A stretch of DNA of 64,000 bases. It comes from Corynebacterium sp. (lineage in GTDB: Bacteria > Actinomycetota > Actinomycetes > Mycobacteriales > Mycobacteriaceae). Location of the stretch: assembly GCF_030532325.1 (NCBI RefSeq), contig NZ_JAUNLS010000001.1:62001-126000 (forward strand), in the 5' to 3' direction. Below, in pieces: positions 1-64,000 of this stretch. The notes under the pieces were generated by a model. It was not told where the DNA came from and ran no database searches. It saw nothing but the letters and a program-made list of their open reading frames with translations. The position numbers and the translations under genes are program-made. How positions within the stretch are numbered: position 1 is the first letter of the stretch; every line of letters starts with the position of its first letter.

Positions 1-945
1 GGAGTACACCATCGGGTTGGGGTCCGCGTAGCCCTTGAGCGGCTCCTCGGCGCCATTCGACGCCCAGGTAATGGTGTCACCCACCTTGGTCTCGCGCACG
101 TTCTTCACGCCGGTGATGAGGTAACCCACCTCGCCTGGGCCCAGGCCCTCGCACTTGTTCATGGTGGGGCTGACGATGCCCACCTCCAGCAGCTCGTGGT
201 TCGCGCCGGTGGACATCATGGTGACCTTCTGACGCGGCTTGAGGGTGCCGTCCATCATGCGGATATAGGTCACCACACCGCGGTAGGTGTCATACACGGA
301 GTCAAAGATGAGCGCGCGAGCCGGCGCATCCGGGCCCAGCTCAGAGGTCGGCGCCGGGATGAGCTCAACCACCTTGTCCAGCAACTCGGCCACTCCCTCG
401 CCCGTCTTGCCGGACACGCGCAGGACGTCCTCCGGCTCGCAGCCAATAATGTTGGCGATCTCCAGGGCGTACTTCTCCGGATCCGCGGCCGGCAGATCGA
501 TCTTGTTGAGGACCGGGATGATCTCCAGGTCATTCTCCATGGCCAGGTAGAGGTTGGCCAGGGTTTGGGCTTCGATGCCTTGGGCGGCGTCGACAAGCAG
601 GATGGCTCCCTCACAGGCCTCCAGGGCGCGGGAGACCTCGTAGGTAAAGTCCACGTGACCAGGGGTGTCAATCATCTGCATGACAATCTCTTGGCCCGCG
701 AACTCGCCGCTGCGCGGAATCCAGGGCAGGCGCACGTTCTGCGCCTTAATGGTGATGCCGCGCTCGCGCTCGATATCCATGTTGTCGAGGTATTGATCGC
801 GCATGTCGCGGGCTTCAACTACCTGCGACAACTGCAGGATGCGGTCAGCCAGCGTCGACTTGCCGTGGTCGATGTGGGCAATGATGCAGAAGTTTCGAAT
901 CCGCGAAGGATCCGTAAACGTAGTGGCCGCAAAGTTTTTAGACAT
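1..945 (-). CDS. lepA: Elongation factor 4 (LepA), 5' part only
   Basis: Ribosome-bound translational GTPase that back-translocates or remodels stalled ribosomes in the cytoplasm. The first 315 codons are present and the gene runs off the left edge (the family is about 600 aa). The G domain is clear: AHIDHGKST (P-loop, residues 23-31), RERGITI (switch I), DTPGH (G3) and NKID (G4), followed by the start of domain II. The ATG at 945 is preceded on the minus strand by TATTCT with only 6 nt between, so the transcript is probably leaderless. It is divergent from the PemK/MazF-like gene, whose start lies only 18 bp away. Confidence 0.97.
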
Positions 946-950
946 GCGTT

Positions 951-957
951 TAGAATA
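951..957. promoter_or_regulatory. Overlapping divergent -10 elements of lepA and the toxin-like gene
   Basis: Plus strand TAGAAT (951-956) lies 7 nt before the ATG at 964. Minus strand TATTCT (957-952) lies 6 nt before the lepA ATG at 945. Both fit TANNNT at the distance expected for leaderless transcripts. The two hexamers share five base pairs, so only one polymerase can open this site at a time. No good -35 hexamer is visible on either side. Confidence 0.55.
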
Positions 958-963
958 GTCCAC

Positions 964-1503
964 ATGACTAGCGGAAACCCATTGGCCCGGATCCGCGAGG
1001 CACTGGGCATCGGAGAACGCGAGCCTGTCGACGCCGGCCTCGCCCGCATCAACGAGCGCCTCGGGCTGAATCAAAGCACCTCGTTTAAGGAGCCACGCAA
1101 GCCCGCGTCCATCCGCGTGGAGCCTACCGACGCCCACCCGCGCAGCGTCTTCTTCACCCCAGAGATGGATGGCCAGGCGGACTCAGGCGAGGTGGTCTGG
1201 GTCTGGGCGCCCTCCGACGGCAAACAGTCTCCCCCGCGCGAGCGCGCCGTACTCATCGTCTCGCGCACCCGCACCACCGTGCTGGGCCTGCTCATCTCCC
1301 CCAATCCCGCCCACGCGGATGATGAGGAGTGGCTGGACATCGGCACCGGCGAGTGGGACGAATCGGGCCGCCAGTGCTGGGTGCGCATGGACCGCCTGCT
1401 GGAGATCTCCGAGGAGGAATGCCGCCGGCAGGGCACCCTCTTTCCCGAGCGGCGCTTCGAGCGCGTGGCCAACCGGCTGCGCTCCATGTACCACTGGGCC
1501 TAG
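964..1503 (+). CDS. PemK/MazF-family toxin-like protein, no adjacent antitoxin
   Basis: 179 aa. Residues 1 to about 60 form a polar extension. The remainder resembles the PemK/MazF fold: G-E-V-V-W-V-W start of the first strand, [11 protein letters not shown], then LLISPNPA and a C-terminal helix. MazF proteins are mRNA interferases of about 110 aa; activity here is inference. No small antitoxin gene lies beside it, and the position next to lepA suggests a fixed chromosomal gene. The start is the ATG at 964, preceded by TAGAAT, so it is probably leaderless. The last five codons belong to a 15-bp tandem repeat (see 1489-1533). Confidence 0.75.
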
Positions 1504-1533
1504 TATCACTGGGCCTAATATCACCGGGCCTGA
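1489..1533 (+). repeat. Three tandem 15-bp units covering the stop codon
   Basis: Units 1489-1503, 1504-1518 and 1519-1533 differ at only a few bases and stay in frame. Each encodes Tyr-His-Trp/Arg-Ala followed by a stop: TAG, then TAA, then TGA. The real stop of the toxin-like gene is in the first unit. Confidence 0.85.
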
Positions 1534-1713
1534 TTTGGGTTTTCAGCAGCGCACTTGCTAACTTTTTCTAGATACTTACTTTCCGGGCGCGTTGGTCGGG
1601 GCGGTCAGGACCTTGGGTCCGCTCATCGAACACCAACGCCGAGCGCACGCGGGACATGTCCGGCGGGTTAGTTTCCCAACCGTAATCATCACGATTTCCA
1701 AGAGGTAATAATC

Positions 1714-1977
1714 ATGGCAAACATTAAGTCCAAGCAGAAGCGCATCATCACCAACGAGAAGGCTCGCCAGCGCAACAAGGCTGTGCGCTCCGCCGTCCGT
1801 ACCGAGATCCGCAAGTTCCGCGAGGCCGTTGCTGCTGGCGACAAGGCTGCAGCCGAGAAGCAGCTGCGCGTTGCGTCCCGCGCTCTGGACAAGTCCGTGT
1901 CCAAGGGTGTCTTCCACCGCAACAACGCCGCCAACAAGAAGTCCGGTATGGCTAACGCCTTCAACAAGATGGCCTAA
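1714..1977 (+). CDS. rpsT: 30S ribosomal protein S20
   Basis: 87 aa, the usual length for S20, a small helical protein binding the 5' domain of 16S rRNA. The N-terminus [11 protein letters not shown] and basic helices ([19 protein letters not shown]) are typical. A Shine-Dalgarno AAGAGG lies 8 nt before the ATG. The 210-bp region upstream holds the end of the 15-bp repeat and then the leader. A strong terminator follows. Codon usage is highly biased (many AAG and CGC/CGT), as expected for a ribosomal protein gene. Confidence 0.98.
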
Positions 1978-2000
1978 GTTCTAGCCCATCAACGGATGCA

Positions 2001-2030
2001 GGGAGATCTCCTCGGAGGTCTCCCTTTTCT
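2001..2030 (+). terminator. Rho-independent terminator of rpsT
   Basis: GGGAGATCTC / GAGGTCTCCC stem (about 10 bp, one G-U pair) with a 4-nt loop, then TTTTCTTG. It lies 24 bp past the rpsT stop. Confidence 0.85.
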
Positions 2031-2087
2031 TGTGTTCGAACACCCTCCCGAGTCGTGTCCGGAGCGCACGCTACACTCTCTTGCGTT

Positions 2088-2936
2088 ATGAAAAATGTCA
2101 AGCCTTTGCTCAAGTGGGTCGGCGGCAAACGCCAGCTGCTGCCGGAGATTCATGCTGCGCTGCCGGAGGAGGGCTTCGGGCGCTACTTCGAGCCCTTCCT
2201 CGGCGGCGGGGCGGTGCTCTTTTCGCTAACCCCGGACAAAGCCAGTGTCAATGACCTCAACACCGAGCTCATCACCGTCTACGAGGTGGTGCGCGATGAA
2301 GTCGAGGAGCTCATTGCGCTGCTGCGCGGCTACCCCAACGAGGAAGAGTTCTTCTACCAGATGCGCGGGCTGGACCGCGAGCCCGGGTTTGCCGCGCTGA
2401 CCCCCGTGCAGCGGGCCGCGCGCACCATCTACCTCAATAAAACCTGCTACAACGGCCTCTACCGCGTGAACAACGCCGGACAGTTCAACGCGCCTTTTGG
2501 GCGCTACGCCAACCCCGCTATCTGCGACGAGCCCACGCTGCGCGCGGTGAGCACCTACCTGCGGGAGGCGGAGGTGGAGTTCCACAACGGGGACTACGCG
2601 GCCATCCTTTCCCAGGCCACGCGGGGTGACTTTGTCTACTTCGACCCGCCCTATGACCCCGTTAACCCCACGAGCAACTTCACCGGCTACCAGTCCGGGG
2701 GCTTCGGCCGTGCGGACCAGATTCGCCTCAAGGAGACCTGCGACGAGCTCGATGCCCGCGGGGTGAACTTCTTGCTCTCCAACTCCGCCACGGAGTTCAT
2801 CAAGGAGCTCTACCGCGACTACGAGGTGGGCATCGTCGGCGCGACCCGCGCGGTCAATTCCGTGGCCTCCAAGCGCGGCAAGGTGGATGAGGTGCTGGTG
2901 CGCAACTACTCGGTGGCGGGCCGTGGCCGGGCTTAA
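2088..2936 (+). CDS. D12-class (Dam/DpnM-like) DNA adenine methyltransferase
   Basis: 282 aa. Transfers a methyl group from S-adenosylmethionine to adenine N6. LLKWVGGKRQLLPEI and FEPFLGGGAVLF (around F34) form the SAM site. The catalytic motif IV is DPPY at D186, in the alpha-group order typical of Dam, DpnII and T4 Dam. Many relatives modify GATC, but specificity here is inference. The ATG at 2088 is used because TACACT (2072-2077) lies 10 nt before it, giving a nearly leaderless mRNA; a TTG-type start upstream at 2055 is less likely. The 3' end overlaps the next gene by 14 bp, as in a coupled R-M pair. Confidence 0.9.
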   Translation: MKNVKPLLKWVGGKRQLLPEIHAALPEEGFGRYFEPFLGGGAVLFSLTPDKASVNDLNTELITVYEVVRDEVEELIALLRGYPNEEEFFYQMRGLDREPGFAALTPVQRAARTIYLNKTCYNGLYRVNNAGQFNAPFGRYANPAICDEPTLRAVSTYLREAEVEFHNGDYAAILSQATRGDFVYFDPPYDPVNPTSNFTGYQSGGFGRADQIRLKETCDELDARGVNFLLSNSATEFIKELYRDYEVGIVGATRAVNSVASKRGKVDEVLVRNYSVAGRGRA

Positions 2937-4197
2937 CGACGACGCCTGGGCCCGCGTCTTCGCCACCCCCGAGGTAGCCCAGGCCGTGGTCGGTGAGGGC
3001 TACGTGATCATCACTGCTGCCCGCCTCAAAGAGCTGGCGGGCCGCGAGCCACGGCTGCTGGCCAAGCACGATTTCTCCGCCGCCCGCCCCGCCTACTTCC
3101 GCGAGCACGGGCTGTCTATCCTTCCGGTGCGGCGCGACGCCTACCTGGTGGGCCGCTTCAGCCTCTACGAGGACTTCCCCACCCAGCCCGCTCCCCTGAA
3201 GCGGCTGCGGGTTCCCGCGGGGATCGAGTCCCTCGACTTTGAGAACCTCACCTCGGAGGCCGTCATGCTCAACGCCGCGGTGCTGGCCGGGGTGCTGGAG
3301 GATTTCGTCGGCGGCAGCCAGCTGCTGCCCACCGTCACCGGGCGCATGTCCACCACACAAATTCCGCTGCGCCTGCGGGATCTCGGGCTGGAGTACACCG
3401 TCGACCGCGCCCAGATGGAGATCGACGGCGGCTACGAATCCGCCGAGCACGTGGTGCTCGTGGAGGCCAAGAACCGTCTCTCGCCGGACTTCAACATCCG
3501 CCAGCTCTACTTCCCCTTCCGGCGCTTCTCGCAGGCGCTGAGCAAGCCGGTGCTGCCGGTCTACGTGGTCTACTCCAACGGAGTGTTCCACCTCTACCGC
3601 TACAGCTTCCCGGACCCGGAAGACTTCCGCAGCATCCGTCTGGAGGATTCCGCGCGCTACGTGCTGGGCGCTACGGAGTTGACGCTCTCGGTGGTGGAGG
3701 ACATCGCCGAGCAGACCCACCCCAACGCCGAGCCCGCGGCCCCCTTCCCGCAGGCGGATTCCTTCGCCCGCGTGGTCAGTCTGTTGGAGATGCTCCCACT
3801 GCGCAAGGCGGATATCCCCGAGCTCTTTGGTTTCACCCCGCGCCAGGCGGATTACTACGTCAACGCCGGGCGCTACCTGGGGCTGATGTGGGTGCGCGAC
3901 GGCGTGGTCGAGGGCATCGAGCTGCCGGGCTCGCGGGATAGGCGCAACCTCACGCTCCTCGGCGCGTTGGCGCGGCGACGGGTGTTCAACGGGATGATTC
4001 GCCTGGTGTGCACGCACCAGCGCCCACTGGCCAAGGAGGAGGCCATCGCGCTCATGGAGGACGCAGGGTTGAAGCTGAGCGGGACGACGCTGCCGCGGAG
4101 GGCGTCGACAGTCGTGGCGTGGTCGCACTGGGTGTGGGACCTCGTCGCACCCAGGCAGCTCAGCCTCAGGGAAGCGCAGCCGCCGCAGACACGGTGA
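2923..4197 (+). CDS. Probable type II restriction endonuclease, PD-(D/E)XK fold
   Basis: 424 aa from GTG 2923, which overlaps the methylase by 14 bp; no better start is visible. The core shows EIDGGYE (D168) followed by VVLVEAKN (E181, K183) and then NIRQLYFPFR, matching the acidic-x(n)-E-x-K catalytic pattern of PD-(D/E)XK nucleases. A C-terminal segment (around residues 285-330, LLEMLPLRKADIPELFGFTPRQADYYVNAG) looks like a helix-turn-helix. I do not recognise a characterised isoschizomer. The assignment rests on the motif plus tight coupling to the adenine methylase. The last 32 bp overlap the convergent LysE-family gene. Confidence 0.7.
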   Translation: MAGLNDDAWARVFATPEVAQAVVGEGYVIITAARLKELAGREPRLLAKHDFSAARPAYFREHGLSILPVRRDAYLVGRFSLYEDFPTQPAPLKRLRVPAGIESLDFENLTSEAVMLNAAVLAGVLEDFVGGSQLLPTVTGRMSTTQIPLRLRDLGLEYTVDRAQMEIDGGYESAEHVVLVEAKNRLSPDFNIRQLYFPFRRFSQALSKPVLPVYVVYSNGVFHLYRYSFPDPEDFRSIRLEDSARYVLGATELTLSVVEDIAEQTHPNAEPAAPFPQADSFARVVSLLEMLPLRKADIPELFGFTPRQADYYVNAGRYLGLMWVRDGVVEGIELPGSRDRRNLTLLGALARRRVFNGMIRLVCTHQRPLAKEEAIALMEDAGLKLSGTTLPRRASTVVAWSHWVWDLVAPRQLSLREAQPPQTR

Positions 4198-4813
4198 TGA
4201 GCGCGCAGCCCGCCACGGCAAAGAAGGTTCCCGCCGCGATGTCAATCCACGGTCCCGCGGCCAGCATGCGCCGGCGAATCGCCGGGGTGGAAATCACCGT
4301 GCACAGCACGAGGAAGACCGCGTAGGCAGACAGCGACATGCTGAGGATGAGCACCACGGAAAGCCACAGCGGCGGGTGGGCGGGCAGCAGCGGGGCGATC
4401 ATCGCCGCGAGAAAGAGCACGATCTTCGGGTTGGAGAGGTTGGTGGCCAGCCCGGTGCGGAAGGCCTGGCGCAGGCTACCCAGGCGGGTGGCGGCCTCTT
4501 CCATGTCCGCCGGCGGGTTGCGGCGCAGCTCCAGGCCGCCGCGGATGGAGCGTACGCCCATGAAGATGAGGAAGGTGCCGCCGATGGCCTGAATGGCCTG
4601 CAGGATCCCGGGAAACGCGGTGAGCAGGGCCGCCGCGCCCATGACGGTGAGGGTGCACCAGAAGAGCACGCCGAGCTGGATGCCAGTGGCGGCCATGATG
4701 GCGTGCTTGCGCGAGCGGGTGGCGTACCGTGTGACCAGGACGATATCGGGGCCCGGGGCAATCGCTCCGAGGATGTTCATCACCAACAGCGCACCGAAGG
4801 CGGTGAGATTCAT
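4166..4813 (-). CDS. LysE/RhtB-family amino-acid exporter
   Basis: 215 aa inner-membrane protein with about six hydrophobic segments. The N-terminal GAIAPGPDIVLVTR motif and FLIFMGVRSIRGG segment are characteristic of RhtB/LysE exporters, which expel homoserine, threonine, lysine or similar amino acids by proton antiport. Its location near rpsT/holA matches the rhtB-like gene in other corynebacteria; the substrate is not readable from sequence. It starts with an ATGA overlap on the ankyrin gene, so the two are translationally coupled. The 3' end overlaps the restriction gene on the other strand. Confidence 0.85.
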   Translation of the reverse strand: MNLTAFGALLVMNILGAIAPGPDIVLVTRYATRSRKHAIMAATGIQLGVLFWCTLTVMGAAALLTAFPGILQAIQAIGGTFLIFMGVRSIRGGLELRRNPPADMEEAATRLGSLRQAFRTGLATNLSNPKIVLFLAAMIAPLLPAHPPLWLSVVLILSMSLSAYAVFLVLCTVISTPAIRRRMLAAGPWIDIAAGTFFAVAGCALITVSAAAALP

Positions 4814-5178
4814 GAAAGCCGCTCGAGGAGATCAGCGCGGCCGAACATGCGGGCCGAGTCCACGGCGTTGGGGTTGCCGGCCAGGGGGTCGGCGCCGGCG
4901 GCGAGGAGGGCGTCGATCACCGCGTCCTCCTTCTTGAAGATGGCCCCGGCCAGCGGGGACTGCTGGCGGTCATTGAGCAGGTTGACATCCGCGCCGGCGG
5001 CGGCGAGCTTGCGCACCAGCTCCGCGTGCCCGTGGTAGGCGGCGAGCATGATGAAGGACTGGCCTTCCTGGTTGACCAGATCGACGTTGACGCCCTGGGA
5101 GATATAGTCCAGCAGGGTCTCGTCCCCGTTGCGTGCGAAATCGAAGAGCTTTGAGGCAAATTCTTGGATATCGTCCAT
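4810..5178 (-). CDS. Small ankyrin-repeat protein
   Basis: 122 aa, cytoplasmic. It contains about three ankyrin repeats: NQEGQSFIMLAAYHGHAELVRKLAAAGADVN, then a KEDAVIDALLAAGADP unit and a degenerate last unit. Ankyrin repeats mediate protein binding; the partner is unknown. It overlaps the LysE-family gene by 4 bp (ATGA), so the pair forms an operon. Only 11 bp separate it from the holA stop, so read-through from holA is likely. Confidence 0.85.
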   Translation of the reverse strand: MDDIQEFASKLFDFARNGDETLLDYISQGVNVDLVNQEGQSFIMLAAYHGHAELVRKLAAAGADVNLLNDRQQSPLAGAIFKKEDAVIDALLAAGADPLAGNPNAVDSARMFGRADLLERLS

Positions 5179-5189
5179 AGCTTGTGAGT

Positions 5190-6143
5190 CTAACGTGCGA
5201 GCTCCGCGATCCTTCGCACGGCCGCCTCGATGGCGAATTCCTCCTCGCCGCCCTGGCCCTTGACGGCGGCGTCGAGCTCGGAGACGAGGATCACCGCCTT
5301 GGAGATGTTCTCCCCCGACCAGCGCCGCGCCACGGGCTGCGTCATCTTGACCACGTAGGGCGCTAGCCCCGCCTGCTTGGCCACCGAGAACTGATCCCCG
5401 CGCGCGGAGTAGAGCCGGGCGATGGCGCCGACCTTGTTGGCCAGGGCCGCAGCGATGGCCACGGGGCTCGCCCCGAGCTGCAGGGCGCGGCGGCAGGTGG
5501 ACACCGCCTCCTCCAGCTTGCCGGCCACGGCGGCATCCGCGATGTCCCAGTTGGCGACCTCCGCGATACTCACGTAGTACTGGCGCACCGCCTCGCGGGT
5601 GACGTTGCCGTTGGTGTCAAAGACCAGCTGGGAGATGGCCGAGGCCAGCTCACGCAGGTCGGAGCCGACGCCGTCGAGCACCGCCTGCACCACGTCCGGG
5701 GTGGGCCGCACGCCGTGCGCGGCGAACTCGCGGGTGGCCCAGGGCCCCAGCTCGTTGGTGTAGAGGGAGAAGACCTCGTGCACCTCGGCGAATGTACGCA
5801 GCTTGGCGACGATCTCCGGGGGCTTCTTCTTGCCCTTCAAGGTCTTGGCCGTCACCGAGTAGATGAGCACGAGGGTCATGCCGGGCATGGGGTTGGAGCA
5901 GGCGTCGAGAAGAATGCGCGTGACCTCCTTGCCAGCGCGCTCGACGTCGCTGATTACGATGACGCGGTTATCCCCGAAGAGGGAGGGGCTGGTGGCCTCC
6001 AGGAGTTCGCCCTCACTGACCTCGGAGGCCTTGAGTCGGCGCAGCTCCACGCCCTGACCCGCTGCCTTTTGGATGGACAGGCGGGCGCGCTCGGTGAGGA
6101 ATTCATCGTCTCCGAGGATGAGGTGCACGGCAGCTGTAGACAT
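5190..6143 (-). CDS. holA: DNA polymerase III delta subunit
   Basis: 317 aa. Clamp-loader subunit that opens the beta sliding clamp. The start MSTAAVHLILGDDEFLTERA at ATG 6143 matches family N-termini; the open frame extends further upstream into comEC, without homology. LRELASAISQLVFD in the middle and the C-terminal collar domain (WSGENISKAVILVSELDAAVKGQG) are recognisable. Only 5 bp separate it from comEC. The lineage order comEA-comEC-holA is common in Actinobacteria and Firmicutes. Confidence 0.95.
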   Translation of the reverse strand: MSTAAVHLILGDDEFLTERARLSIQKAAGQGVELRRLKASEVSEGELLEATSPSLFGDNRVIVISDVERAGKEVTRILLDACSNPMPGMTLVLIYSVTAKTLKGKKKPPEIVAKLRTFAEVHEVFSLYTNELGPWATREFAAHGVRPTPDVVQAVLDGVGSDLRELASAISQLVFDTNGNVTREAVRQYYVSIAEVANWDIADAAVAGKLEEAVSTCRRALQLGASPVAIAAALANKVGAIARLYSARGDQFSVAKQAGLAPYVVKMTQPVARRWSGENISKAVILVSELDAAVKGQGGEEEFAIEAAVRRIAELAR

Positions 6144-6148
6144 GTCCG

Positions 6149-7459
6149 CTATCTTAGCGGCCGCAGGTACATCACTCCGGCGAGCACCCAGCAGCCGAGC
6201 AGGAGCACCGGAATGGGGCCGGTGGCGATGCTGGCGTGCGGCAGCCGGGAACACCCCGTAGCCACCAGATGTATCCACCCGCTCAGCGGCTCGATGAGTG
6301 CCACGAGGCCGCGGGCCACCACGGCCAGCGGGCCGAGCTGCGCGGCGATGGCGGCGACGAGCCCCACGACGGTGATCGGTGCTACCACCGGGGCCGCCAG
6401 CACGTTGGCCAGCACGGAGACCCCGGATACCTGCCCGGCCATGAGCGCGATAAGCGGCATGGTGACGATGTCCGCGGCAAGCGCCACCGCCACGGCGCGC
6501 ACCACGATGTGTGGCCAGCCAGTGTGCGCGATGACTCCCACTAGGCGCGGGCTCAAGACCACGATGCCCGCGGTGGCCGCCACCGAGAGCGCGAAGCCGA
6601 AGCTCACCGCGAGATCGCTATCCACCGCCAGCAGGCTGAGCACGCCGAGGCTGAGGGCGTGCAGCGGCTCCATGCGCGCCGAGCCCAGCACTGCGGCCAG
6701 CCCCGCCAGGCCCGCGACGGTGGCGCGCTGCACCGAGGGCTCCCAGCCCACCAGGCCAACGTAGAGCAGCAGCGCGCACAGGCTGGCGGCCACCCGGGCG
6801 CGCGGGCCCACCACGAGCAGCGCGGCGGCCGAGCACACAATGGCCACGTTGGAGCCCGAAACCGCGCTCAGGTGCGAGAGCCCGGTGTCCACGTAGAGCT
6901 GCCGCTCGGCGGGGCTCTGCAGGGAGGTATCCCCCAAGACCATGCCGGGAATGAGGCCGTCGCTGCACACCTCGCGGAAGTTCTGCGCCACCTCGGCGGC
7001 AAAGCCCGCCCAGCCCTGCGGCGGGGCGCTCGCGGTGACCTCCCCGTTGAAGACCACCGCCGCCACCCCGGGGCGATCCGAGGGGCTAGCTTCCCCGCTG
7101 ACCTGCACGATGCTGCCACTCACCGCCGCGGGCTGCTCCTGCACGAAGACCGGCAGCTGCGCGGGGTAGCCGGGCACTGTGAGCTTGAGCAGCCACCCGG
7201 AGGGCACCTCGGTGGGCGCGGCGAGCACGCGGCCGGTGACCTCGCCGCCGAAGGCAAAGGCGTCTGCGCGCCGCGTGCGGACGAGGGCGAGAAGGCCGTA
7301 GAGGCAGGCACTCGCGGCGCAAAGAATGGCCTGGCCGCGCGGGCGCAGGAAGGCCGCCGCCGCAGCCCCGACGAGCACCAGCCACGGCAGGGTGAAGGCC
7401 ACCGCGAGTGTGGCCAGCCACGCCGCCACCGCGGCGGGCACCAGGCGCAGCTCCCTCAC
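6149..7459 (-). CDS. comEC: ComEC/Rec2-family competence membrane protein (short form)
   Basis: 436 aa polytopic membrane protein. The competence core is present: GLIPGMVLGDTS, then DTGLSHLSAVSGSNVAIV, the most conserved ComEC segment, followed by many hydrophobic helices. An N-terminal OB-like region is present. The C-terminal metallo-beta-lactamase domain of full-length ComEC (700+ aa) is absent, as in several corynebacteria. In competent species ComEC forms the DNA import channel; natural transformation here is not shown. It starts with GTG at 7459, overlapping the comEA stop (GTGA). Confidence 0.88.
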   Translation of the reverse strand: MRELRLVPAAVAAWLATLAVAFTLPWLVLVGAAAAAFLRPRGQAILCAASACLYGLLALVRTRRADAFAFGGEVTGRVLAAPTEVPSGWLLKLTVPGYPAQLPVFVQEQPAAVSGSIVQVSGEASPSDRPGVAAVVFNGEVTASAPPQGWAGFAAEVAQNFREVCSDGLIPGMVLGDTSLQSPAERQLYVDTGLSHLSAVSGSNVAIVCSAAALLVVGPRARVAASLCALLLYVGLVGWEPSVQRATVAGLAGLAAVLGSARMEPLHALSLGVLSLLAVDSDLAVSFGFALSVAATAGIVVLSPRLVGVIAHTGWPHIVVRAVAVALAADIVTMPLIALMAGQVSGVSVLANVLAAPVVAPITVVGLVAAIAAQLGPLAVVARGLVALIEPLSGWIHLVATGCSRLPHASIATGPIPVLLLGCWVLAGVMYLRPLR

Positions 7460-8082
7460 AGGCGGACCTGATCCTTGATGGTCTCCATTTTGGCGGGGCC
7501 GATGCCGGAGACGTCGAGAAGCTGCTCAATCGAGCTGAAGCCACCGATCTCCTCGCGGTGCGCCACGATGGCCTCCGCGGTGACCTCCCCTATCCCCTTG
7601 AGCTGCGTGAGCTGCTCGGCGCTGGCGGTATTCAGGCTCAGCGCGCCCTCCTCGGCCGGCTCGGCGGGCTGTTCGCCTGGCTTGGCGACGACCACCTGTT
7701 CCCCATCCTTGAGCCTCTGTGCCTGGTTGAGGGCGAGCAGATCCGCCTCGGGGCGCGGGCGGGCGGCCGAGAGGGCGTCGGCCACCCGCGCGCCCGGCGG
7801 CAGCGTGACCAGGCCGGGGTTATCCACCTCCCCGACCACCGAGACGATGAGCTCGCTGGGCTCGGCGGGCTCGCTGCTCACCGCCGCCTCCAGGTAGGGG
7901 TTGGGCGCCGGCCGGGAGCTCAGCCCCAGCCACACCACCAGGCCCACCACGGCAACGGCCACCAGCCCCAGGGCCAGCGGGACGGGCACCTTGAGGCGCG
8001 GGCGCGGGAAGTCGACGGTGAGGAGCTCCTCCTCGCCGGTGGGGCGGGTGAGTTCGCGCAGGCGGTCGCTGACGGGGTTCAT
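7456..8082 (-). CDS. comEA: ComEA-like DNA-binding protein
   Basis: 208 aa from ATG 8082. A short cytoplasmic N-terminus is followed by one membrane helix (around residues 34-50, LALGLVAVAVVGLVVWLG), an SLBB-like domain (VVGEVDNPGLVTLPPGARVADAL) and a C-terminal double helix-hairpin-helix (LNTASAEQLTQLKGIGEVTAEAIV). In competent bacteria ComEA binds incoming double-stranded DNA on the outer face of the membrane. It is coupled to comEC by a 4-bp overlap. The open frame extends to 8205 without homology. Confidence 0.9.
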   Translation of the reverse strand: MNPVSDRLRELTRPTGEEELLTVDFPRPRLKVPVPLALGLVAVAVVGLVVWLGLSSRPAPNPYLEAAVSSEPAEPSELIVSVVGEVDNPGLVTLPPGARVADALSAARPRPEADLLALNQAQRLKDGEQVVVAKPGEQPAEPAEEGALSLNTASAEQLTQLKGIGEVTAEAIVAHREEIGGFSSIEQLLDVSGIGPAKMETIKDQVRL

Positions 8083-8136
8083 GAGCCCAACGCTAGGGCG
8101 CGCTCCCTGCCTGCCGCGAGGGGGAGTTTCTGCTGC

Positions 8137-8145
8137 TGTGGATAA
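8137..8145 (+). other. DnaA-box-like 9-mer (TGTGGATAA)
   Basis: Perfect match to the DnaA box consensus in the comEA-degV gap. A second perfect copy lies at 8501-8509 inside degV. They may be chance occurrences. Confidence 0.3.
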
Positions 8146-8158
8146 CTTGTTGAGCGCG

Positions 8159-8959
8159 TCAACATTCCTGGCTAAAGACCACGGAAACCCCAATGGCTCC
8201 GGCACCTAGGTGGACCGAGAGCAGGTCATTGAGCGGCACGCGGAGGAAGGAAGAGCCCACCGGCAGCGCCTGCTCCAGAAGGTCAGCCAGGCGCTCCGCA
8301 GTCTCCTCGGCGCCGTCGACGCCGCTGTACTGGATAGCCACGAAGGCGGGCTGGCCCTCGGCGCGCGAGGCCACCAGGTCCACCACCTTGGTAAAGGCCT
8401 TGGTCTGGGTGCGGGTCTTACCCACGAGCTCGATTTTGCCCTCGTTAAGAGACATGATGGGCTTGGTGGCCAGCAGTGCCGTGGAGAGCACCGCGGTGGC
8501 TGTGGATAACCTGCCCGAGCGGCGCAGATCCTCGGTGGAAGTGAGGTAGATCCACGTGGCCCCGCGGCGCAGGGTATCCATGGCGGCCTCGTAGCACTCG
8601 TCCACGCTCGCCCCCTGGCGGGCCAGCGCCGCCGCGGCCATCGCCGCCGCGCCCTGGACCATGCCGGCGCTGCCGGAATCGATGACCCGCACGGTGCCAG
8701 GGAAGACTCCGGAGGCGGTCACCGCCGCCGACCACGTGGAGGAGAGCTCCTTGGACAGGTGAATGGCCAGCACACCGTCATCGCCCGAGCGCTCCATCTC
8801 GCGGCCGAACTCGGCGGCCAGCTCCAAAGCACTCAACCCCGAGGTGCTGCGCTCCCCCTCGTTGTCCATGACGTGCAGCTCAAGCACTCTAATGCCGAGG
8901 TCTGCGGCGAGGGAGGCGGGAAGCCCGGCGGCGGAATCGGTGAGGATGCGCACGCCCAC
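8159..8959 (-). CDS. DegV-family fatty-acid-binding protein
   Basis: 266 aa from GTG 8959, which overlaps the gpgP stop (TAGTG). The N-terminus MGVRILTDSAAGLP and the segment SKELSSTWSAAV, where the Ser/Thr contact a bound acyl carboxylate, are DegV hallmarks, together with VRVIDSGSAGM. Relatives such as FakB hand fatty acids to a kinase; no FakA-like kinase is visible here. It is cytoplasmic and co-transcribed with gpgP-rsfS upstream. Confidence 0.9.
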   Translation of the reverse strand: MGVRILTDSAAGLPASLAADLGIRVLELHVMDNEGERSTSGLSALELAAEFGREMERSGDDGVLAIHLSKELSSTWSAAVTASGVFPGTVRVIDSGSAGMVQGAAAMAAAALARQGASVDECYEAAMDTLRRGATWIYLTSTEDLRRSGRLSTATAVLSTALLATKPIMSLNEGKIELVGKTRTQTKAFTKVVDLVASRAEGQPAFVAIQYSGVDGAEETAERLADLLEQALPVGSSFLRVPLNDLLSVHLGAGAIGVSVVFSQEC

Positions 8960-9657
8960 TAGACGTCCGCCCCCGCTCCGCCGACCACACGGCCGCCCAT
9001 GTTCCAGCCGTCGAAGTACCACTGGGCGCCGTCGACGGTCTCCGGCGTGAACTCCAGCGGGGACAGCGGCTGGCTCGCGTCAAAGGAAGGCCGCGCCGTC
9101 AGCTGCGACCAATGGGTGTTCTTCAGCCCGGAGAGGATACTGTACTGGTGGTGCTCCAGACCCAGCAGGTGGCAGGTCAGCGCGGAGATCGCCCCGCCGT
9201 GGCCCACGATGAGCACCGGACCCTCATCCCAGGCATCGTGGGTGCGCATAAGCTCGTCGACGACCGGTCGCGAGCGCTGGGCCACCTCCACGCGGGACTC
9301 GCCCTGCGGGGGCGCCCAGGTGGGATCGTGGCGCCAGATGGCGCGGGCGCCGGGGTGCTGGGCGTCGACCTCCGCCGAGGTCATCCCCTGCCACAGGCCG
9401 AGGTTGGTTTCGCGCAGGCGGGCGTCGACAAGCGGCGTCATGCCCAGGGCCTCGCCAATGACACGCGCCGTCTCCCGTGCGCGCTGGAGATCGGAGGACA
9501 CGATGGCGGTGATGTTCTTCTCCGCCAGAAGACTCGCAGCAGCCCGGGCCTGCTCGTAGCCGACCTCAGACAGCTCTGTGTCCACGTGGCCCTGCATCCG
9601 GCCCGAAGCGTTGTAGGTGGTCTGACCGTGACGGATCAGAATGAGCTGGCGAGTCAT
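8959..9657 (-). CDS. gpgP: Histidine phosphatase, probable glucosyl-3-phosphoglycerate phosphatase
   Basis: 232 aa. LILIRHGQT (catalytic His in RHG) at the N-terminus and the second His in VLIVGHGGAISAL define the phosphoglycerate-mutase-like histidine phosphatase family. In Mycobacterium the gene next to rsfS and nadD (Rv2419c) is GpgP, which dephosphorylates glucosyl-3-phosphoglycerate in methylglucose lipopolysaccharide synthesis. Assignment to GpgP rests on this synteny. The stop overlaps the degV GTG by 1 nt, and 6 bp separate it from rsfS. Confidence 0.85.
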   Translation of the reverse strand: MTRQLILIRHGQTTYNASGRMQGHVDTELSEVGYEQARAAASLLAEKNITAIVSSDLQRARETARVIGEALGMTPLVDARLRETNLGLWQGMTSAEVDAQHPGARAIWRHDPTWAPPQGESRVEVAQRSRPVVDELMRTHDAWDEGPVLIVGHGGAISALTCHLLGLEHHQYSILSGLKNTHWSQLTARPSFDASQPLSPLEFTPETVDGAQWYFDGWNMGGRVVGGAGADV

Positions 9658-9663
9658 GCGCGA

Positions 9664-10134
9664 TTAGTACTCCTCGTCTTCTTCCGGCTCCGGCTGCGCC
9701 AGCGGGATCTCGTCGATGGACTCCACCTCGCGCAGGTTGACCTCGTTGGACCACTCGCCGGGGCGCTCCGGGGTCTCCAAACCCGGGATATCCAGCAGCG
9801 GGCAGTCGTGGTAGAGGCGGTCCAGGCCGTAGAACTCGCGCTGATCGTTGCGCTGCACGTGCACCACGATCTGGCCGTAATCCAGCAGCACCCAGCGGTT
9901 CTCGCGGTTTCCCTCGCGGCGCTTGGGCTCGTGGCCGAGCTTGGTTAGGGCGTCCTCGACCTCCTCCACGATGGAGGCCACCTGGCGCTCGGTGTCCGCA
10001 GAGGCCAGCACAAAGACCTCCGTGATGGCCAGCACGTCAGAGACGTCGATGGCGGCGATGTTGGTGGCCAGCTTCTCATCGGCGGCCAGCGCCGCGGCCT
10101 CCGCCATCTGGCGGGCAATGTCAGTGACAGACAT
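9664..10134 (-). CDS. rsfS: Ribosomal silencing factor RsfS
   Basis: 156 aa. RsfS binds L14 on the 50S subunit and blocks subunit joining in stationary phase or starvation. The N-terminal half shows ALAADEKLATNIAAIDVSDVLAITEVFVLASA, then ENRWVLLDYGQIVVHV, both typical. The C-terminal extension ends in an acidic tail (EPEEDEEY). ATG 10134 is chosen over TTG 10140 because GGAAGG lies 7 nt before it. It sits in the nadD-rsfS-gpgP order common in Actinobacteria. Confidence 0.95.
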   Translation of the reverse strand: MSVTDIARQMAEAAALAADEKLATNIAAIDVSDVLAITEVFVLASADTERQVASIVEEVEDALTKLGHEPKRREGNRENRWVLLDYGQIVVHVQRNDQREFYGLDRLYHDCPLLDIPGLETPERPGEWSNEVNLREVESIDEIPLAQPEPEEDEEY

Positions 10135-10215
10135 GAACAATCCTTCCTTTTAGGCTCTAGTGTTGCACGCCGGGCCTGCAATTCCTAGTTGTGCAATTCC
10201 GGTGTCGTGCAGGCC

Positions 10216-10833
10216 TTACAGCGGCTTGTAGGGCTTGGGGCCGTAGAGCTGATTCTTGGCAATGTATTGCACCACCCCGTCCGGTACCAAGTACCACACC
10301 GGCTCGCCCTGGGCGGCGCGCGCCCGGCAGTCCGTGGAGGAAATCGCCATGGCGGGAATCTCAATCAAGTCGATGCCGTCTTGGGACTCCAGCGGCAGCA
10401 TGTCCTTGCTCAGCTCGTAGCCCGGCCGCGTCACGCCTACGAAGTGCGCCATCTCCAGCATCTCCTCCCAGGAGTGCCAGCTCATGATGGAGGCCAAGGA
10501 GTCCGCGCCGGTGATGAAGTAGAGCTCCGAATCCGGGAAGAGCAGGCGCAGATCCCGCAACGTATCGATGGTATAGGTGGGCCCCTCGCGGTCGATGTCC
10601 ACGCGGGAGACGGTAAAGCGCGGATTGGAGGCGGTGGCCACCATGGTCATGAGGTAACGGTGCTCGGCGGCGGTGACCTCGCGGCCGGCCTTCTGCCAGG
10701 GCTGGCCGGTGGGCACAAAGACCACGGTGTCGAGCTGGAAGCGGTAGGCCACCTCGCTGGCGGCGACCAGGTGGCCGTTGTGGATGGGATCAAAAGTGCC
10801 ACCCATGATCCCAATGCGCTGCGGATTAGTCAT
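10216..10833 (-). CDS. nadD: Nicotinate-nucleotide adenylyltransferase
   Basis: 205 aa. Adenylates nicotinate mononucleotide to NaAD in NAD synthesis. [16 protein letters not shown] is the nucleotidyltransferase signature with the GxxxPxHxGH motif, and [12 protein letters not shown] near the C-terminus matches the ISSTxIR motif. ATG 10833 lies 8 nt after a TATACT element, so the mRNA is likely leaderless. The 81-bp gap to rsfS holds a separate rsfS ribosome site. Confidence 0.97.
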
Positions 10834-10841
10834 GGGTGGCA

Positions 10842-10847
10842 AGTATA
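10842..10847 (-). promoter_or_regulatory. -10 element of nadD (leaderless)
   Basis: Minus strand TATACT ends 8 nt before the nadD ATG (10833). A weak TTGTAG lies 19 bp further upstream. No Shine-Dalgarno is present, which fits a leaderless transcript. Confidence 0.6.
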
Positions 10848-10892
10848 GCCACAGAAGGCTAAAAGCCTACAAGGCTACAGGGGAAGGCAGGG

Positions 10893-11804
10893 TTAGCGGT
10901 AACGAACCTGATCAACGAAGCGGCCGATGGAATCGTACACCTGGTTATCCCACTGGTTGTTGACAAAGAAGTACTGGCCGTGGGAGCCGCCGGTGGGGCG
11001 CGCCGCGTAGAGGGTGTTGGCGGAGAGATCACACACCGCGTCCAGCGGCAGGCAGTAGTCCACGCGGTTGACGTTGGCGCGCGGCTGCGGCAGGAAGCCC
11101 ATGGGGCCGCCAGCGCCCTGCACGCCGACGACGCTCGGATCACCGGACTTGGTCAGCGGGTTACCAAAGGTCACCACGCCGGCCAGCTGGCCGCGGCGGG
11201 CGAGCTCCTGCTCGTGGTTAGCGATGATCATCGCGCCCTGCGAGTAGCCGGAGAGGATGTACTGCGGGCGGCAGCCGGTGGAGGCCTCGTAGTTGCTGAT
11301 GGCGCCCATCACACCGCGGTTGCCGGTCTGCACGGAGTACATGAACTGGTTGGCGGCGGAGACCGCCATGTTGATCACCGGGTTGGCGTACTGGACGGCC
11401 AGGCGCATGACCTCAGCCGCGGTGGTGGGCACCTTCTCATTTGGCACGGAGTACTGCGGGTAGGTCGCCGGGTAGTACTGCGGCTCCAGGCCCAGCACGT
11501 AGACGTCCTTCATCAGGGAGTTGCCGCCGTGGGTGGCCTGGTAGCGGGCCTCCGCGTTGTGCAGCATGGCGCGGATGGACTCGCCCTCCCAACCATTGGA
11601 GGCGCGGCCGCCCTGGTTGGAGTAGGAGGTCGGGTACACCTGATTGTTTTGACCCGAGCCGCGGGCGGCCACGACGACAACCGCCGGGCACTCCTGGGCC
11701 TGTGCCTCGGGGGCGGTGAGGGTCTGCGGAACGATGGCGGCAGTCAGCACTGCGGCCGCGGCAGCGGCGGTGGCTGCGAATGAGCGAGCGATGCGGGAGA
11801 TCAC
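10893..11804 (-). CDS. Secreted cutinase-family esterase
   Basis: 303 aa. Signal peptide: basic MISRIARS, then an Ala-rich core, cleaved near AQA-QE (about residue 36). The mature part shows CPAVVVVAARGSGQ (oxyanion region), the nucleophile elbow GYSQGA (Ser about 188), CLPLDAVCD carrying the catalytic Asp and a disulfide Cys, and a His in GGSHGQYFF. Corynebacterial and mycobacterial relatives are esterases or lipases of the cell envelope; substrate unknown. GTG start at 11804 with GAAAGG 6 nt before it. A second paralogue lies 40 bp upstream. Confidence 0.9.
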   Translation of the reverse strand: MISRIARSFAATAAAAAAVLTAAIVPQTLTAPEAQAQECPAVVVVAARGSGQNNQVYPTSYSNQGGRASNGWEGESIRAMLHNAEARYQATHGGNSLMKDVYVLGLEPQYYPATYPQYSVPNEKVPTTAAEVMRLAVQYANPVINMAVSAANQFMYSVQTGNRGVMGAISNYEASTGCRPQYILSGYSQGAMIIANHEQELARRGQLAGVVTFGNPLTKSGDPSVVGVQGAGGPMGFLPQPRANVNRVDYCLPLDAVCDLSANTLYAARPTGGSHGQYFFVNNQWDNQVYDSIGRFVDQVRYR

Positions 11805-11843
11805 TGGTGACCTTTCGGCGGTATTTTATTGACGCCGAATAGA

Positions 11844-12713
11844 CTACTCACCCCGCGCCCGCGGCGCATGTTTAACCCACCCGGCGAAGGTATCCACCAC
11901 GGCCGCATCCTCAGCGGTGGGGTCTTCCCTGAAGTAGGAGGCGTGGCGCTCGGCCTTGGTGGCCAGCGCATCCGCGGCGGCGGCCGGCGTGAGATCGCAG
12001 ACAAAATCCCCGCTCAGGCAGTAATCCACGCGCTTGTCCGCGGGCAGCGCCGCGCGCTGGATCACCCAGGGGTGCTTGTGCAGTGGGTTGCCGATGTTCA
12101 CCGCGGCCTCCAGGCGGCCGGTATCCGCCAGATACTTCTCCACGCTGGTGCTCACGATGGCGCCCTGGGAAAAGCCCGCGGTGATGTAACGCGGCCGGCA
12201 CCCCGTGGCCTTCTCATACTCCTCGACCACCTTCGGGGCGTTGCCCATCCCGGCGCGCACGCTGTCGAAGAAGCCGAAGGTGGAGTTGTAGAGCAGCTGC
12301 CCCACCGGGTAGTTCTGCACGATCTCCACGAGGCGCTGCAGGATCTGCTGCGGGCTGAGCTCCTCGCCCTCCTTGGCCAGCGGCGGCAGCCCCACCGTGG
12401 CGGGGTAGGCCTGGTCATCCATGGCGAGGACGAAGACATTGTCCATGGTGCCCGGGTGGCGCTGCTCCACCTGACGGAAGAAGGCGGAAAAGTTGGGGCC
12501 CTCGAAGCCGTTGGAGGGCTGGGAGTTCTCCGAGTAGCGCTGGGGTCCGAAGTACTCGCCTTGCTCCTCGTTCTGATCCGAGCCGCGGGCGGCCAGGACC
12601 ACCACGGCCGGGCACTGCTCGGACGCGTCCGGTTGGCCGGCCGAGGCAGCGGGTACGGCAAGGGAGGCCGCCATGAGCGCGGCGGCGGCGCAGGAAAGTG
12701 CCTTTCGGATCAT
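11844..12713 (-). CDS. Second secreted cutinase-family esterase
   Basis: 289 aa from ATG 12713. Signal peptide MIRKALSCAAAALMAASLAV with likely cleavage at ASA-GQ. CPAVVVLAARGSDQN, nucleophile elbow GFSQGA (Ser about 182), CLSGDFVCD (Asp) and ERHASYF (His) align with the neighbouring paralogue, so the pair is a diverged tandem duplication. It overlaps the proA stop by 4 bp (ATGA), so it is translated from the proA message, an unusual pairing of a secreted esterase with proline synthesis. Confidence 0.9.
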   Translation of the reverse strand: MIRKALSCAAAALMAASLAVPAASAGQPDASEQCPAVVVLAARGSDQNEEQGEYFGPQRYSENSQPSNGFEGPNFSAFFRQVEQRHPGTMDNVFVLAMDDQAYPATVGLPPLAKEGEELSPQQILQRLVEIVQNYPVGQLLYNSTFGFFDSVRAGMGNAPKVVEEYEKATGCRPRYITAGFSQGAIVSTSVEKYLADTGRLEAAVNIGNPLHKHPWVIQRAALPADKRVDYCLSGDFVCDLTPAAAADALATKAERHASYFREDPTAEDAAVVDTFAGWVKHAPRARGE

Positions 12714-13990
12714 GGACGGGTCTGCCCCGTGCCCTGCAGGATCCACTTGGTGGAGGTCAGCTCCGGCAAGGCCATAGGGCCGCGGGCGTGCAGCTTCTGG
12801 GTGGAGATGCCGATCTCCGCGCCCATGCCGTAGACCTCGCCGTCGGTGAAGGCGGTCGAGGCGTTGAGCATGACGGCCGCGGCATCCACCTCGCTGGCAA
12901 AGCGCAGCAGCACGTCGGCATCCTGGGCTGCGATGGCCTCGGTGTGGCCGGTGCTGTAGGCCGCGATGTGCTCGATGGCGCCGGCCACTCCCTCCACCAC
13001 CTGCGCGCAGATGTCGAAGGAGAGGAACTCGGTGGCCCACTCCTCCTCCGTAGCCTCCACTGCGTCTTGCACGCCGAAGGCTTCGAGCTTGGCGACGTCC
13101 CCGTGGATCCTCACCCCGGCCTCCTGCAGCGCCTCGATGACGCGGAGCTTGTCGGAGTCTGCCAGGGCGGCATCGAGAAGCACGGTCTCGGTGGCGTTGC
13201 ACACCGAGCAGCGGCGGGTCTTGCCGTTGACCACCATGGCGATGGCCTTGTCTAGGTCAGCGGAGGCATCCACGTAGAAGTGGCAGTTGCCGGTGCCGGT
13301 CTCGATGGCCGGGACGGTGGCGTTTTCCACCACCGCGTTGATGAGGCGGGCGGAGCCGCGGGGAATGACGACGTCGACAAGCCCACGCGCCGTGATGAGA
13401 TCCTGGACGGAATCGTGGCTCTGGCAGGGCAGCAACTGCACGCCCTCGCGCGGCAGATCGAACTCCGCCAGGGTGTCCTGCAGCAGCTCCACGAGCTTGG
13501 CGTTGGAGTTCTTCGCGGACTTCGAGCCGCGCAGCAGCGGCACGTTACCGGACTTGATGGCCAGGCCGAAGGCGTCGACGGTGACGTTGGGGCGGGCCTC
13601 GTAGACCATGCCCATCACGCCGAGCGGCACGCGGACCTGCTTCATCTGGATGCCGTTATCCATGGTGCGTCCCTGCAGGACCTCCCCCACCGGATCCTGC
13701 AAGGAGGCGACCTGGCGCAGGCCGCCGGCGATGCCCTCGATGCGCTCGGCGTCGAGAGCCAGGCGGTCAATGAGAGCCTCGCTCATGCCCGCGTCCTTGC
13801 CGGCGTCGATATCGCGCTGGTTGGCGGCAAGGATGTCCTCGGTGTGCTCGATGAGGTTAGCGGCAGCGCGATGCAGAATCTCGTTCTTGCGCGGGGTGGA
13901 CAGCTGCGCGAACTGCGGCGCCACCGCCTTCGCAGCTTCCGCCTGGGTGAGGACCTGGGTGCGTTCTTCTTCTCGGGTGAGTTCGCTCAT
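12710..13990 (-). CDS. proA: Gamma-glutamyl phosphate reductase
   Basis: 426 aa. Second step of proline synthesis: reduces L-glutamyl 5-phosphate to glutamate semialdehyde with NADPH. VPLGVMGMVYEARPNVTVDA, the aldehyde-dehydrogenase-like catalytic region GKTRRCSVCNATETVL with the active Cys, and the C-terminal FTDGEVYGMGAEIGISTQKLHARGPMAL are diagnostic. ATG 13990 is preferred to ATG 13996 because AGGCTGG lies 6 nt before it. proB is 9 kb away at 23157-24389; in related genomes they are closer, so DNA has been gained between them. Confidence 0.97.
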   Translation of the reverse strand: MSELTREEERTQVLTQAEAAKAVAPQFAQLSTPRKNEILHRAAANLIEHTEDILAANQRDIDAGKDAGMSEALIDRLALDAERIEGIAGGLRQVASLQDPVGEVLQGRTMDNGIQMKQVRVPLGVMGMVYEARPNVTVDAFGLAIKSGNVPLLRGSKSAKNSNAKLVELLQDTLAEFDLPREGVQLLPCQSHDSVQDLITARGLVDVVIPRGSARLINAVVENATVPAIETGTGNCHFYVDASADLDKAIAMVVNGKTRRCSVCNATETVLLDAALADSDKLRVIEALQEAGVRIHGDVAKLEAFGVQDAVEATEEEWATEFLSFDICAQVVEGVAGAIEHIAAYSTGHTEAIAAQDADVLLRFASEVDAAAVMLNASTAFTDGEVYGMGAEIGISTQKLHARGPMALPELTSTKWILQGTGQTRP

Positions 13991-14047
13991 AGGCATCCAG
14001 CCTAACGAAAAGCTGAGAAGAGCGTTGAGCTGCTCATCCTGGCTGTG

Positions 14048-14581
14048 CTACTGGCCGAGCTCCTTGCGGCGCTGCGCAGCCAGGCGCAGGCGCTCGGCGC
14101 GCTTTTCGTCCTTGTCGGACTTGAGCTCGTCGTAGAGCAACTCATCCTGCACGTTGACTTTAAGCACTCCACGGACGATAACTGAAAGGACTCCCGCAAC
14201 CACGAAAGACAGCCAAGCAAAGTTCCAGTGAAGGGCAAGGGGCCCCACAATTGTGATAACCAGAGCCACTCCCCAGAAGGCAGCGTCAAAACGGTTGACT
14301 AGGGCACCTCTTCGCTCAAGGCTTTGAAGCTCTTCGTGGGCTTTCACATCAACGGCCTGCGAGGACACATCCTGCTCATCTAGGTCTGGAAGATCCTGAA
14401 AAAGCTTCGCTAAATCTTCCCGGGTGCGCGCTGCGGCGGCCTTGCCGGTGCGCTCCTCAAACTCGGTGACATCTAAGAATCCATCCGCAAAATACACGCC
14501 AAGCCTGTCAAGCGCTGCGTTCCGCTCGGCATTGCCCGCACGCACCCCTGCTTGTATGTCTTTTTTATTATCATTCGTCAT
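14048..14581 (-). CDS. DUF1707-domain membrane protein (copy 1)
   Basis: 177 aa. N-terminal DUF1707 domain (residues about 10-65): NAERNAALDRLGVYFADGFLDVTEFEERTGKA, a motif shared by many actinobacterial membrane proteins of unknown role. Two hydrophobic helices follow (around residues 100-140), then a charged tail KSDKDEKRAERLRLAAQ. The last 85 bp are nearly identical to copy 2 (14607-15167). ATG 14581 lies 8 nt after TACAGT, so it is probably leaderless. Confidence 0.85.
   Translation of the reverse strand: MTNDNKKDIQAGVRAGNAERNAALDRLGVYFADGFLDVTEFEERTGKAAAARTREDLAKLFQDLPDLDEQDVSSQAVDVKAHEELQSLERRGALVNRFDAAFWGVALVITIVGPLALHWNFAWLSFVVAGVLSVIVRGVLKVNVQDELLYDELKSDKDEKRAERLRLAAQRRKELGQ
14050..14134. 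repeat. Direct repeat, unit 1 (3' end of DUF1707 copy 1)
   Basis: About 85 bp nearly identical to 14611-14695, differing at only about three positions, while the bodies of the two genes are much more diverged. This suggests recent gene conversion or strong selection on the tail. Confidence 0.85.
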
Positions 14582-14606
14582 ACCTGGCGACTGTATCATG
14601 CAACTT

Positions 14607-15167
14607 TTATTGGCCGAGCTCCTTGCGGCGCTGCGCAGCCAGGCGCAGGCGCTCGGCGCGCTTTTCGTCTTTGTCGGACTTAAGCTCGTCGTAAAGCTCT
14701 TCGTCCTCGTCGCTGAGCTGAACAATGCCGCGCACGCCCATCGACGCCACACCGGCCAGCGGGAAGGCCACCCAGAAATAGTCCCAATCAAAGACGAACA
14801 TGCCCACGAAGAAAAACACGATGGCCACGGTCCAGATGATGCTGTCAAGGCGCCCGACCAGCGCGCCGCGGCGCTCCAGGGCGCGCAGCTCCTCCTCGGC
14901 TTTGTGGTCGACGGCCACCTGCGGGGCCTGCGCGCTGTCCGCGGGGTTCTCAGCGTCATCGGGCAGATCGGTGAAGAGCTGGGCAAGCTCGCCGCGGGTG
15001 CGCGCTGCGGCCGCCTTGCCGGTGCGCTCCTCAAACTCGGTGATGTCCAGCAGCCCCTCCGCGAAGTGCACGCCCAGCCTGTCGAGTGCCGCGGTGCGCT
15101 CGGCATCGCTCGCCCGGATGTCTGGGTTGCGGTCCGGGGTACCACCTTGCGCGCTGCTTGAGTCCAT
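14607..15167 (-). CDS. DUF1707-domain membrane protein (copy 2)
   Basis: 186 aa. The same layout as copy 1: DUF1707 (SDAERTAALDRLGVHFAEGLLDITEFEERTGKA), a linker, two membrane helices (SIIWTVAIVFFFVGMFVF and YFWVAFPLAGVASMGV) and the same 28-residue charged tail ending RRKELGQ. Function unknown. ATG 15167 lies 8 nt after TACACT (minus strand), suggesting a leaderless transcript with its own promoter, divergent from the AddB-like gene. Confidence 0.88.
   Translation of the reverse strand: MDSSSAQGGTPDRNPDIRASDAERTAALDRLGVHFAEGLLDITEFEERTGKAAAARTRGELAQLFTDLPDDAENPADSAQAPQVAVDHKAEEELRALERRGALVGRLDSIIWTVAIVFFFVGMFVFDWDYFWVAFPLAGVASMGVRGIVQLSDEDEELYDELKSDKDEKRAERLRLAAQRRKELGQ
14611..14695. repeat. 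Direct repeat, unit 2 (3' end of DUF1707 copy 2)
   Basis: Partner of the repeat at 14050-14134, in the same orientation, 561 bp away. Confidence 0.85.
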
Positions 15168-15245
15168 GTTCCCGCAGTGTAGCGCACATGTCCGGGACGG
15201 GTAGTAGGTTAGCTCTCAGTATCCAGAACAAAGGAAAGAGCACGC

Positions 15246-17828
15246 ATGGACATTGACTTCGGATGGGAGTTTGATCACTGCCCTGCCACCGCGGTGACCG
15301 TGGTGGGCTCGCTACGCTGCGGCCCGCGGGGGCTGGCCTCGGCCCTCGCCACGCGGCTGGGCGTGCAACGCCCAGTGGCCGAGCCCGCCCAGCGCATCGC
15401 TCGCTACCGCGCCGCACTGGTCTCCGCGGTGGCGCACGGCAAGGCCGATTGGTGCGCCGAGGCCTTTCCCAAGAACCGCTGGGCTATGGCCGAGGCGCTG
15501 CTCTCCTGGCGCGATGAGCTCGTGGCCAACGGTTGGCGGCCCCACTGCCCGCGGGGCTCGTCCACGCGCCTCGAGACCATTGCTCACGTGGAGAGTCTCT
15601 TTGATTCTCCCGGCGCGGCGGACGTGCAACGCGACGTGCTTGAGCGCCTGCGTCAACTGCGCTCGTGGCCGCTGGGCATCGAGAGAATTTCGCTGCGTTT
15701 TTGTTCCCTCGCGCAGCTGCCGGTGGTGTGGCAGGAGATCTTCCAACATCTGGAAAAGCTGGGTGTCGCCGTGGAGGAGGTGCGGGATCTCTCCCGGATT
15801 AACTCGGTATCCATCGTTACCGCCGATACCACCTTTGAGGCCGCAGCGGTGGCCGCGCGCATGGATGCCCCGGTGGTTCTGGCCGGCGCGGAGACCAGCG
15901 CGCTGGACCACGAGCTCTCACTGCGCGGCCAAGGGGCCCTCGGGCGTGGGCAGGAGTTGCCCTCCCCGCTGATTGCTACCTTCCTCGCCGCGTGCACCCG
16001 CCCCTATGACATCAGGGCCTTGAGCACGCTGACGATGCTGCGCGTAGAGCGCGGCCCCATCATCCCGGAGTTCGTGGGCGCGGTGCTGCGCACAACCCTT
16101 GCCCAGGCCGCGGGTGTGGGCTCGGCACAGTGGCAGGCCGCGATGGAGGGCCCGCTGGCTGATAACGAGGTGGCCCAGGAACTCAACGCGCTGGTGTGGC
16201 TGCATCCTCTCTCGGCCGAGGGAGACATCAGCGCGGAGGATCTCGCGGATCATCTGAATTGGTTGCGCGCCCGCCTGCGAGCCCTCGGCGCCACGGAACT
16301 CGCGCACGAAGCCACCACCCTCCAGGAGATCTTGGCCGGCACCGGCCCGGTTTCCCGCCGTGAGCTTTCCTCCATCGTGGACACGCTGAGCTCGCGCACT
16401 GGCGCCGTGGCCCATGCGCAACCCGGCCGCGTGGTGGCCACCCATCCGGCCGCGCTGCCGCTCTACGGCGAGGAACTGCTGTGGTGGGCCCCGGTGGATA
16501 ACACCGTGCAGGTCAACGCCACCTTCACTCAGGCGGAGTACGCGCAGCTGCGCGGGCAGGGCATCGACGTTCCGCAGCCGGAGGTGCTGGCCCCGCTGCG
16601 AGTGGCCTGCCAGTTGGGCGTGCTCGCCTCTTATCGCCGCATAACCGCGGTCATCCCTAGCTTCCTCGCGGGCGAGTCCACGCACCGCCATCCCTTGCTG
16701 CTCCTGGTGATGGCCAAAGTGCGTGACGCGAGCAAGGCCAGCTCACTGCAGCCGCTCTCCGTCAAGGAACTGAGCCGCAGCGTGACCCATCGCGGCCACG
16801 AGCTCGTCAGCGGCGGCCACTGGCGCCTGGGCGAGCGCGCGGTGGAGGTCGTGGTGCCGCCGGCAGAACCCCTCCCGGCGGCAAACCCCTTCTACCGTAC
16901 CTTCAGCGGCGGCGAGCACCTCACCCCGCAACGCCTCTCCTACTCCCAGATGTCCCGCTTGCTCCACCACCCGCTGGAGTGGCTCATGCACAGGCTGGGC
17001 GTGGATCCAGGCAACGTGCTTTCTCTGCCCACCGGCAACGCCTTACTGGGGTCCTTCGTGCACAAGGTCATCGAGGAGCTCGGCGGCACCGCGGTCAGTG
17101 ATGACGAGGTTGCACGGGTCTTCAACGAACTGGTGGAGGGCCACGCCGCGGAGCTCACCCTGCGCGGCAAAGAGTCCGCCCGCCAGCGCTTGCTGCGCGA
17201 TACCCGGCAGGCTGTGCGTGCGCTCACCACAGCGCTCAACGCCATGGGTGCGGCAACCACTGGCCACGAGGAAGAAATCAGCGATGTGTTCCTTGCAGAA
17301 GTCCCCGGCGCGGACGGCCAGCCCGTGGAGCTGCGCGGCCGCCGCGACGTGGACATCACGTTCCGGGACGGCACTCGCGGCCTCCTTGATCTGAAGTACA
17401 CCTCCAGCACAAGCCGCTTTCCCACCGAGATCAAGAACAACGAGGAGCTACAGCTCGCGGTGTATGCCCGCTCGCTGTCCCACGGCCCGGAGGACCTGGA
17501 CCAGCACCCGGTTGCGTACTTCTCCCTCCTGCAGCGCCAGTTCTTCTCCCCCTTCCCCATCTTTAGCCCGCCGCACCACAGGCCGGTGAGTGGCCAGGGT
17601 GACAAGCTCACGGCGTTGTGGGCGAAGGCCGTGGTACAGCTCAACCAGGTTCTCGCGGGCCTCCGTGCAGGCTGGGTCTTCGATGTGGACAACGCACGGC
17701 AGTTCCCAGATGAAGTGGAGCTCGCGGAGCGCCTCGCCGCGCTGTACCCGGATGGCTTCCTCACCAAGAAGCCGCAGACCTACACCGACTTTGATGTCCT
17801 TACCGGCTTGAAGGGAGACTTCCAGTGA
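15246..17828 (+). CDS. AddB-like PD-(D/E)XK nuclease subunit
   Basis: 860 aa. The C-terminal third resembles the AddB/RecB nuclease: LSYSQMSRLLHHPLEWLMHRLGV, GSFVHKVIEELG, DVDITF (about 703) and LLDLKY (about 717), giving the D-x(n)-D-x-K site. The cysteines that hold a 4Fe-4S cluster in AddB are missing: the first is replaced by His, and no Cys cluster follows the nuclease. The N-terminus has VVGSLRCGPRGLASAL where a Walker A would be, lacking the GK. It is probably the non-helicase partner of the downstream AddA-like protein, overlapping it by 4 bp (GTGA). A role in end resection or phage defence is inference. Confidence 0.8.
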   Translation: MDIDFGWEFDHCPATAVTVVGSLRCGPRGLASALATRLGVQRPVAEPAQRIARYRAALVSAVAHGKADWCAEAFPKNRWAMAEALLSWRDELVANGWRPHCPRGSSTRLETIAHVESLFDSPGAADVQRDVLERLRQLRSWPLGIERISLRFCSLAQLPVVWQEIFQHLEKLGVAVEEVRDLSRINSVSIVTADTTFEAAAVAARMDAPVVLAGAETSALDHELSLRGQGALGRGQELPSPLIATFLAACTRPYDIRALSTLTMLRVERGPIIPEFVGAVLRTTLAQAAGVGSAQWQAAMEGPLADNEVAQELNALVWLHPLSAEGDISAEDLADHLNWLRARLRALGATELAHEATTLQEILAGTGPVSRRELSSIVDTLSSRTGAVAHAQPGRVVATHPAALPLYGEELLWWAPVDNTVQVNATFTQAEYAQLRGQGIDVPQPEVLAPLRVACQLGVLASYRRITAVIPSFLAGESTHRHPLLLLVMAKVRDASKASSLQPLSVKELSRSVTHRGHELVSGGHWRLGERAVEVVVPPAEPLPAANPFYRTFSGGEHLTPQRLSYSQMSRLLHHPLEWLMHRLGVDPGNVLSLPTGNALLGSFVHKVIEELGGTAVSDDEVARVFNELVEGHAAELTLRGKESARQRLLRDTRQAVRALTTALNAMGAATTGHEEEISDVFLAEVPGADGQPVELRGRRDVDITFRDGTRGLLDLKYTSSTSRFPTEIKNNEELQLAVYARSLSHGPEDLDQHPVAYFSLLQRQFFSPFPIFSPPHHRPVSGQGDKLTALWAKAVVQLNQVLAGLRAGWVFDVDNARQFPDEVELAERLAALYPDGFLTKKPQTYTDFDVLTGLKGDFQ

Positions 17829-20800
17829 GCCACCCACGCTTTACCATCATCAGTGCCTCCGCCGGCTCCGGAAAGACGCACACGCTGACCCAGGAGCTCA
17901 TCCGGCGCCTGGCTAACACAGCCTCGCCTCTTGAGCCCTCCCAGATCATCGCCACCACCTTCACCACAAAGGCAGCCGGTGAGCTGGAAGAGCGCATCCA
18001 ACAGGGGCTCATCGATGCCGCCGATGACCCCGACCGCTCGCCCGCCGAGTCCGCGCGCCTGCACGAGCAGCTGCTCAAGTTGCCCGGCGCGCTCATCGGT
18101 ACCGTCAACTCGGTTAGCGATCAGATCGTGCGCATGTTTGCGGTGGACGCGGGCCTAAGCCCGGACCTGTCGGTGCTGTCCGAGGCGACCGAAAAGTCCG
18201 CCTTCGCTATGGCCACCGGTGAGATCATTGCTGCCTACGAGGAAGACAACGCCGCCCTGCTGGCCCGCATGCGCTACGACAAGCGCGAGAACTCCAGCGG
18301 CTTCAACAACACGCAGGCCAAGCTGTGGCGGGACGTGTTGCACAAGCTCATCGAGGCAATCCGCCGCGAGAACATCGCGCTGACTGAGCTGCCGGGGCTC
18401 GCCGAGGAGTCGATCAACGAGCTGGAGGCGACGCTAAGCACGGCACGCGAGCAGGCCACGGAGGAGCTGCGCGCGCTCTGTGAAAAGGACCCCACCTGCG
18501 CCCTGCTGGATTACGAGTCCGCGGATGTGCGCCCCGAGATTCTTGAGCAGTATGAGGCCATTGCCGCCGGGCTGCAGGAGGAGCTGGACGCCGGTGCTGT
18601 GTCCAGCAGATCGGTCAACGCCCTAGAGCGCTTCCTGGCAGCGCTGCCCACCGAGATGGCCCGGTACCGGCTGCACAAGGACATCGCAGAGGACACCACG
18701 CCGTGGCAGTTCTGGGTGAAAGCCACGGAGGGTACCTTTGGTGCTGCCTCCGGCACGGCACCAGTAAAGGACGCCGTACACGCCACCTTCCCTCCCGGCT
18801 ATGTCCTGTTCTCACAGGCGTTTCGCGATGATGCCGCAGCGCTTGTCCGGCTAACCTTCGCGGCTGCGGGCGAGTGCCTGGAGGCCTACCGCGATTTCAA
18901 GGATTCTGCTGCCCAGATTGACTTCACGGATCAGGAGCAGCGGGCGCTGCACATCCTGCGCACCAACCAGGCGGTGCGCGAGGAAATTGCCGCGCGCTTC
19001 GAGTTACTCATCGTCGACGAGTTCCAAGACACCAACCCCATCCAGCTGGCCGTGTTCATGGAGCTGGCGCAGCTGGTCTCCGAGGTCATCTGGGTGGGTG
19101 ATCCCAAGCAGTCCATTTATGCCTTCCGTGGCTCCGATCCCGGATTGATGAATTCTGCGCTGCGCGCGCTGACTGATCCGCAGGGGACGTTCCGGGGCGA
19201 GAGCCGCGCACTGTCGCGCTCGTGGCGCTCCTTCTCCGCGCCGATTGCGCTGTCTAACGAGCTCTTCGCCCCGCTGTTTCCGGAGGGCGATAGCGCCCGC
19301 CTCTTCCTGCCTGAGCCGCTGGTGGATTCCCGCCAGGGCGGTTCGGTAGAGGTGTGGGAGCCAGTCAGGGAGCTGACCAAGAAGGGCACCCCGAAGAAGC
19401 CAAACCTGGACACGCTCTGGGGTGTGGTGGCCGAGGGCCTGGCACAGAAGTTCACCGCCGAGGGCTTCCCGGCGCACGGCTGCGCAGTATTGGTGCACAA
19501 GAATGCGCACGCTGCAGCCGTGGCGGCAGCACTCCAGGAGCAGGGCATCCCCGTGGCAACGCAGTCCCAGGCGTTGCTGGAGACCCGCGAGGGCACCCTC
19601 CTTCGTGCGGCGCTGCTGTGGCTGGTGGATAAGTCCTCCACCCAGTCCCTGCTCGAAATCATCAGCATCTGCGCAGAGCACCCGGCACACCGCGATTGGT
19701 TCGAGCAGCTAGTCGGCGCCGCTGACCGCGAAGCCCGCACGGAGCTCTTCCGTTCCTGGGCCGAGCACGAGTCTGTGGCTGCTATCGAGCAATTGGCACC
19801 GATGCTGGCATCCAGCTCCATTCCGGAACTGGTCAGCGCGGCCATCGCCGTGCTCAAGCTGCCGGAGCGCATCGCCTCGTGGTCGGAGCCCGCCCACAGG
19901 CTCGCCACGCTGGATTCCCTGCAGCGGCACGCCGCTGAGTTTGCCGCTCAGTCCACCGTTCCGGCCGGCGAACTCTCCGTGCTGCGCTTCATTGAATCGC
20001 TGGCGGATGAATCCGCCACGGTTCGAGCGGCCACCGCGGAGAACTCCGTCTACGTGGGCACGCTCTTTTCCGCCAAAGGCCTGGAGTGGGACACCGTTGT
20101 CTTGCCTGGGCCCGTGCCCACGGATCGCTTCACGCCGGCGGGCGTGTGGGTGGATCCCGCTCCGGACTTCGATGTCACGGCGCCGCTGGCCGGGCGGCGG
20201 TTGATGTTCTGGCCGCACACCCTGCTGGATATGAGTGGCGCAGCAGAAGCACTGCTGAGCTCTCCGCTGCAAGCTAAGCGCAGGCAGGCGGCCAGCGAGG
20301 AGGAGCTGCGCAAGCTCTACGTGGCCTTCACCCGCAGCGCGCGGGACACCATCATCGTGCCGGCCTTGAGCATCGACGCTTGCTACCCAGCTCTCGTCGG
20401 GGGCGGCCAGCGCCCGCTGCACCTAGAGGTCAATGAAGACGAGGCCGCACTCGTGCTGGATAACTCGCAGCTGGCGGTACCGGCGCGCGAGGCCTCGCTC
20501 GATACTGAGCCACTCATCACGGTGCCCGGAATGGCGCAGCGCACCGAGGAGCACGTGCGCATCCCGGTGAGCCACCGCGTCTTCCCGTTGGACGGGGAGC
20601 CCACACTGTGGGAAAGCGCGGAGCCGCGCGCGATCATCGCCCGCGACGCCCACTACCCCACCGCCAGCGGCGAATTCATCCCGGCCGCGTTTACGCCCTC
20701 GGCCGCCGTGGCTACGCCGGAGGAAGCGCGCGCGGAGGTTCGATTGACAGATACCTTGGGCAGCGCGCTGGTGACCGCCGGCGGCCAGGACTGGGATCTG

Positions 20801-21268
20801 GTGGGCAACGCGGTGCACGCCTTCCTTGGCGTGGACGTCGCCGGGCTGGAGGAGGACGTGCGCGTGGTGCTGGCCAAAGATGTGCTGCAGCGCTGGGGCG
20901 CGGAGACTCGCGTTGAGCCGCAGCAGCTGCTGGACATCGCCAAGCGCTGGCAAAGCTGGGTGGAGCAGCGCTTCGGGGCCGGCGCGCAGGTGCGCACCGA
21001 GGTGCCCTTCAGATTCGTCGGCGAGGACGGCACCCACGCCCAGGGCTGGATTGATGCTCTCATCGTCGACGCCGAAGGCCGCACCTTCCTGGTGGACCAC
21101 AAGACCTACCCAGGTGCAGACCCCGAGCGCCACATTCGAGAGAACTACCTCGGCCAAATGGCCGCCTATGCGCGCGTGCTGGCCAGCGCCGGGCAGCCGG
21201 TGGCGGGTATTTTCATGCACCTGCCGCTGCGCGGGGAGGTGTGGGAGTTAAGCTTCGCCGCTGCTTAG
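17825..21268 (+). CDS. AddA-like UvrD/REP helicase-nuclease
   Basis: 1147 aa. Superfamily 1A helicase with SASAGSGKTHTLT (Walker A, residues about 11-21), ATTFTTKAAGELEERI (motif Ia), LLIVDEFQDTNP (motif II, D398), WVGDPKQSIYAFRGSDP (motif III), TLFSAKGLEWDTV (motif V) and EEELRKLYVAFTRS (motif VI). The C-terminus carries a RecB-type nuclease: GWIDALIVD and LVDHKTY (about 1090-1094). With its coupled partner it forms an AddAB-like DNA end-processing complex. GTG start 17825 overlaps the partner stop. The 3' end overlaps the convergent dehydrogenase by 4 bp. Confidence 0.88.
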   Translation: MSHPRFTIISASAGSGKTHTLTQELIRRLANTASPLEPSQIIATTFTTKAAGELEERIQQGLIDAADDPDRSPAESARLHEQLLKLPGALIGTVNSVSDQIVRMFAVDAGLSPDLSVLSEATEKSAFAMATGEIIAAYEEDNAALLARMRYDKRENSSGFNNTQAKLWRDVLHKLIEAIRRENIALTELPGLAEESINELEATLSTAREQATEELRALCEKDPTCALLDYESADVRPEILEQYEAIAAGLQEELDAGAVSSRSVNALERFLAALPTEMARYRLHKDIAEDTTPWQFWVKATEGTFGAASGTAPVKDAVHATFPPGYVLFSQAFRDDAAALVRLTFAAAGECLEAYRDFKDSAAQIDFTDQEQRALHILRTNQAVREEIAARFELLIVDEFQDTNPIQLAVFMELAQLVSEVIWVGDPKQSIYAFRGSDPGLMNSALRALTDPQGTFRGESRALSRSWRSFSAPIALSNELFAPLFPEGDSARLFLPEPLVDSRQGGSVEVWEPVRELTKKGTPKKPNLDTLWGVVAEGLAQKFTAEGFPAHGCAVLVHKNAHAAAVAAALQEQGIPVATQSQALLETREGTLLRAALLWLVDKSSTQSLLEIISICAEHPAHRDWFEQLVGAADREARTELFRSWAEHESVAAIEQLAPMLASSSIPELVSAAIAVLKLPERIASWSEPAHRLATLDSLQRHAAEFAAQSTVPAGELSVLRFIESLADESATVRAATAENSVYVGTLFSAKGLEWDTVVLPGPVPTDRFTPAGVWVDPAPDFDVTAPLAGRRLMFWPHTLLDMSGAAEALLSSPLQAKRRQAASEEELRKLYVAFTRSARDTIIVPALSIDACYPALVGGGQRPLHLEVNEDEAALVLDNSQLAVPAREASLDTEPLITVPGMAQRTEEHVRIPVSHRVFPLDGEPTLWESAEPRAIIARDAHYPTASGEFIPAAFTPSAAVATPEEARAEVRLTDTLGSALVTAGGQDWDLVGNAVHAFLGVDVAGLEEDVRVVLAKDVLQRWGAETRVEPQQLLDIAKRWQSWVEQRFGAGAQVRTEVPFRFVGEDGTHAQGWIDALIVDAEGRTFLVDHKTYPGADPERHIRENYLGQMAAYARVLASAGQPVAGIFMHLPLRGEVWELSFAAA

Positions 21269-22170
21269 TAGCCGGCCTGCGGATCCACCAGCGTGGGGAT
21301 CTCCTCGCCGGCGGCAAAAGCCGCGACCACCTTCACGGTGTGGGTGCCCAGGTTGCGGCGCACCGAGTTCATGGTGTTGGCAATGTGCGGGGTGATCACC
21401 ACGCGCGGATCCTGCCACAGCGGGTGATCATCGGGCAGCGGCTCAGGATCGGTGACGTCGAGAGCCGCGCCGGCGATCTCCCCGGCCGCCAGAGCGCCGA
21501 GCAGATCCTCGGTGTTGATGAGCGGGCCGCGGCCCACGTTGACCACCACGGCGTGCTCGGGCATCTGGGCAAAGACCTCAGCGTTGACCATGTGATGGGT
21601 CTGCTCCGTCAGCGGCGCGATGAGCACGAAGTAATCCGCGCGCGGCCACACCTTCTCCACCTCGGAGATGGGATAGGTCTCATCGGCGCCGGGCACCTCA
21701 CGCCCCGAGCGATTCACCGCGATGATGCGCGGGCCAAAGCCAGAGAGCATGGTGATGAGACGCTTGCCAATGCCGCCGGCGCCGATGATGGCCACCGTTT
21801 TATCCTCGTAGAGATACGAGGTGTGGGCCTGCATGTCCTCGTAGGAGGAAAAGGAGCCATTGACCCTGCGGTGGGCGTGCAGCTGTGCCAAGAGCAGCGC
21901 GATGGCGGATTCCGCCACGGTGCCGTCGAAGACGCCCGCGGCGTTGGACCAGGGCACGTCTGTGCGGCGCATAACCTCCAGGAGCTGATCCACCCCGGCC
22001 ATGGGAACCTGCACGAACTTGATGTTCCCTGGCAGCGGCAGCGGGAAATCGGCGGGCTTGCCGTTAAAGACGAGGAAGTCGGCGGCCGCCAGCTCGGTGA
22101 GCTCATGCCCGGCGGCGGCCAACGCCTCGGTGGTTTCCTCCCACACATCCGGCAACATGGCGTATTTCAT
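21265..22170 (-). CDS. D-isomer 2-hydroxyacid dehydrogenase (copy 1)
   Basis: 301 aa. NAD-binding fold with AIIGAGGIGKRL (dinucleotide-binding glycines), then NRSGREVPGADETYP, NVGRGPLINTEDLL (catalytic Arg region), VTDPEPLPDDHPL (Glu) and ITPHIAN (catalytic His). Substrate unknown; one member of this family commonly lies between proB and proA in corynebacteria. This copy and the next one are tandem paralogues that share several exact stretches. It is 52 bp from copy 2 and co-directional with it and proB. Confidence 0.88.
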   Translation of the reverse strand: MKYAMLPDVWEETTEALAAAGHELTELAAADFLVFNGKPADFPLPLPGNIKFVQVPMAGVDQLLEVMRRTDVPWSNAAGVFDGTVAESAIALLLAQLHAHRRVNGSFSSYEDMQAHTSYLYEDKTVAIIGAGGIGKRLITMLSGFGPRIIAVNRSGREVPGADETYPISEVEKVWPRADYFVLIAPLTEQTHHMVNAEVFAQMPEHAVVVNVGRGPLINTEDLLGALAAGEIAGAALDVTDPEPLPDDHPLWQDPRVVITPHIANTMNSVRRNLGTHTVKVVAAFAAGEEIPTLVDPQAGY

Positions 22171-22222
22171 GATTCTGCGTCTCCTTCAGTGCTGTCAGTG
22201 GGCTGTACTGGTTACTCGGTTA

Positions 22223-23152
22223 CTAGTAGCCGGCCTCAGGGTTGACCAGCGTGGGCATCGGCTCGCCGGCGGCGAAGGCTTCGGCGTTGGCGTTAAAGAC
22301 CGCGCCCATGTGCATCTCCGCCACGAAGTCCGAAGCCCCAATGTGCGGGGTCAGCGTGCAATTCGGCAGAGAATACAACGGGTGACCGGCCGGCAACGGC
22401 TCCGGATCCATGACGTCGAGGGCAGCGCCGGCAATCTGTCCGGACTCCAGGGCCACCACCAGCGCCCCGGTGTCCACCACCGCGCCGCGGCCGACGTTGA
22501 TAAACAGCGCGCTGGGCTTCATCGCCGCGAAGAAGTCCGTGCCCAGGATTCCCGTGGTCTCCTCCGTCAGCGGCAGGATGCTCACGATGAAATCCGCCTC
22601 CGGCCACACGTGCCCGGCCTCGCTCATGGGATAGGTCTCATCGGCACCAGGCACCTCGCGGCCCGAGCGATTCACCGCGATGATGCGGCAGTGGAAGGGC
22701 TCCAGCAGGCGGATGAGCTCGCGGCCGATGCCGCCGGCGCCCACGATGGCCACGGTCTTGGGCTCGCGGGGGCTGTAGAGCCACGCCTGGGCCTCGTCCA
22801 CCCGGCGGCGCGCCGCCCAGTCCGCCGCCAGCGCGAAGGCCTTGTGCTGGTGAGCCTGGGAGAGCAGCAGCGCCAACGCGGTCTCCGCCACCGGCTGGGC
22901 AAAGGCACCCGCGGCGTTGCACCATGGCACCCCGCCGGGGCGGATGACCTTGGCCTCGATGAACTGGTTAACCCCGGCGTAGCAGTGCTGCACGAACTTG
23001 ATGTTTTCCGGCAGCTCTGGGATCTCGCCGGGCAGGTAGGAGTTGTTGATGAAGACCTCGGCCTCGCGCAAACTCTCCACGCGCACGTGGCCGGCGGCGC
23101 GGAGATCCCCCACCATGACGTCCCAGGTATCCGGGCCCATGTAGTACTTCAT
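22223..23152 (-). CDS. D-isomer 2-hydroxyacid dehydrogenase (copy 2)
   Basis: 309 aa from ATG 23152; the open frame extends to 23284 over proB without homology. AIVGAGGIGRELIRLL, NRSGREVPGADETYP, NVGRGAVVDTGALV, VMDPEPLPAGHPLYSLPN and LTPHIGA mark the family. It lies 4 bp after the proB stop, the position of the conserved dehydrogenase of corynebacterial proB operons, so this is likely the ancestral copy and copy 1 the duplicate. A link to proline metabolism is not established. Confidence 0.9.
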   Translation of the reverse strand: MKYYMGPDTWDVMVGDLRAAGHVRVESLREAEVFINNSYLPGEIPELPENIKFVQHCYAGVNQFIEAKVIRPGGVPWCNAAGAFAQPVAETALALLLSQAHQHKAFALAADWAARRRVDEAQAWLYSPREPKTVAIVGAGGIGRELIRLLEPFHCRIIAVNRSGREVPGADETYPMSEAGHVWPEADFIVSILPLTEETTGILGTDFFAAMKPSALFINVGRGAVVDTGALVVALESGQIAGAALDVMDPEPLPAGHPLYSLPNCTLTPHIGASDFVAEMHMGAVFNANAEAFAAGEPMPTLVNPEAGY

Positions 23153-23156
23153 GGCG

Positions 23157-24389
23157 CTAAATGCGGGAGGCGAAGTTGGACAGGTAGTCCGCGTGGACCA
23201 CGGGGCGGCGGTGCTCCTCGGGCAGTTCCTCGGTGTGCTTGCCGATGACACTGCGCAGCACCTGCGAGTCGTAGCCCACCTCACCGCGGCCGATGACCTG
23301 GGACTTCGGGCCGATGATATCGACGATCTCCCCGGCGCCGAACTCGCCGATCACCTCAGTCAGGCCCACGGCCAGCAGGGACTTGCCGCCGGAGACCACG
23401 GCCTCCACGGCGCCCTCGTCCAGGCGCAGCGCGCCGCCGGAGTCCGCGCAATAGAGCGCCCAGAACTTCCAGGCGGAGAGGTGACGCTCCTCGCGGGTGT
23501 GGAAGACGGTGCCTACGGAGGCGTCGTCAAGCGCGGTGCCAATGTTATCCGCGGAGGTGAGCAGGACCGGGATGCCGCCGCGGGTGGCCAGGCGGGCGGC
23601 CGAGACCTTCGAGGCCATGCCGCCGGTGCCCACCTTGCCGCCGTCGCCCGCGGCCACGCCTTTGAGGTCCTTACCGGTGCGGATCTCCTCGATGAAGCGC
23701 GCGCCCGGCTCGGCGGGATTCTTATCGTAGAGGCCGTCGACGTCGGAGAAGAGGAAGAGCGCGTCCGCACCCACCAGGTTGGCCACCAGGGCGGAGAGGC
23801 GGTCGTTATCGCCGAAGTTCATCTCGGAGGTGGCCACGGTGTCATTCTCGTTGACAATCGGTACGGTGCGCATCTGGCGCAGGCGGTCGATGGTGCGCTG
23901 GGCGTTGCGGGCGCGATCGCGCTGGCCGATGTCCGAGGCGGTGAGCAGCACCTGGCCAGTGGAGCGGTTGTAGCGGGCGAAGGACACGCCCCACTCGTAA
24001 GCCAAGTGCACCTGGCCCACCGCGGCGGCGGCCTGCTTGGTGGCCAGATCCACCGGGCGGCGGTTGAGCCCCAGCGGGCCCATGCCCGCGGCCACCGCGC
24101 CGGAGGAGACAATGATGACGTCGGAGACGTTCATGCGCGCGCAGACGGCGTCAACGATGCGGTCGATCTTCTCGGTGGAGGTGACAAAGTCATCGCGGGT
24201 CAAAGAGGAGGAGCCGATCTTGATGACGATGCGCTTGGCCTGAGAGATGCGTTCGCGCAAGGGCGAGGATAAACCGCTGGAGCGGTGCTCGAGATTCTCC
24301 GACTCCGGAAAATCCATTTCCGGGGTTGGCCCCTCAAAGGGTTCGAGGGGTAGTGGGTAATCGGACGGGAGATCTTTCTCGGCAGTCAT
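23157..24389 (-). CDS. proB: Glutamate 5-kinase
   Basis: 410 aa. First committed step of proline synthesis: ATP-dependent phosphorylation of glutamate, normally feedback inhibited by proline. [42 protein letters not shown] and [15 protein letters not shown] are the amino-acid-kinase motifs. A C-terminal PUA domain (about residues 315-395, [29 protein letters not shown]) is present. There is an unusual acidic N-terminal extension of about 45 residues before the kinase start ([16 protein letters not shown]); an internal start is possible, but ATG 24389 has a TATAGT 8 nt upstream and so is likely used as a leaderless start. Confidence 0.96.
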
Positions 24390-24397
24390 GCCTATCC

Positions 24398-24403
24398 ACT
24401 ATA
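24398..24403 (-). promoter_or_regulatory. -10 element of proB (leaderless)
   Basis: Minus strand TATAGT lies 8 nt before the ATG at 24389. No Shine-Dalgarno of the usual form precedes the ATG. This supports the long N-terminus of ProB. Confidence 0.6.
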
Positions 24404-24421
24404 CAAACTATCCTCGAGGCC

Positions 24422-24774
24422 ATGCGCAGCCACTATTCGCTCACCTACCGCCCCGTGGGGATTTCCGCGCCCGATTCCGGCTCTCCCCTGCCGCGCCTCA
24501 ACCTGGAGAGGGAATACGCCGTGCCCTTTGCGGAGGCACGCGAGCGGCTCATGACCTGGCCGGCCACCCCGAGCGCGGCGAGGAGCGCTTCCTCCTGGAG
24601 CGCCTCCCGGTCGGCGGGTGCCTTTTGCTTATCGACGCCGTCGCCGAGCCCGCCAGCACTTTCTGGCAGGCCGTGAGCCCCGCGCTCAAGGCGGCGCAGT
24701 GGTGCATCACCCGCTACCGCTACCTGCCGGCGATTAGCCCTGCCAGCGGTCGCGGTTGGCGGATTCGCGGGTGA
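24422..24774 (+). pseudogene. DUF1990-family remnant with internal deletion and frameshift
   Basis: In the first frame from ATG 24422, YSLTYRPVGISAP and FAEARERLMTW look like the start of a DUF1990 protein. Directly after the Trp codon the homology continues in another frame: GHPERGEERFLLER, then DAVAEPAS and ALKAAQWCITRYRYLPA. These are the conserved GHPERGEE motif and the C-terminal helix of DUF1990. The missing middle (roughly 60 residues) plus the frame change indicate a deletion. Intact members are about 170 aa. The 3' end overlaps the end of obg on the other strand. Confidence 0.65.
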
Positions 24775-26257
24775 CCTCGACGTCCTCGCCGTAATCGAAC
24801 TCGTCGATGAGGCCACGGCGGGCCTGGGAGGCGCGCTTGCGCTCGGCGGCGGAGATGCGGTTGGTGCCGCCGAGGCGGCCGTCGAAGCCGCGGCCCGCGT
24901 CCGTGGCGCGGCCGCCGGCCATCGGCTCGTACTCGAAGGTGATGCCGCCGATGGTCACCGGGCAGCCCTCGATAGCGCCCTGCTTGTGCAGCTCCTCCTC
25001 CACGCCGGCCTTGGCCAGGCGGTCCGCCAGGTAGCCGATGGCCTCCTCGTTCTCGAAGTCGGTCTGCGTGATCCAGCGATCGATCTTCTCGCCCTCAACG
25101 ATGAAACCGCCCTCCACCTCCGGGTCCGGGGTGACGGTGAAGTCCGCGAAGGAACCCTTCTTGCGGGCGGACTTGGGCTGGATGATGGTGTGCGCCTTGT
25201 CCATCTTGGCCCGCGGCTGGGACTTGCGGTGCTCGGCGACCATCTCCATAAGCTTGTACTTCAGCGGCTCCAGGCCCTTGCGGGCCACCGCGGAGATGAT
25301 GAAGACCGGCCAGCCGTACTTCTCTTCCAGCTCGGGTTTGACAAACTCCGCCAGCTCCTCTGCCTCCGGGATGTCGGCTTTGTTGAGGATGATGACGCGG
25401 GGGCGCTCGCGCAGATCCCCAAGCCCGGTGTCCTGCTCCAAAAGCTCCTGGTACTTGGCCAGCTCCTCCTCCAGTGCCTCGATGTCAGAGAGCGGGTCGC
25501 GGCCCGGCTCCAGGGTGGCTACGTCCACCACGTGGGCGAGCACCGCGGTGCGCTCGATGTGGCGCAGGAAGTCCAGGCCCAGGCCCTTGCCCTCGGCGGC
25601 GCCGGGGATAAGCCCGGGAACGTCGGCCATAGTGAAGGACTCGTGGCCCATGTCCACCACGCCGAGGTTGGGCTGCAGGGTGGTAAAGGGGTAATCGCCG
25701 ATCTTCGGCTTGGCGGCGGAGAGCACGGAGATGAGAGAGGACTTGCCCGCGGAGGGGAAGCCCACCAGGCCCACATCCGCCATGGATTTGAGCTCGAGGA
25801 TGAGGTCGCGGGCCTGCCCCGGCTCGCCCTGCAGGGCAAAGCCCGGCGCCTTGCGCGCGGCGGAGACCAACGCGGCGTTGCCTAGGCCGCCGAAGCCGCC
25901 CTCGGCCGCCACGAAGCGGGTGCCGGGGATGGTGAGATCCGCCAGCTGCTCCCCGTCCTCGGAGTAGATCACCGTGCCGGCCGGCACCTCGAGGATGAGG
26001 TCCTTGCCGCGGGCGCCGTTGCGCCAATCGCCGGCCCCGTTGCCGCCGCGCTCGGACTTAATGTGTGGGCGGTAGTGGAAGTCCATGAGGGTGTGGATCT
26101 GCGGGGAGACCTCCAGGAGGATGTCACCGCCGTGGCCGCCGTTGCCGCCATCGGGCCCGCCGAGTGGCTTGAACTTCTCGCGGTGCACGGAGGCACACCC
26201 GTGCCCGCCGTCACCGGCCTGCAGGTGCAGGACCACGCGGTCAATAAATCGTGCCAT
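24734..26257 (-). CDS. obg: GTPase Obg/CgtA
   Basis: 507 aa. Ribosome-assembly and stress GTPase. The Gly-rich Obg fold ([32 protein letters not shown]) is followed by the G domain with GFPSAGKSS (P-loop), [10 protein letters not shown] (G3) and NKAD (G4), then the C-terminal OCT domain (about residues 340-430) and a basic tail. ATG 26257 has GGAGGG 8 nt before it; the upstream GTG 26263 is too close to that site. In related genomes obg directly follows rpmA; here an M20 peptidase lies between. Confidence 0.97.
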
Positions 26258-26304
26258 GGACACTTCCCTCCGTAATTTCTACTTCTCCTCCCGCAGTCTA
26301 GTGC

Positions 26305-27615
26305 CTATTCGCGCTTGCCTGATAACCCTGCGAGGTGAGTAAGCGCGACGGCAACGTGGAGGCGCACGCCGGTCTCGAGGGCGTCGTCGTCCGCGTAGAA
26401 CTTGGGCGAGTGGTTAGGCACCACTCCGCGCCCGCCTTCCTCGGGGACGAGCTGGCCTTCCTCAGTGAGCACGGCGTCCTGCACGCCCAGCAGGGCGTAG
26501 ACGCCGCCGTAGCGGTTGATGAACTCGGAGACGTCGTCATAGCCCATGAGCGCGGGCACTTCACCCACGCGTTCCTTTGCCCCGGCCGCGGCCTCGAAGG
26601 CAGGGAGCATCGCCTCGATATCCTCGGGGCTATTCACCACGGCGGGGACGTACTGATCAAACTCTGCCTCCGCCGTGCAGCCATAGGCCTGCGCGATGTG
26701 GGTGGCGGTGCGGGCGATCTTTTCGTTGACCTCCTCCATCATCCCGTCCTTGAGGCAGCGCACCGTGCCCCACAGCGTGACGGCACCGCCCACGATGTTG
26801 AAACGGCCCTGGTCCTCCACATGGCCAAGGGAGATGGTAAACGCGTCCTGGGAGTTGAACTGGCGGTAGATCTGTCCCATGGCCGAGATAACGTCCGCGG
26901 CCGCGGGAAGGGGGTCGATACCCTCCCAGGGCATGGAGCCGTGCACCTGCTCGCCGTGGATGGTGATCTTCACCCGCTCGGAGGAGGCGTGCTGGACGCC
27001 TGTCCGGTAGCTCACGCTGCCCTTGGGCAGCGGCATGACGTGCATGCCAAAACTGGTCTGCGGCTGCGGATCCAGCTGATCAAACACGGCGTCTTCCAGC
27101 ATGAGCTTGGCGCCGCCTTCCTCACCCACCGGCGCGCCCTCCTCTGCGGGCTGGAAGGCAAAGTAGACGGTGCCGGCAAAGTCCTCGCGCCGCTGTGCCA
27201 GGACCCTCGCCGCCCCCAGCAGCATCGCCGTGTGGCAATCGTGACCGCAGGCGTGCGCGATGGGGAAAGGACCGCCGGGGTACTCGGTATCGACCTCTTG
27301 GGAAGCGAAGTCCAGACCGCTGTCTTCCTTGACCGGCAGGGCGTCGATATCGGCGCGCAGCAGGATCGCCTTCTCTGACTCCCCCGCTGCCTGCCCCTTC
27401 AGTGCGGCCAGCACACCGTGGCCGCCGAGGCCTGTGCGGATATCCGCGGAATCGAAGCCGAACTCGCGCAGACGCTGAACGATGAAATCCGCAGTCTTGG
27501 TTTCCCGGTTAGAAAGCTCCGGGTACTGGTGCAGGTGATGGCGCCACTCGATGACCTCCGGATGGATCTGGGAGATGCGTTCAAAAAGTTCTTCCACGGC
27601 TTTGCGTGTAGCCAC
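26305..27615 (-). CDS. M20-family amidohydrolase
   Basis: 436 aa from GTG 27615, with AGGAAGGAA 5 nt before it. M20D metal-dependent hydrolase similar to hippurate, N-acyl-amino-acid or IAA-amino-acid hydrolases. LRADIDALPVKE, HACGHDCHTAMLLGAA (Cys/His metal ligands) and FQPAEEGAPVGEEGGAKLML are the metal-site motifs. HGSMPWEGIDPLPAAADVI belongs to the lid/dimerisation domain, and the C-terminal GGRGVVPNHSPKFYADDDAL contains the last His ligand. It is cytoplasmic, without a signal peptide. It is inserted between rpmA and obg; a terminator after rpmA suggests its own promoter. The natural substrate is unknown. Confidence 0.9.
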   Translation of the reverse strand: MATRKAVEELFERISQIHPEVIEWRHHLHQYPELSNRETKTADFIVQRLREFGFDSADIRTGLGGHGVLAALKGQAAGESEKAILLRADIDALPVKEDSGLDFASQEVDTEYPGGPFPIAHACGHDCHTAMLLGAARVLAQRREDFAGTVYFAFQPAEEGAPVGEEGGAKLMLEDAVFDQLDPQPQTSFGMHVMPLPKGSVSYRTGVQHASSERVKITIHGEQVHGSMPWEGIDPLPAAADVISAMGQIYRQFNSQDAFTISLGHVEDQGRFNIVGGAVTLWGTVRCLKDGMMEEVNEKIARTATHIAQAYGCTAEAEFDQYVPAVVNSPEDIEAMLPAFEAAAGAKERVGEVPALMGYDDVSEFINRYGGVYALLGVQDAVLTEEGQLVPEEGGRGVVPNHSPKFYADDDALETGVRLHVAVALTHLAGLSGKRE

Positions 27616-27688
27616 GGGCGTTCCTTCCTGTTGGGGGTTCAAACAACCCCAGGCTACGTCCGCGATGCGCCCCGGCGAAAGGAGGCGA

Positions 27689-27723
27689 GAAAAATGCCCT
27701 CCCTCAGTGAAGAGGAAGGGCAT
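27689..27723 (-). terminator. Terminator of rplU-rpmA
   Basis: A 12-bp stem with one mismatch (27694-27723, ATGCCCT...AGGGCAT outer part) and a 6-nt loop, followed on the minus strand by a T-run (TTTTTC). It sits 22 bp after the rpmA stop and before the M20 gene. Confidence 0.85.
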
Positions 27724-27744
27724 CGAGTTCCTTAAGGGGCGCGC

Positions 27745-28023
27745 TTAGGCAGTAGCCTCAGCAGCGGCCTCCTCAGCCGGAACGATGTTCACGATGCGGC
27801 GGTTGCGCTTGATAGCGAACTCAACAGCGCCGGCCTCGAGGGCGAACAGGGTATCGTCGCCGCCGCGACCAACGTTCTCACCGGGGTGGAACTTGGTGCC
27901 GCGCTGACGCACGATGATCTCGCCGGCCTTAACCTGCTGACCACCGAAGCGCTTGACGCCGAGACGCTTGGACTCGGAATCGCGACCGTTGCTGGAGCTG
28001 GAAGCACCCTTCTTGTGTGCCAT
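27745..28023 (-). CDS. rpmA: 50S ribosomal protein L27
   Basis: 92 aa. [29 protein letters not shown] is the classic N-terminus that reaches towards the peptidyl-transferase centre, with no processing extension before it. [27 protein letters not shown] follows. The C-terminal EEAAAEATA tail is lineage typical. A purine-rich ribosome site (AAAGGAGGG) precedes the ATG. It is cotranscribed with rplU, 40 bp upstream. Confidence 0.98.
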
Positions 28024-28063
28024 GTGGTTTCCCTCCTTTAAGGGTGTGAGAGCCGGTTAAGGC

Positions 28064-28369
28064 TTACTTGATACCGGTGATCTTCAGGGTGGTCACGGGC
28101 TGACGGTGGCCCTGACGCACCTTGTAACCGGTCTTGTTCTTGTACTTAAGAATGTCGATCTTCGGGCCCTTGCCCTGCTCGACGATTTCTGCGGAGACGG
28201 AAACCTTCTCGAGGTCAGCAGCCTTCGACTTCACGGTTGCGCCATCGACGAGCAGAACCGGGGTGAGAGCCACGGATGCACCCGGCTCACCCTCGATCTT
28301 CTCGACCTTGACGAGGTCACCTTCAGCAACCTTGTACTGCTTTCCGCCGGTCTTGACGATCGCGTACAT
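28064..28369 (-). CDS. rplU: 50S ribosomal protein L21
   Basis: 101 aa. [25 protein letters not shown] and the C-terminal [31 protein letters not shown] are diagnostic of L21, which binds 23S rRNA. First gene of rplU-rpmA. The leader region upstream holds a 7-bp hairpin (28398-28426) that might serve L21-leader autoregulation. Confidence 0.98.
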
Positions 28370-28397
28370 AGAGGGTTACCCCTTATCTAAACTCGGC

Positions 28398-28426
28398 TCA
28401 GAAGCAGCAGGGTGCGCCACTTCTGA
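28398..28426 (-). promoter_or_regulatory. Hairpin in the rplU leader
   Basis: TCAGAAG / CTTCTGA stem with a 15-nt loop, 29 bp upstream of the rplU start. Leaders that bind L21 are known before rplU in several phyla; this one is only a structural candidate. Confidence 0.3.
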
Positions 28427-28550
28427 ATGGACAATTACTTTTGCGTTTAGACCTGCAGCGGACGCGGCAAGACACACCGCTTGAAGCAGTGGGCGCGCAG
28501 TCCAGCGCAATCGCGGTCTAAACAGCGACTGTCAAAGAGTACCCCGCGGA

Positions 28551-28583
28551 GGGTGGAAAATACAAACTGCCTCTTTTCCACCC
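28551..28583. terminator. Possible terminator-like hairpin after rne
   Basis: GGGTGGAAAA / TTTTCCACCC, a perfect 10-bp stem with a 13-nt loop, 15 bp past the rne stop. There is no T-run after it on the minus strand, so it could instead protect or process the message. Confidence 0.4.
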
Positions 28584-28597
28584 GCGTGGCGCACCCC

Positions 28598-31500
28598 CTA
28601 GGAGAAGCGACGGCGTGCTACGCGACGCCGCCCGCGGCCACTGCCCTGGCTACCGCCCTGCTCCTTGGGCTGCTCCTTCTTAGAAGCTTCTTCCTGGGGT
28701 TGCGCAGCCGCACGTGCCCCACTGGCACGCACCGCCCGGCGACGTCCACGGCCGCGCCCAGCCACAGGGTTCTTCTGCTCCTCGGGCGCTGCCTCTTGCT
28801 CTGGCACGTGCTGGCGAGCATCCCCGCGGCGGGCGTCACTGCGGCGAGTCGCGCGGCGGCGTCCCCTGCCCGCGCGGCGCGTGGGCTCGCTGGCAGGCTC
28901 GGGGCGGGCCTCGTCACTCGGCGCGGACTGTTGCTCACTACCGAAGTCCTCCGGACGTGGCGCGACATCGGAGCGGGAGTTTCCACGGGTGCGGCGCTTG
29001 CGGCGCGGGGAGGCCTCGAACTCGGCCAGGGCCTCCTCGTAGGTCTGCTTCTGCTGCTCGGCAGCGGTCTGCTTCTGCTGCTCCTTCTGCTGGGGACGGG
29101 TGCGGCGGGTAGAGCGGCGGCGGCCACGGCCCCGCTCGCGATGGCTTTCCTCGCGGGTGGAGGCGTCGACTTCGCTATCCGGGACGTGGGAGCGGAACTC
29201 GGCTACCTCGTCAAGCTCCGCAGCGTTATCCGCGGCCTGATAGCCAATGTTGGCGATGTCCTCCACATCCGCAGCCTCGCTCACCCGGGTGGCGCGGCGG
29301 CGGCCACGGCCACGGCCGTGCTGAGGCTCATCATTCTCCACGACGACGCTGGCCACCAGCTCCTCGATGGAGGACTTCTCCTGCTTCTCAGGCTGCTCCT
29401 CATCGTGGTGCATGGCCAACGCGGCGGGATGCTGCTGCGGATCCTGCTGCGGCTTGCGGCGCTGTTCCTTGCGGGAGCGGCGGCCCTTCTGCTCAGAGTT
29501 TTTGTGCTCCGTGTGCTTGTGCTCGTGCTCCTGGTTCTCATCCACCGGGTACTCATGGATGATAATGCCGCGGCCGTGGCAGGCCTCGCACTCGGTGGAG
29601 AAGGTCTCGATGAGCCCGGTGCCCAAGCGCTTGCGGGTCATCTGCACCAGGCCCAGGGAAGTCACCTCGGAGACCTGGTGGCGGGTGCGGTCGCGGCCCA
29701 GCGCCTCCTTGAGGCGGCGCAGCACCAGCTCCTGGTTTTCCGGCAGCACCATGTCGATGAAGTCGACGACAATCATACCGCCCAGATCCCGCAGGCGCAT
29801 CTGGCGCACGATCTCCTCGGCGGCCTCCAGGTTGTTGCGGGTCACGGTCTCCTCCAGGTTGCCGCCAGAGCCGGTGAACTTGCCGGTGTTGACGTCGATG
29901 ACCGTCATGGCCTCGGTGCGGTCAATGACCAGCGTGCCGCCGGAGGGCAGCCACACCTTGCGGCTGAGTGCCTTGTGCAGCTGCTCGTCAATGCGGTAGG
30001 CCTCGAAGGCATCGCCCCCGCCGTGTTCGGAGGCCTCGTACCTCTCCACGCGGTCCGCCAAATCATGCGCCATGGAATCCACGTAGGCCTTGACGGTGTT
30101 GTAGGAACGCTTGCCGTCCACCACCAGCCTGGTGAAGTCCTCGTTGAAGAGATCGCGCACCACCTTGACCAGGAGGTCCGGCTCCTCGTAGAGGGTCACC
30201 GGCTTAGCACCCTTGGAGGCCTTTTCCTTCTCCGCGCGGGTGGTGATGTCCTCCCACAGGTTGTGGAGGCGGTTGACGTCGCCAGCGATGGCTTCCTCGG
30301 AGACGTTTTCTGCTGCGGTGCGGATGATCGCGCCGCCGTCGCCAGGCACCACGCGCTCCAGAATGCCCTTGAGGCGCTTGCGCTCCGGCACGGGCAGCTT
30401 GCGGGAAATACCCGCGCTGCGGCCACCGGGTACGTAGACCAGGTAGCGCCCCGCCAGGGAGATCTGGGTGGTCAGGCGCGCACCCTTGTGGCCGATGGGA
30501 TCCTTGGCCACCTGCACGAGGATCTGGTCCCCGGACTTCAGGGCGTTTTCAATCTTGCGCCCGCGCCCGCCCAGGCCCAGCGCATGCCAATTCACCTCGC
30601 CGGCGTAGAGCACGCCGTTGCGTCCCTGTCCGATGTCAATGAAGGCCGCCTCCATGGACGGCAGCACGTTTTGCACGCGGCCCAGGTAGATGTTGCCGAT
30701 GAGCGAGGGGTGCGCCTCCGTGGTCACGAAGTGCTCGACCAGCAGGTCGTCCTCCAGCACGCCCACCTGGGTGATGATGCCGGCGCCGTCGGTGCGCTGC
30801 TTATCGCGCACCACCATCGTGCGTTCCACGGACTCGCGCCGCGCCAGAAACTCCGCCTGGGAGACAAGGTGCTGGCGCACACGGCCCTTCTCACGCAGCT
30901 CTGCTCGGCGACGCCGCTGCGCCTCAATACGGGTGGAGCCCTTAATGGCCCTGGGCTCGTCGATGATCTCGACTTCCTGCTCCTGCTGCGTGCCGCGTCC
31001 GCGGGAGGTTCCGCGGCTGCCGCGCCGGCGCCCGCCCTTCGACTCCGACGCCGTGGCCTTGGATCCGGCATGAGAGCCATCCGTGCTCTCAGCCTCTGCC
31101 TCGGCTTCAGCTTCAGTATCAGCATCGGAGTAAGGCTGCGTGGGCTTGGCGGGGGCGGTGGCGGTGGGCGCCAGGAAGATCGGCGCGTACTCGGAGACCT
31201 CCGAGGCTTCCTCCGGCATCGGGGTCACCGGCGGCGTGGACTCCTCCCCTTCTGCGAACTCGGTGTCCTTGAATACCTCCGAGAGCTCGTCTGCTTCCAC
31301 CGGCTGGGCCTTAGCCAGCTCCAGCTCCACCTTGTCCTCGATCTGCGAGATCTCATTGATGACGTTCTTGCGCACGCGCTCGCGCAGCTTGGGATCCTCC
31401 GCGGGGTCCTGCTCTGTGTTCTGCTCTTCTGGCTGCTCCCCTGGCTGCTGCTCTGACTTGGCAGGTGCGGCGAGGGAGTCGAGCACGGCGGCGATCTCCT

Positions 31501-31786
31501 CCGGGGTCATGCCGGACTGGCTGACCTTCTTCATCCCCAGCTCAGCACACGCGGCTACCAGCTCCTTGGAGGCGATGCCCAGCTCCTTGGCCAGGACGTG
31601 CACGCGCATCTTGGCCGGCAGACTCGCGCGGTCAATCTCGGCCGCGCGCTGGGCTAGTTCCTGCCCGGCTAGCTCCTGCCCGGAATCTGCGGGCTTATCC
31701 GTCTTCTTGTCTGTCTTCTTGGTGGCAGCTTTCTTTGCTGCAGTCTTCTTGGTTGCCACTTTCCTGGCCACTCCTGACGTACTCAT
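28598..31786 (-). CDS. rne: Ribonuclease E/G with IF-2 N-terminal domain
   Basis: 1062 aa from ATG 31786. Endoribonuclease for mRNA decay and rRNA processing. Order: Lys/Ala-rich start, IF2_N domain (about residues 45-100, MRVHVLAKELGIASKELVAACAELGMKKVS), an acidic disordered region, an Arg-rich stretch, the S1 domain (YLGRVQNVLPSMEAAFIDIGQGRNGVLYAGEV), the catalytic Rne/Rng core with GGMIVVDFIDM, the Zn-link CEACHGRG, and a long Arg/Glu/Gln-rich C-terminal tail with repeated RGRRRA-type motifs likely to bind RNA. The core sits centrally, as in other actinobacterial RNase E. The 5' region holds a large hairpin (31875-31918). Confidence 0.93.
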   Translation of the reverse strand: MSTSGVARKVATKKTAAKKAATKKTDKKTDKPADSGQELAGQELAQRAAEIDRASLPAKMRVHVLAKELGIASKELVAACAELGMKKVSQSGMTPEEIAAVLDSLAAPAKSEQQPGEQPEEQNTEQDPAEDPKLRERVRKNVINEISQIEDKVELELAKAQPVEADELSEVFKDTEFAEGEESTPPVTPMPEEASEVSEYAPIFLAPTATAPAKPTQPYSDADTEAEAEAEAESTDGSHAGSKATASESKGGRRRGSRGTSRGRGTQQEQEVEIIDEPRAIKGSTRIEAQRRRRAELREKGRVRQHLVSQAEFLARRESVERTMVVRDKQRTDGAGIITQVGVLEDDLLVEHFVTTEAHPSLIGNIYLGRVQNVLPSMEAAFIDIGQGRNGVLYAGEVNWHALGLGGRGRKIENALKSGDQILVQVAKDPIGHKGARLTTQISLAGRYLVYVPGGRSAGISRKLPVPERKRLKGILERVVPGDGGAIIRTAAENVSEEAIAGDVNRLHNLWEDITTRAEKEKASKGAKPVTLYEEPDLLVKVVRDLFNEDFTRLVVDGKRSYNTVKAYVDSMAHDLADRVERYEASEHGGGDAFEAYRIDEQLHKALSRKVWLPSGGTLVIDRTEAMTVIDVNTGKFTGSGGNLEETVTRNNLEAAEEIVRQMRLRDLGGMIVVDFIDMVLPENQELVLRRLKEALGRDRTRHQVSEVTSLGLVQMTRKRLGTGLIETFSTECEACHGRGIIIHEYPVDENQEHEHKHTEHKNSEQKGRRSRKEQRRKPQQDPQQHPAALAMHHDEEQPEKQEKSSIEELVASVVVENDEPQHGRGRGRRRATRVSEAADVEDIANIGYQAADNAAELDEVAEFRSHVPDSEVDASTREESHRERGRGRRRSTRRTRPQQKEQQKQTAAEQQKQTYEEALAEFEASPRRKRRTRGNSRSDVAPRPEDFGSEQQSAPSDEARPEPASEPTRRAGRGRRRATRRSDARRGDARQHVPEQEAAPEEQKNPVAGRGRGRRRAVRASGARAAAQPQEEASKKEQPKEQGGSQGSGRGRRRVARRRFS

Positions 31787-31874
31787 GCGGCCCACTGCCC
31801 CGGGCGCAGGCACCGCTTGCTGCGCTGCCGCCGCCACACGGGGAAGAACCGTTGGTGAAATGTAATCGCTATGA

Positions 31875-31918
31875 AATTGTTGTGGCGGCCGTGCCCTGTG
31901 CACGGGCCGCTGACAATT
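31875..31918 (-). promoter_or_regulatory. Large hairpin upstream of rne
   Basis: An outer AATTGT/ACAATT arm, a small internal loop, then GCGGCC/GGCCGC and GTGC/GCAC around a CCTGT loop, with one bulged G. It starts 89 bp upstream of the rne ATG. It could be a leader structure through which RNase E controls its own mRNA, as known for E. coli rne, though the sequence is unrelated. Confidence 0.5.
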
Positions 31919-32012
31919 GGCGTCCAGCGCGCCAAACCGTGATGACACGCTTCCCCTATTCTGGCACAAAAGTTACCCCTCATGCGTGTGCGGCGTTGTT
32001 AGCCTGATCAAC

Positions 32013-32822
32013 ATGAACGAACCCGAACCCAACCAATCACGCCCGCTTGACCGCACCCCACACACCCCACCCCCAGTTCCCCACACCGTGGATGAGGTTC
32101 GCGCCCGCAACGAGCCGGCGCTGCGGGATCTGGCCATGATTGGCGTCCCGGCGGGCATTGCCATCGGCCTCAGCCAGGTGGAGTTCGGGCTGCAAGTCCC
32201 GCTCATTGCCGCCTGCTGGGTCTTCATCGTCTTCGGCGTGCTGGGCCTTATCCGCCGCTGGCCCACCTCCATTCAGGCCGAGCGCAGCGAGGTGCGCTCC
32301 GGCGACTACGCCGCCGTGGCCTACTGGGCGCCGTTTCTGCCCATCGTGGTGCCCATCGCCGGCGGCGCGCTGAGCAGCCTGGGTCTCACGGAAGATCTCA
32401 CCTTTAACCCGATACTCGTGGCCGTGGGCTACGGCCTGTGGTCAGCCCCGGCCATCGTGCTGGGCGGGTGGGCGCTGTTTAATAGCAGCTATCGCATCGG
32501 GCGCCGCCGCATCAAGCAGATCAACGCCGACCCCAGCCTGGACGGGGTCACCGCGGAATCCATCGAGGCCACAATCGCACACCGCCCCATTGTCAGCGCA
32601 CTCGTCGCAGCCGGCGCAGTGGACGGCAACACGGTGATTCTCAAGAGGCTGCGCAAGCTGGTGCGCTACGACGACGGCCTCAAAGAGGATCTCAGGGAGC
32701 TGGAGAAGGTGGGCGTGGTCAAGCTCATCGGCACTCGCATCGGCAGCAACGCCGAGCGCACGTGGCAGGTCACCCTCACCAAGGAAGGCGTGCGCTGCAT
32801 GCGGGAGGCGGCGAAACGCTAG
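32013..32822 (+). CDS. Membrane protein with C-terminal winged-helix-like domain, function unknown
   Basis: 269 aa from ATG 32013. A Pro-rich polar N-terminus (about 45 residues) is followed by four hydrophobic segments (about residues 50-155: LAMIGVPAGIAIGLS, VPLIAACWVFIVFGVLGLI, YWAPFLPIVVPIAGGALSSLG, ILVAVGYGLWSAPAIVLGGWALF). The soluble C-terminal half (AHRPIVSALVAAGAVDGNTVILKRLRKLVRYDDGLKEDLRELEKVGVV) has the pattern of a winged helix. TAGCCT lies 7 nt before the ATG, so it may be leaderless. It is divergent from rne. I do not recognise the family. Confidence 0.75.
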   Translation: MNEPEPNQSRPLDRTPHTPPPVPHTVDEVRARNEPALRDLAMIGVPAGIAIGLSQVEFGLQVPLIAACWVFIVFGVLGLIRRWPTSIQAERSEVRSGDYAAVAYWAPFLPIVVPIAGGALSSLGLTEDLTFNPILVAVGYGLWSAPAIVLGGWALFNSSYRIGRRRIKQINADPSLDGVTAESIEATIAHRPIVSALVAAGAVDGNTVILKRLRKLVRYDDGLKEDLRELEKVGVVKLIGTRIGSNAERTWQVTLTKEGVRCMREAAKR

Positions 32823-32872
32823 GCATTTCAGGCAGCGGTGGTACCAAGCAGAGACGGTACAAATTGACGGGG

Positions 32873-32898
32873 AAGCCCGAAAAACCGGGCGGTTTTCG
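32873..32898 (+). terminator. Terminator after the membrane protein gene
   Basis: GCCCG/CGGGC stem (32875-32890) followed by GGTTTTCG; an alternative CGAAAA/TTTTCG pairing overlaps it and could act in both directions. Confidence 0.6.
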
Positions 32899-32951
32899 AG
32901 CCTTAGCCGTCAAAACGGTCGCGGGATCCGGTGCGTGGGAGGGACAAAACA

Positions 32952-32996
32952 GAAAGAACCCCGCCACACGTGAGCTGGGAGTGCTCGGTGGCGGGG
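32952..32996 (-). terminator. Terminator of the valS-folC-DUF4233-ndk unit
   Basis: CCCCGCCAC/GTGGCGGGG stem (9 bp) with a loop containing a small GAGC/GCTC hairpin, followed on the minus strand by TTCTTTC. It lies 27 bp past the ndk stop. Confidence 0.75.
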
Positions 32997-33022
32997 TGTG
33001 AAGATTAAGCAGCGCTACGGCT

Positions 33023-33433
33023 TTAGAGGTTCGGGAACCAGATGGAGATCTCGCGCTCGGCGGACTCCGGGGAGTCGGAGCCGTGGACAACGTTCTCGCC
33101 CACGGTCAGGGCGAAGTCACCGCGGATGGTGCCCGGGGTGGCCTTGGAGACCGGGTCGGTGCCGCCGGCCAGCTGGCGCCACGCCTCGATGGCGCGCTCG
33201 CCCTCAACGATGCCAGCAACCAGCGGAGCGGAGGTGATGAACTCGACGAGCTCGCCGAAGAAGGGCTTGTCCTCGTGCTCTGCGTAGTGCTTCTTTGCGG
33301 TCTCCTCGTCTGCCACACGCAGATCCATGGCAACCAGCTTCAGGCCCTTGCGCTCAATGCGGGAGATGATCTCGCCCACGTGGCCGTTCTTAACGCCGTC
33401 CGGCTTGATGAGAATGAGTGTACGTTCAGTCAT
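33023..33433 (-). CDS. ndk: Nucleoside diphosphate kinase
   Basis: 136 aa. Equalises NTP/NDP pools through a phosphohistidine. [31 protein letters not shown] and the active-site segment [16 protein letters not shown] (catalytic His about 118) are typical. Last gene of valS-folC-DUF4233-ndk, the same order as in mycobacteria, with a 74-bp gap before it. A hairpin terminator follows. Confidence 0.98.
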
Positions 33434-33507
33434 GGTTTCCTACTCTACCGAAGCCGTGCGGCGCTGGCAGTACTTGGTCGGCCCAAGTTTTCCCGCGCCG
33501 GTCTTCC

Positions 33508-33957
33508 TTACGTGGAGTTGAGATGCTGGGTGGTCAGATACCCGCGCTCCATGCGCGCCACGAGCAGCGAGCGCATGTAGGCCGCCAGCAGCCACAGCAG
33601 CAGGAAGATGATGAACACAGTGGCAATGGACCAGTGAATCATGAATCCCAGGACCACGCCGATGACGTGCAGCACTATCATCGCCTGCACAATCCACGCC
33701 TTGCCCATGACCGCGAAGGAGGCCAGCAGCAGCACCATCGTGGCGATGACCACGCCGTAGTTGAAGGGGGTCCACAGGGTGCCGTCGTACAGCTTGTACA
33801 ACAGCGGAAGGGTCAGCACTAGGGTGATGAGCTCCATCGTCAGGGAGCTGCCCACCACCATGCCGCCAAACTGCTTGAGCGGATCCTTCACCGGGGCCTG
33901 GCCCATGCCCAGCGGGCCAATCTCCTCCTCGGGGACGGGCTTGTGGGAAGAACTCAT
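33508..33957 (-). CDS. DUF4233 membrane protein
   Basis: 149 aa with four predicted membrane helices (LITLVLTLPLLYKLY; YGVVIATMVLLLASFAVMG; WIVQAMIVLHVIGVVLGFMIHW; ATVFIIFLLLWLLAAYM). The segment KQFGGMVVGSSLTMELITLVL is the conserved DUF4233 start. It sits between folC and ndk, as Rv2446c does in M. tuberculosis. It overlaps folC by 4 bp (ATGA). The role is unknown; the fixed position between folate and nucleotide genes is not explained. Confidence 0.88.
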   Translation of the reverse strand: MSSSHKPVPEEEIGPLGMGQAPVKDPLKQFGGMVVGSSLTMELITLVLTLPLLYKLYDGTLWTPFNYGVVIATMVLLLASFAVMGKAWIVQAMIVLHVIGVVLGFMIHWSIATVFIIFLLLWLLAAYMRSLLVARMERGYLTTQHLNST

Positions 33958-35492
33958 GCGGGCTCCTTTCCAAACATGGCGCGCGCGTCACCCGCGGTGA
34001 CCACCGAGCCGGTAATGATGATGCCCGAGCCGGACTGCACCTCAGCATCCTCTGCCAAAGCCACGGCCTGCGCATAGGCGCCGGGCAGATCGGGCTCGAC
34101 GTGGACGCGCTCCTCGCCGAAGACCTCCCGTGCCAGCTCGGCCAGCTCGTAGGCATCGCGGGCCCGCGGGGAGGAATTCTGGGTGATGACCACCTCGCTG
34201 AGTACCGGCTCCATCGCCGTGAGGATACCCAGGGCGTCCTTATCCTCAAAAATCGAGAGCACGCCGATGAGCCGGGCGAAGTCGAAGTCGCGCTCCAAGG
34301 CAGCCGCCAGGGCACGCGCCCCGTGCGGGTTGTGGCAGGCGTCGATGAAGGTGGTGGGGCTGGTGCGCACGCGCTCCAGGCGGCCAGGGCTCATAGCCTG
34401 CGCGAAGCCATTGCGCACGGAGGCCACGTCCAGCGGGTGGCCGGCGGAGGCACCAAAGAAGGCCTCCACCGCGGCCAGCGCCACCGCAGCGTTCTTGGCC
34501 TGGTGCTCGCCGTGCAGGGGCAGGAAGATCTCCTCGTAGAGGCCCCCCAGGCCCTGGATGCTCAGCTGCTGGCCGCCCACGGCAATGCGGGACTCCAGCG
34601 CGGCAAACTCCGCGCCTGCGCGCGCCACGCCCGCGCCGACGTCGACGGTGCGCTGCAGCACCACCTGCATGGCCTCCGGCTCCTGCTCGGCGATGATCGC
34701 GATGTTCTCGCGTGGGGAGACTACGTCGTCCTCGTCGACCTCGCGGGCCTTGATGATGCCCGCCTTTTCACCGGCGATCTCCTGCAGGGTATCGCCCAGG
34801 TAGTCCATGTGATCCATGCCGATGGGCATGACCACCGCGACCTCCGCGTTGACCACGTTGGTGGCGTCCCACGTGCCGCCCAGGCCGACTTCCACCACGG
34901 CGACGTCCACGGGGGCGTCGGCAAACGCGGCGTAGGAAATACCCACCAGCACCTCGAAGGTGGACATGGGGATCTCGCTGTTCGCGTCCACCATCTCCAC
35001 GTAGGGTTTGATCTCCTCCCAGATGCGCACGAAGTCGCGCGGGTGGATGGGCCTGCCGTCGATGCCGATGCGCTCGGTGATGGACTGCAGGTGCGGGCTA
35101 GTCAACAAGCCCACGCGGCGGTGGAAGGAACGCAGCAGGGAGTCGATCATGCGCGCCGTGGAGGACTTGCCGTTGGTGCCGGCGACCTGGATGACGCGGA
35201 AGGACTTCTCCGGGTGGCCCAGCAGATCCATGAGCATCTCGATGCGCTCCAGGCTCGGGGCGATGATGGTCTCCGGGGCGCGGGCGAAAAGCTCCTCCTG
35301 CGTCTTGAGCAGCGCAGCCTGCTCTTCGGCGCTTACCTCGAGCGGGGCCGCCTCCGAGTACTCCGAGTCCGCACCCATGCCCAGGTTGAGCGTAAGCCCG
35401 GACTCGGTGATCTCCACCGGGCCGCCGTCGGTGCCCTCCTTGAGAGCGTCGACGATCTCAAAGTCCTCGCTGCCGTTTGCCTGCTCAGCCAC
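33954..35492 (-). CDS. folC: Folylpolyglutamate synthase / dihydrofolate synthase
   Basis: 512 aa from GTG 35492, which overlaps the valS stop by 1 nt (TAGTG). Adds glutamates to folates and makes dihydrofolate from dihydropteroate. RVIQVAGTNGKSSTARMIDSLL is the P-loop, followed by TSPHLQSITERI, VEVGLGGTWDATNVV and GMDHMDYLGDTLQEIAGEKAGI; DACHNPHGARAL is the C-terminal domain motif. The first about 70 residues are acidic and low complexity, longer than in many homologues. Confidence 0.96.
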   Translation of the reverse strand: MAEQANGSEDFEIVDALKEGTDGGPVEITESGLTLNLGMGADSEYSEAAPLEVSAEEQAALLKTQEELFARAPETIIAPSLERIEMLMDLLGHPEKSFRVIQVAGTNGKSSTARMIDSLLRSFHRRVGLLTSPHLQSITERIGIDGRPIHPRDFVRIWEEIKPYVEMVDANSEIPMSTFEVLVGISYAAFADAPVDVAVVEVGLGGTWDATNVVNAEVAVVMPIGMDHMDYLGDTLQEIAGEKAGIIKAREVDEDDVVSPRENIAIIAEQEPEAMQVVLQRTVDVGAGVARAGAEFAALESRIAVGGQQLSIQGLGGLYEEIFLPLHGEHQAKNAAVALAAVEAFFGASAGHPLDVASVRNGFAQAMSPGRLERVRTSPTTFIDACHNPHGARALAAALERDFDFARLIGVLSIFEDKDALGILTAMEPVLSEVVITQNSSPRARDAYELAELAREVFGEERVHVEPDLPGAYAQAVALAEDAEVQSGSGIIITGSVVTAGDARAMFGKEPA

Positions 35493-38230
35493 TACTTCAG
35501 CGCCTCCAGGCGGCCGGTGATGCGCTCGACCTCTTGCTGCGCCACTGCCTGGCGCGTACGGATCTTCTCCACCACGGCCTCCGGGGCCTTGGAAAGGAAG
35601 GCCTCGTTGCCCAGCTTCTTGGTGGTGCCCTCGAGCTCCTTGGTGGCCTTGGCCAGGTCCTTTTCCAAGCGCTTGCGCTCGGCGGCGATGTCCACCGCGC
35701 CCGAGGTATCCAACGCCACCTCCACGGTGCCCTGGCTCAGGCGCACCTCGATGCTTGCCGACGCCGTGAAGTCCTCACCCGGGGCCTCAATATTGGCCAG
35801 GTTGCGCACCAGGTTCTCCTGGTCAGCCAGATCCACCGCGGCGAAGTCCACGCGGCCCGGGACCTTCTGGGAGGGCTTCACGCCCTGGTCGGAGCGGAAG
35901 CGGCGCAGCTCGGTGACGAGCTTGTCCGCGTCCGAGATTCGGCGGGCAGCCACGGTATCGGCCTCGACGCCGCCGTTGGTATCGGCAGCCGTGGGCCACG
36001 GCTGGGTGACGATGCTCTCCTGGCCGGTCAGTGCCTTCCACAGCACCTCGGTGACGAAGGGCATCGTCGGGTGCAGCAGGCGCAGCACGACGTCGAGCAC
36101 GCGGCCCAGCACGATCTGGGTGACGCGGCCGGCGGCCAGCTCCTGCTCGGAGGCGGCGTCGGCGTCGCGCGGGATCTGAGTCTTGGCAATCTCCAGGTAC
36201 CAGTCACACAGCTCATCCCAGATGAAGTGGTAGAGCAGCTCGGATGCCTTGGAGAACTGGTAGCGGTCGAGGTAGTCGTCGTAGGCCACGCGGACCTCCT
36301 CGGCGCGGTCGAGGATCCAGCGGTCGGCGTCGGAAAGCTCCGCGCGCTCCGGCAGATCCGCCACGCCCGCGCCGTTCATGAGGGCGAACTTGGTGGCGTT
36401 GAAGAGCTTGGTGGCAAAGTTGCGCGCCGAGGCGGCGGCGTCGGATCCCAGCGGCAGATCCACGCCCGGGTTAGCGCCGCGGGCCAAGGTAAAACGCAGG
36501 GCGTCCGCGCCGTAATCGCGCACCCAGTCCATCGGGTCGATGCCGTTGCCCAGGGACTTCGACATCTTGCGGCCCTGCTCGTCGCGCACCAGGCCGTGCA
36601 GGTAAATATCCGTGAATGGAATCTGCGGGCGGCCCTCCGGGCCCTCGCCGAGCAGCTCCGGGGTGTGCGTGGCGGCAAAGGTGCCAAACATCATCATGCG
36701 CGCGACCCAGAAGAAGAGGATGTCATAGCCGGTCACCAGCACGTTGGTGGGATAGAACTTCTCCAGCTCCGGGGTCTTCTCTGGCCAGCCCATCGTGGAG
36801 AAGGGCCACAGCGCGGAGGAGAACCAGGTATCCAGCACGTCCGGATCCTGCTCGTAGCCTGCCGGCGGCTCCTCGTCCGGGCCCACGCAGACGATGTCGC
36901 GGGTGCCGTCCTCCTGCTCGGGGCCGTACCAGATCGGGATGCGGTGGCCCCACCACAGCTGGCGCGAGATGCACCAATCGTGCATGTCGTCGACCCACTC
37001 GAAGTAGCGCGGCTCCTGGGAGGCCGGGTGGATGGTGACGTCGCCTTCGCGGACGGCCTCGCCAGCCATGCGGGCCAGCTCCTCCACCTTGACAAACCAC
37101 TGCAGGGACAGACGCGGCTCGATGGCCTCGCCGGAGCGCTCCGAGTGGCCCACGGAGTGGACGTAGGGGCGGATCTCCTTGACAATGCGGCCCTGCTCGC
37201 GCAGCGCCTCGCGGATCTCCACGCGAGCCTCCTCGCGGGTCAGGCCGTCGAAGCGGGTGCCCGTGTTGGCGATGTGCCCGGTGGTGTCCATGATGGTGGG
37301 CATCTCCAGGTTGTGGCGGGTGCCCATGGCGTAGTCGTTGGGATCGTGGGCCGGGGTGATCTTCACCGCTCCGGTGCCGAACTCCATGTCCACGTAGTCA
37401 TCGGCGATGACCTTGAGCGTGAGATCATCGCGGAAGGGGTGCGGGAACTCCATGCCCACAAGATCCTTGTAACGCTCGTCCTCGGGGTGGACGGCAATGG
37501 CGACGTCGCCCAGCATGGTCTCCACACGGGTGGTGGCCACGATAAGGTGCGGCTCGTCGTCCTTGAGGGAGCCGTAGCGGATGGAGACCAGCTCGCCTTC
37601 GACGTCCTTGTACACCACCTCGATGTCGGAGACGGCGGTCTCCAGCACCGGCGACCAGTTGACCAGGCGGTTGGCCTGGTAGATCATGCCTTCGTCATAG
37701 AGCATCTTGAAGATGGTCTGCACGGCACGGGACAGGCCTTCGTCCAGAGTGAAGCGCTCGCGGGACCAATCCACGGAGTCGCCGATGGCGCGCATCTGCT
37801 TCTGGATGGTGCCGCCGTACTCTTCCTTCCACTCCCAGACCTTGGCGATGAAATCCTCGCGCTCGTAGTCCCAGCGGGACTTGCCCTCGGTCTCCTTGAG
37901 CTTGGCCTCCACCTTGGTCTGGGTGGCAATGCCGGCGTGGTCCGCGCCCGGCAGCCACAGCGCCTCGAAGCCCTGCATGCGCTTGCGGCGGATGGTGGCG
38001 TCCATGAGCGTGTGGTCCAGGGCGTGGCCCATGTGCAGCTGGCCGGTGACGTTCGGCGGCGGCAGCACGATCGAATACGCGGGCTTGGTGGAACTGGGAT
38101 CCGCCTTGAAGTAGCCGGCCTTGACCCAGCCCTCGTACAGATCCTTTTCCACCGCCTGCGGCTCCCAGGATTTCGGGAGCGCATCCGCGCGGTTGGTGCC
38201 TACCAGTTGCTCATTCTTCTGCTCAGTCAC
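35492..38230 (-). CDS. valS: Valyl-tRNA synthetase
   Basis: 912 aa, class I synthetase. [18 protein letters not shown] holds the HIGH-type motif, [11 protein letters not shown] the KMSKS loop, and [18 protein letters not shown] lies in the connecting editing/catalytic region. A C-terminal coiled coil (about residues 850-905, [25 protein letters not shown]) is typical of ValRS. GTG start at 38230. The gap to mdh is only 48 bp and contains no T-box-sized leader, so no T-box control is visible. Confidence 0.98.
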
Positions 38231-38278
38231 CCGTCCAACTCTACCTTGTGAGTCAACTGAGCTTGAATGCCGATCCGG

Positions 38279-39280
<1,002 letters not shown>

Positions 39281-39508
39281 TCACCACCACCGTAGTCCCG
39301 CGCGCTCCGCCCGCGCCGCCGCTACTCCCCTCTTTCGGAGGAGATGGGGCTAGTAATCCCACGCTTTTTACCCCCGGATCCCATGCTTTTCTTCACTATA
39401 TGTACACAAGCTCTTCTCCTGAGCCCCTTTTTCGGCATAGTAGATAAAGACAACGTGGGGTTTGAGAACAAGAACGAGAACCAGCAAAAGAACGAGGACG
39501 TAGAAGAC

Positions 39509-40279
39509 ATGACCACTGATGCCACTGCTTCTGAGCTTTACGGGGCTGCCGCGGCAGACTCCGGATCGGTGGAGCATGTCATCGATATCGCTATCCAGGA
39601 ATTTTCGCAGCACGGCTTCGCCGAAACCAAGCTGGACGCTATCTCCCGGCTCTCCGGCATGTCCAAGCGCATGATCCACTACCACTTCAGCGATAAGAAG
39701 GGCCTCTATCAGCAGGCGCTGACCGTTGCCGCCACGCGCCTCACCCCGCCGGAAGGCACGCTGACCATCGATTCCGCCGTCCCCGTGGAGGGTGTGCGTA
39801 CCTTAGTGGACTGGGTCTACCAGCAGCACGTGGAGCACCCCGAGGCCATCCGCATGCTCACCATGGAGTCCGCCCACGAGGTGCTCGACTCCCCGCATCC
39901 GCTTATCGACGTCTCCGAGATCTCCCTGCACCTGGACAAGCTACTCATGCTGGGCCAGGACTCCGGCGCCTTCCGCCCGGGCATTTCCGCCAACGATATC
40001 TTCACGCTGATCTCCTCGCTGTCGACCTACCGCGTGACCAATCACGCGATGATGGTCAACCTGCTGGACATCGACATGCAGTCCCCCACCAACACCGAGG
40101 GCATGCACCGCATGGTGGTGGATACCGTCCTGGCCTTCCTCACCGCCAACATTCCGGACACGGGCCACCAGGCCTACCTCACGCAAAACGAGGCCGACCT
40201 CGGCAATGAGGCGACCCCGCAAAACATTTACTCGCCGGAGGAGGCCGATGGCGAGGCCTCCTCCGGGCTCTACGACTAA
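39509..40279 (+). CDS. TetR/AcrR-family transcriptional regulator
   Basis: 256 aa from ATG 39509. The N-terminal HTH runs over [52 protein letters not shown]; the rest is a ligand-binding helical domain. The ligand is unknown. It occupies the slot between mdh and clpX seen in C. glutamicum. A longer version from GTG 39455 is possible, since TAGATA lies 8 nt before it and no strong ribosome site precedes ATG 39509. The stop overlaps the convergent clpX stop by 4 bp. The acidic tail is not typical of TetR. Confidence 0.88.
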
Positions 40280-41571
40280 GCAGATTCCTTGGCTTCGTCG
40301 GAGTAGATGAACTCCGGCTCCTCCTCACCACGCACGCAGGCGGCGGTGATCCGCACGCTGGAGATGTCCTCCCGGTCCGGCAGCTCGTACATCACCGGGA
40401 CCAGCAGCTCCTCCATGATGGCGCGCAGGCCACGTGCACCCGTCTTGCGCTCCAAGGCAAGCTCCGCGATGGCTCCCAGGGCGTCCTCGTCGAAGTCCAG
40501 GCGCGCGCCGTCCATCTCGAAGAGGCGCTGGTACTGCTTGGCCAACGAGTTCTTCGGCTCCGTGAGCACCTTGATGAGGGACTCGCGGTCCAGGTTCTCC
40601 ACCGTGGCCACCACGGGCAGGCGGCCGATGAACTCCGGGATGAGGCCGAACTTCACAAGATCCTCCGGACGGACCTGGGAGAAGATATCGGCGGATTCCT
40701 CCTCGTCCTTGGTGGTCAGCTTGGCGCCAAAGCCCACGCCCTTCTTGCCCACGCGCTCCGCAATCACCTTGTCCAGGCCCGCGAAAGCGCCGGCGACGAT
40801 GAAGAGGATGTTGGTGGTATCGAGCTGGATGAACTCCTGGTTTGGGTGCTTGCGCCCGCCCTGCGGCGGGATAGCCGCCACGGTGCCCTCCAGGATCTTC
40901 AGCAGCGCTTGCTGCACGCCCTCACCGGAGACGTCGCGGGTGATAGAGGGGTTCTCCGACTTGCGGGAAATCTTGTCCACCTCGTCAACGTAGATGATGC
41001 CGCGCTGGGCGCGCTCGACGTCGAAGTCCGCAGCGTGCAACAGCTTGAGCAGGATGTTCTCCACGTCCTCGCCCACGTAGCCGGCCTCGGTGAGGCTGGT
41101 GGCATCCGCGATGGCAAAGGGGACGTCGAGCATGCGCGCCAAGGTCTGCGCCAGGTAGGTCTTGCCGGAGCCAGTGGGACCCAGCATGAGGATGTTGGAC
41201 TTGGCAATCTCTACGTCCTCGTCCTCGGCCTTCTTGCGGCGCGAGTCCAGGCCTGCGGCCTCCTCCGCCTTGATGCGCTTGTAGTGGTTGTACACCGCCA
41301 CAGAGAGCACGCGCTTGGCCTGATCCTGGCCAATGACGTACTTATCCAGAAAGGCAGAGATCTCCGAGGGCCGCGGCAGGCGGACGCTCTTCTCCCCTTC
41401 CTCGGCGGCCTGGGCCTGGCCGAGCTCTTCTTCGATGATCTCGTTGCACAGCTCGATGCACTCATCGCAGATGTAGACGCCGCCGCCGGCGATGAGCTTT
41501 TTCACCTGCTTCTGGCTCTTGCCACAGAAGGAACATTTCAGCAGGTCAGCGCTTTCTTGCATACGTGCCAT
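40276..41571 (-). CDS. clpX: ATP-dependent Clp protease ATP-binding subunit ClpX
   Basis: 431 aa AAA+ unfoldase that feeds ClpP. N-terminal zinc-binding domain with CSFCGKSQ (C13, C16) and CDECIELC (C35, C38), then the AAA+ core with [17 protein letters not shown] (Walker A), [13 protein letters not shown] (Walker B) and a sensor 2 region near the C-terminus ([14 protein letters not shown]). The IGF-type ClpP-contact loop is expected between them. ATG 41571 has GAAAG 7 nt before it. It is transcribed in the same direction as clpP2/clpP1 but 252 bp apart. Confidence 0.98.
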
Positions 41572-41742
41572 GAAGGTCTTTCAACTCGCTTCTCTTGGGT
41601 GGCGCGGGCGCTCATTGCACCAGCGCCGAGGGACTCATTCCACCTTAGTAAATCAACCAGACGCGAGGCCGATTCATTCCCCGCGCGCCGCCTGGCATCC
41701 ATCCGGCGGAAGCACGGTGGGATCTGTGACTGGAAAGCATAA

Positions 41743-41782
41743 CACCCCGCCGAGGCCGGGAAAATACCCAGCTAGCGGGGTG
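41743..41782 (-). terminator. Terminator-like hairpin after clpP1-clpP2
   Basis: CACCCCGC/GCGGGGTG 8-bp stem with a 24-nt loop; on the minus strand a short TT follows. A second hairpin (CATGCC/GGCATG, 41794-41819) lies directly after the clpP2 stop. Confidence 0.55.
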
Positions 41783-41823
41783 AAAACTCAATGCATGCCG
41801 AGGCGATCAGCCTGGCATGGGGC

Positions 41824-42447
41824 CTACGCGTTGAGCTTGCGGTACTCGAAAACAGTATCGATCAGGCCGTAGTCCACTGCCTCCTGGGCAGTGAGAATCT
41901 TGTCACGGTCAGTATCGATGCGGATCTGCTCCGGGGTCTTGCCGGTGTGCTCCGCCAGGGTGCGCTCCATGAGGCGGCGCATGCGCTCGATCTCGTTGGC
42001 CTCGATCTCGAGGTCAGAGACCTGGCCCTGGGTGCCCTGGGTGCGCGGCTGGTGAATGAGCACGCGGGAGTTCGGCAGCGCAGCGCGCTTGCCGGGTGCG
42101 CCGGCGGCCAGCAGCACCGCGGCGGCCGAGGCCGCCTGGCCCAGGCACACGGTCTGCACGTCCGGGCGGACGTAGCGCATGGTGTCATAAATAGCCATCA
42201 GCGCGGTGAAGGAGCCACCCGGGGAGTTGATGTACATGGTGATGTCGCGGTCCGGGTCCTGGGACTCGAGCACCAAAAGCTGCGCCATGATGTCATTGGC
42301 GGAGGTGTCATCCACCTGGGTGCCCAGGAAGATGATGCGCTCCTCGAAGAGCTTGGAGTACGGATTGGTGGTCTTAGAACCCTGGGCGTTCTGCTCAATG
42401 AACTCGGGCAGGACGTAGCGGGAATTAGGCATCTGCAGATTAGTCAT
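41824..42447 (-). CDS. clpP2: ATP-dependent Clp protease proteolytic subunit 2
   Basis: 207 aa serine protease. [21 protein letters not shown], the nucleophile region GQAASAAAVLLAAG (Ser in ASAA), and LIHQPRTQGTQGQ with the catalytic His are present; the Asp is in the C-terminal part. Actinobacteria need both ClpP1 and ClpP2, which form a mixed tetradecamer with ClpX or ClpC. It is 21 bp downstream of clpP1, with its own ribosome site (AAGGAG). Confidence 0.98.
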   Translation of the reverse strand: MTNLQMPNSRYVLPEFIEQNAQGSKTTNPYSKLFEERIIFLGTQVDDTSANDIMAQLLVLESQDPDRDITMYINSPGGSFTALMAIYDTMRYVRPDVQTVCLGQAASAAAVLLAAGAPGKRAALPNSRVLIHQPRTQGTQGQVSDLEIEANEIERMRRLMERTLAEHTGKTPEQIRIDTDRDKILTAQEAVDYGLIDTVFEYRKLNA

Positions 42448-42468
42448 AGTGGTGATTCTCCTTATCCC

Positions 42469-43068
42469 CTAGTTGCTCAGCGAGCCGTGAACGGACTCAA
42501 TGACGTGGTCAACGATGCCGTACTCCTTGGCCTGCTGGGCGGTGAACCAGCGGTCACGGTCGGAATCCTTGGTGATCTGCTCGAAGCTCTGGCCGGTGTG
42601 CTCAGCGATGAGCTGAGCCATCTCCACCTTGGTCTGCGCAAACTGCTCGGCCTGGATGGCGATGTCCGCAGCGGTGCCGCCCACGCCAGCGGAAGGCTGG
42701 TGCATCATGATCCGAGCGTGCGGCAGGGCGTAGCGCTTGCCCTTGGTGCCACCGGAGAGCAGGAACTGGCCCATCGACGCCGCCAAGCCCATGCCGTAGG
42801 TGGCGATGTCACACGGCGAGTACTTCATGGTGTCATAAATAGCCATGCCCGCGGTGACGGAACCACCCGGGGAGTTGATGTACAGCGAGATATCGCGGGT
42901 CGGATCCTCAGCCGACAGCAGCAAAATCTGGGCGCACAGCTTGTTCGCAATCTCATCGTCGACCTGGGTGCCCAGGAAAATGATGCGCTCGCGCAGCAGG
43001 CGCTCGTAGACGCTATCGCCCAGGCTCATACCCGAGCCCTGCGAATTCATCTCAATGTTTCCAGACAT
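42469..43068 (-). CDS. clpP1: ATP-dependent Clp protease proteolytic subunit 1
   Basis: 199 aa from ATG 43068, with AAGGAG upstream; the open frame extends to 43113 without a better start. [35 protein letters not shown] (catalytic Ser) and [12 protein letters not shown] (catalytic His) are typical, with the Asp following. First gene of clpP1-clpP2. A ClgR-type box lies 79 bp upstream, so stress induction by ClgR is likely. Confidence 0.98.
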
Positions 43069-43146
43069 GTAGAAAGTCTCCTTGAGGACAGTCGTTTCAT
43101 CTAATGCCACCACACTACTGAATTAACTCGGCCGCGTGGGGCGTGT

Positions 43147-43159
43147 TCGCTCTCAGCGT
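43147..43159 (-). promoter_or_regulatory. Candidate ClgR box of clpP1P2
   Basis: The minus strand reads ACGCTGAGAGCGA, matching the core WCGCYNANRGCGW of the C. glutamicum ClgR motif as I remember it, with AC after it also fitting. ClgR activates clpP1P2 and clpC in that species. Confidence 0.7.
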
Positions 43160-43199
43160 CTGCGGGAATAAATCCGCTCCCGCACGCGCGCTTGGCACG

Positions 43200-43238
43200 C
43201 AAAAGGCCCAGCCCCATGCGCATGGGAAACTGGGCCTT
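43200..43238 (-). terminator. Terminator of tig
   Basis: AAGGCCCAG/CTGGGCCTT stem with an inner CCCATGCGCATGGG palindrome, followed by TTTTG on the minus strand. It lies just past the tig stop and insulates clpP1. Confidence 0.85.
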
Positions 43239-43251
43239 CAGTGGTGGAGGA

Positions 43252-44607
43252 TTACTCGGCGTCGTTAGCCGCGGCGTCCTCTTCCTCGATCTCGCCGAAG
43301 TACTGGTCAACGTCGACGGCGTTGCCCTCTTCGTCCTTGACCTCGACGCGGCAGATGGCGGCGGCCAGGGCCTTGCCACGGCGCACGTCGGAGAACAGGT
43401 TGGCAATCTGACCGTTGGACTGCAGCTGCTGCACGAACTGGTTCGGGTCCATGCCGTAGGACTGCGCGGTGAACAGGATGTGATCAGTCAGCTCCTGCTG
43501 GGAGACCTCGGGCTCTTCGACGTCGGCAACGGCGTCCAGGAAGAGCTGGGTGCGCACGGACTCCTCGGCGGCCTCGCGGGTCTCCTTGTCAAACTCCTCG
43601 CGGCTGCTGCCCTGAGCCTCGAGCAGCTGGGCCAGAGCCTTCTCATCGTGAGCCAGCTGGCCCAGGATCTGGTGCAGCTGAGCGTGAACCTGCTCGTCAA
43701 CGACGGAGGTCGGCAGCTCGAAGGAGGTGCCCTCCAGGGCGGCCTTGAGAACCTCGTCGCGGATGGCGGCAGCCTGCTCGGCCTTCTTGGACTCCTCGAC
43801 GCGGGTCTTGGTGTTCTCGCGCAGCTCCTCGATGGTGTCGAACTCGGAGGCCATCTGAGCGAACTCGTCATCCAGAGCCGGCAGCTTGCGCTCCTTGGTC
43901 TGCTGGACGTGAACCTTGATGGTGGCCTCCTCGCCAGCGTGCTCGCCGGACTGGATGGTGGAGGTGAACTCGTTATCCTCGCCGGTCTTCATGCCGCGCA
44001 GGGCGGTGTCGAGGCCCTTGATGAGGTCGTCGTCACCGATCTGGTAGGACATGCCCTCGTAGGAGGCCTCCTCCAGCTTGGTGCCGTCGATTTCAGCGAC
44101 GATGTCGATGATGGCGTAGTCACCGGTCTTCATCTTGCGCTTGGTGTCCTTGAGCTCACCGAAGCGGGACGCCAGATCCTCGAGTGCCTTCTCGACGTCC
44201 TCCTCCGTGGCCTCCAGGGCCGGAACGGTGACGGAGAGGGCGGAGAAGTCCGGAACCTCGATCTCAGGGCGGATGTCGACCTCGGCGGTGAACTCGACGA
44301 AGTCGTTGTCCTCGATCTTGGCAATGTCAACGTCCGGCTGGCCGATGACCTTGAGTTCGTTTTCTACGACGGCCTGCTCGTAGCGGGTCGGCAGCATGTC
44401 GTTGACAACCTGCTCGAGGATCGGGCCGCGGCCAAAGCGGGCGTCGATAAGCTGGCGGGGTGCCTTACCCTTACGGAAGCCGGGGATGGAAACCTGCTGC
44501 GCGATCGCCGCGTAGGCCTGATCGATTTCCTTGTCCAGCTCAGCGAACGGAACGTTGACGGTGAGCTTGACGCGGGTATCGCTCAGCTTGTCTACGGTGG
44601 TCTTCAC
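43252..44607 (-). CDS. tig: Trigger factor
   Basis: 451 aa ribosome-associated chaperone and prolyl isomerase. GTG 44607 is the start ([24 protein letters not shown]), with AGGAG 8 nt before it; the longer open frame runs through the tRNA-Pro and is not real. The ribosome-docking signature [16 protein letters not shown] is followed by the FKBP-type domain (about residues 160-240, [16 protein letters not shown]) and the long helical C-terminal arms. The tail is acidic ([11 protein letters not shown]). Confidence 0.97.
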
Positions 44608-44690
44608 GAGAAACTCTCCTGATTTTGATGATTCACAGTGTAAATAAGGGGCCTGGAAATCCTTGAAGGGCATTTCCAGACCCCCATACG

Positions 44691-44764
44691 TCGGGGCGAC
44701 AGGATTTGAACCTGCGACCCCCTGCTCCCAAAGCAGGTGCGCTACCAAGCTGCGCCACGCCCCG
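44691..44764 (-). tRNA. tRNA-Pro (anticodon TGG)
   Basis: 74 nt. The acceptor stem CGGGGCG/CGCCCCG, D arm AGCTTGGTAGCGC, anticodon stem-loop CTGCTTTGGGAGCAG and T arm GGTTCGAATCC fold normally. The 3' CCA is not encoded. It lies 83 bp upstream of tig. Confidence 0.97.
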
Positions 44765-45002
44765 TATGTTGGCCTCCATGCTGTTCGGTGTGCGCGCTAT
44801 TTGGGGTTAGCGCCGCTCAGCATGGCTGCGTTGCATACTCGGGCCAGTGTACCGGCTACGCTTTCCATAGCTCAACACCGACCCCTGTAAAGCAGCATTT
44901 GCGCAGCTCAGTGCGGATAAATGAGGCCTTCTAGTCCACTGTGCGTTAAGGCCGTGTACTGCGCTTATACTGGCCGCACCCGGACGTCGCACTACGGCTT
45001 TA

Positions 45003-45836
45003 TTAGAAATCGAAGTCAAAGTCGAAGAGACCGCCGCCATCGCCGCCGTCGCCGCCGAAGAGGCCACCGAAGAGACCGCCGTCGTCCCCTCCCATGTCGC
45101 CGCCGTCAGCACCCATATCGCCACCGTCAGCGCCCATGTCGCCGCCATCGATGCCTTCCATGCCTTCGGCACCACCCATGTCACCGCCCCAGTCGCCGCT
45201 CTCGGCGGCCGCTGCGGAGTAGCCCACGCCAGACATGCCGGCGAACATGGCGTTAAACATCATGGAGTAGCCAACCATCCACACGCCGGTGGACAGGGCG
45301 TCCGCCCACCACGGGCGGGAGTACCAGCCGGCGGGCACGGGGCGCCCGGCGACGACACCACCCGGGTAGTAGTTCGGGGTCTCGGCGGAGGCATAGGGCG
45401 AGGCGGTCAGGGTCTGGCCGTTGGCCTCGACGGTGCGCTTCTCCGTCACCTTGCCGGCCTGGCGCTGGCCTTCCAGCGGCGGCAGCTCGGGCCCCGGGGT
45501 CATGCCCATGATGTCGCGGGCCGCGGCGACGTAGTGCATGCCCTCCAGGGCGGACTCGCGGGCAAGGTAAGCCTGCTTCGCGGTGGTGGCACGCGAGATG
45601 GCAGCGTTAGCAGCGGTGAAGCGCTCGGAGGCATCCGCCATAGCCTGCGTGGAGGCGGCATCGGTGCCGGAGATCTGCATGACCTGGCCGCCCAGGCGTT
45701 CTGTCCAGCGGCGGGCGTCAGCCAGGGCGTCCTCAAACTTGGTTTGCTCCAGCTGTGCTTGGCGCTTCTTATTGTTCTGCGATACCCAGAACGCGAGGCC
45801 GACGCCAGCAATGAGACAGACAAGGACAAAGGACAT
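45003..45836 (-). CDS. Membrane-anchored protein with Gly/Asp-rich tail, function unknown
   Basis: 277 aa from ATG 45836. One N-terminal membrane helix (MSFVLVCLIAGVGLAFWV) is followed by an alpha-helical region (about residues 20-110, KFEDALADARRWTERLGGQVMQ and on), a Pro/Gly middle, a weakly hydrophobic GVWMVGYSMMFNAMFAG stretch, and a C-terminus of GGDMGAD-type repeats (21-bp DNA units, 45091-45150) ending in FDFDFDF. I recall similar corynebacterial proteins annotated as DUF1542, without certainty. The tail resembles flexible, surface-exposed or self-associating sequence. Confidence 0.8.
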   Translation of the reverse strand: MSFVLVCLIAGVGLAFWVSQNNKKRQAQLEQTKFEDALADARRWTERLGGQVMQISGTDAASTQAMADASERFTAANAAISRATTAKQAYLARESALEGMHYVAAARDIMGMTPGPELPPLEGQRQAGKVTEKRTVEANGQTLTASPYASAETPNYYPGGVVAGRPVPAGWYSRPWWADALSTGVWMVGYSMMFNAMFAGMSGVGYSAAAAESGDWGGDMGGAEGMEGIDGGDMGADGGDMGADGGDMGGDDGGLFGGLFGGDGGDGGGLFDFDFDF

Positions 45837-45964
45837 GTAGATTTCGCTCCCCACAGATGGTTGATCTTCTACGGGCTTCAACGTCTCGCCCTGGAGTTTA
45901 GTTCCCGGTTTTATTTTTCGCGCGGGCGTGCGCTAAGGTAGTTCGCAAGTCCGTAGCGACGTAT

Positions 45965-46036
45965 GGGAATGTCGTATAGTGGCTAATACCTCAGCCTTCC
46001 AAGCTGAAGACGCGGGTTCGATTCCCGTCATTCCCT
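45965..46036 (+). tRNA. tRNA-Gly (anticodon TCC)
   Basis: 72 nt plus an encoded CCA (46037-46039). Acceptor stem GGGAATG/CATTCCC, anticodon loop CTTCCAA within TCAGC/GCTGA, T arm GGGTTCGATTCCC. A strong terminator follows directly. Confidence 0.97.
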
Positions 46037-46043
46037 CCATGAA

Positions 46044-46081
46044 GAGCCGTGCCCTAAATTATGGGCGCGGCTCATTTTTTT
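46044..46081 (+). terminator. Terminator of tRNA-Gly
   Basis: GAGCCGTGCCC/GGGCGCGGCTC stem (11 bp, one G-U type pair) with an 8-nt loop and then a T-run of seven. Confidence 0.92.
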
Positions 46082-46334
46082 CATTATGCCGCAGCCCCGG
46101 ACGCGGCCCCGTTTCTCCCCTGCCACAGTTTCTTTCCTGTGACAGCCGCGGGCATAGTTGCCTTTTCTGCCTAAATCGAGCTTTCCCGTTTTCAGTACGT
46201 TTTCAGCTGGCGAGTCCGCAGCCATTGCGTCGTGCGCACGGCTTCTTTTGACTTACGGCCGGGCAGCTGCTCACAACGCGCTACTGATCCATGCCGACGG
46301 CAAGTCCGGCATAGGAGAACCGAGGGAAACGTAG

Positions 46335-46435
46335 AAGGCTGAACCTGGATGGCTGAACCTCGACGTCGCCAAGCTCGGCGGGCTCCGGCGCGAGGAGTGC
46401 GACCTGCGGGTTCAGCTTTCCAGGTTCAGCCTTTT
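46335..46435. repeat. Inverted repeat of GGCTGAACCT-type units
   Basis: The left arm contains AAGGCTGAACCTGGA, then GCTGAACC (46336-46360); the right arm carries the exact reverse complement TCCAGGTTCAGCCTT (46420-46434) preceded by GGTTCAGC. The arms differ at about three of 25 positions, with about 50 bp between them. Confidence 0.8.
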
Positions 46436-46488
46436 AGATTCAGCCCCCTAGATTCACCCCCCTAGATTCAGCACAGTGGGTTCAGCCG
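46435..46488 (+). repeat. Short tandem TAGATTCA repeats
   Basis: Three copies of TAGATTCA(G/C), spaced 14 bp apart by C-rich fillers (46435, 46449 and 46463), then a GGTTCAGCC that links to the adjacent inverted repeat. Confidence 0.7.
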
Positions 46489-46517
46489 GAAAAGCCCCAG
46501 CGAAGGCTCACTGGGGC
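46489..46517 (-). terminator. Terminator of the sialic-acid transporter gene
   Basis: GCCCCAG/CTGGGGC stem (46494-46517) with a 10-nt loop, followed by TTTTCC on the minus strand, 19 bp past the gene. Confidence 0.8.
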
Positions 46518-46536
46518 GCGGTGAGGGGTTGAGTGC

Positions 46537-48075
46537 TTAAGCCGTTTCCTTCACGGACGCGGCCACGGCTTCCGTGTCGGCCTTGCGCACGTAGTCCATA
46601 TCCCTGCCGTAGATGGTCAGGCCTGTGATGTCATGGGTCTGGCGGCCCTTGAACAGGAAGGAGGCGAGCCAGCCCACCACCAATGTGACCAGGAAGGCCA
46701 CGATGGAGACGATGAAGGGACCCTTGTCCAGGCCACCGGCGAAGTAGGCGGAGACCGCACCCAAGATGAGGCCGATGAGCACGCCATTCGCGTTCGCGGT
46801 CTTGGTGAAGATACCCAGAGCAAAGACTGCCGTGAGCGGGACACCGAACAGGCCCGTGATGGCCAGGAAGAGATCCCACAGGTCGGACTGGTTGGTGGCC
46901 ACCAGGTAGAGGGCCACGAGCACGCCGATGAGTCCGGCCACGATGATAACTATGCGCGAGAGTGCCACGGAGGCGGTCTTGCCAGAGAAGCGGTTGTAGA
47001 TGTCCACCACCACGCAGGCGGAGATGGAGTTCAGAGAGGAGGAGATGGTGGACTGTGCTGCCGCCAGGATGGCCGCGATGAGCAGGCCGGCGATGCCGGC
47101 GGGCAGCTCAGAGAGGATGAAGTAGGGAACGACAGCGGAGGTGTTCACACCCTCCGGCAGGCCGCCCTTGGCTTGGTAGAAGTTGTATAGCGCGGTGCCC
47201 ATGCCGTAGAAGAGCGGGATGGTCACCAGGGCAAGCACGCCGTTGACCAGGAGGGACTTCTTGGTCGCTTCAATGGTCGGGGTGGTCTGGTAGCGCTGGA
47301 CCACGTCCTGCGAGGAGGTGTACTGATGCAGGCTGTTGAGGATGTTGCCAATGAAAATCAGCGGGATGGAAGTAAGGAAGGCGTCCGAGGTGGTGGAGAA
47401 GTTCTCCGCGCTGTAGAACTTGCCTTCCGCGGCGGCGTCGCTCAAAGCGCCGCTGAAGCCATCCGGGGTCATAGCCATGGCGGTCAGCACCACCACCGCA
47501 GCACCGGCCAGCAAGAGGATGCCCTGGATGACGTCCGACCAGATAACACCCTCCATGCCACCGAGGAAGGTGTAGATGATGCACAGGAAGCCCACGCAGG
47601 AGGCAACCACCAACGGGTTGAGGTCTGCCACCGAGGTGATAGCGAGGGTGGGCAGGTACACCACGATGGCGATGCGCCCCACGTGGTAGAGCACGAAGAG
47701 CAGGGATCCCAGCACGCGAAGTAGAACTGAGAAGCGCTCCTCCAAATACTCATAGGCCGTGGTCACGTCGAGCTTGCGGAAGAAGGGGACGTAGAAGCCA
47801 ATGAGGATGGGCACGATGGCAAAGATGGCCAGGTTGCCCGCGGAGTAGGCCCAGTCCGTCAGGTAGGCCTTTTCCGGGGTGGACATGAAGGTGATTGCGG
47901 AGAGCGTGGTGGCGTAGATGGAAAAGCCCGCCGCCCAGCCGGGGATCCTGCCACCGGCTTTGAGGAAGTCATCCTGACTGTTACCGGCTCTTCTGGCGAA
48001 GTACCCGCCCACCACAAGCATTCCTAGTAGGTAAAGAATCAAGACTATCCAGTTGAGTGTTCCGAATGACTGCAC
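46537..48075 (-). CDS. Sodium:solute symporter, probable sialic-acid transporter
   Basis: 512 aa from GTG 48075, with AAAGGA 7 nt before it. SSS-family protein with 13 or so membrane helices: NWIVLILYLLGMLVVGGYFA, SIYATTLSAITFMSTPEKAY (Na-binding region of the LeuT fold), GGMEGVIWSDVIQG, and SLHQYTSSQDVVQRY in the middle. SSS transporters are one of the known bacterial sialic-acid uptake types. Its place beside nanR and nanEKA makes N-acetylneuraminate the likely substrate, by context. It is divergent from the GntR gene. C. glutamicum uses an ABC importer instead. Confidence 0.88.
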   Translation of the reverse strand: MQSFGTLNWIVLILYLLGMLVVGGYFARRAGNSQDDFLKAGGRIPGWAAGFSIYATTLSAITFMSTPEKAYLTDWAYSAGNLAIFAIVPILIGFYVPFFRKLDVTTAYEYLEERFSVLLRVLGSLLFVLYHVGRIAIVVYLPTLAITSVADLNPLVVASCVGFLCIIYTFLGGMEGVIWSDVIQGILLLAGAAVVVLTAMAMTPDGFSGALSDAAAEGKFYSAENFSTTSDAFLTSIPLIFIGNILNSLHQYTSSQDVVQRYQTTPTIEATKKSLLVNGVLALVTIPLFYGMGTALYNFYQAKGGLPEGVNTSAVVPYFILSELPAGIAGLLIAAILAAAQSTISSSLNSISACVVVDIYNRFSGKTASVALSRIVIIVAGLIGVLVALYLVATNQSDLWDLFLAITGLFGVPLTAVFALGIFTKTANANGVLIGLILGAVSAYFAGGLDKGPFIVSIVAFLVTLVVGWLASFLFKGRQTHDITGLTIYGRDMDYVRKADTEAVAASVKETA

Positions 48076-48185
48076 GGGGGTGTCCTTTCTCGCGCCTCCG
48101 AAGCCGCGAGGGAATACACGCGCCAAGGAGATGTACATCACGTTCCACACCGCGATGTGGTTCCGCATACTTGAAGAAAGGATAC

Positions 48186-48199
48186 ATCAGACGTCTGAT
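48186..48199. promoter_or_regulatory. Candidate NanR operator 1
   Basis: Perfect 14-bp palindrome ATCAGACGTCTGAT between the divergent transporter and regulator genes, 110 bp before the transporter GTG and 67 bp before the regulator ATG. A close relative lies before nanA (51734-51747). Confidence 0.6.
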
Positions 48200-48228
48200 C
48201 TCCAACAGGTTTTGATGCATACTTTGGG

Positions 48229-48234
48229 TATAAA
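48229..48234 (+). promoter_or_regulatory. Candidate -10 of nanR
   Basis: TATAAA, 31 nt before ATG 48266, leaving room for a short leader with the AAGGAG site. No convincing -35 is seen; the operator lies just upstream. Confidence 0.45.
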
Positions 48235-48265
48235 CACCCCTACCGATGCCCCCGAAGGAGCCGCC

Positions 48266-49036
48266 ATGCCGCGCAGTAAGATGAAGACCTTAGGCGCACC
48301 GGAGAAAGGATCAGCAGTGAGTGCCGTCAACAGCACAGCGTGGGGAATGGCAAGCCCCCACGATCGCACCCCCACCACCGCGCAGCTCGCGGTCGACGGC
48401 ATCAAGGATTACATCCGCAGCAACGGCCTCAAGCCCGGCGATACCATGCCGACCGAAACCGAGCTCTGCGCCGAGCTGGGCTTTTCCCGCTCCTCGGTGC
48501 GCGAGGCCATTCGCACGCTGGTGGCCCTGGACATCGTCGAGGTCCGGCACGGACGCGGGACCTTCGTCTCACAGGCGCGGCTGAGCGCACTGGTCCAGGG
48601 GCTCATCTTCCGGGCCAGCCTTGACTCCGAGGGGCAGTTCGAGACCTTGCGCTATGTGGTCGAGACCCGCCGGGCGATGGATCTTTCCATCGGCGAGGAG
48701 GCCGCCCGCGCGCTCGATGACGCCACCTTTGAGCAGCTCACCGAGCTTGTCGACGCCATGGATGCCAAGCGCGAGCACAACTTCGCCGACGAGGACCGCC
48801 AGTTCCACCGCGTGCTGCTCTCGGTGATCGATAACCCGATCATCCGCGAGCTTAACGACGCCTTCTGGCAGGTTCACATGGAGGTCATCCCCCTGCGCGG
48901 CATCGCGAAGCCGCGCGATCTGGGGCGCACGGTGCGCGCGCACCGCGCCATCCTCGAAGCGCTGCGGGCCGGGGACATGGATGCCTACCGGGCCGCGGTC
49001 AACGAGCACTACCAGCCCTTGCTCGAAGAGCTTTAA
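48266..49036 (+). CDS. nanR: GntR/FadR-family regulator, probable NanR
   Basis: 256 aa from ATG 48266, chosen for AAGGAG 5 nt before it. The winged HTH (AVDGIKDYIRSNGLKPGDTMPTETELCAELGFSRSSVREAIRTLVALDIVEVRHGRGTFV) is followed by an FCD ligand domain with metal-type His residues (DRQFHRVLL, VRAHRAILEAL, VNEHY). It is surrounded by nan genes and is likely to repress them until a sialic-acid intermediate is bound. The 3' end converges with nanE (23-bp gap). Confidence 0.85.
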   Translation: MPRSKMKTLGAPEKGSAVSAVNSTAWGMASPHDRTPTTAQLAVDGIKDYIRSNGLKPGDTMPTETELCAELGFSRSSVREAIRTLVALDIVEVRHGRGTFVSQARLSALVQGLIFRASLDSEGQFETLRYVVETRRAMDLSIGEEAARALDDATFEQLTELVDAMDAKREHNFADEDRQFHRVLLSVIDNPIIRELNDAFWQVHMEVIPLRGIAKPRDLGRTVRAHRAILEALRAGDMDAYRAAVNEHYQPLLEEL

Positions 49037-49058
49037 ACCAGCGCAATCTCGAGGAGCT

Positions 49059-49766
49059 TTAGCCCCCGTTAAACTGGCGGGTAATCCACGCCGGATCCGT
49101 GATCGCGGTGCCCACAATGACCGCATTCGCCCCGGCCTCCATGCCGGCTAGCGCCTGCTCGCGGGAGGAGAAGCGCCCCTCGCCGATGATGAAGGCCTCG
49201 GGTCCCAACAGCTCACGGCCGCGCGCGATGCACTCGAGGTCCGGCCCTTCAGTCTTCTCACGGAACTCGGTGTAGCCCGCCAGGGTCGTGGAGACAATAT
49301 CGGCCCCTGCGCGGTGGGCGGCCAGCATTTCCTCGGGCGTCGAGCAATCCGCCATGGCGAGGACCCCCTGCGCGTGGCACTCCTTGACGATGTCAGCGTA
49401 GGTGGAGCCATCGGGGCGCGGCCGCTCGGTGGCATCGGCGCACACCACTGCGGCGCCTGCCGCGGCCAGCGCGCGCACGGACTCGCGGGTAGGCGTGATG
49501 TAGACCCCCTCGCTGCCCTCCTTGGTCAGGCCAAAGACGGGGACGTCAACGGCGCGGGCGATGGAGTTGACGTCCGCAATCCCGCCGTAGCCGCCGCAGC
49601 GAATGGCCGGGCTTCCGCCCGCCACGCAGGCGCGGGCCACATGGGTCAGGGTGTGCGTATCGCGCATGGGGTGCCCGTCGGGAGCCTGCACGGACACAAT
49701 CACCTTGCCGCGGATGAGCGAGTACAGCTCCTCGCGCGGCTCAGCATTCTCAAAGCTGAAGGTCAT
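49059..49766 (-). CDS. nanE: N-acetylmannosamine-6-phosphate 2-epimerase
   Basis: 235 aa TIM barrel. Converts ManNAc-6-P to GlcNAc-6-P. VSVQAPDGHPMRDT, AIRCGGYGGIADV, TREYVR-like TPTRESVRAL, CADATERPRPDG and GADIVSTTLAGYT are NanE motifs. It is the distal gene of nanA-nanK-nanE, with a 27-bp gap from nanK. No nagA/nagB is present in this window, so the product must join a pathway encoded elsewhere. Confidence 0.95.
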   Translation of the reverse strand: MTFSFENAEPREELYSLIRGKVIVSVQAPDGHPMRDTHTLTHVARACVAGGSPAIRCGGYGGIADVNSIARAVDVPVFGLTKEGSEGVYITPTRESVRALAAAGAAVVCADATERPRPDGSTYADIVKECHAQGVLAMADCSTPEEMLAAHRAGADIVSTTLAGYTEFREKTEGPDLECIARGRELLGPEAFIIGEGRFSSREQALAGMEAGANAVIVGTAITDPAWITRQFNGG

Positions 49767-49793
49767 AGGCTGTTTCCTCCTGAGACAGCATGG

Positions 49794-50735
49794 TTAAAAG
49801 GCATAATCACGAGCGTAGGCCGCGGCGCCGAGGATGGGCGCTGTGGCCGGCGAGCTGGTGACGAAGGTGGGGATATCCTTATTCGGCCGCAGGGCATGCT
49901 CGTGGATGGCCTGCGTGAAGGGCTTCTCCACGGCCTCACCGATGTGCGAGACACCGCCGCCGAGAACCACGGCGTCGAGATCAAAGCCGGAGGCCAAGCC
50001 CGCCACCGCGCGGCCCAAGCCGTAGGCGTTTCCCTCGATGATGCGCCGGGCGAGCTCGTCGCCGGCGTGCATGCGCTGGACCACCTCTTCCAGCGGCACG
50101 CGCAGCTCGCATCTGTCGCGCCACGGGATGCGGCCGACGCTGGGATCCGCAGAAATCTCCTCGTAGTAGGCGGCGAGCCCGTTTCCGCTCATGATGTTTT
50201 CTGCTCGGTCGGCATAGCCGCGAAAGTCTGCGCACAGCAGTTCCGAGAACTCCCCGGCGGTGCCGGTGGGGCCGCTGAGCAGGGCGCCGCGCTCACTGAC
50301 CGCTCCGCCCACGCCGGTGCCGAGGGCGAGGAAGAGAACCCGCCCCTCCCGGAATTCCTGCGCCTGCCCCACGGTGAGCTCGCCATAGGCCCAGATGCGC
50401 ACGTCGTTGTGCACTGCGCAGGGCACATCGATGACCTCGCGAGCTAGGCCGCGCACATCCGTGCCCGTCCAGCCCTTCATGGTGTCGCCGTTGTGCACGA
50501 CTATCCCCTCGGGCGCGGCAATCGCACCGGGTGAGCCGATGCCGATGCGCGCCGGAGTGATACCGGAGTCCTCCACCGCTTGGGCGATGGCCTTCTGGAT
50601 CTGTTCCTGCGGCGATCCGCCGGGCGGCTGGGTGGGGATGCGGCCTAAGTTCGTAGCCTGCACTGGGTCCTCGTCAGCCACGAAGCCCCAGGCAATCTTG
50701 GTGGCGCCCACATCGAGCGCAAGTGTGGTGGCCAT
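49794..50735 (-). CDS. nanK: ROK-family kinase, probable N-acetylmannosamine kinase
   Basis: 313 aa from ATG 50735; the open frame extends upstream over the nanA end without homology. LALDVGATKIAWGFV is the phosphate-binding start and FLALGTGVGGAVSERG is the ROK signature. The usual CxCGxxGC zinc motif of ROK proteins is missing: the region after GTAGEFSELL reads CADFRGYADRAENI. Context between nanA and nanE supports ManNAc phosphorylation. It is 7 bp from nanA. Confidence 0.88.
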   Translation of the reverse strand: MATTLALDVGATKIAWGFVADEDPVQATNLGRIPTQPPGGSPQEQIQKAIAQAVEDSGITPARIGIGSPGAIAAPEGIVVHNGDTMKGWTGTDVRGLAREVIDVPCAVHNDVRIWAYGELTVGQAQEFREGRVLFLALGTGVGGAVSERGALLSGPTGTAGEFSELLCADFRGYADRAENIMSGNGLAAYYEEISADPSVGRIPWRDRCELRVPLEEVVQRMHAGDELARRIIEGNAYGLGRAVAGLASGFDLDAVVLGGGVSHIGEAVEKPFTQAIHEHALRPNKDIPTFVTSSPATAPILGAAAYARDYAF

Positions 50736-50742
50736 GGCGCGC

Positions 50743-51687
50743 TTAGGGCTCGGTGATCTCGGCGGCGTCGACAATTGCGGCGATGCGCGCGTTCTCTTCC
50801 TCGTTCAGCGCAACGTGCGGCTGGGACATCAGGCCGGAGGGGAAGATGCCGAGGTGGTGGAGCGCAGACTTGAAGCTTCCCAGACCCTGGGAGCTGCCGC
50901 CCATGCGTGCGGGATCACCCACGGTGACGATCTCAAAGAGATCGCAGATCTTGTTCTGCAGCTCGGCGGCCTCCGGGTACTTGCCCGCCACGAGGAGCTC
51001 GTGCAGGGTGACGTAGGAAACGGGGTCCACGTTGCCCAGGCCCGGGACGACGCCGTCCGCGCCGGCCAAGTAGGCAAAGTCCACGGTGGTCTCTGAACCG
51101 GTGAGGATGGCAAAATCCTTCAGCTCGGCCTTGTTGCGCGCGCTGATGAGGGAGCGGGTGTAGCCGTCGACGCCGCCGGAATCCTTCACGCCGGCCAGCA
51201 CGCCCTCCTGCGCCAGGCGGATCAGGGAGGAGATGTCCAGCACGTTGTGCACGCTCACCGGGATGTTGTAGGCGTAGATCGGGGTCTGCGGGGCCGCCTT
51301 GTGCAAGAGGCGGAAGTGTTCCTCGATTTCCACCGGGTGGGTGCGCACGTAGAAGGGGGCGGTGGCCACGAGCCCGTCGACGCCAAGTGCCACGGCGTCC
51401 TCACTGTGCTCGATGACGCGCGGGGTGGTCATGTCAATGACGCCGGCGATGACGGGAAGACGGCCGGCCGCCTGCTCCATGACGGTGGAGATGACCTGCT
51501 TGCGCTGCTCGCGGGTAAGGAAGGCCACCTCACCTGAGGAGCCGAGGACAAAGAGGCCGTGCACGCCGGCCTTGATAAGACGCTCAGTGTGCTTGGCCAA
51601 GGTCTCGGTATCGACGCTGTAGTCACTGTTCAGCGGGGTGAGCAGCGGCGGGACAACGCCGTGCAGAAGCTCAGTGTTAGCTGCCAT
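50743..51687 (-). CDS. nanA: N-acetylneuraminate lyase (DapA family)
   Basis: 314 aa from ATG 51687 with GAAGG 9 nt before it. Class I aldolase barrel: GLFVLGSSGEVAFLT (substrate carboxylate loop), IYAYNIPVSVH (Tyr) and VLAGVKDSGG with the Schiff-base Lys. It could in principle be another DapA-family aldolase, but the nanK-nanE neighbours make sialic acid cleavage to pyruvate and ManNAc the best call. First gene of the nanA-nanK-nanE operon, with a NanR-like site upstream. Confidence 0.9.
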   Translation of the reverse strand: MAANTELLHGVVPPLLTPLNSDYSVDTETLAKHTERLIKAGVHGLFVLGSSGEVAFLTREQRKQVISTVMEQAAGRLPVIAGVIDMTTPRVIEHSEDAVALGVDGLVATAPFYVRTHPVEIEEHFRLLHKAAPQTPIYAYNIPVSVHNVLDISSLIRLAQEGVLAGVKDSGGVDGYTRSLISARNKAELKDFAILTGSETTVDFAYLAGADGVVPGLGNVDPVSYVTLHELLVAGKYPEAAELQNKICDLFEIVTVGDPARMGGSSQGLGSFKSALHHLGIFPSGLMSQPHVALNEEENARIAAIVDAAEITEP

Positions 51688-51733
51688 GAGTATCAACCTT
51701 CGTGTCGGGGACGGGAATCAAGAGTCATAAGAC

Positions 51734-51747
51734 ATCATACGTCTCAA
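51734..51747. promoter_or_regulatory. Candidate NanR operator 2
   Basis: ATCATACGTCTCAA matches 11 of the first 13 positions of the perfect palindrome at 48186-48199. It sits 47 bp before the nanA ATG. Confidence 0.5.
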
Positions 51748-51782
51748 TCTCGGCCCCGTGTGCCCCACGAGGGCCCATAGCC

Positions 51783-51811
51783 TTGACGTCAGATACCCCT
51801 AGGGGTATATT
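51783..51811 (+). promoter_or_regulatory. Promoter of the persulfide-response operon
   Basis: TTGACG (51783-51788), a 17-bp spacer, then TATATT (51806-51811): a near-consensus promoter. The spacer and -10 are covered by operator 1, so repressor binding must exclude polymerase. Confidence 0.85.
51793..51808. promoter_or_regulatory. CsoR/CstR-type operator 1
   Basis: Perfect palindrome ATACCCCTAGGGGTAT, the G/C-tract type bound by CsoR-family tetramers. It lies inside the promoter spacer and overlaps the -10. Confidence 0.85.
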
Positions 51812-51827
51812 GCGGGACACAAGATAG

Positions 51828-51843
51828 ATACCCCCTGGGGTAT
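51828..51843. promoter_or_regulatory. CsoR/CstR-type operator 2
   Basis: ATACCCCCTGGGGTAT, the same site as operator 1 except at the centre, 35 bp downstream in the leader. Confidence 0.8.
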
Positions 51844-51868
51844 AAACAGCAACCGAAAGGACCCCACC

Positions 51869-52039
51869 ATGTGCCGTCCCGTTCCCTGCAAGACCTGTGG
51901 AAAGACCACCTGGGCTGGCTGTGGCCAGCACATCGAGCAGGTCAAGGCCCAGGTCCCCGCTGGCCAGTGGTGCACCTGCCCGCGCGATGCCAGCCCGAAG
52001 ACCTCCGGCAAGGGCCTGCTGAGCAAGCTTTTTGGTTAA
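51869..52039 (+). CDS. Cys-rich small protein (56 aa)
   Basis: Starts at ATG 51869, with GAAAGG 9 nt before it. It begins MCRPVPCKTCGKTTWAGCGQ and has six Cys (2, 7, 10, 18, 32, 34) and one His, a pattern likely to bind zinc or another metal, then a basic tail ending LLSKLFG. Similar small proteins with CKTCGKTTWAGCGQH occur widely in Actinobacteria; the function is unknown to me. It is the first gene after the doubly controlled promoter, in one operon with the CoA-disulfide-reductase-like gene (31-bp gap) and the CsoR-family gene. It may be a metal chaperone, a persulfide carrier or a stress adaptor. Confidence 0.85.
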   Translation: MCRPVPCKTCGKTTWAGCGQHIEQVKAQVPAGQWCTCPRDASPKTSGKGLLSKLFG

Positions 52040-52070
52040 ACACCCCGCACACCCACAGGAGCATCACCCC

Positions 52071-53741
52071 ATGACCCCCTCCCCCGCACAGCGCCCCCGC
52101 ACCACGGTGATCATCGGTGGCGTCGCCGGCGGCATGTCCACCGCCACTCGCCTGCGCCGCAACGACGAGCAGCGCCGCATCATCGTCCTCGAGGCCTCCG
52201 GCCACGTGTCTTTCGCCAACTGCGGCCTGCCCTACCATGTCGGCGGCGTCATCCCGCAGCGCGAGTCCCTCCTGCTGCAGACCCCCGAATCTCTCAAGGA
52301 GCGCTTCAACCTCGACGTGCGCGTCAACACCCGCGCCCTAAGCATCGACCCGGCCGCCCGCACCGTCACCACGGATGCTGGCGAGACCATCGACTACGAC
52401 GAGCTGGTACTCTCCCCCGGCGCCACCCCGTTCCTGCCACCAATCCCGGGCATCGAGCACGCTCTGAGCCTGCGCACCGTGGAGGACGTCGACCGCATCG
52501 TCGCCGCCGTGGAGGCCGCCCAGGCCCGTGGCGGCGAGCAGGCCGTCATCATCGGCGGCGGCTTCATCGGCCTGGAGATGGCGGAGAACCTGCGCCACCG
52601 CGGCATGCAGGTCACCGTGGTGGAGGCCGCCCCGCAGATCATGAGCCCGCTAGACCGCGAAATGGCACAGATCGTCACCGAGCACCTGCGCGCACACGGC
52701 GTCGAAGTGCGCACCGGGGCGCAGGCCGAGGGCATCGACAAGCAAAGCACTAACAAGCAAAGTGTGACCCTGGCCGACGGCGAGAGGCTGGAGACAGACA
52801 TCGTCATTGCCGCGATTGGCGTGCGCCCGGCCAGCGAGCTGGCGCGCGAGGCCGGCTTGGCCGTTTCCGAGCGCGGTGGCATCGTGGTGGACGCCCAGCA
52901 GCGCACCAGCGACCCGCACATCTTTGCCCTGGGTGACGCCGCCACAAAGAAAGACATCCACACCGGCGCGGATACCCTCGTCCCCCTGGCACAGACCGCC
53001 AACCGCCACGGCCGCCTCGTGGCCGATGTCATCTGCGGGCGCGAGACCTCCTCGCTGCCGGTCATGGGAACGGCTATCGTGGGGCTCTTCGGCCTGGCCG
53101 CGGCCTCCACCGGGTGGAATGAGCGCCGCGCCGCCGCGGAGGGTCGCCCCGTCCGTGCCATTCACCTGCACCCGGTCAACCACGCCGGCTACTACCCGGG
53201 TGCCGCACAGCTGCACATGAAGCTGGTGGTGGACGCCGATACCGACGCCATCCTCGGCGCCCAGATCGTGGGCACGGAGGGCGCAGACAAGCGCATCGAC
53301 GTCATTGCCACCGCCATGCGCGCGGGCTTGAAGGCCTCCGACCTAGCAGACCTGGAGCTGGCCTACGCCCCACAGTTTGGCTCGGCCAAGGACCCCATCA
53401 GTTTTGCGGGCTTCATCAATGACAACATCCGGCGCGGCGAGCGCACCGTGCAGTGGCACGAGCTGGAGCAGCGGATGGAAAAAGGCGCCCTGCTTATCGA
53501 CGTCCGCACGCCCAGCGAGTTCGCCCGCGCCGCTATCCCCGGCGCGGTGAACATTCCGCTCGACGAGCTGCGCGCCCGCCACGGCGAGCTGGGCGGCGCC
53601 ACCGACATCATCGTGCACTGCCAGGTGGGACTGCGCGGGCACAACGCGGTGTGCCTCCTGCGTAACCTGGGCTACGGCGCCGCCGTGTCGAACCTCGACG
53701 GCGGCTACTTGACGTGGAGCTATGGAAAGGCGGCACAGTGA
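52071..53741 (+). CDS. FAD-dependent CoA-disulfide reductase-like protein fused to rhodanese
   Basis: 556 aa from ATG 52071. Residues about 10-440: FAD/NAD(P) two-dinucleotide fold with VIIGGVAGGMSTATRLRR, the single redox Cys in SFANCGLPYHVGG, VIIGGGFIGLEMAENL (second glycine motif) and HIFALGDAA. Residues about 465-556: rhodanese with LIDVRTPSEFARAAIPGAVNIPLDEL and the active loop CQVGLRG. CoADR-rhodanese fusions reduce CoA persulfides or disulfides and polysulfide. With a CsoR-type repressor and operators the role is probably sulfide or persulfide detoxification. The stop overlaps the repressor start (GTGA). Confidence 0.9.
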   Translation: MTPSPAQRPRTTVIIGGVAGGMSTATRLRRNDEQRRIIVLEASGHVSFANCGLPYHVGGVIPQRESLLLQTPESLKERFNLDVRVNTRALSIDPAARTVTTDAGETIDYDELVLSPGATPFLPPIPGIEHALSLRTVEDVDRIVAAVEAAQARGGEQAVIIGGGFIGLEMAENLRHRGMQVTVVEAAPQIMSPLDREMAQIVTEHLRAHGVEVRTGAQAEGIDKQSTNKQSVTLADGERLETDIVIAAIGVRPASELAREAGLAVSERGGIVVDAQQRTSDPHIFALGDAATKKDIHTGADTLVPLAQTANRHGRLVADVICGRETSSLPVMGTAIVGLFGLAAASTGWNERRAAAEGRPVRAIHLHPVNHAGYYPGAAQLHMKLVVDADTDAILGAQIVGTEGADKRIDVIATAMRAGLKASDLADLELAYAPQFGSAKDPISFAGFINDNIRRGERTVQWHELEQRMEKGALLIDVRTPSEFARAAIPGAVNIPLDELRARHGELGGATDIIVHCQVGLRGHNAVCLLRNLGYGAAVSNLDGGYLTWSYGKAAQ

Positions 53742-53998
53742 ACCTCGACCCCCAAGCAATAAAGCCCTCCGTGACCCGCCTCAAGCGCGCCCGCGGGCAG
53801 ATTGACGCGGTCATCAGGATGCTCGAGGCCGGCGAGGAGTGCGAGGCCGCCGTGACTCAGCTGGCCGCTGCGGCCAAGGCGATTGACCGCGCAGGCTATT
53901 CCATCATCGCCACGGGCCTCAAGCAGTGCTACCGCGAGGGCGGCCCGGATGCGCTGGACGCGGAGAAGATGGAGAAGCTCTTCCTCTCCCTTTCCTGA
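53738..53998 (+). CDS. CsoR/CstR-family repressor
   Basis: 86 aa from GTG 53738, overlapping the previous stop by 4 bp. It is an all-helical small repressor: SVTRLKRARGQIDAVIRMLEAGEECEAAVTQLAAAAKAIDRAG. Two Cys are 29 residues apart, as C31 and C60 of the persulfide sensor CstR. The His of the copper site (four residues before the second Cys in CsoR) is Gly here, so a Cu(I) sensor is unlikely. It probably binds the two ATACCCC/GGGGTAT sites upstream and autoregulates the operon. Confidence 0.88.
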   Translation: MNLDPQAIKPSVTRLKRARGQIDAVIRMLEAGEECEAAVTQLAAAAKAIDRAGYSIIATGLKQCYREGGPDALDAEKMEKLFLSLS

Positions 53999-54079
53999 GC
54001 CCTTTCCGGAGCCCCTTACCTAAGCCGGGCACTGCACACCCCCAAAGACCCCCACATGGGAACTATGGCACGGGGCTAC

Positions 54080-54109
54080 TTCACAAAGCGACGTGACGCA
54101 GGCTACACT
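54080..54109 (+). promoter_or_regulatory. Promoter of the pxpA operon
   Basis: TTCACA (54080-54085), 18-bp spacer, TACACT (54104-54109). The expected start point is around 54116, just upstream of the FadR-type operator, so bound repressor would block the start. Confidence 0.6.
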
Positions 54110-54122
54110 GTCACCCACTAGA

Positions 54123-54133
54123 TTGTTCAACAA
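54123..54133. promoter_or_regulatory. FadR-type GntR operator before pxpA
   Basis: TTGTTCAACAA, inside the 13-bp palindrome ATTGTTCAACAAT (54122-54134). It fits the FadR-subfamily consensus TNGTNNNACNA. An identical core lies before the NRAMP-like gene (61473-61483). Confidence 0.75.
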
Positions 54134-54153
54134 TATTGGAAGGGGATGTGGCC

Positions 54154-54921
54154 GTGTCCTTGAGCGCGCTTTCCATTGACCTCAACGCCGACTTAGGAGA
54201 GACCACCGCGGGCAACCCCGTGGCCGATGACACCGCCATGCTCAGCATGGTCTCCTCCGCCAACGTGGCCACCGGCTTCCACGCCGGGGACCCCCACTCC
54301 ATCGCCGCCACCGTGCGCGCCGCCGCCGAGGCCGGGGTTACCGTGGGCGCGCACGTGGGCTACAACGATCCCGCCGCCTTCGGGCGCCGCTTCATCGACT
54401 ACGCCCCAGCGGAGCTGGCCGATGAAATCACCTATCAGATCGGCGCGCTCGACGCCCTGGCCCGCGCCGCCGGCACCCGCGTGGCTTACGTCAAGCCGCA
54501 CGGTGCGATGTACAACGCCATCGTCCACCACGAGGCCCAGGCCCAGGGCGTCGTCGCCGGCGTCAAGGCCTTCGGGGATCTTCCTCTCATGCTGCTGCCG
54601 GGCGGCGTGGCCGTGGACATGGCGGAGAAGCAGGGCCTGACCGTCATCCGCGAGGCCTTCGCCGACCGCAACTACAACCCCGACGGCACCCTGGTTTCCC
54701 GCCGCGAGCCGAATGCGGTGCTGGGTAACGCGCAGGACGTGGTCCAGCGCGTCATCGGTGTGGCCGAGACCGGCTCGATTACCGCCATCGACGGCAGCGT
54801 GCTCAACGTCGACGCGCAGTCCGTGTGCACCCACGGTGATTCCCCCGGCGCGGTGGAGCTGCTGCGCGGGGTCGTGGCCGAGCTGAACACCCGCGGCATC
54901 GAGATTCGGAGCTTCCTCTAA
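54154..54921 (+). CDS. pxpA: 5-oxoprolinase subunit A (LamB/YcsF family)
   Basis: 255 aa from GTG 54154, with GGAAGGGG 8 nt before it. SIDLNADLGETTAG, NVATGFHAGDPHSIAATVRAAAEAGVTVGAHVGYND and AYVKPHGAMYN are the YcsF/PxpA motifs, with a likely metal- or substrate-binding site of Asp and His residues. PxpA with PxpB and PxpC opens 5-oxo-L-proline to glutamate using ATP. The next gene overlaps by 1 nt (TAATG). Confidence 0.93.
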   Translation: MSLSALSIDLNADLGETTAGNPVADDTAMLSMVSSANVATGFHAGDPHSIAATVRAAAEAGVTVGAHVGYNDPAAFGRRFIDYAPAELADEITYQIGALDALARAAGTRVAYVKPHGAMYNAIVHHEAQAQGVVAGVKAFGDLPLMLLPGGVAVDMAEKQGLTVIREAFADRNYNPDGTLVSRREPNAVLGNAQDVVQRVIGVAETGSITAIDGSVLNVDAQSVCTHGDSPGAVELLRGVVAELNTRGIEIRSFL

Positions 54922-56519
54922 TGCACATCCATCCCGTGGGCACGCGCGCCCTGCTGGTGGAGCTGGACGGGCTGGAGCAGGTGATGACCTGGCACGAAGC
55001 CCTTAGCCACCGCCCGCTCAAAGATCAGGTCGACGCCATCGCCGCCGCCACTACCCTCCTGCTCACCTTCGAGACCCCCAACTCCGCCCACGCCGCCGCG
55101 GAGTTCCTCCAGGATTTCCAGCCGGCCGCCCAGGCCAGCGGCGAGCCGCGCCTGGTAGAGATTGACGTGCTCTACGACGGCGAGGACCTCGACGAGGCCG
55201 CCGACCTGCTGGGGATGTCCCGCGAGGGGCTCATTGACTGGCACACCTCCACCGAGTGGCTCGCAGCCTTCGGCGGCTTCGCGCCCGGCTTTACCTATTG
55301 CACGCCGGCGGATGCCTCCCGGGGCGTGGACATCGAGCGCCGCGCTACCCCACGCACCGCGGTGCCGGCCGGCGCGGTGGGCATCGCCGGCAACTTCTCC
55401 GCGGTCTACCCGCGGGTCTCCCCCGGCGGCTGGCAGCTGCTGGGCACAACCACCACCCCCATGTGGCAGTCCGACGCCCAACCGCCCGCCCTCGTGCAGC
55501 CCGGTGACCGCGTGCACTACCGCGCGGTGAGCTCCCTGCCGGACTTCGTCTCCTCCACCCCGCTGGGCCGGCGCTCCCCGGCGCGCCTGCCGCGCATGGA
55601 GGTGCTCGATTCCGGCCTGCTCACCCTCTTCCAGGATCAGGGCCGCCCCGGCCGCGGCAACCTGGGGGTGACCCCCTCGGGCGCTGCGGATCAGGCCGCG
55701 GCCGCCACCGCGAACGTGGCCGTGGGCAACCCCCGCGAGGCCACCGTGCTGGAAAACATCGGCGGCATGAGCCTGCGCGCGCTCACCGATACCGTCATCT
55801 GCGTCACCGGCGCCCAGACGCGGGTGCTTCTCGACGCCATGCCGGTCCACCTCGCCCGCCCGGTCCTGGTCACCGCGGGCTCCACGGTGCGCGTCGAGCC
55901 CGCTCAGCTGGGTATGCGTTCCTACGTGGCCATCCGCGGCGGCATCGTGGCGGATACGGAGCTGGGCTCGGCCTCCACCGACATCCTCTCCGGCCTGGGC
56001 CCCTCACCGGTGCGGCTCGGCGATGTCATCGGTGTCCTGCCCCGCTCCACCGCCATGACCGACGCCCAGCTTGCCAACCCGCTGCGCGTGTGCGAAGGCG
56101 AGCACGGGGAGACCACCGGCGTGCTGCGCTGCGTGCTGGGCCCGCGCGATGACTGGTTTACCCAGGAAACCATCGAGGCCTTCCTCTCCACGCAGTGGGA
56201 GGTCACTCCGCAGACCAACCGCGTGGGCCTGCGCCTGCGCGCCGAGAACGCCCCAGCGCTTGCCCGCGCGCGCAGCGGCGAGCTGCCCAGCGATGGCATG
56301 GTGGCCGGCTCCGTGCAGGTCCCGCCCTCCGGAGAGCCCGTGGTCTTCCTCCGCGACCACGCTGTGACCGGCGGCTACCCCGTCATCGCCACGGTCTTGG
56401 AAGAGGACATCGACATCGCCGCCCAGCTGCCACCGGGAGGAACCGTCCGCTTCGAGCTGGTCACCATCGATTCCCCCATCCACTCCACCGACGTCCACTC
56501 CGCCACCCAGGAAGGTTAA
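54921..56519 (+). CDS. Fused 5-oxoprolinase subunits B and C (KipI-KipA type)
   Basis: 532 aa. Residues about 1-205 are PxpB/KipI (allophanate hydrolase subunit 1): WLAAFGGFAPGFTYCTPAD, RRATPRTAVPAGAVGIAG and SPGGWQLLGTT. Residues about 225-520 are PxpC/KipA (subunit 2): LLTLFQDQGRPGRGNLGVTPSGAADQAAAATAN, YVAIRGGI and NRVGLRLRAEN. In B. subtilis kipI and kipA are separate; the fusion matches the arrangement of the carboxyltransferase half of urea carboxylase. It overlaps pxpA and is followed 2 bp later by the biotin carboxylase gene. Confidence 0.92.
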   Translation: MHIHPVGTRALLVELDGLEQVMTWHEALSHRPLKDQVDAIAAATTLLLTFETPNSAHAAAEFLQDFQPAAQASGEPRLVEIDVLYDGEDLDEAADLLGMSREGLIDWHTSTEWLAAFGGFAPGFTYCTPADASRGVDIERRATPRTAVPAGAVGIAGNFSAVYPRVSPGGWQLLGTTTTPMWQSDAQPPALVQPGDRVHYRAVSSLPDFVSSTPLGRRSPARLPRMEVLDSGLLTLFQDQGRPGRGNLGVTPSGAADQAAAATANVAVGNPREATVLENIGGMSLRALTDTVICVTGAQTRVLLDAMPVHLARPVLVTAGSTVRVEPAQLGMRSYVAIRGGIVADTELGSASTDILSGLGPSPVRLGDVIGVLPRSTAMTDAQLANPLRVCEGEHGETTGVLRCVLGPRDDWFTQETIEAFLSTQWEVTPQTNRVGLRLRAENAPALARARSGELPSDGMVAGSVQVPPSGEPVVFLRDHAVTGGYPVIATVLEEDIDIAAQLPPGGTVRFELVTIDSPIHSTDVHSATQEG

Positions 56520-56521
56520 CC

Positions 56522-58273
56522 ATGATTTCCGCTGTCCTTATTGCTAACCGCGGCGAGATCGCCGTCCGCATCGCCCGCGCCGCCCGCGACCTGGGTATCC
56601 GTTCCATCGCCATCTATTCCGAGGCCGACGCCGGCGCACTGCACACCCGCGTGGCCGACGAGGCCTACGCCCTACCGGGCAACTCCGCGGCCGATACCTA
56701 CATGAACGTGCCGGCCCTGCTCGATATCGCCGTGCGTGCCGGCGCCGACGCCGTCCACCCCGGCTACGGCTTCCTCTCCGAGAACGCTGACTTCGCCCGC
56801 GCCGTCGCCAGTGCCGGGCTGACCTGGGTGGGCCCCTCGCCGGAATCCATCGAGCTGCTTGGTGACAAGATTGCCGCCCGCCGCGTGGCCGAGGAGGTCG
56901 GCGCCCCGCTCGCCCCCGGCACCTCCGATCCGATCGATGACTGGCAGGAGGCCCGCGCCTTCGCCGAGGAGCATGGCCTGCCCATCGCTATCAAGGCCGC
57001 CTACGGCGGCGGCGGGCGCGGCCTCAAGGTGGTCGAGCGCCTCGAGGACATCGAGGCCGCCTTCAACTCCGCCGGGCGCGAGGCTAAGGAGGCCTTCGGC
57101 CGCGCGGAGTGCTACGTGGAAAAGTTCCTCACCCGCCCGCGCCACGTCGAGGCACAGGTGCTGGCTGATTCCCATGGCAACGTCGCCGTGCTGGGCACCC
57201 GCGACTGCTCCACCCAGCGCCGCTTCCAGAAGCTCATCGAGGAGGCCCCAGCCCCCGCGCTCACCGAGGAGCAGCGCCGCGGCATCCACGAGGGCGCGCG
57301 CGCCATCTGCGCCAAGGTGGGCTACACCGGCGCGGGCACCGTGGAGTACATCGTCTCCGAGGACGGCACCATCTCCTTCCTCGAGGTCAACACCCGCGTG
57401 CAGGTGGAGCACCCCGTCACCGAGATGGTCACCGGGGTGGACATCATCGCGGAGCAGTTCCGCATCGCCGCCGGCGAGCCGCTCTCCTTCAGCGGGGATC
57501 CGGAGACCACCGGCCACGCCTTCGAGTTCCGCATCAACGCCGAGGACATCCTCAACGGTTTCGCGCCCTGCCCCGGCACCATCGTTCACTTCGAGCCGCC
57601 CACAGGCCGGGGCATCCGCGTCGACGCCGGCGTGCGCTCGGGCTCCATCGTGCCGCCGTACTATGACTCGCTCATCGCCAAGCTCCTGGTGTGGGGGCCG
57701 ACCCGCGAGGTCGCCCTGGCCCGCGCCAAGGAAGCACTCGCGGAGTTCGACGTCGAGGGCGTGCGCACCGTGCTGCCCTTCCACCGCGACATGGTGGATT
57801 CCCAGGTGCTCAAGGATCACGGCGATAGCGAGGCCAGCGCCGGTATCTACACCGACTGGCTGGATCACAATTACCGCCCCTCGGCGGCGGCCGGCAGCCA
57901 CATCGCCCCCGTGGAGGCCATCTACGCCAAACGCACCCAGGTGGCCGTGGAGATCGACGGCAAGCTGGTCAGCGTCGGCGTGCCGGAGTCGCTCTTCAGC
58001 GCTGCCGCTAGCTCATCCGCGGCGGGCGCGGCGCACCCCGGCGAGCAGGACTCGTCCGCGGCCGCGGGCGCGGTGACCGCGCCTTACGACGCCAACCTGG
58101 TGGCCTGGAACGTCTCCGACGGCGACAGCGTGGCCGAGGGCGATGAGATTGCCACCATCGAAGCGATGAAGATGGAATCCTCCGTCAAGGCGCCCTCGGC
58201 AGGCACCATCACCCTCAAGGTCAAGCAGGGCGAGCGGCTGGCCGCGGGCAGCGTGCTGGCCACGATTAGCTAA
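56522..58273 (+). CDS. Biotin carboxylase with C-terminal biotin carrier domain
   Basis: 583 aa from ATG 56522, with AGGAAGG 6 nt before it; the open frame extends upstream without homology. Biotin carboxylase: VLIANRGEIAVRIARAARDLG, ATP-grasp glycine loop KAAYGGGGRGLKVVE, and LEVNTRVQVEHPVTE. An about 90-residue linker then leads to a BCCP domain with EAMKMES (biotinylated Lys550). It has no carboxyltransferase of its own; the PxpBC-type protein encoded just before is homologous to the carboxyltransferase of urea carboxylase and is the likely partner. It could alternatively serve another acyl-CoA carboxylase, but none is nearby. Confidence 0.93.
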   Translation: MISAVLIANRGEIAVRIARAARDLGIRSIAIYSEADAGALHTRVADEAYALPGNSAADTYMNVPALLDIAVRAGADAVHPGYGFLSENADFARAVASAGLTWVGPSPESIELLGDKIAARRVAEEVGAPLAPGTSDPIDDWQEARAFAEEHGLPIAIKAAYGGGGRGLKVVERLEDIEAAFNSAGREAKEAFGRAECYVEKFLTRPRHVEAQVLADSHGNVAVLGTRDCSTQRRFQKLIEEAPAPALTEEQRRGIHEGARAICAKVGYTGAGTVEYIVSEDGTISFLEVNTRVQVEHPVTEMVTGVDIIAEQFRIAAGEPLSFSGDPETTGHAFEFRINAEDILNGFAPCPGTIVHFEPPTGRGIRVDAGVRSGSIVPPYYDSLIAKLLVWGPTREVALARAKEALAEFDVEGVRTVLPFHRDMVDSQVLKDHGDSEASAGIYTDWLDHNYRPSAAAGSHIAPVEAIYAKRTQVAVEIDGKLVSVGVPESLFSAAASSSAAGAAHPGEQDSSAAAGAVTAPYDANLVAWNVSDGDSVAEGDEIATIEAMKMESSVKAPSAGTITLKVKQGERLAAGSVLATIS

Positions 58274-58283
58274 AGTAATCCGC

Positions 58284-58886
58284 ATGCTTGCAGATTCCGT
58301 CGCGGCCGCGCTGCGCACCGCCATCTCCGAAGGCGAGTTCATGCCCGGCCAACAGCTCAGCGAGGTGCGCGCCGCCGAGCGCTTCAACTGCTCCCGCAAC
58401 ACCCTGCGGGAGGCTTTTGCCATGTTGACCTCGGAGCACATCGTGGAGCGCATCCCCAACCGCGGCGTTTTCATCGCCACCCCGGACCGGGACTTCGTGC
58501 GTGATCTCTACCTCGCGCGCGCCGCCATCGAGCCCTCCGCCGCGCGCTACGGTACCTTCGATCACCCCGAGGCCCTCGTGGACTTGACCGAGCAGGCGCT
58601 GCGGGAGGACGCCCCCTTGCCCCTCATCAATCAGCGCTTCCACAAGGCGTTGGTGGCGGGCCTGCATTCCCCCACCCTGGACCGCACGATGTCCAACCTG
58701 CTGGCCCGCATGCGCGTGACCTTCCTGCTGGCGCTGCAGCGCAAGCCCGACATCCACGCCGAGCACATCGAGACCAACCTCGAGCTAGCCACGCTCATCG
58801 CCGCGGGCAAGCGCGAGGAGGCAGCGGAGGCCTCCCGCGCGGATCTCACCCGCGCGATGAACTCCATCATCGCGGTACTGGACTAA
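58284..58886 (+). CDS. GntR/FCD-family regulator of the pxp locus
   Basis: 200 aa from ATG 58284, 10 bp after the biotin carboxylase. Winged HTH (TAISEGEFMPGQQLSEVRAAERFNCSRNTLREAFAMLTSEHIVERIPNRGVFI) and an FCD domain (LPLINQRFHKALVAG, HAEHIETNLELATLI). It stands where kipR ends the B. subtilis kip operon, but belongs to another family. It is the natural candidate to bind the two TTGTTCAACAA sites that flank the locus. Confidence 0.88.
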   Translation: MLADSVAAALRTAISEGEFMPGQQLSEVRAAERFNCSRNTLREAFAMLTSEHIVERIPNRGVFIATPDRDFVRDLYLARAAIEPSAARYGTFDHPEALVDLTEQALREDAPLPLINQRFHKALVAGLHSPTLDRTMSNLLARMRVTFLLALQRKPDIHAEHIETNLELATLIAAGKREEAAEASRADLTRAMNSIIAVLD

Positions 58887-58909
58887 TAGCCCGCAGTAAC
58901 AATTCCGGA

Positions 58910-59212
58910 CTAGCAGGCGCGGGTGTCAAAGAGCCCGCACTGCGGGATGCTGAGCATCGACGAGCCCATCGAGGAGAGCATGGCGGGGATGCCCACCACC
59001 ACGAAGAAGGTATCCCGCAGGGCCTCCCCCACTCCCGGGATGCGGATCAGTTCCTGCAGGCCGTTGACAATGCCGTCACCGAGCGAGGACGACGGAGCAG
59101 GCGCTGGGGCGGGTGCAGGGGCCGGGCCTTGCTCGGCCAGGGCGCTGGGGGACGCCGCCACAATGAGCACGGCGGTGCTGGCCGCCGCCAGGGTCTTCTT
59201 GAACTTCAGCAT
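58910..59212 (-). CDS. Small secreted protein with Ala-Pro repeat
   Basis: 100 aa with a clear signal peptide (MLKFKKTLAAASTAVLIVAA, cleavage near ALA-EQ), a (AlaPro)n stretch at residues about 30-40, and a mature part of 60 residues with one hydrophobic segment (FFVVVGIPAMLSSMGSSML) and two Cys near the end (CGLFDTRAC) that could form a disulfide. AAGGAG lies 6 nt before ATG 59212. I do not recognise the family. It may be unrelated to the pxp genes on either side. Confidence 0.75.
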   Translation of the reverse strand: MLKFKKTLAAASTAVLIVAASPSALAEQGPAPAPAPAPAPSSSLGDGIVNGLQELIRIPGVGEALRDTFFVVVGIPAMLSSMGSSMLSIPQCGLFDTRAC

Positions 59213-59350
59213 GGGGTTCTCCTTCGATCCTTTACGGGAATAGGGTTAGGCCCTGAGGCTACTAAGAAGTTTGCGCTTATTTAAGCCCCCTGCTGGCTTT
59301 GTGTCTGAATAGTTATCCGCGCAGCACTCAGTGCGCAGTGCTCGGTGTGA

Positions 59351-60136
59351 TCAAGGCACCTGATAGTCGAGGTCCCGGGCATCAGTAACCAGCATCTTGC
59401 CCGGGGCGTGGGTGATGGCCAGGCGCGGCGTGGAGTTCATCACGATGGCCTGCGGGGTCACCCCGCACGCCCAGAACACCGGGATGGTGCCCTCCGGGAT
59501 GTCGATGGCCTCGCCGAAGTCGGGGCGGGACAAGTCCTCGATGCCGATGGCCGCGGGATCGCCCACGTGCACCGGCGCACCGTGGACGGAGGGATAGCGG
59601 GAGGTAATCCGTACGGCGTCGGCCACCTGGTGGGCTGGGATGGGCCGCATGGACACCACCATCGGTCCGGAGAAGACTCCTGCCGGCGTGGTGGGGATGC
59701 TGGTGCGGTACATCGGCACGTTGCGGCCCTGCTCGATGTGGGCGATGGCGATGCCGTTGTCCTGCAGAGCGGTCTCAAAGGTAAAGGAGCAGCCGATGAG
59801 GAAGCTGACCATGTCCTCGGTGTAGAAGGAGGTGGCGTTGTCCAGCGTGTGCGTGAGCACTCCGTCCTCGTAAATGTTGTAGGCCGGGATGTCGGTGCGG
59901 ATGTCCCCGCCGGGGAGGAGATCGGAGGTGAACATCCCGGCCTCCAGCACGCCGACTATCGGGCAGGGTTTGGGGTTGCGCTGCGCAAAGAGCAGGAAGT
60001 CAAAGGCGTACTCCTGTGGCACGGCCAGCAGGTTGGCCTGCATGTAGCCGCGGGCGTGGCCGGCGGTGGTGACCATGTCGTGCTCGCGGGCGAAAGCGCG
60101 GACCTCTGCGGGAGTCTTCAGCGTGGGGATGGCCAT
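59351..60136 (-). CDS. DUF1445 (YcsI-like) putative hydro-lyase
   Basis: 261 aa from ATG 60136, overlapping the transporter stop (TAATG). TTAGHARGYMQANLLAVPQEYAFDFLLFAQRNPKPCPIVGV, CSFTFETALQDNGI and PVFWACGVTPQAIVM are the DUF1445 signatures. In B. subtilis ycsI lies between ycsG and kipI; in vertebrates D-glutamate cyclase, which interconverts D-glutamate and 5-oxo-D-proline, contains a DUF1445 region. A cyclase or lyase role on glutamate or 5-oxoproline is thus plausible by family and context. Confidence 0.9.
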   Translation of the reverse strand: MAIPTLKTPAEVRAFAREHDMVTTAGHARGYMQANLLAVPQEYAFDFLLFAQRNPKPCPIVGVLEAGMFTSDLLPGGDIRTDIPAYNIYEDGVLTHTLDNATSFYTEDMVSFLIGCSFTFETALQDNGIAIAHIEQGRNVPMYRTSIPTTPAGVFSGPMVVSMRPIPAHQVADAVRITSRYPSVHGAPVHVGDPAAIGIEDLSRPDFGEAIDIPEGTIPVFWACGVTPQAIVMNSTPRLAITHAPGKMLVTDARDLDYQVP

Positions 60137-61416
60137 TATGCCCACAGCTTCGCAATGCCAGAGATGGAATTGACGCCGATGTAAATCTCTAGGATCAGCG
60201 CCAGCAGGCCGAGGACAAGCAGCCACTTGGGCTGCTTGATGCCCTGGGTGAGATCGTGGCGGCGGAAAGCCACCCACATGACCATGGCAAAGGCAATCGG
60301 CAAGATAATGCCGTTGAAGGCGCCCGCGAAGATGAGCAGCTTCTGCGGTGCGGAGTTGAGGATGACAAAGAGGATGGTGCACACCGCAATGAAGCCCACG
60401 GTGAGCAGATTGCGGGTGCGCGGCTTGGTGTCCTGGGTGGTCACGAAGGTAATCGAGGTATAGGAGGCACCGATGACGGAGGAGAGGCCAGCGGCGAAAA
60501 GCACCACGCCGAAGGCACGCAAGCCGAACTCGCCGGCGGCGTGGTGGAAGGCGTCGGCAGCCGTGTTGTCCTCGGACAGGGCCACGCCGGTGGCCACCAC
60601 GCCGAGCACCGCCAGGAAGAGCAGAATGCGCATGATGCCAGTGATGATGATGCCCAGCACGGAGGTCTGCGTGATCTGCTTGACGTGCTCGGGGCCGGTG
60701 AGGCCGGAGTCAATGAGGCGGTGCGCGCCCGCAAAGGTGATGTAGCCACCCACGGTGCCACCGATGAGGGTGGTGATGACAAAGAAGTCCACCTTCTCCG
60801 GCATAACGGTGTTCTTCAGGGCCTCACCCACCGGCGGCTGGGAGACAATCGCCACGTAGAGCATGAGCAGGATCATGATGGCGCCCAGGGCCGCCACGAT
60901 GCGATCGAGCGCCACGCCGGCGCGCTTGGACAGGAATATGAAGACGGCGATGGCCGCGGCGATGACGCTACCCAGGCGGGCGTCGATGCCGAGCATGGCG
61001 TTCAGGCCCAGACCGGAGCCGGCGATGTTGCCAATGTTGAAGACCATGCCGCCGATGAAGACCAGGATGGCCAGAAACCAGCCCAGGCCGGGCAGCACGG
61101 TGTTGCCCAGCTCGTTGGCGCGCTTGCCGGACACGGCGAGCACGCGCCACACGTTGAGCTGGATGGCGATGTCTACGAGGATGGACAGGACGATGGCGAA
61201 CGCGAAGGCCGCGCCCATCTGAACGGTAAAGACCGAGGTTTGGGTCAAAAAGCCCGGGCCGATGGCGGAGGTGGCCATAAGGAACATGGCACCGGCCATG
61301 GCACCGATGCCCTTGGGCGCAGCGGGCTTCTGTGCAGAGGCCACGGCCGAGGCGGAATCGGGAGCCGTGCCAGAGTGACCCTCGGGGCCGGAGGTGGTGA
61401 TTGGTTCAGAACTCAC
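60136..61416 (-). CDS. NRAMP-like transporter lacking the metal motif (YcsG type)
   Basis: 426 aa from GTG 61416, with AAAGG 9 nt before it. About 11 membrane helices. In the position of the NRAMP metal motif DPGN it reads AIGPGFLTQT, and the MPH motif in helix 6 reads GAHRL, so divalent-metal transport is unlikely. The B. subtilis homologue YcsG sits in the kip operon. Uptake of an organic substrate such as 5-oxoproline is inferred from the context. Its promoter is overlaid by a FadR-type operator. Confidence 0.87.
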   Translation of the reverse strand: MSSEPITTSGPEGHSGTAPDSASAVASAQKPAAPKGIGAMAGAMFLMATSAIGPGFLTQTSVFTVQMGAAFAFAIVLSILVDIAIQLNVWRVLAVSGKRANELGNTVLPGLGWFLAILVFIGGMVFNIGNIAGSGLGLNAMLGIDARLGSVIAAAIAVFIFLSKRAGVALDRIVAALGAIMILLMLYVAIVSQPPVGEALKNTVMPEKVDFFVITTLIGGTVGGYITFAGAHRLIDSGLTGPEHVKQITQTSVLGIIITGIMRILLFLAVLGVVATGVALSEDNTAADAFHHAAGEFGLRAFGVVLFAAGLSSVIGASYTSITFVTTQDTKPRTRNLLTVGFIAVCTILFVILNSAPQKLLIFAGAFNGIILPIAFAMVMWVAFRRHDLTQGIKQPKWLLVLGLLALILEIYIGVNSISGIAKLWA

Positions 61417-61462
61417 GCTGGAGAGCCTTTCGTGACGTGGGTCGCATTTTGAGATGATGAAC

Positions 61463-61490
61463 AGCTTAGGGGTTGTTCAACAATCTGCAA
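61463..61490 (-). promoter_or_regulatory. Promoter of the NRAMP-like/DUF1445 unit
   Basis: Minus strand TTGCAG (61490-61485), 16-bp spacer, TAAGCT (61468-61463), 47 bp before the start codon. The operator occupies the spacer. Confidence 0.6.
61473..61483. promoter_or_regulatory. FadR-type GntR operator before the NRAMP-like gene
   Basis: TTGTTCAACAA, identical to 54123-54133, located between the -35 and -10. The two sites bracket the whole 7.3-kb locus. Confidence 0.75.
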
Positions 61491-61690
61491 AGCTCTTTTC
61501 CCTATCACCCGAAATGTCTCCTCCCCTACCTCCGTGAGCTGGGACTTTAGACACCGGACGGGGGTAGAAGCGGGCGGTGGGCCACGCCCCACTGCCCGGA
61601 CGCCACGCAGACTGCGCTGGCGGCTGGGGCCGGCGGCACCAGGATGAGCGATGACACAGCATAGCTGGCGCTAATGGTTTACTAGTAGCG

Positions 61691-62731
61691 ATGGAACCTC
61701 TAGAGCTGAGTGCCCTCACCGGCACACAATCGCGCACCTACGGCACACGCAAATTCACCCCGAAGATGGTGTCCGCACCCGTGCACGTGGCCATCGCATT
61801 GTGGGACGAGCGCTGGGATTCCGCGCCGAGTGGAAAAGTGGACGGCTGGGTCATCGCCGTCAACACCAAGCAGACTCGCTTCGTGCGCAAGGGACAGATC
61901 AAAGAGGGCGACATCGTCGAGGTCACCCTCCGGGAGCTGCAGCGCGCGCTGCGCGGCATTAAGGGCCGGGTATGGATAGTCACCGGCCGCCGGCAGGCGG
62001 CCCTGCGCAACGCACTGGAGGCGCGCGGCTACGTGGTCACCGGTAGCTTCGCCCAGGAAAATCGGGCTTCGCGCACCGCGAGCAACGTCCGCCGCAACGA
62101 GGCCTCGCATACCGCACGCAAGGCCAAAAGGCTCGGCGAGGCCCCGCGCGTCAAGCCCGCCGCCAAGGTGGAAACCACTAAGGCTCACTGGTGGCCGAAC
62201 TTCTCCCAGGCCTCCTCGTGGCCGGAGGGCGCCACCGTGCGCATTGCCACCGACGCCTCCTCCGATACCGTCTTCAAGGGCTCGATGTGCTTCGTGGCCG
62301 GCAACGGCGACTACCGCCTGCGCACCAGGGAAACCACGGCCGGCACCGATGAGTTGGAGCTGGAGGCACTGACCCTGGCGCTGAAGTACCTGCTCAAGGT
62401 GGGGGCCACGAAGGCGATCATCGAGTCCGATTCCGTGGCCGCCCTCGAGGCGGTCAAGCAGATCCGCAATAGAAAGTCCAAGGCCGTACGCACCCGCGGT
62501 GTGTGGCGCGGGGTGAGCTCGGGAGCGCGCTCCCGATTCCAACAGGCCTGGTACGACGTCGAGGGCCACTGCGAGGTTCAGATCCGCCGCGTCATGGGCC
62601 ACTCCGGGGATCCCCTCAACCAGGCAGCCGATCAGATTGCCTACATGGGGCTGCGCGCCATCGCGCACCCCATGAAGCAATCCCGGCCCACCCTCATCGA
62701 GGGCATCACCAAGGCGCTGGCAAAGCTCTAG
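61691..62731 (+). CDS. RNase HI-like protein with N-terminal extension
   Basis: 346 aa. The C-terminal half (about 175-330) has the RNase H pattern: IATDASSD (first Asp), TDELELEALTLAL (Glu), AIIESDSVAALEAV (second Asp) and MGHSGDPLNQAADQIA (last Asp). It could cleave RNA in RNA-DNA hybrids. The N-terminal about 115 residues (HVAIALWDERWDS, ALRGIKGRVWIVTGRRQAALRNALEARGY) form a separate domain I do not recognise, followed by a basic linker rich in Arg/Lys (115-165). ATG 61691. A perfect 16-bp palindrome overlaps the stop codon. Confidence 0.8.
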   Translation: MEPLELSALTGTQSRTYGTRKFTPKMVSAPVHVAIALWDERWDSAPSGKVDGWVIAVNTKQTRFVRKGQIKEGDIVEVTLRELQRALRGIKGRVWIVTGRRQAALRNALEARGYVVTGSFAQENRASRTASNVRRNEASHTARKAKRLGEAPRVKPAAKVETTKAHWWPNFSQASSWPEGATVRIATDASSDTVFKGSMCFVAGNGDYRLRTRETTAGTDELELEALTLALKYLLKVGATKAIIESDSVAALEAVKQIRNRKSKAVRTRGVWRGVSSGARSRFQQAWYDVEGHCEVQIRRVMGHSGDPLNQAADQIAYMGLRAIAHPMKQSRPTLIEGITKALAKL

Positions 62732-62737
62732 AGCTTT
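62722..62737. repeat. Perfect palindrome over the RNase H-like stop codon
   Basis: AAAGCTCTAGAGCTTT, followed 14 bp later by a second AGAGCTCT. It lacks the loop and T-run of a terminator. Confidence 0.6.
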
Positions 62738-62774
62738 CTGTTCGCTTTAGAGCTCTTCGCGGCTAGACCCCGTT

Positions 62775-63986
62775 CTAGGCCAGGCGCCGCGCGCCCTGGC
62801 CCGGGCGGGCCACCATGAAGGCCGGCTCCGGGAAGCCATGCTCGGCAGCCGCGGAGGCGATGGCCTCGGCGGTGGAGTCCACGTCCTCCTGCTTGATGAG
62901 CGCGATGATGGCACCGCCGAAGCCGCCGCCGGTCATGCGCGCGCCCACCTCACCGGCCGCCACGCAGGCGGTATCGAGCTCCGGGGTGGTGATTTCATAG
63001 AGGTCGCGCATGGAGACGTGGCTGTCATACATGAGCTCACGGAAGCGATCAAAGTCCTCCGCCTCCAGGGCCTGGGCGGCCTGCTGCGTGCGGGCGGTCT
63101 CCTCCACGATGTGGCGCACGCGGCGGGTCACCAGCTCCACGTCCCTGCCGTTATCCGCGGCCCACTGGCCGGCGGCCTCCACGGCGTTGGGGATATCGCG
63201 AACGGTGCCGCCCTCGGTCAGAGCCTCCTGCACCTCGTCGATGACGCCACGGCGCGAGGCGTACTGGCCGTCGTTAAGCGTGTGCGGGGCGTTGGTGTCC
63301 GCGATGAGCAGCACCATGCCGTGCGCGGCGATGTCAAAGGGCACGTGGCGCACCGAGCCGTCGTGGAAGTCCAGCACCAGGGCGGAGCCGGGGCGGCCGA
63401 AGAGGCTGCTGTTTTGATCCAGCCCGCCTGTCGACGCCCCCACCACCTCATTCTCCGCGCGGATGCAGGCCTTAACCAGGCGGGCGCGGGCGGCGTCGTC
63501 AGGCGCATGCCCGCAGGCCAGCTCGTAGGCCGCCACCGCCACGGAGCACTCGAGCGCCGCGGAGCTGGACAGGCCGGAGCCTACCGGCACGTCGGAGGTA
63601 ATGGCGATGGAGAGGCCGGAGCAGGACTCAATGATGCCCTCCTCCAGGCCGGCCCACACGGCTCCGGCGACGTAGTCGGACCAGTCGGCCGGAAAGCCCG
63701 GGCGGACCTCATCCAGGCGCACTGTTGCGCGCACCACGGAGCCCTCGTAATCGGAGGCGATCTCCAGCAGACCGTCCTCCCGCGGGGCCACGGCCACCGC
63801 GGTGTTTTCCTCCAGGGCGAAGGGCACGCACACGCCGCCGGCGTAGTCCACGTGCTCACCGATGAGGTTGACGCGGCCGGGCGCGGCCCACACGCCGGCG
63901 GGCTCGTGGCCGAAGGTGTCCTGGAACAGGCCGCTCGCGGCATTGATGAGCTCGGAATCGCTGCGGAAGGTGATCCACTTAGGCAT
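62775..63986 (-). CDS. galK: Galactokinase
   Basis: 403 aa GHMP kinase. Phosphorylates galactose to galactose 1-phosphate in the Leloir pathway. WAAPGRVNLIGEHVDYAGG is the galactokinase signature, DVPVGSGLSSSAALE the ATP-binding GHMP motif, and GARMTGGGFGGAIIAL the third motif. A very strong AAGGAGGTG ribosome site lies 4 nt before ATG 63986. Its upstream neighbours (galT or galE would be expected) are outside the window. Confidence 0.97.
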   Translation of the reverse strand: MPKWITFRSDSELINAASGLFQDTFGHEPAGVWAAPGRVNLIGEHVDYAGGVCVPFALEENTAVAVAPREDGLLEIASDYEGSVVRATVRLDEVRPGFPADWSDYVAGAVWAGLEEGIIESCSGLSIAITSDVPVGSGLSSSAALECSVAVAAYELACGHAPDDAARARLVKACIRAENEVVGASTGGLDQNSSLFGRPGSALVLDFHDGSVRHVPFDIAAHGMVLLIADTNAPHTLNDGQYASRRGVIDEVQEALTEGGTVRDIPNAVEAAGQWAADNGRDVELVTRRVRHIVEETARTQQAAQALEAEDFDRFRELMYDSHVSMRDLYEITTPELDTACVAAGEVGARMTGGGFGGAIIALIKQEDVDSTAEAIASAAAEHGFPEPAFMVARPGQGARRLA

Positions 63987-64000
63987 CCCACACCTCCTTG

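Follow-up and report, generated by a model that had tools for sequence, protein, structure and literature searches.

Organization of the locus

The window, by which we mean the whole stretch of 64,000 nucleotides of Corynebacterium DNA that was analysed, contains a conserved operon that has its own biotin carboxylase (BC) and lies behind an operator of the 5-oxoproline type. The features are listed in order of position.

54120–54136: PxpR-type operator upstream of pxpA, AGATTGTTCAACAATAT, one mismatch to the Corynebacterium glutamicum site
54154–54921, + strand: pxpA, 255 aa, GTG start, LamB/YcsF-type 5-oxoprolinase subunit A
54921–56519, + strand: pxpBC, 532 aa, a fusion of PxpB with PxpC in a single frame
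56522–58273, + strand: biotin carboxylase and biotin carboxyl carrier fusion (BC-BCCP), 583 aa, AccA3 type
58284–58886, + strand: GntR/FCD regulator, likely the PxpR equivalent (Pfam, and comparison with a split locus)
59351–60136, − strand: DUF1445 'D-glutamate cyclase' or putative hydro-lyase, adjoining the pxpT homologue (PF07286, NF003969)
60136–61416, − strand: NRAMP-family transporter, PxpT-type homologue (Pfam, and comparison with a split locus)
61470–61486: second PxpR-type operator, upstream of the pxpT homologue, two mismatches

PxpA matches LamB_YcsF (PF03746) at 297 bits in Pfam and NF003814 at 317 bits in NCBIfam, where the cut-off is 226. In PxpBC, Pfam places CT_C_D (PF02682, 175.7 bits) at residues 1–191 and CT_A_B (PF02626, 268.5 bits) at residues 248–512, and BC-BCCP comprises Biotin_carb_N, CPSase_L_D2, Biotin_carb_C and Biotin_lipoyl domains. 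The domain matches of all three proteins exceed the Pfam cut-offs, and all the modules of a urea-carboxylase-type enzyme are therefore present beside PxpA, as the preliminary description of this DNA had stated. PxpBC also exceeds the NCBIfam cut-off of TIGR00724 (243 bits against 230.2). It falls below those for stand-alone PxpB (TIGR00370, 116.1 of 145.55 bits) and stand-alone PxpC (NF045499, 182.8 of 500 bits), which are annotation thresholds and not biochemical definitions. The three reading frames are open; pxpA and pxpBC overlap by 1 base and 2 bases separate pxpBC from the BC gene, so that pxpA, pxpBC and BC-BCCP most likely form a single transcript.

The regulator is 31% identical to its counterpart in a split pxp locus from this genus, and the NRAMP transporter 58% to the transporter of a split pxp locus. 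The product of a D-glutamate cyclase would be 5-oxo-D-proline; the DUF1445 gene stands beside the pxpT homologue, and this enantiomer may also be handled by the regulon. A GntR regulator, DUF1445 and an NRAMP transporter are partners of known pxp loci in the available part of PMC13274462. At 46537–51696 the window carries a cluster resembling those for sialic acid use, with an SSS-type transporter, a GntR regulator and NanE-, NanK- and NanA-like open reading frames, as judged by eye from the translations.

The biotin carboxylase and carrier protein

BC-BCCP retains K116, K158, E200, H208, K237, E275, E288, N290, R292, E296 and R337, residues with catalytic roles in the BC of Escherichia coli. 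The motif EAMKM places the biotinyl lysine at residue 550 (58169–58171). The protein thus has both marks of a biotin-dependent carboxylase, the catalytic residues and the biotinyl lysine, and the assignment of this gene to a biotin carboxylase with a biotin carrier is upheld. The ATP-grasp type domain of BC is the one ATP-binding family identified by Pfam in the three enzyme proteins; no nucleotide-binding Pfam family was matched in PxpA or PxpBC at E 0.001.

Some 37 kb further along, preceded by a rhodanese gene, the same genome encodes a second AccBC, with which the BC of the window is 55% identical. Because the genome has this separate AccBC, the BC-BCCP of the window is a dedicated paralogue. 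We rejected its assignment as the housekeeping alpha subunit of acetyl-CoA carboxylase, given the other AccBC and the position of the two in different clades.

Among linked BC proteins scored as the fused type, 97 of 98 have the biotinyl motif. The carrier domain is absent from two linked BC genes, at 4291–5766 of locus L054 and at 7721–9280 of L143, the latter near a contig end. The linked BC of L215 (5249–6427) is apparently shortened, with a frame of 393 aa.

Comparison of PxpBC with urea carboxylase

In the alignment, Lys1605 and Asp1584 of urea carboxylase, the latter of which we take to be an active-site residue, correspond to Arg140 and Phe124 of PxpBC. Lys1605 is given as the general base of urea carboxylase in the part of PMC5770610 available. 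Since both residues are replaced, the active site of PxpBC, as judged from the alignment, differs from that of urea carboxylase. The lysine is kept in the divergent group that contains L053. The possibility that the operon encodes urea carboxylase proper was discarded: Lys1605 is missing, the window proteins lack the urea-carboxylase layout (BC, CT and BCCP in one chain, with CT_A_B before CT_C_D), and both fall below the NCBIfam urea_carbox cut-off, with PxpBC reaching 165.7 and BC-BCCP 514.8 of 1303.85 bits.

Loci L194, L203, L209 and L214 contain urea-carboxylase-type CT proteins in frames of 687–793 aa with CT_A_B followed by CT_C_D, and three of the four have an equivalent of Lys1605. No BC or BCCP was found around them in regions of 14 kb, and they may be further carboxyltransferases that borrow a biotin carboxylase.

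There are 65 conserved columns in which PxpBC is the same in BC-linked loci (97 rows) and in BC-less loci (15 rows of the sister group and 16 others), and on this ground the two groups probably perform the same chemistry. A single clade-specific column separates the BC-linked rows from the 15 sister rows, and the idea that linkage to BC goes with a distinct active site of PxpBC was dropped for this reason. Either both groups use carboxybiotin or neither does. As the same conserved residues are kept with and without a linked BC, the carboxylation step may be general to PxpABC and not special to the locus in the window.

Operators and regulation

PxpR of C. glutamicum is a 5-oxoproline-binding repressor with the tested operator AGATTGTTCAACAATCT, according to the available text of PMC13274462. 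The number of matches to this operator expected by chance in the window is 0.03 at up to three mismatches. The rest of the genome has one further PxpR-like site, with three mismatches (G000:C20:17507-17523, L288), and in the 13 kb surrounding the other accBC no match has fewer than six mismatches.

The site was also sought in 41 loci of the same genus, both split and fused in type, within 260 bases upstream of pxpA or the transporter gene. With up to four mismatches allowed it lies before one or the other in 32 of 36 loci that have a GntR gene and in 0 of 5 that lack one (27 of 36 and 0 of 5 at up to three mismatches), counts for which the Fisher tests ignore relatedness. Letter-shuffled upstream regions gave a site in 12 of 3800 cases at up to four mismatches. 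The survey covers loci other than L050 and L224, where PxpC is missing, and the divergent loci L041, L053, L056, L210, L211 and L214, in which no operator site was found.

Since a PxpR operator precedes both pxpA and the pxpT homologue, 5-oxoproline, the cyclised form of glutamate, is most likely the substrate of the operon. The preliminary description had allowed for another lactam; with operators like that of the 5-oxoproline-binding PxpR of C. glutamicum before both transcription units, other lactams lose ground as the main substrate.

Linkage of biotin carboxylase to PxpBC

Relatives were collected with the fused PxpBC of Thioclava as query, and the sample comprises the best 80 of at least 574 confirmed relatives; these are nearest relatives, not a random draw. 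In this sample BC lies directly downstream of PxpBC in 72 of 80 loci, seven have no linked BC and one (L151) is cut by a contig end. PxpB and PxpC share one frame in 77 of the 80, as scored by script. The linkage of PxpBC to BC exceeds chance. By NCBI phylum the 80 divide into 52 Pseudomonadota, 27 Actinomycetota and one unassigned; the BC-less loci are all from Actinomycetota, where they make up 7 of 27, compared with 0 of 52 in Pseudomonadota (p = 0.0003 with relatedness ignored and L151 left out); L136 is here counted, by our assumption, as an actinobacterium.

We fetched 40 of the 52 PxpA places, together with 20 further regions picked mostly for short PxpC frames. The PxpA loci of the same genus number 28 (L035–L062). 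Fused PxpB and PxpC with BC occur in 17 of these by script, and additionally in L052 and L060 by the table of open reading frames; in six, PxpB and PxpC are split and BC is absent, L053 and L056 are divergent loci whose BC is separate, and L050 is cut. Plasmids from Klebsiella pneumoniae, Pantoea, Thioclava and Shinella (L075–L078) also carry the module pxpA-pxpBC-BC. On a Tsukamurella plasmid (L079) a fused PxpBC is accompanied by a GntR gene and an MFS transporter, with no PxpA or BC nearby.

Phylogeny

In the FastTree phylogeny, which was built without L052 (no PxpB found in range) and L227 (PxpC too short), fused PxpBC forms one clade of 106 leaves with support of 0.97. A BC gene is nearby in 100 of these by script, the shortened copy of L215 included, and one of the six remaining leaves is the cut L151. 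The sister group comprises 15 split loci without BC, most of them arranged as in C. glutamicum, with regulator and then transporter ahead of A, B and C.

The BC tree omits the odd-numbered loci among L080–L159, rows under 380 aa and duplicates. Here a single clade of 85 holds the linked BC-BCCP proteins together with the actinobacterial paralogues of AccBC type, and within it the 25 linked copies of the genus of the window are set apart from 13 paralogues taken to be housekeeping (seven of the same genus). With support of 0.87, the BCs of L053 and L056 group with urea carboxylases. The BCs of L196, L198 and L200 are placed among BCs of AccC length, and L197 and L199 have theirs in another branch of this kind. 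Because linked BCs thus occur in AccA3-type, urea-carboxylase-near and AccC-length branches, the genes that stand beside PxpBC belong to three BC lineages or more, brought there by repeated joining or by replacement.

Systems without a linked biotin carboxylase

The genomes of six BC-less loci were searched, and each (6 of 6) has one full-length AccA3-type BC-BCCP elsewhere, as has the genome of the cut locus L151. A structure of PxpB and PxpC homologues, which we take to be mycobacterial, is relevant to such systems. The entry and chain names of PDB 9yx5 list these homologues together with AccA3, which suggests that PxpABC systems lacking a linked BC make use of a borrowed one and favours the use of carboxybiotin by both BC-linked and BC-less PxpBC. 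The PxpC so listed matches that of the split locus L204 at 488 bits, and no BC was found in the 14 kb region of L204. C. glutamicum grows on 5-oxoproline by means of pxpTABC, with no BC gene reported in the available part of PMC13274462.

Proposed mechanism and alternatives

We think it fairly probable that the operon encodes a biotin-dependent 5-oxoprolinase in which BC-BCCP charges biotin, PxpBC carboxylates the lactam nitrogen and PxpA opens the ring. Judging from its conserved residues, the BC domain would use ATP and bicarbonate to form carboxylated biotin on BCCP. PxpBC, a relative of the carboxyltransferase part of urea carboxylase, would use it to carboxylate 5-oxoproline on its lactam nitrogen, and this would activate the ring carbonyl in the way that urea carboxylase activates urea. 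Hydrolysis of the activated ring by PxpA would give N-carboxyglutamate, which would lose CO2 to leave glutamate; the transfer to 5-oxoproline and the opening of its ring by PxpA are steps that we infer. The net cost would be one ATP per ring opened, with CO2 playing a catalytic part, as in urea amidolyase. From the operator sequences, 5-oxoproline entering by the PxpT homologue would free both promoters of the PxpR-like repressor. PxpABC without a linked BC would draw on the housekeeping biotin carboxylase. N-carboxylation of the lactam before ring opening, suggested in the preliminary description, is in our view the best supported of the possible mechanisms.

Several observations count against a biotin mechanism. 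These are the replacements at Arg140 and Phe124, the seven of 80 loci without BC (among the best 80 of at least 574), the linked BCs of L054 and L143 that lack a carrier, growth of C. glutamicum on 5-oxoproline through a pxpTABC for which no BC gene is reported, and ATP hydrolysis by co-purified PxpB and PxpC, as cited in the part of PMC8453981 available. That text also describes PxpABC as dissimilar to ATP-dependent carboxylases of the acetone type. We are more tentative, at somewhat short of an even chance, about the wider proposal that every PxpABC is a biotin enzyme, with PxpBC a lactam N-carboxyltransferase, BC either dedicated or borrowed from acetyl/acyl-CoA carboxylase, and ATP spent on bicarbonate and not on phosphorylation of 5-oxoproline.

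The mechanism assumed in print, in the available part of PMC13274462, is phosphorylation by PxpBC. Applied to this operon, PxpBC would phosphorylate 5-oxoproline with ATP and PxpA would open the ring, while BC-BCCP would be a duplicated acetyl/acyl-CoA carboxylase alpha subunit and a bystander in the operon. The identity of 55% to the other AccBC of the genome is consistent with this, as is the view taken in the available parts of the Staphylococcus aureus and Lp. pentosus papers, where linked or extra accBC genes are held to serve fatty acid synthesis or to form an acetyl-CoA carboxylase. We nevertheless regard it as unlikely, because a bystander accords poorly with linkage in 72 of 80 loci (best 80 of at least 574), with three or more BC lineages beside PxpBC and with a separate clade of 25 linked BCs in the genus. 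PxpA and PxpBC, moreover, match no ATP-binding Pfam family, the PxpR operator precedes this operon while the surroundings of the other accBC (13 kb) offer six mismatches at best, and the chain list of 9yx5 points the same way. Quite unlikely, in our view, is a biotin-dependent carboxylase whose four modules serve another lactam, amide or ureide and take 5-oxoproline as a side substrate. The conserved columns of PxpBC that differ in part from urea carboxylase and the annotation of DUF1445 as D-glutamate cyclase would fit such an enzyme; the PxpR operators and the PxpT homologue argue against it, as do conserved columns that are the same as in BC-less relatives save for one clade-specific column. 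We give very little credence to a BC domain that works without biotin and hands carboxyphosphate or phosphate straight to PxpBC or 5-oxoproline: L054 and L143 (near a contig end) do have a BC with no carrier domain in the same frame, but of the 98 linked BC proteins that were scored as the fused type, 97 carry the biotinyl-lysine motif.

If the biotin-dependent mechanism is correct, a dedicated and co-regulated BC supplies the missing ATP step of PxpABC, and the lactam nitrogen is a new class of substrate for biotin carboxylases. Linked accBC genes would no longer be taken as genes of fatty acid synthesis, and biotin supply would be tied to the recycling of 5-oxoproline or glutamate, a link that can be tested.

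Comparison with known systems

PxpABC is encoded by the majority of 984 genomes in a survey by others, and its use of ATP is given as an assumption (PMC13274462, introduction). No account of a role for BC in PxpABC was found in open-licence literature among the matches listed, mostly at listing level. The preliminary description had singled out the locus as a candidate for an undescribed enzyme system. The BC is indeed dedicated; the arrangement itself is widespread and annotated in other genomes, in 72 of the best 80 of at least 574 relatives and in the operon of S. aureus.

The operon shares PxpA, PxpB and PxpC homologues, a PxpT-type transporter, a GntR regulator and a near-identical operator with the PxpABC systems of C. 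glutamicum (pxpTABC) and Bacillus subtilis. It differs from these in the fusion of PxpB with PxpC, in its own BC-BCCP directly downstream and in having DUF1445 and the transporter as a convergent unit of their own. In the available part of PMC11315280, a six-gene operon of S. aureus that includes pxpB, pxpC, pxpA, accB and accC likewise has BC and BCCP genes with pxpABC, and its accBC is interpreted as serving fatty acid synthesis; there accB and accC, like pxpB and pxpC, are named as separate genes, whereas here each of the two pairs is fused. Extra BC and BCCP genes are interpreted as an additional acetyl-CoA carboxylase, with pxpB and pxpC listed separately, in the part of PMC12427679 available, and that of PMC3199775 notes adjacent homologues of the CT halves of urea carboxylase as having no known function.

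The BC-BCCP architecture is that of AccA3-type acyl-CoA carboxylase alpha subunits (5mlk, 9yx5), but the BC of the window falls in a separate clade of the genus, linked to PxpBC and behind a PxpR operator. ATP- and bicarbonate-dependent opening of a lactam would be shared with the caprolactamase CapAB, which, in the available text of PMC8453981, belongs to the hydantoinase/oxoprolinase family, has no biotin carboxylase and is not similar to PxpABC. Urea carboxylase and urea amidolyase (Kluyveromyces lactis, 3va7, 5i8i) have the BC, BCCP, CT_A_B and CT_C_D modules in common with the operon, and in urea amidolyase too a hydrolase acts after the carboxyltransferase. Here, however, the modules are divided between two polypeptides, CT_C_D precedes CT_A_B instead of following it, Lys1605 and Asp1584 are replaced, and PxpA takes the place of allophanate hydrolase.
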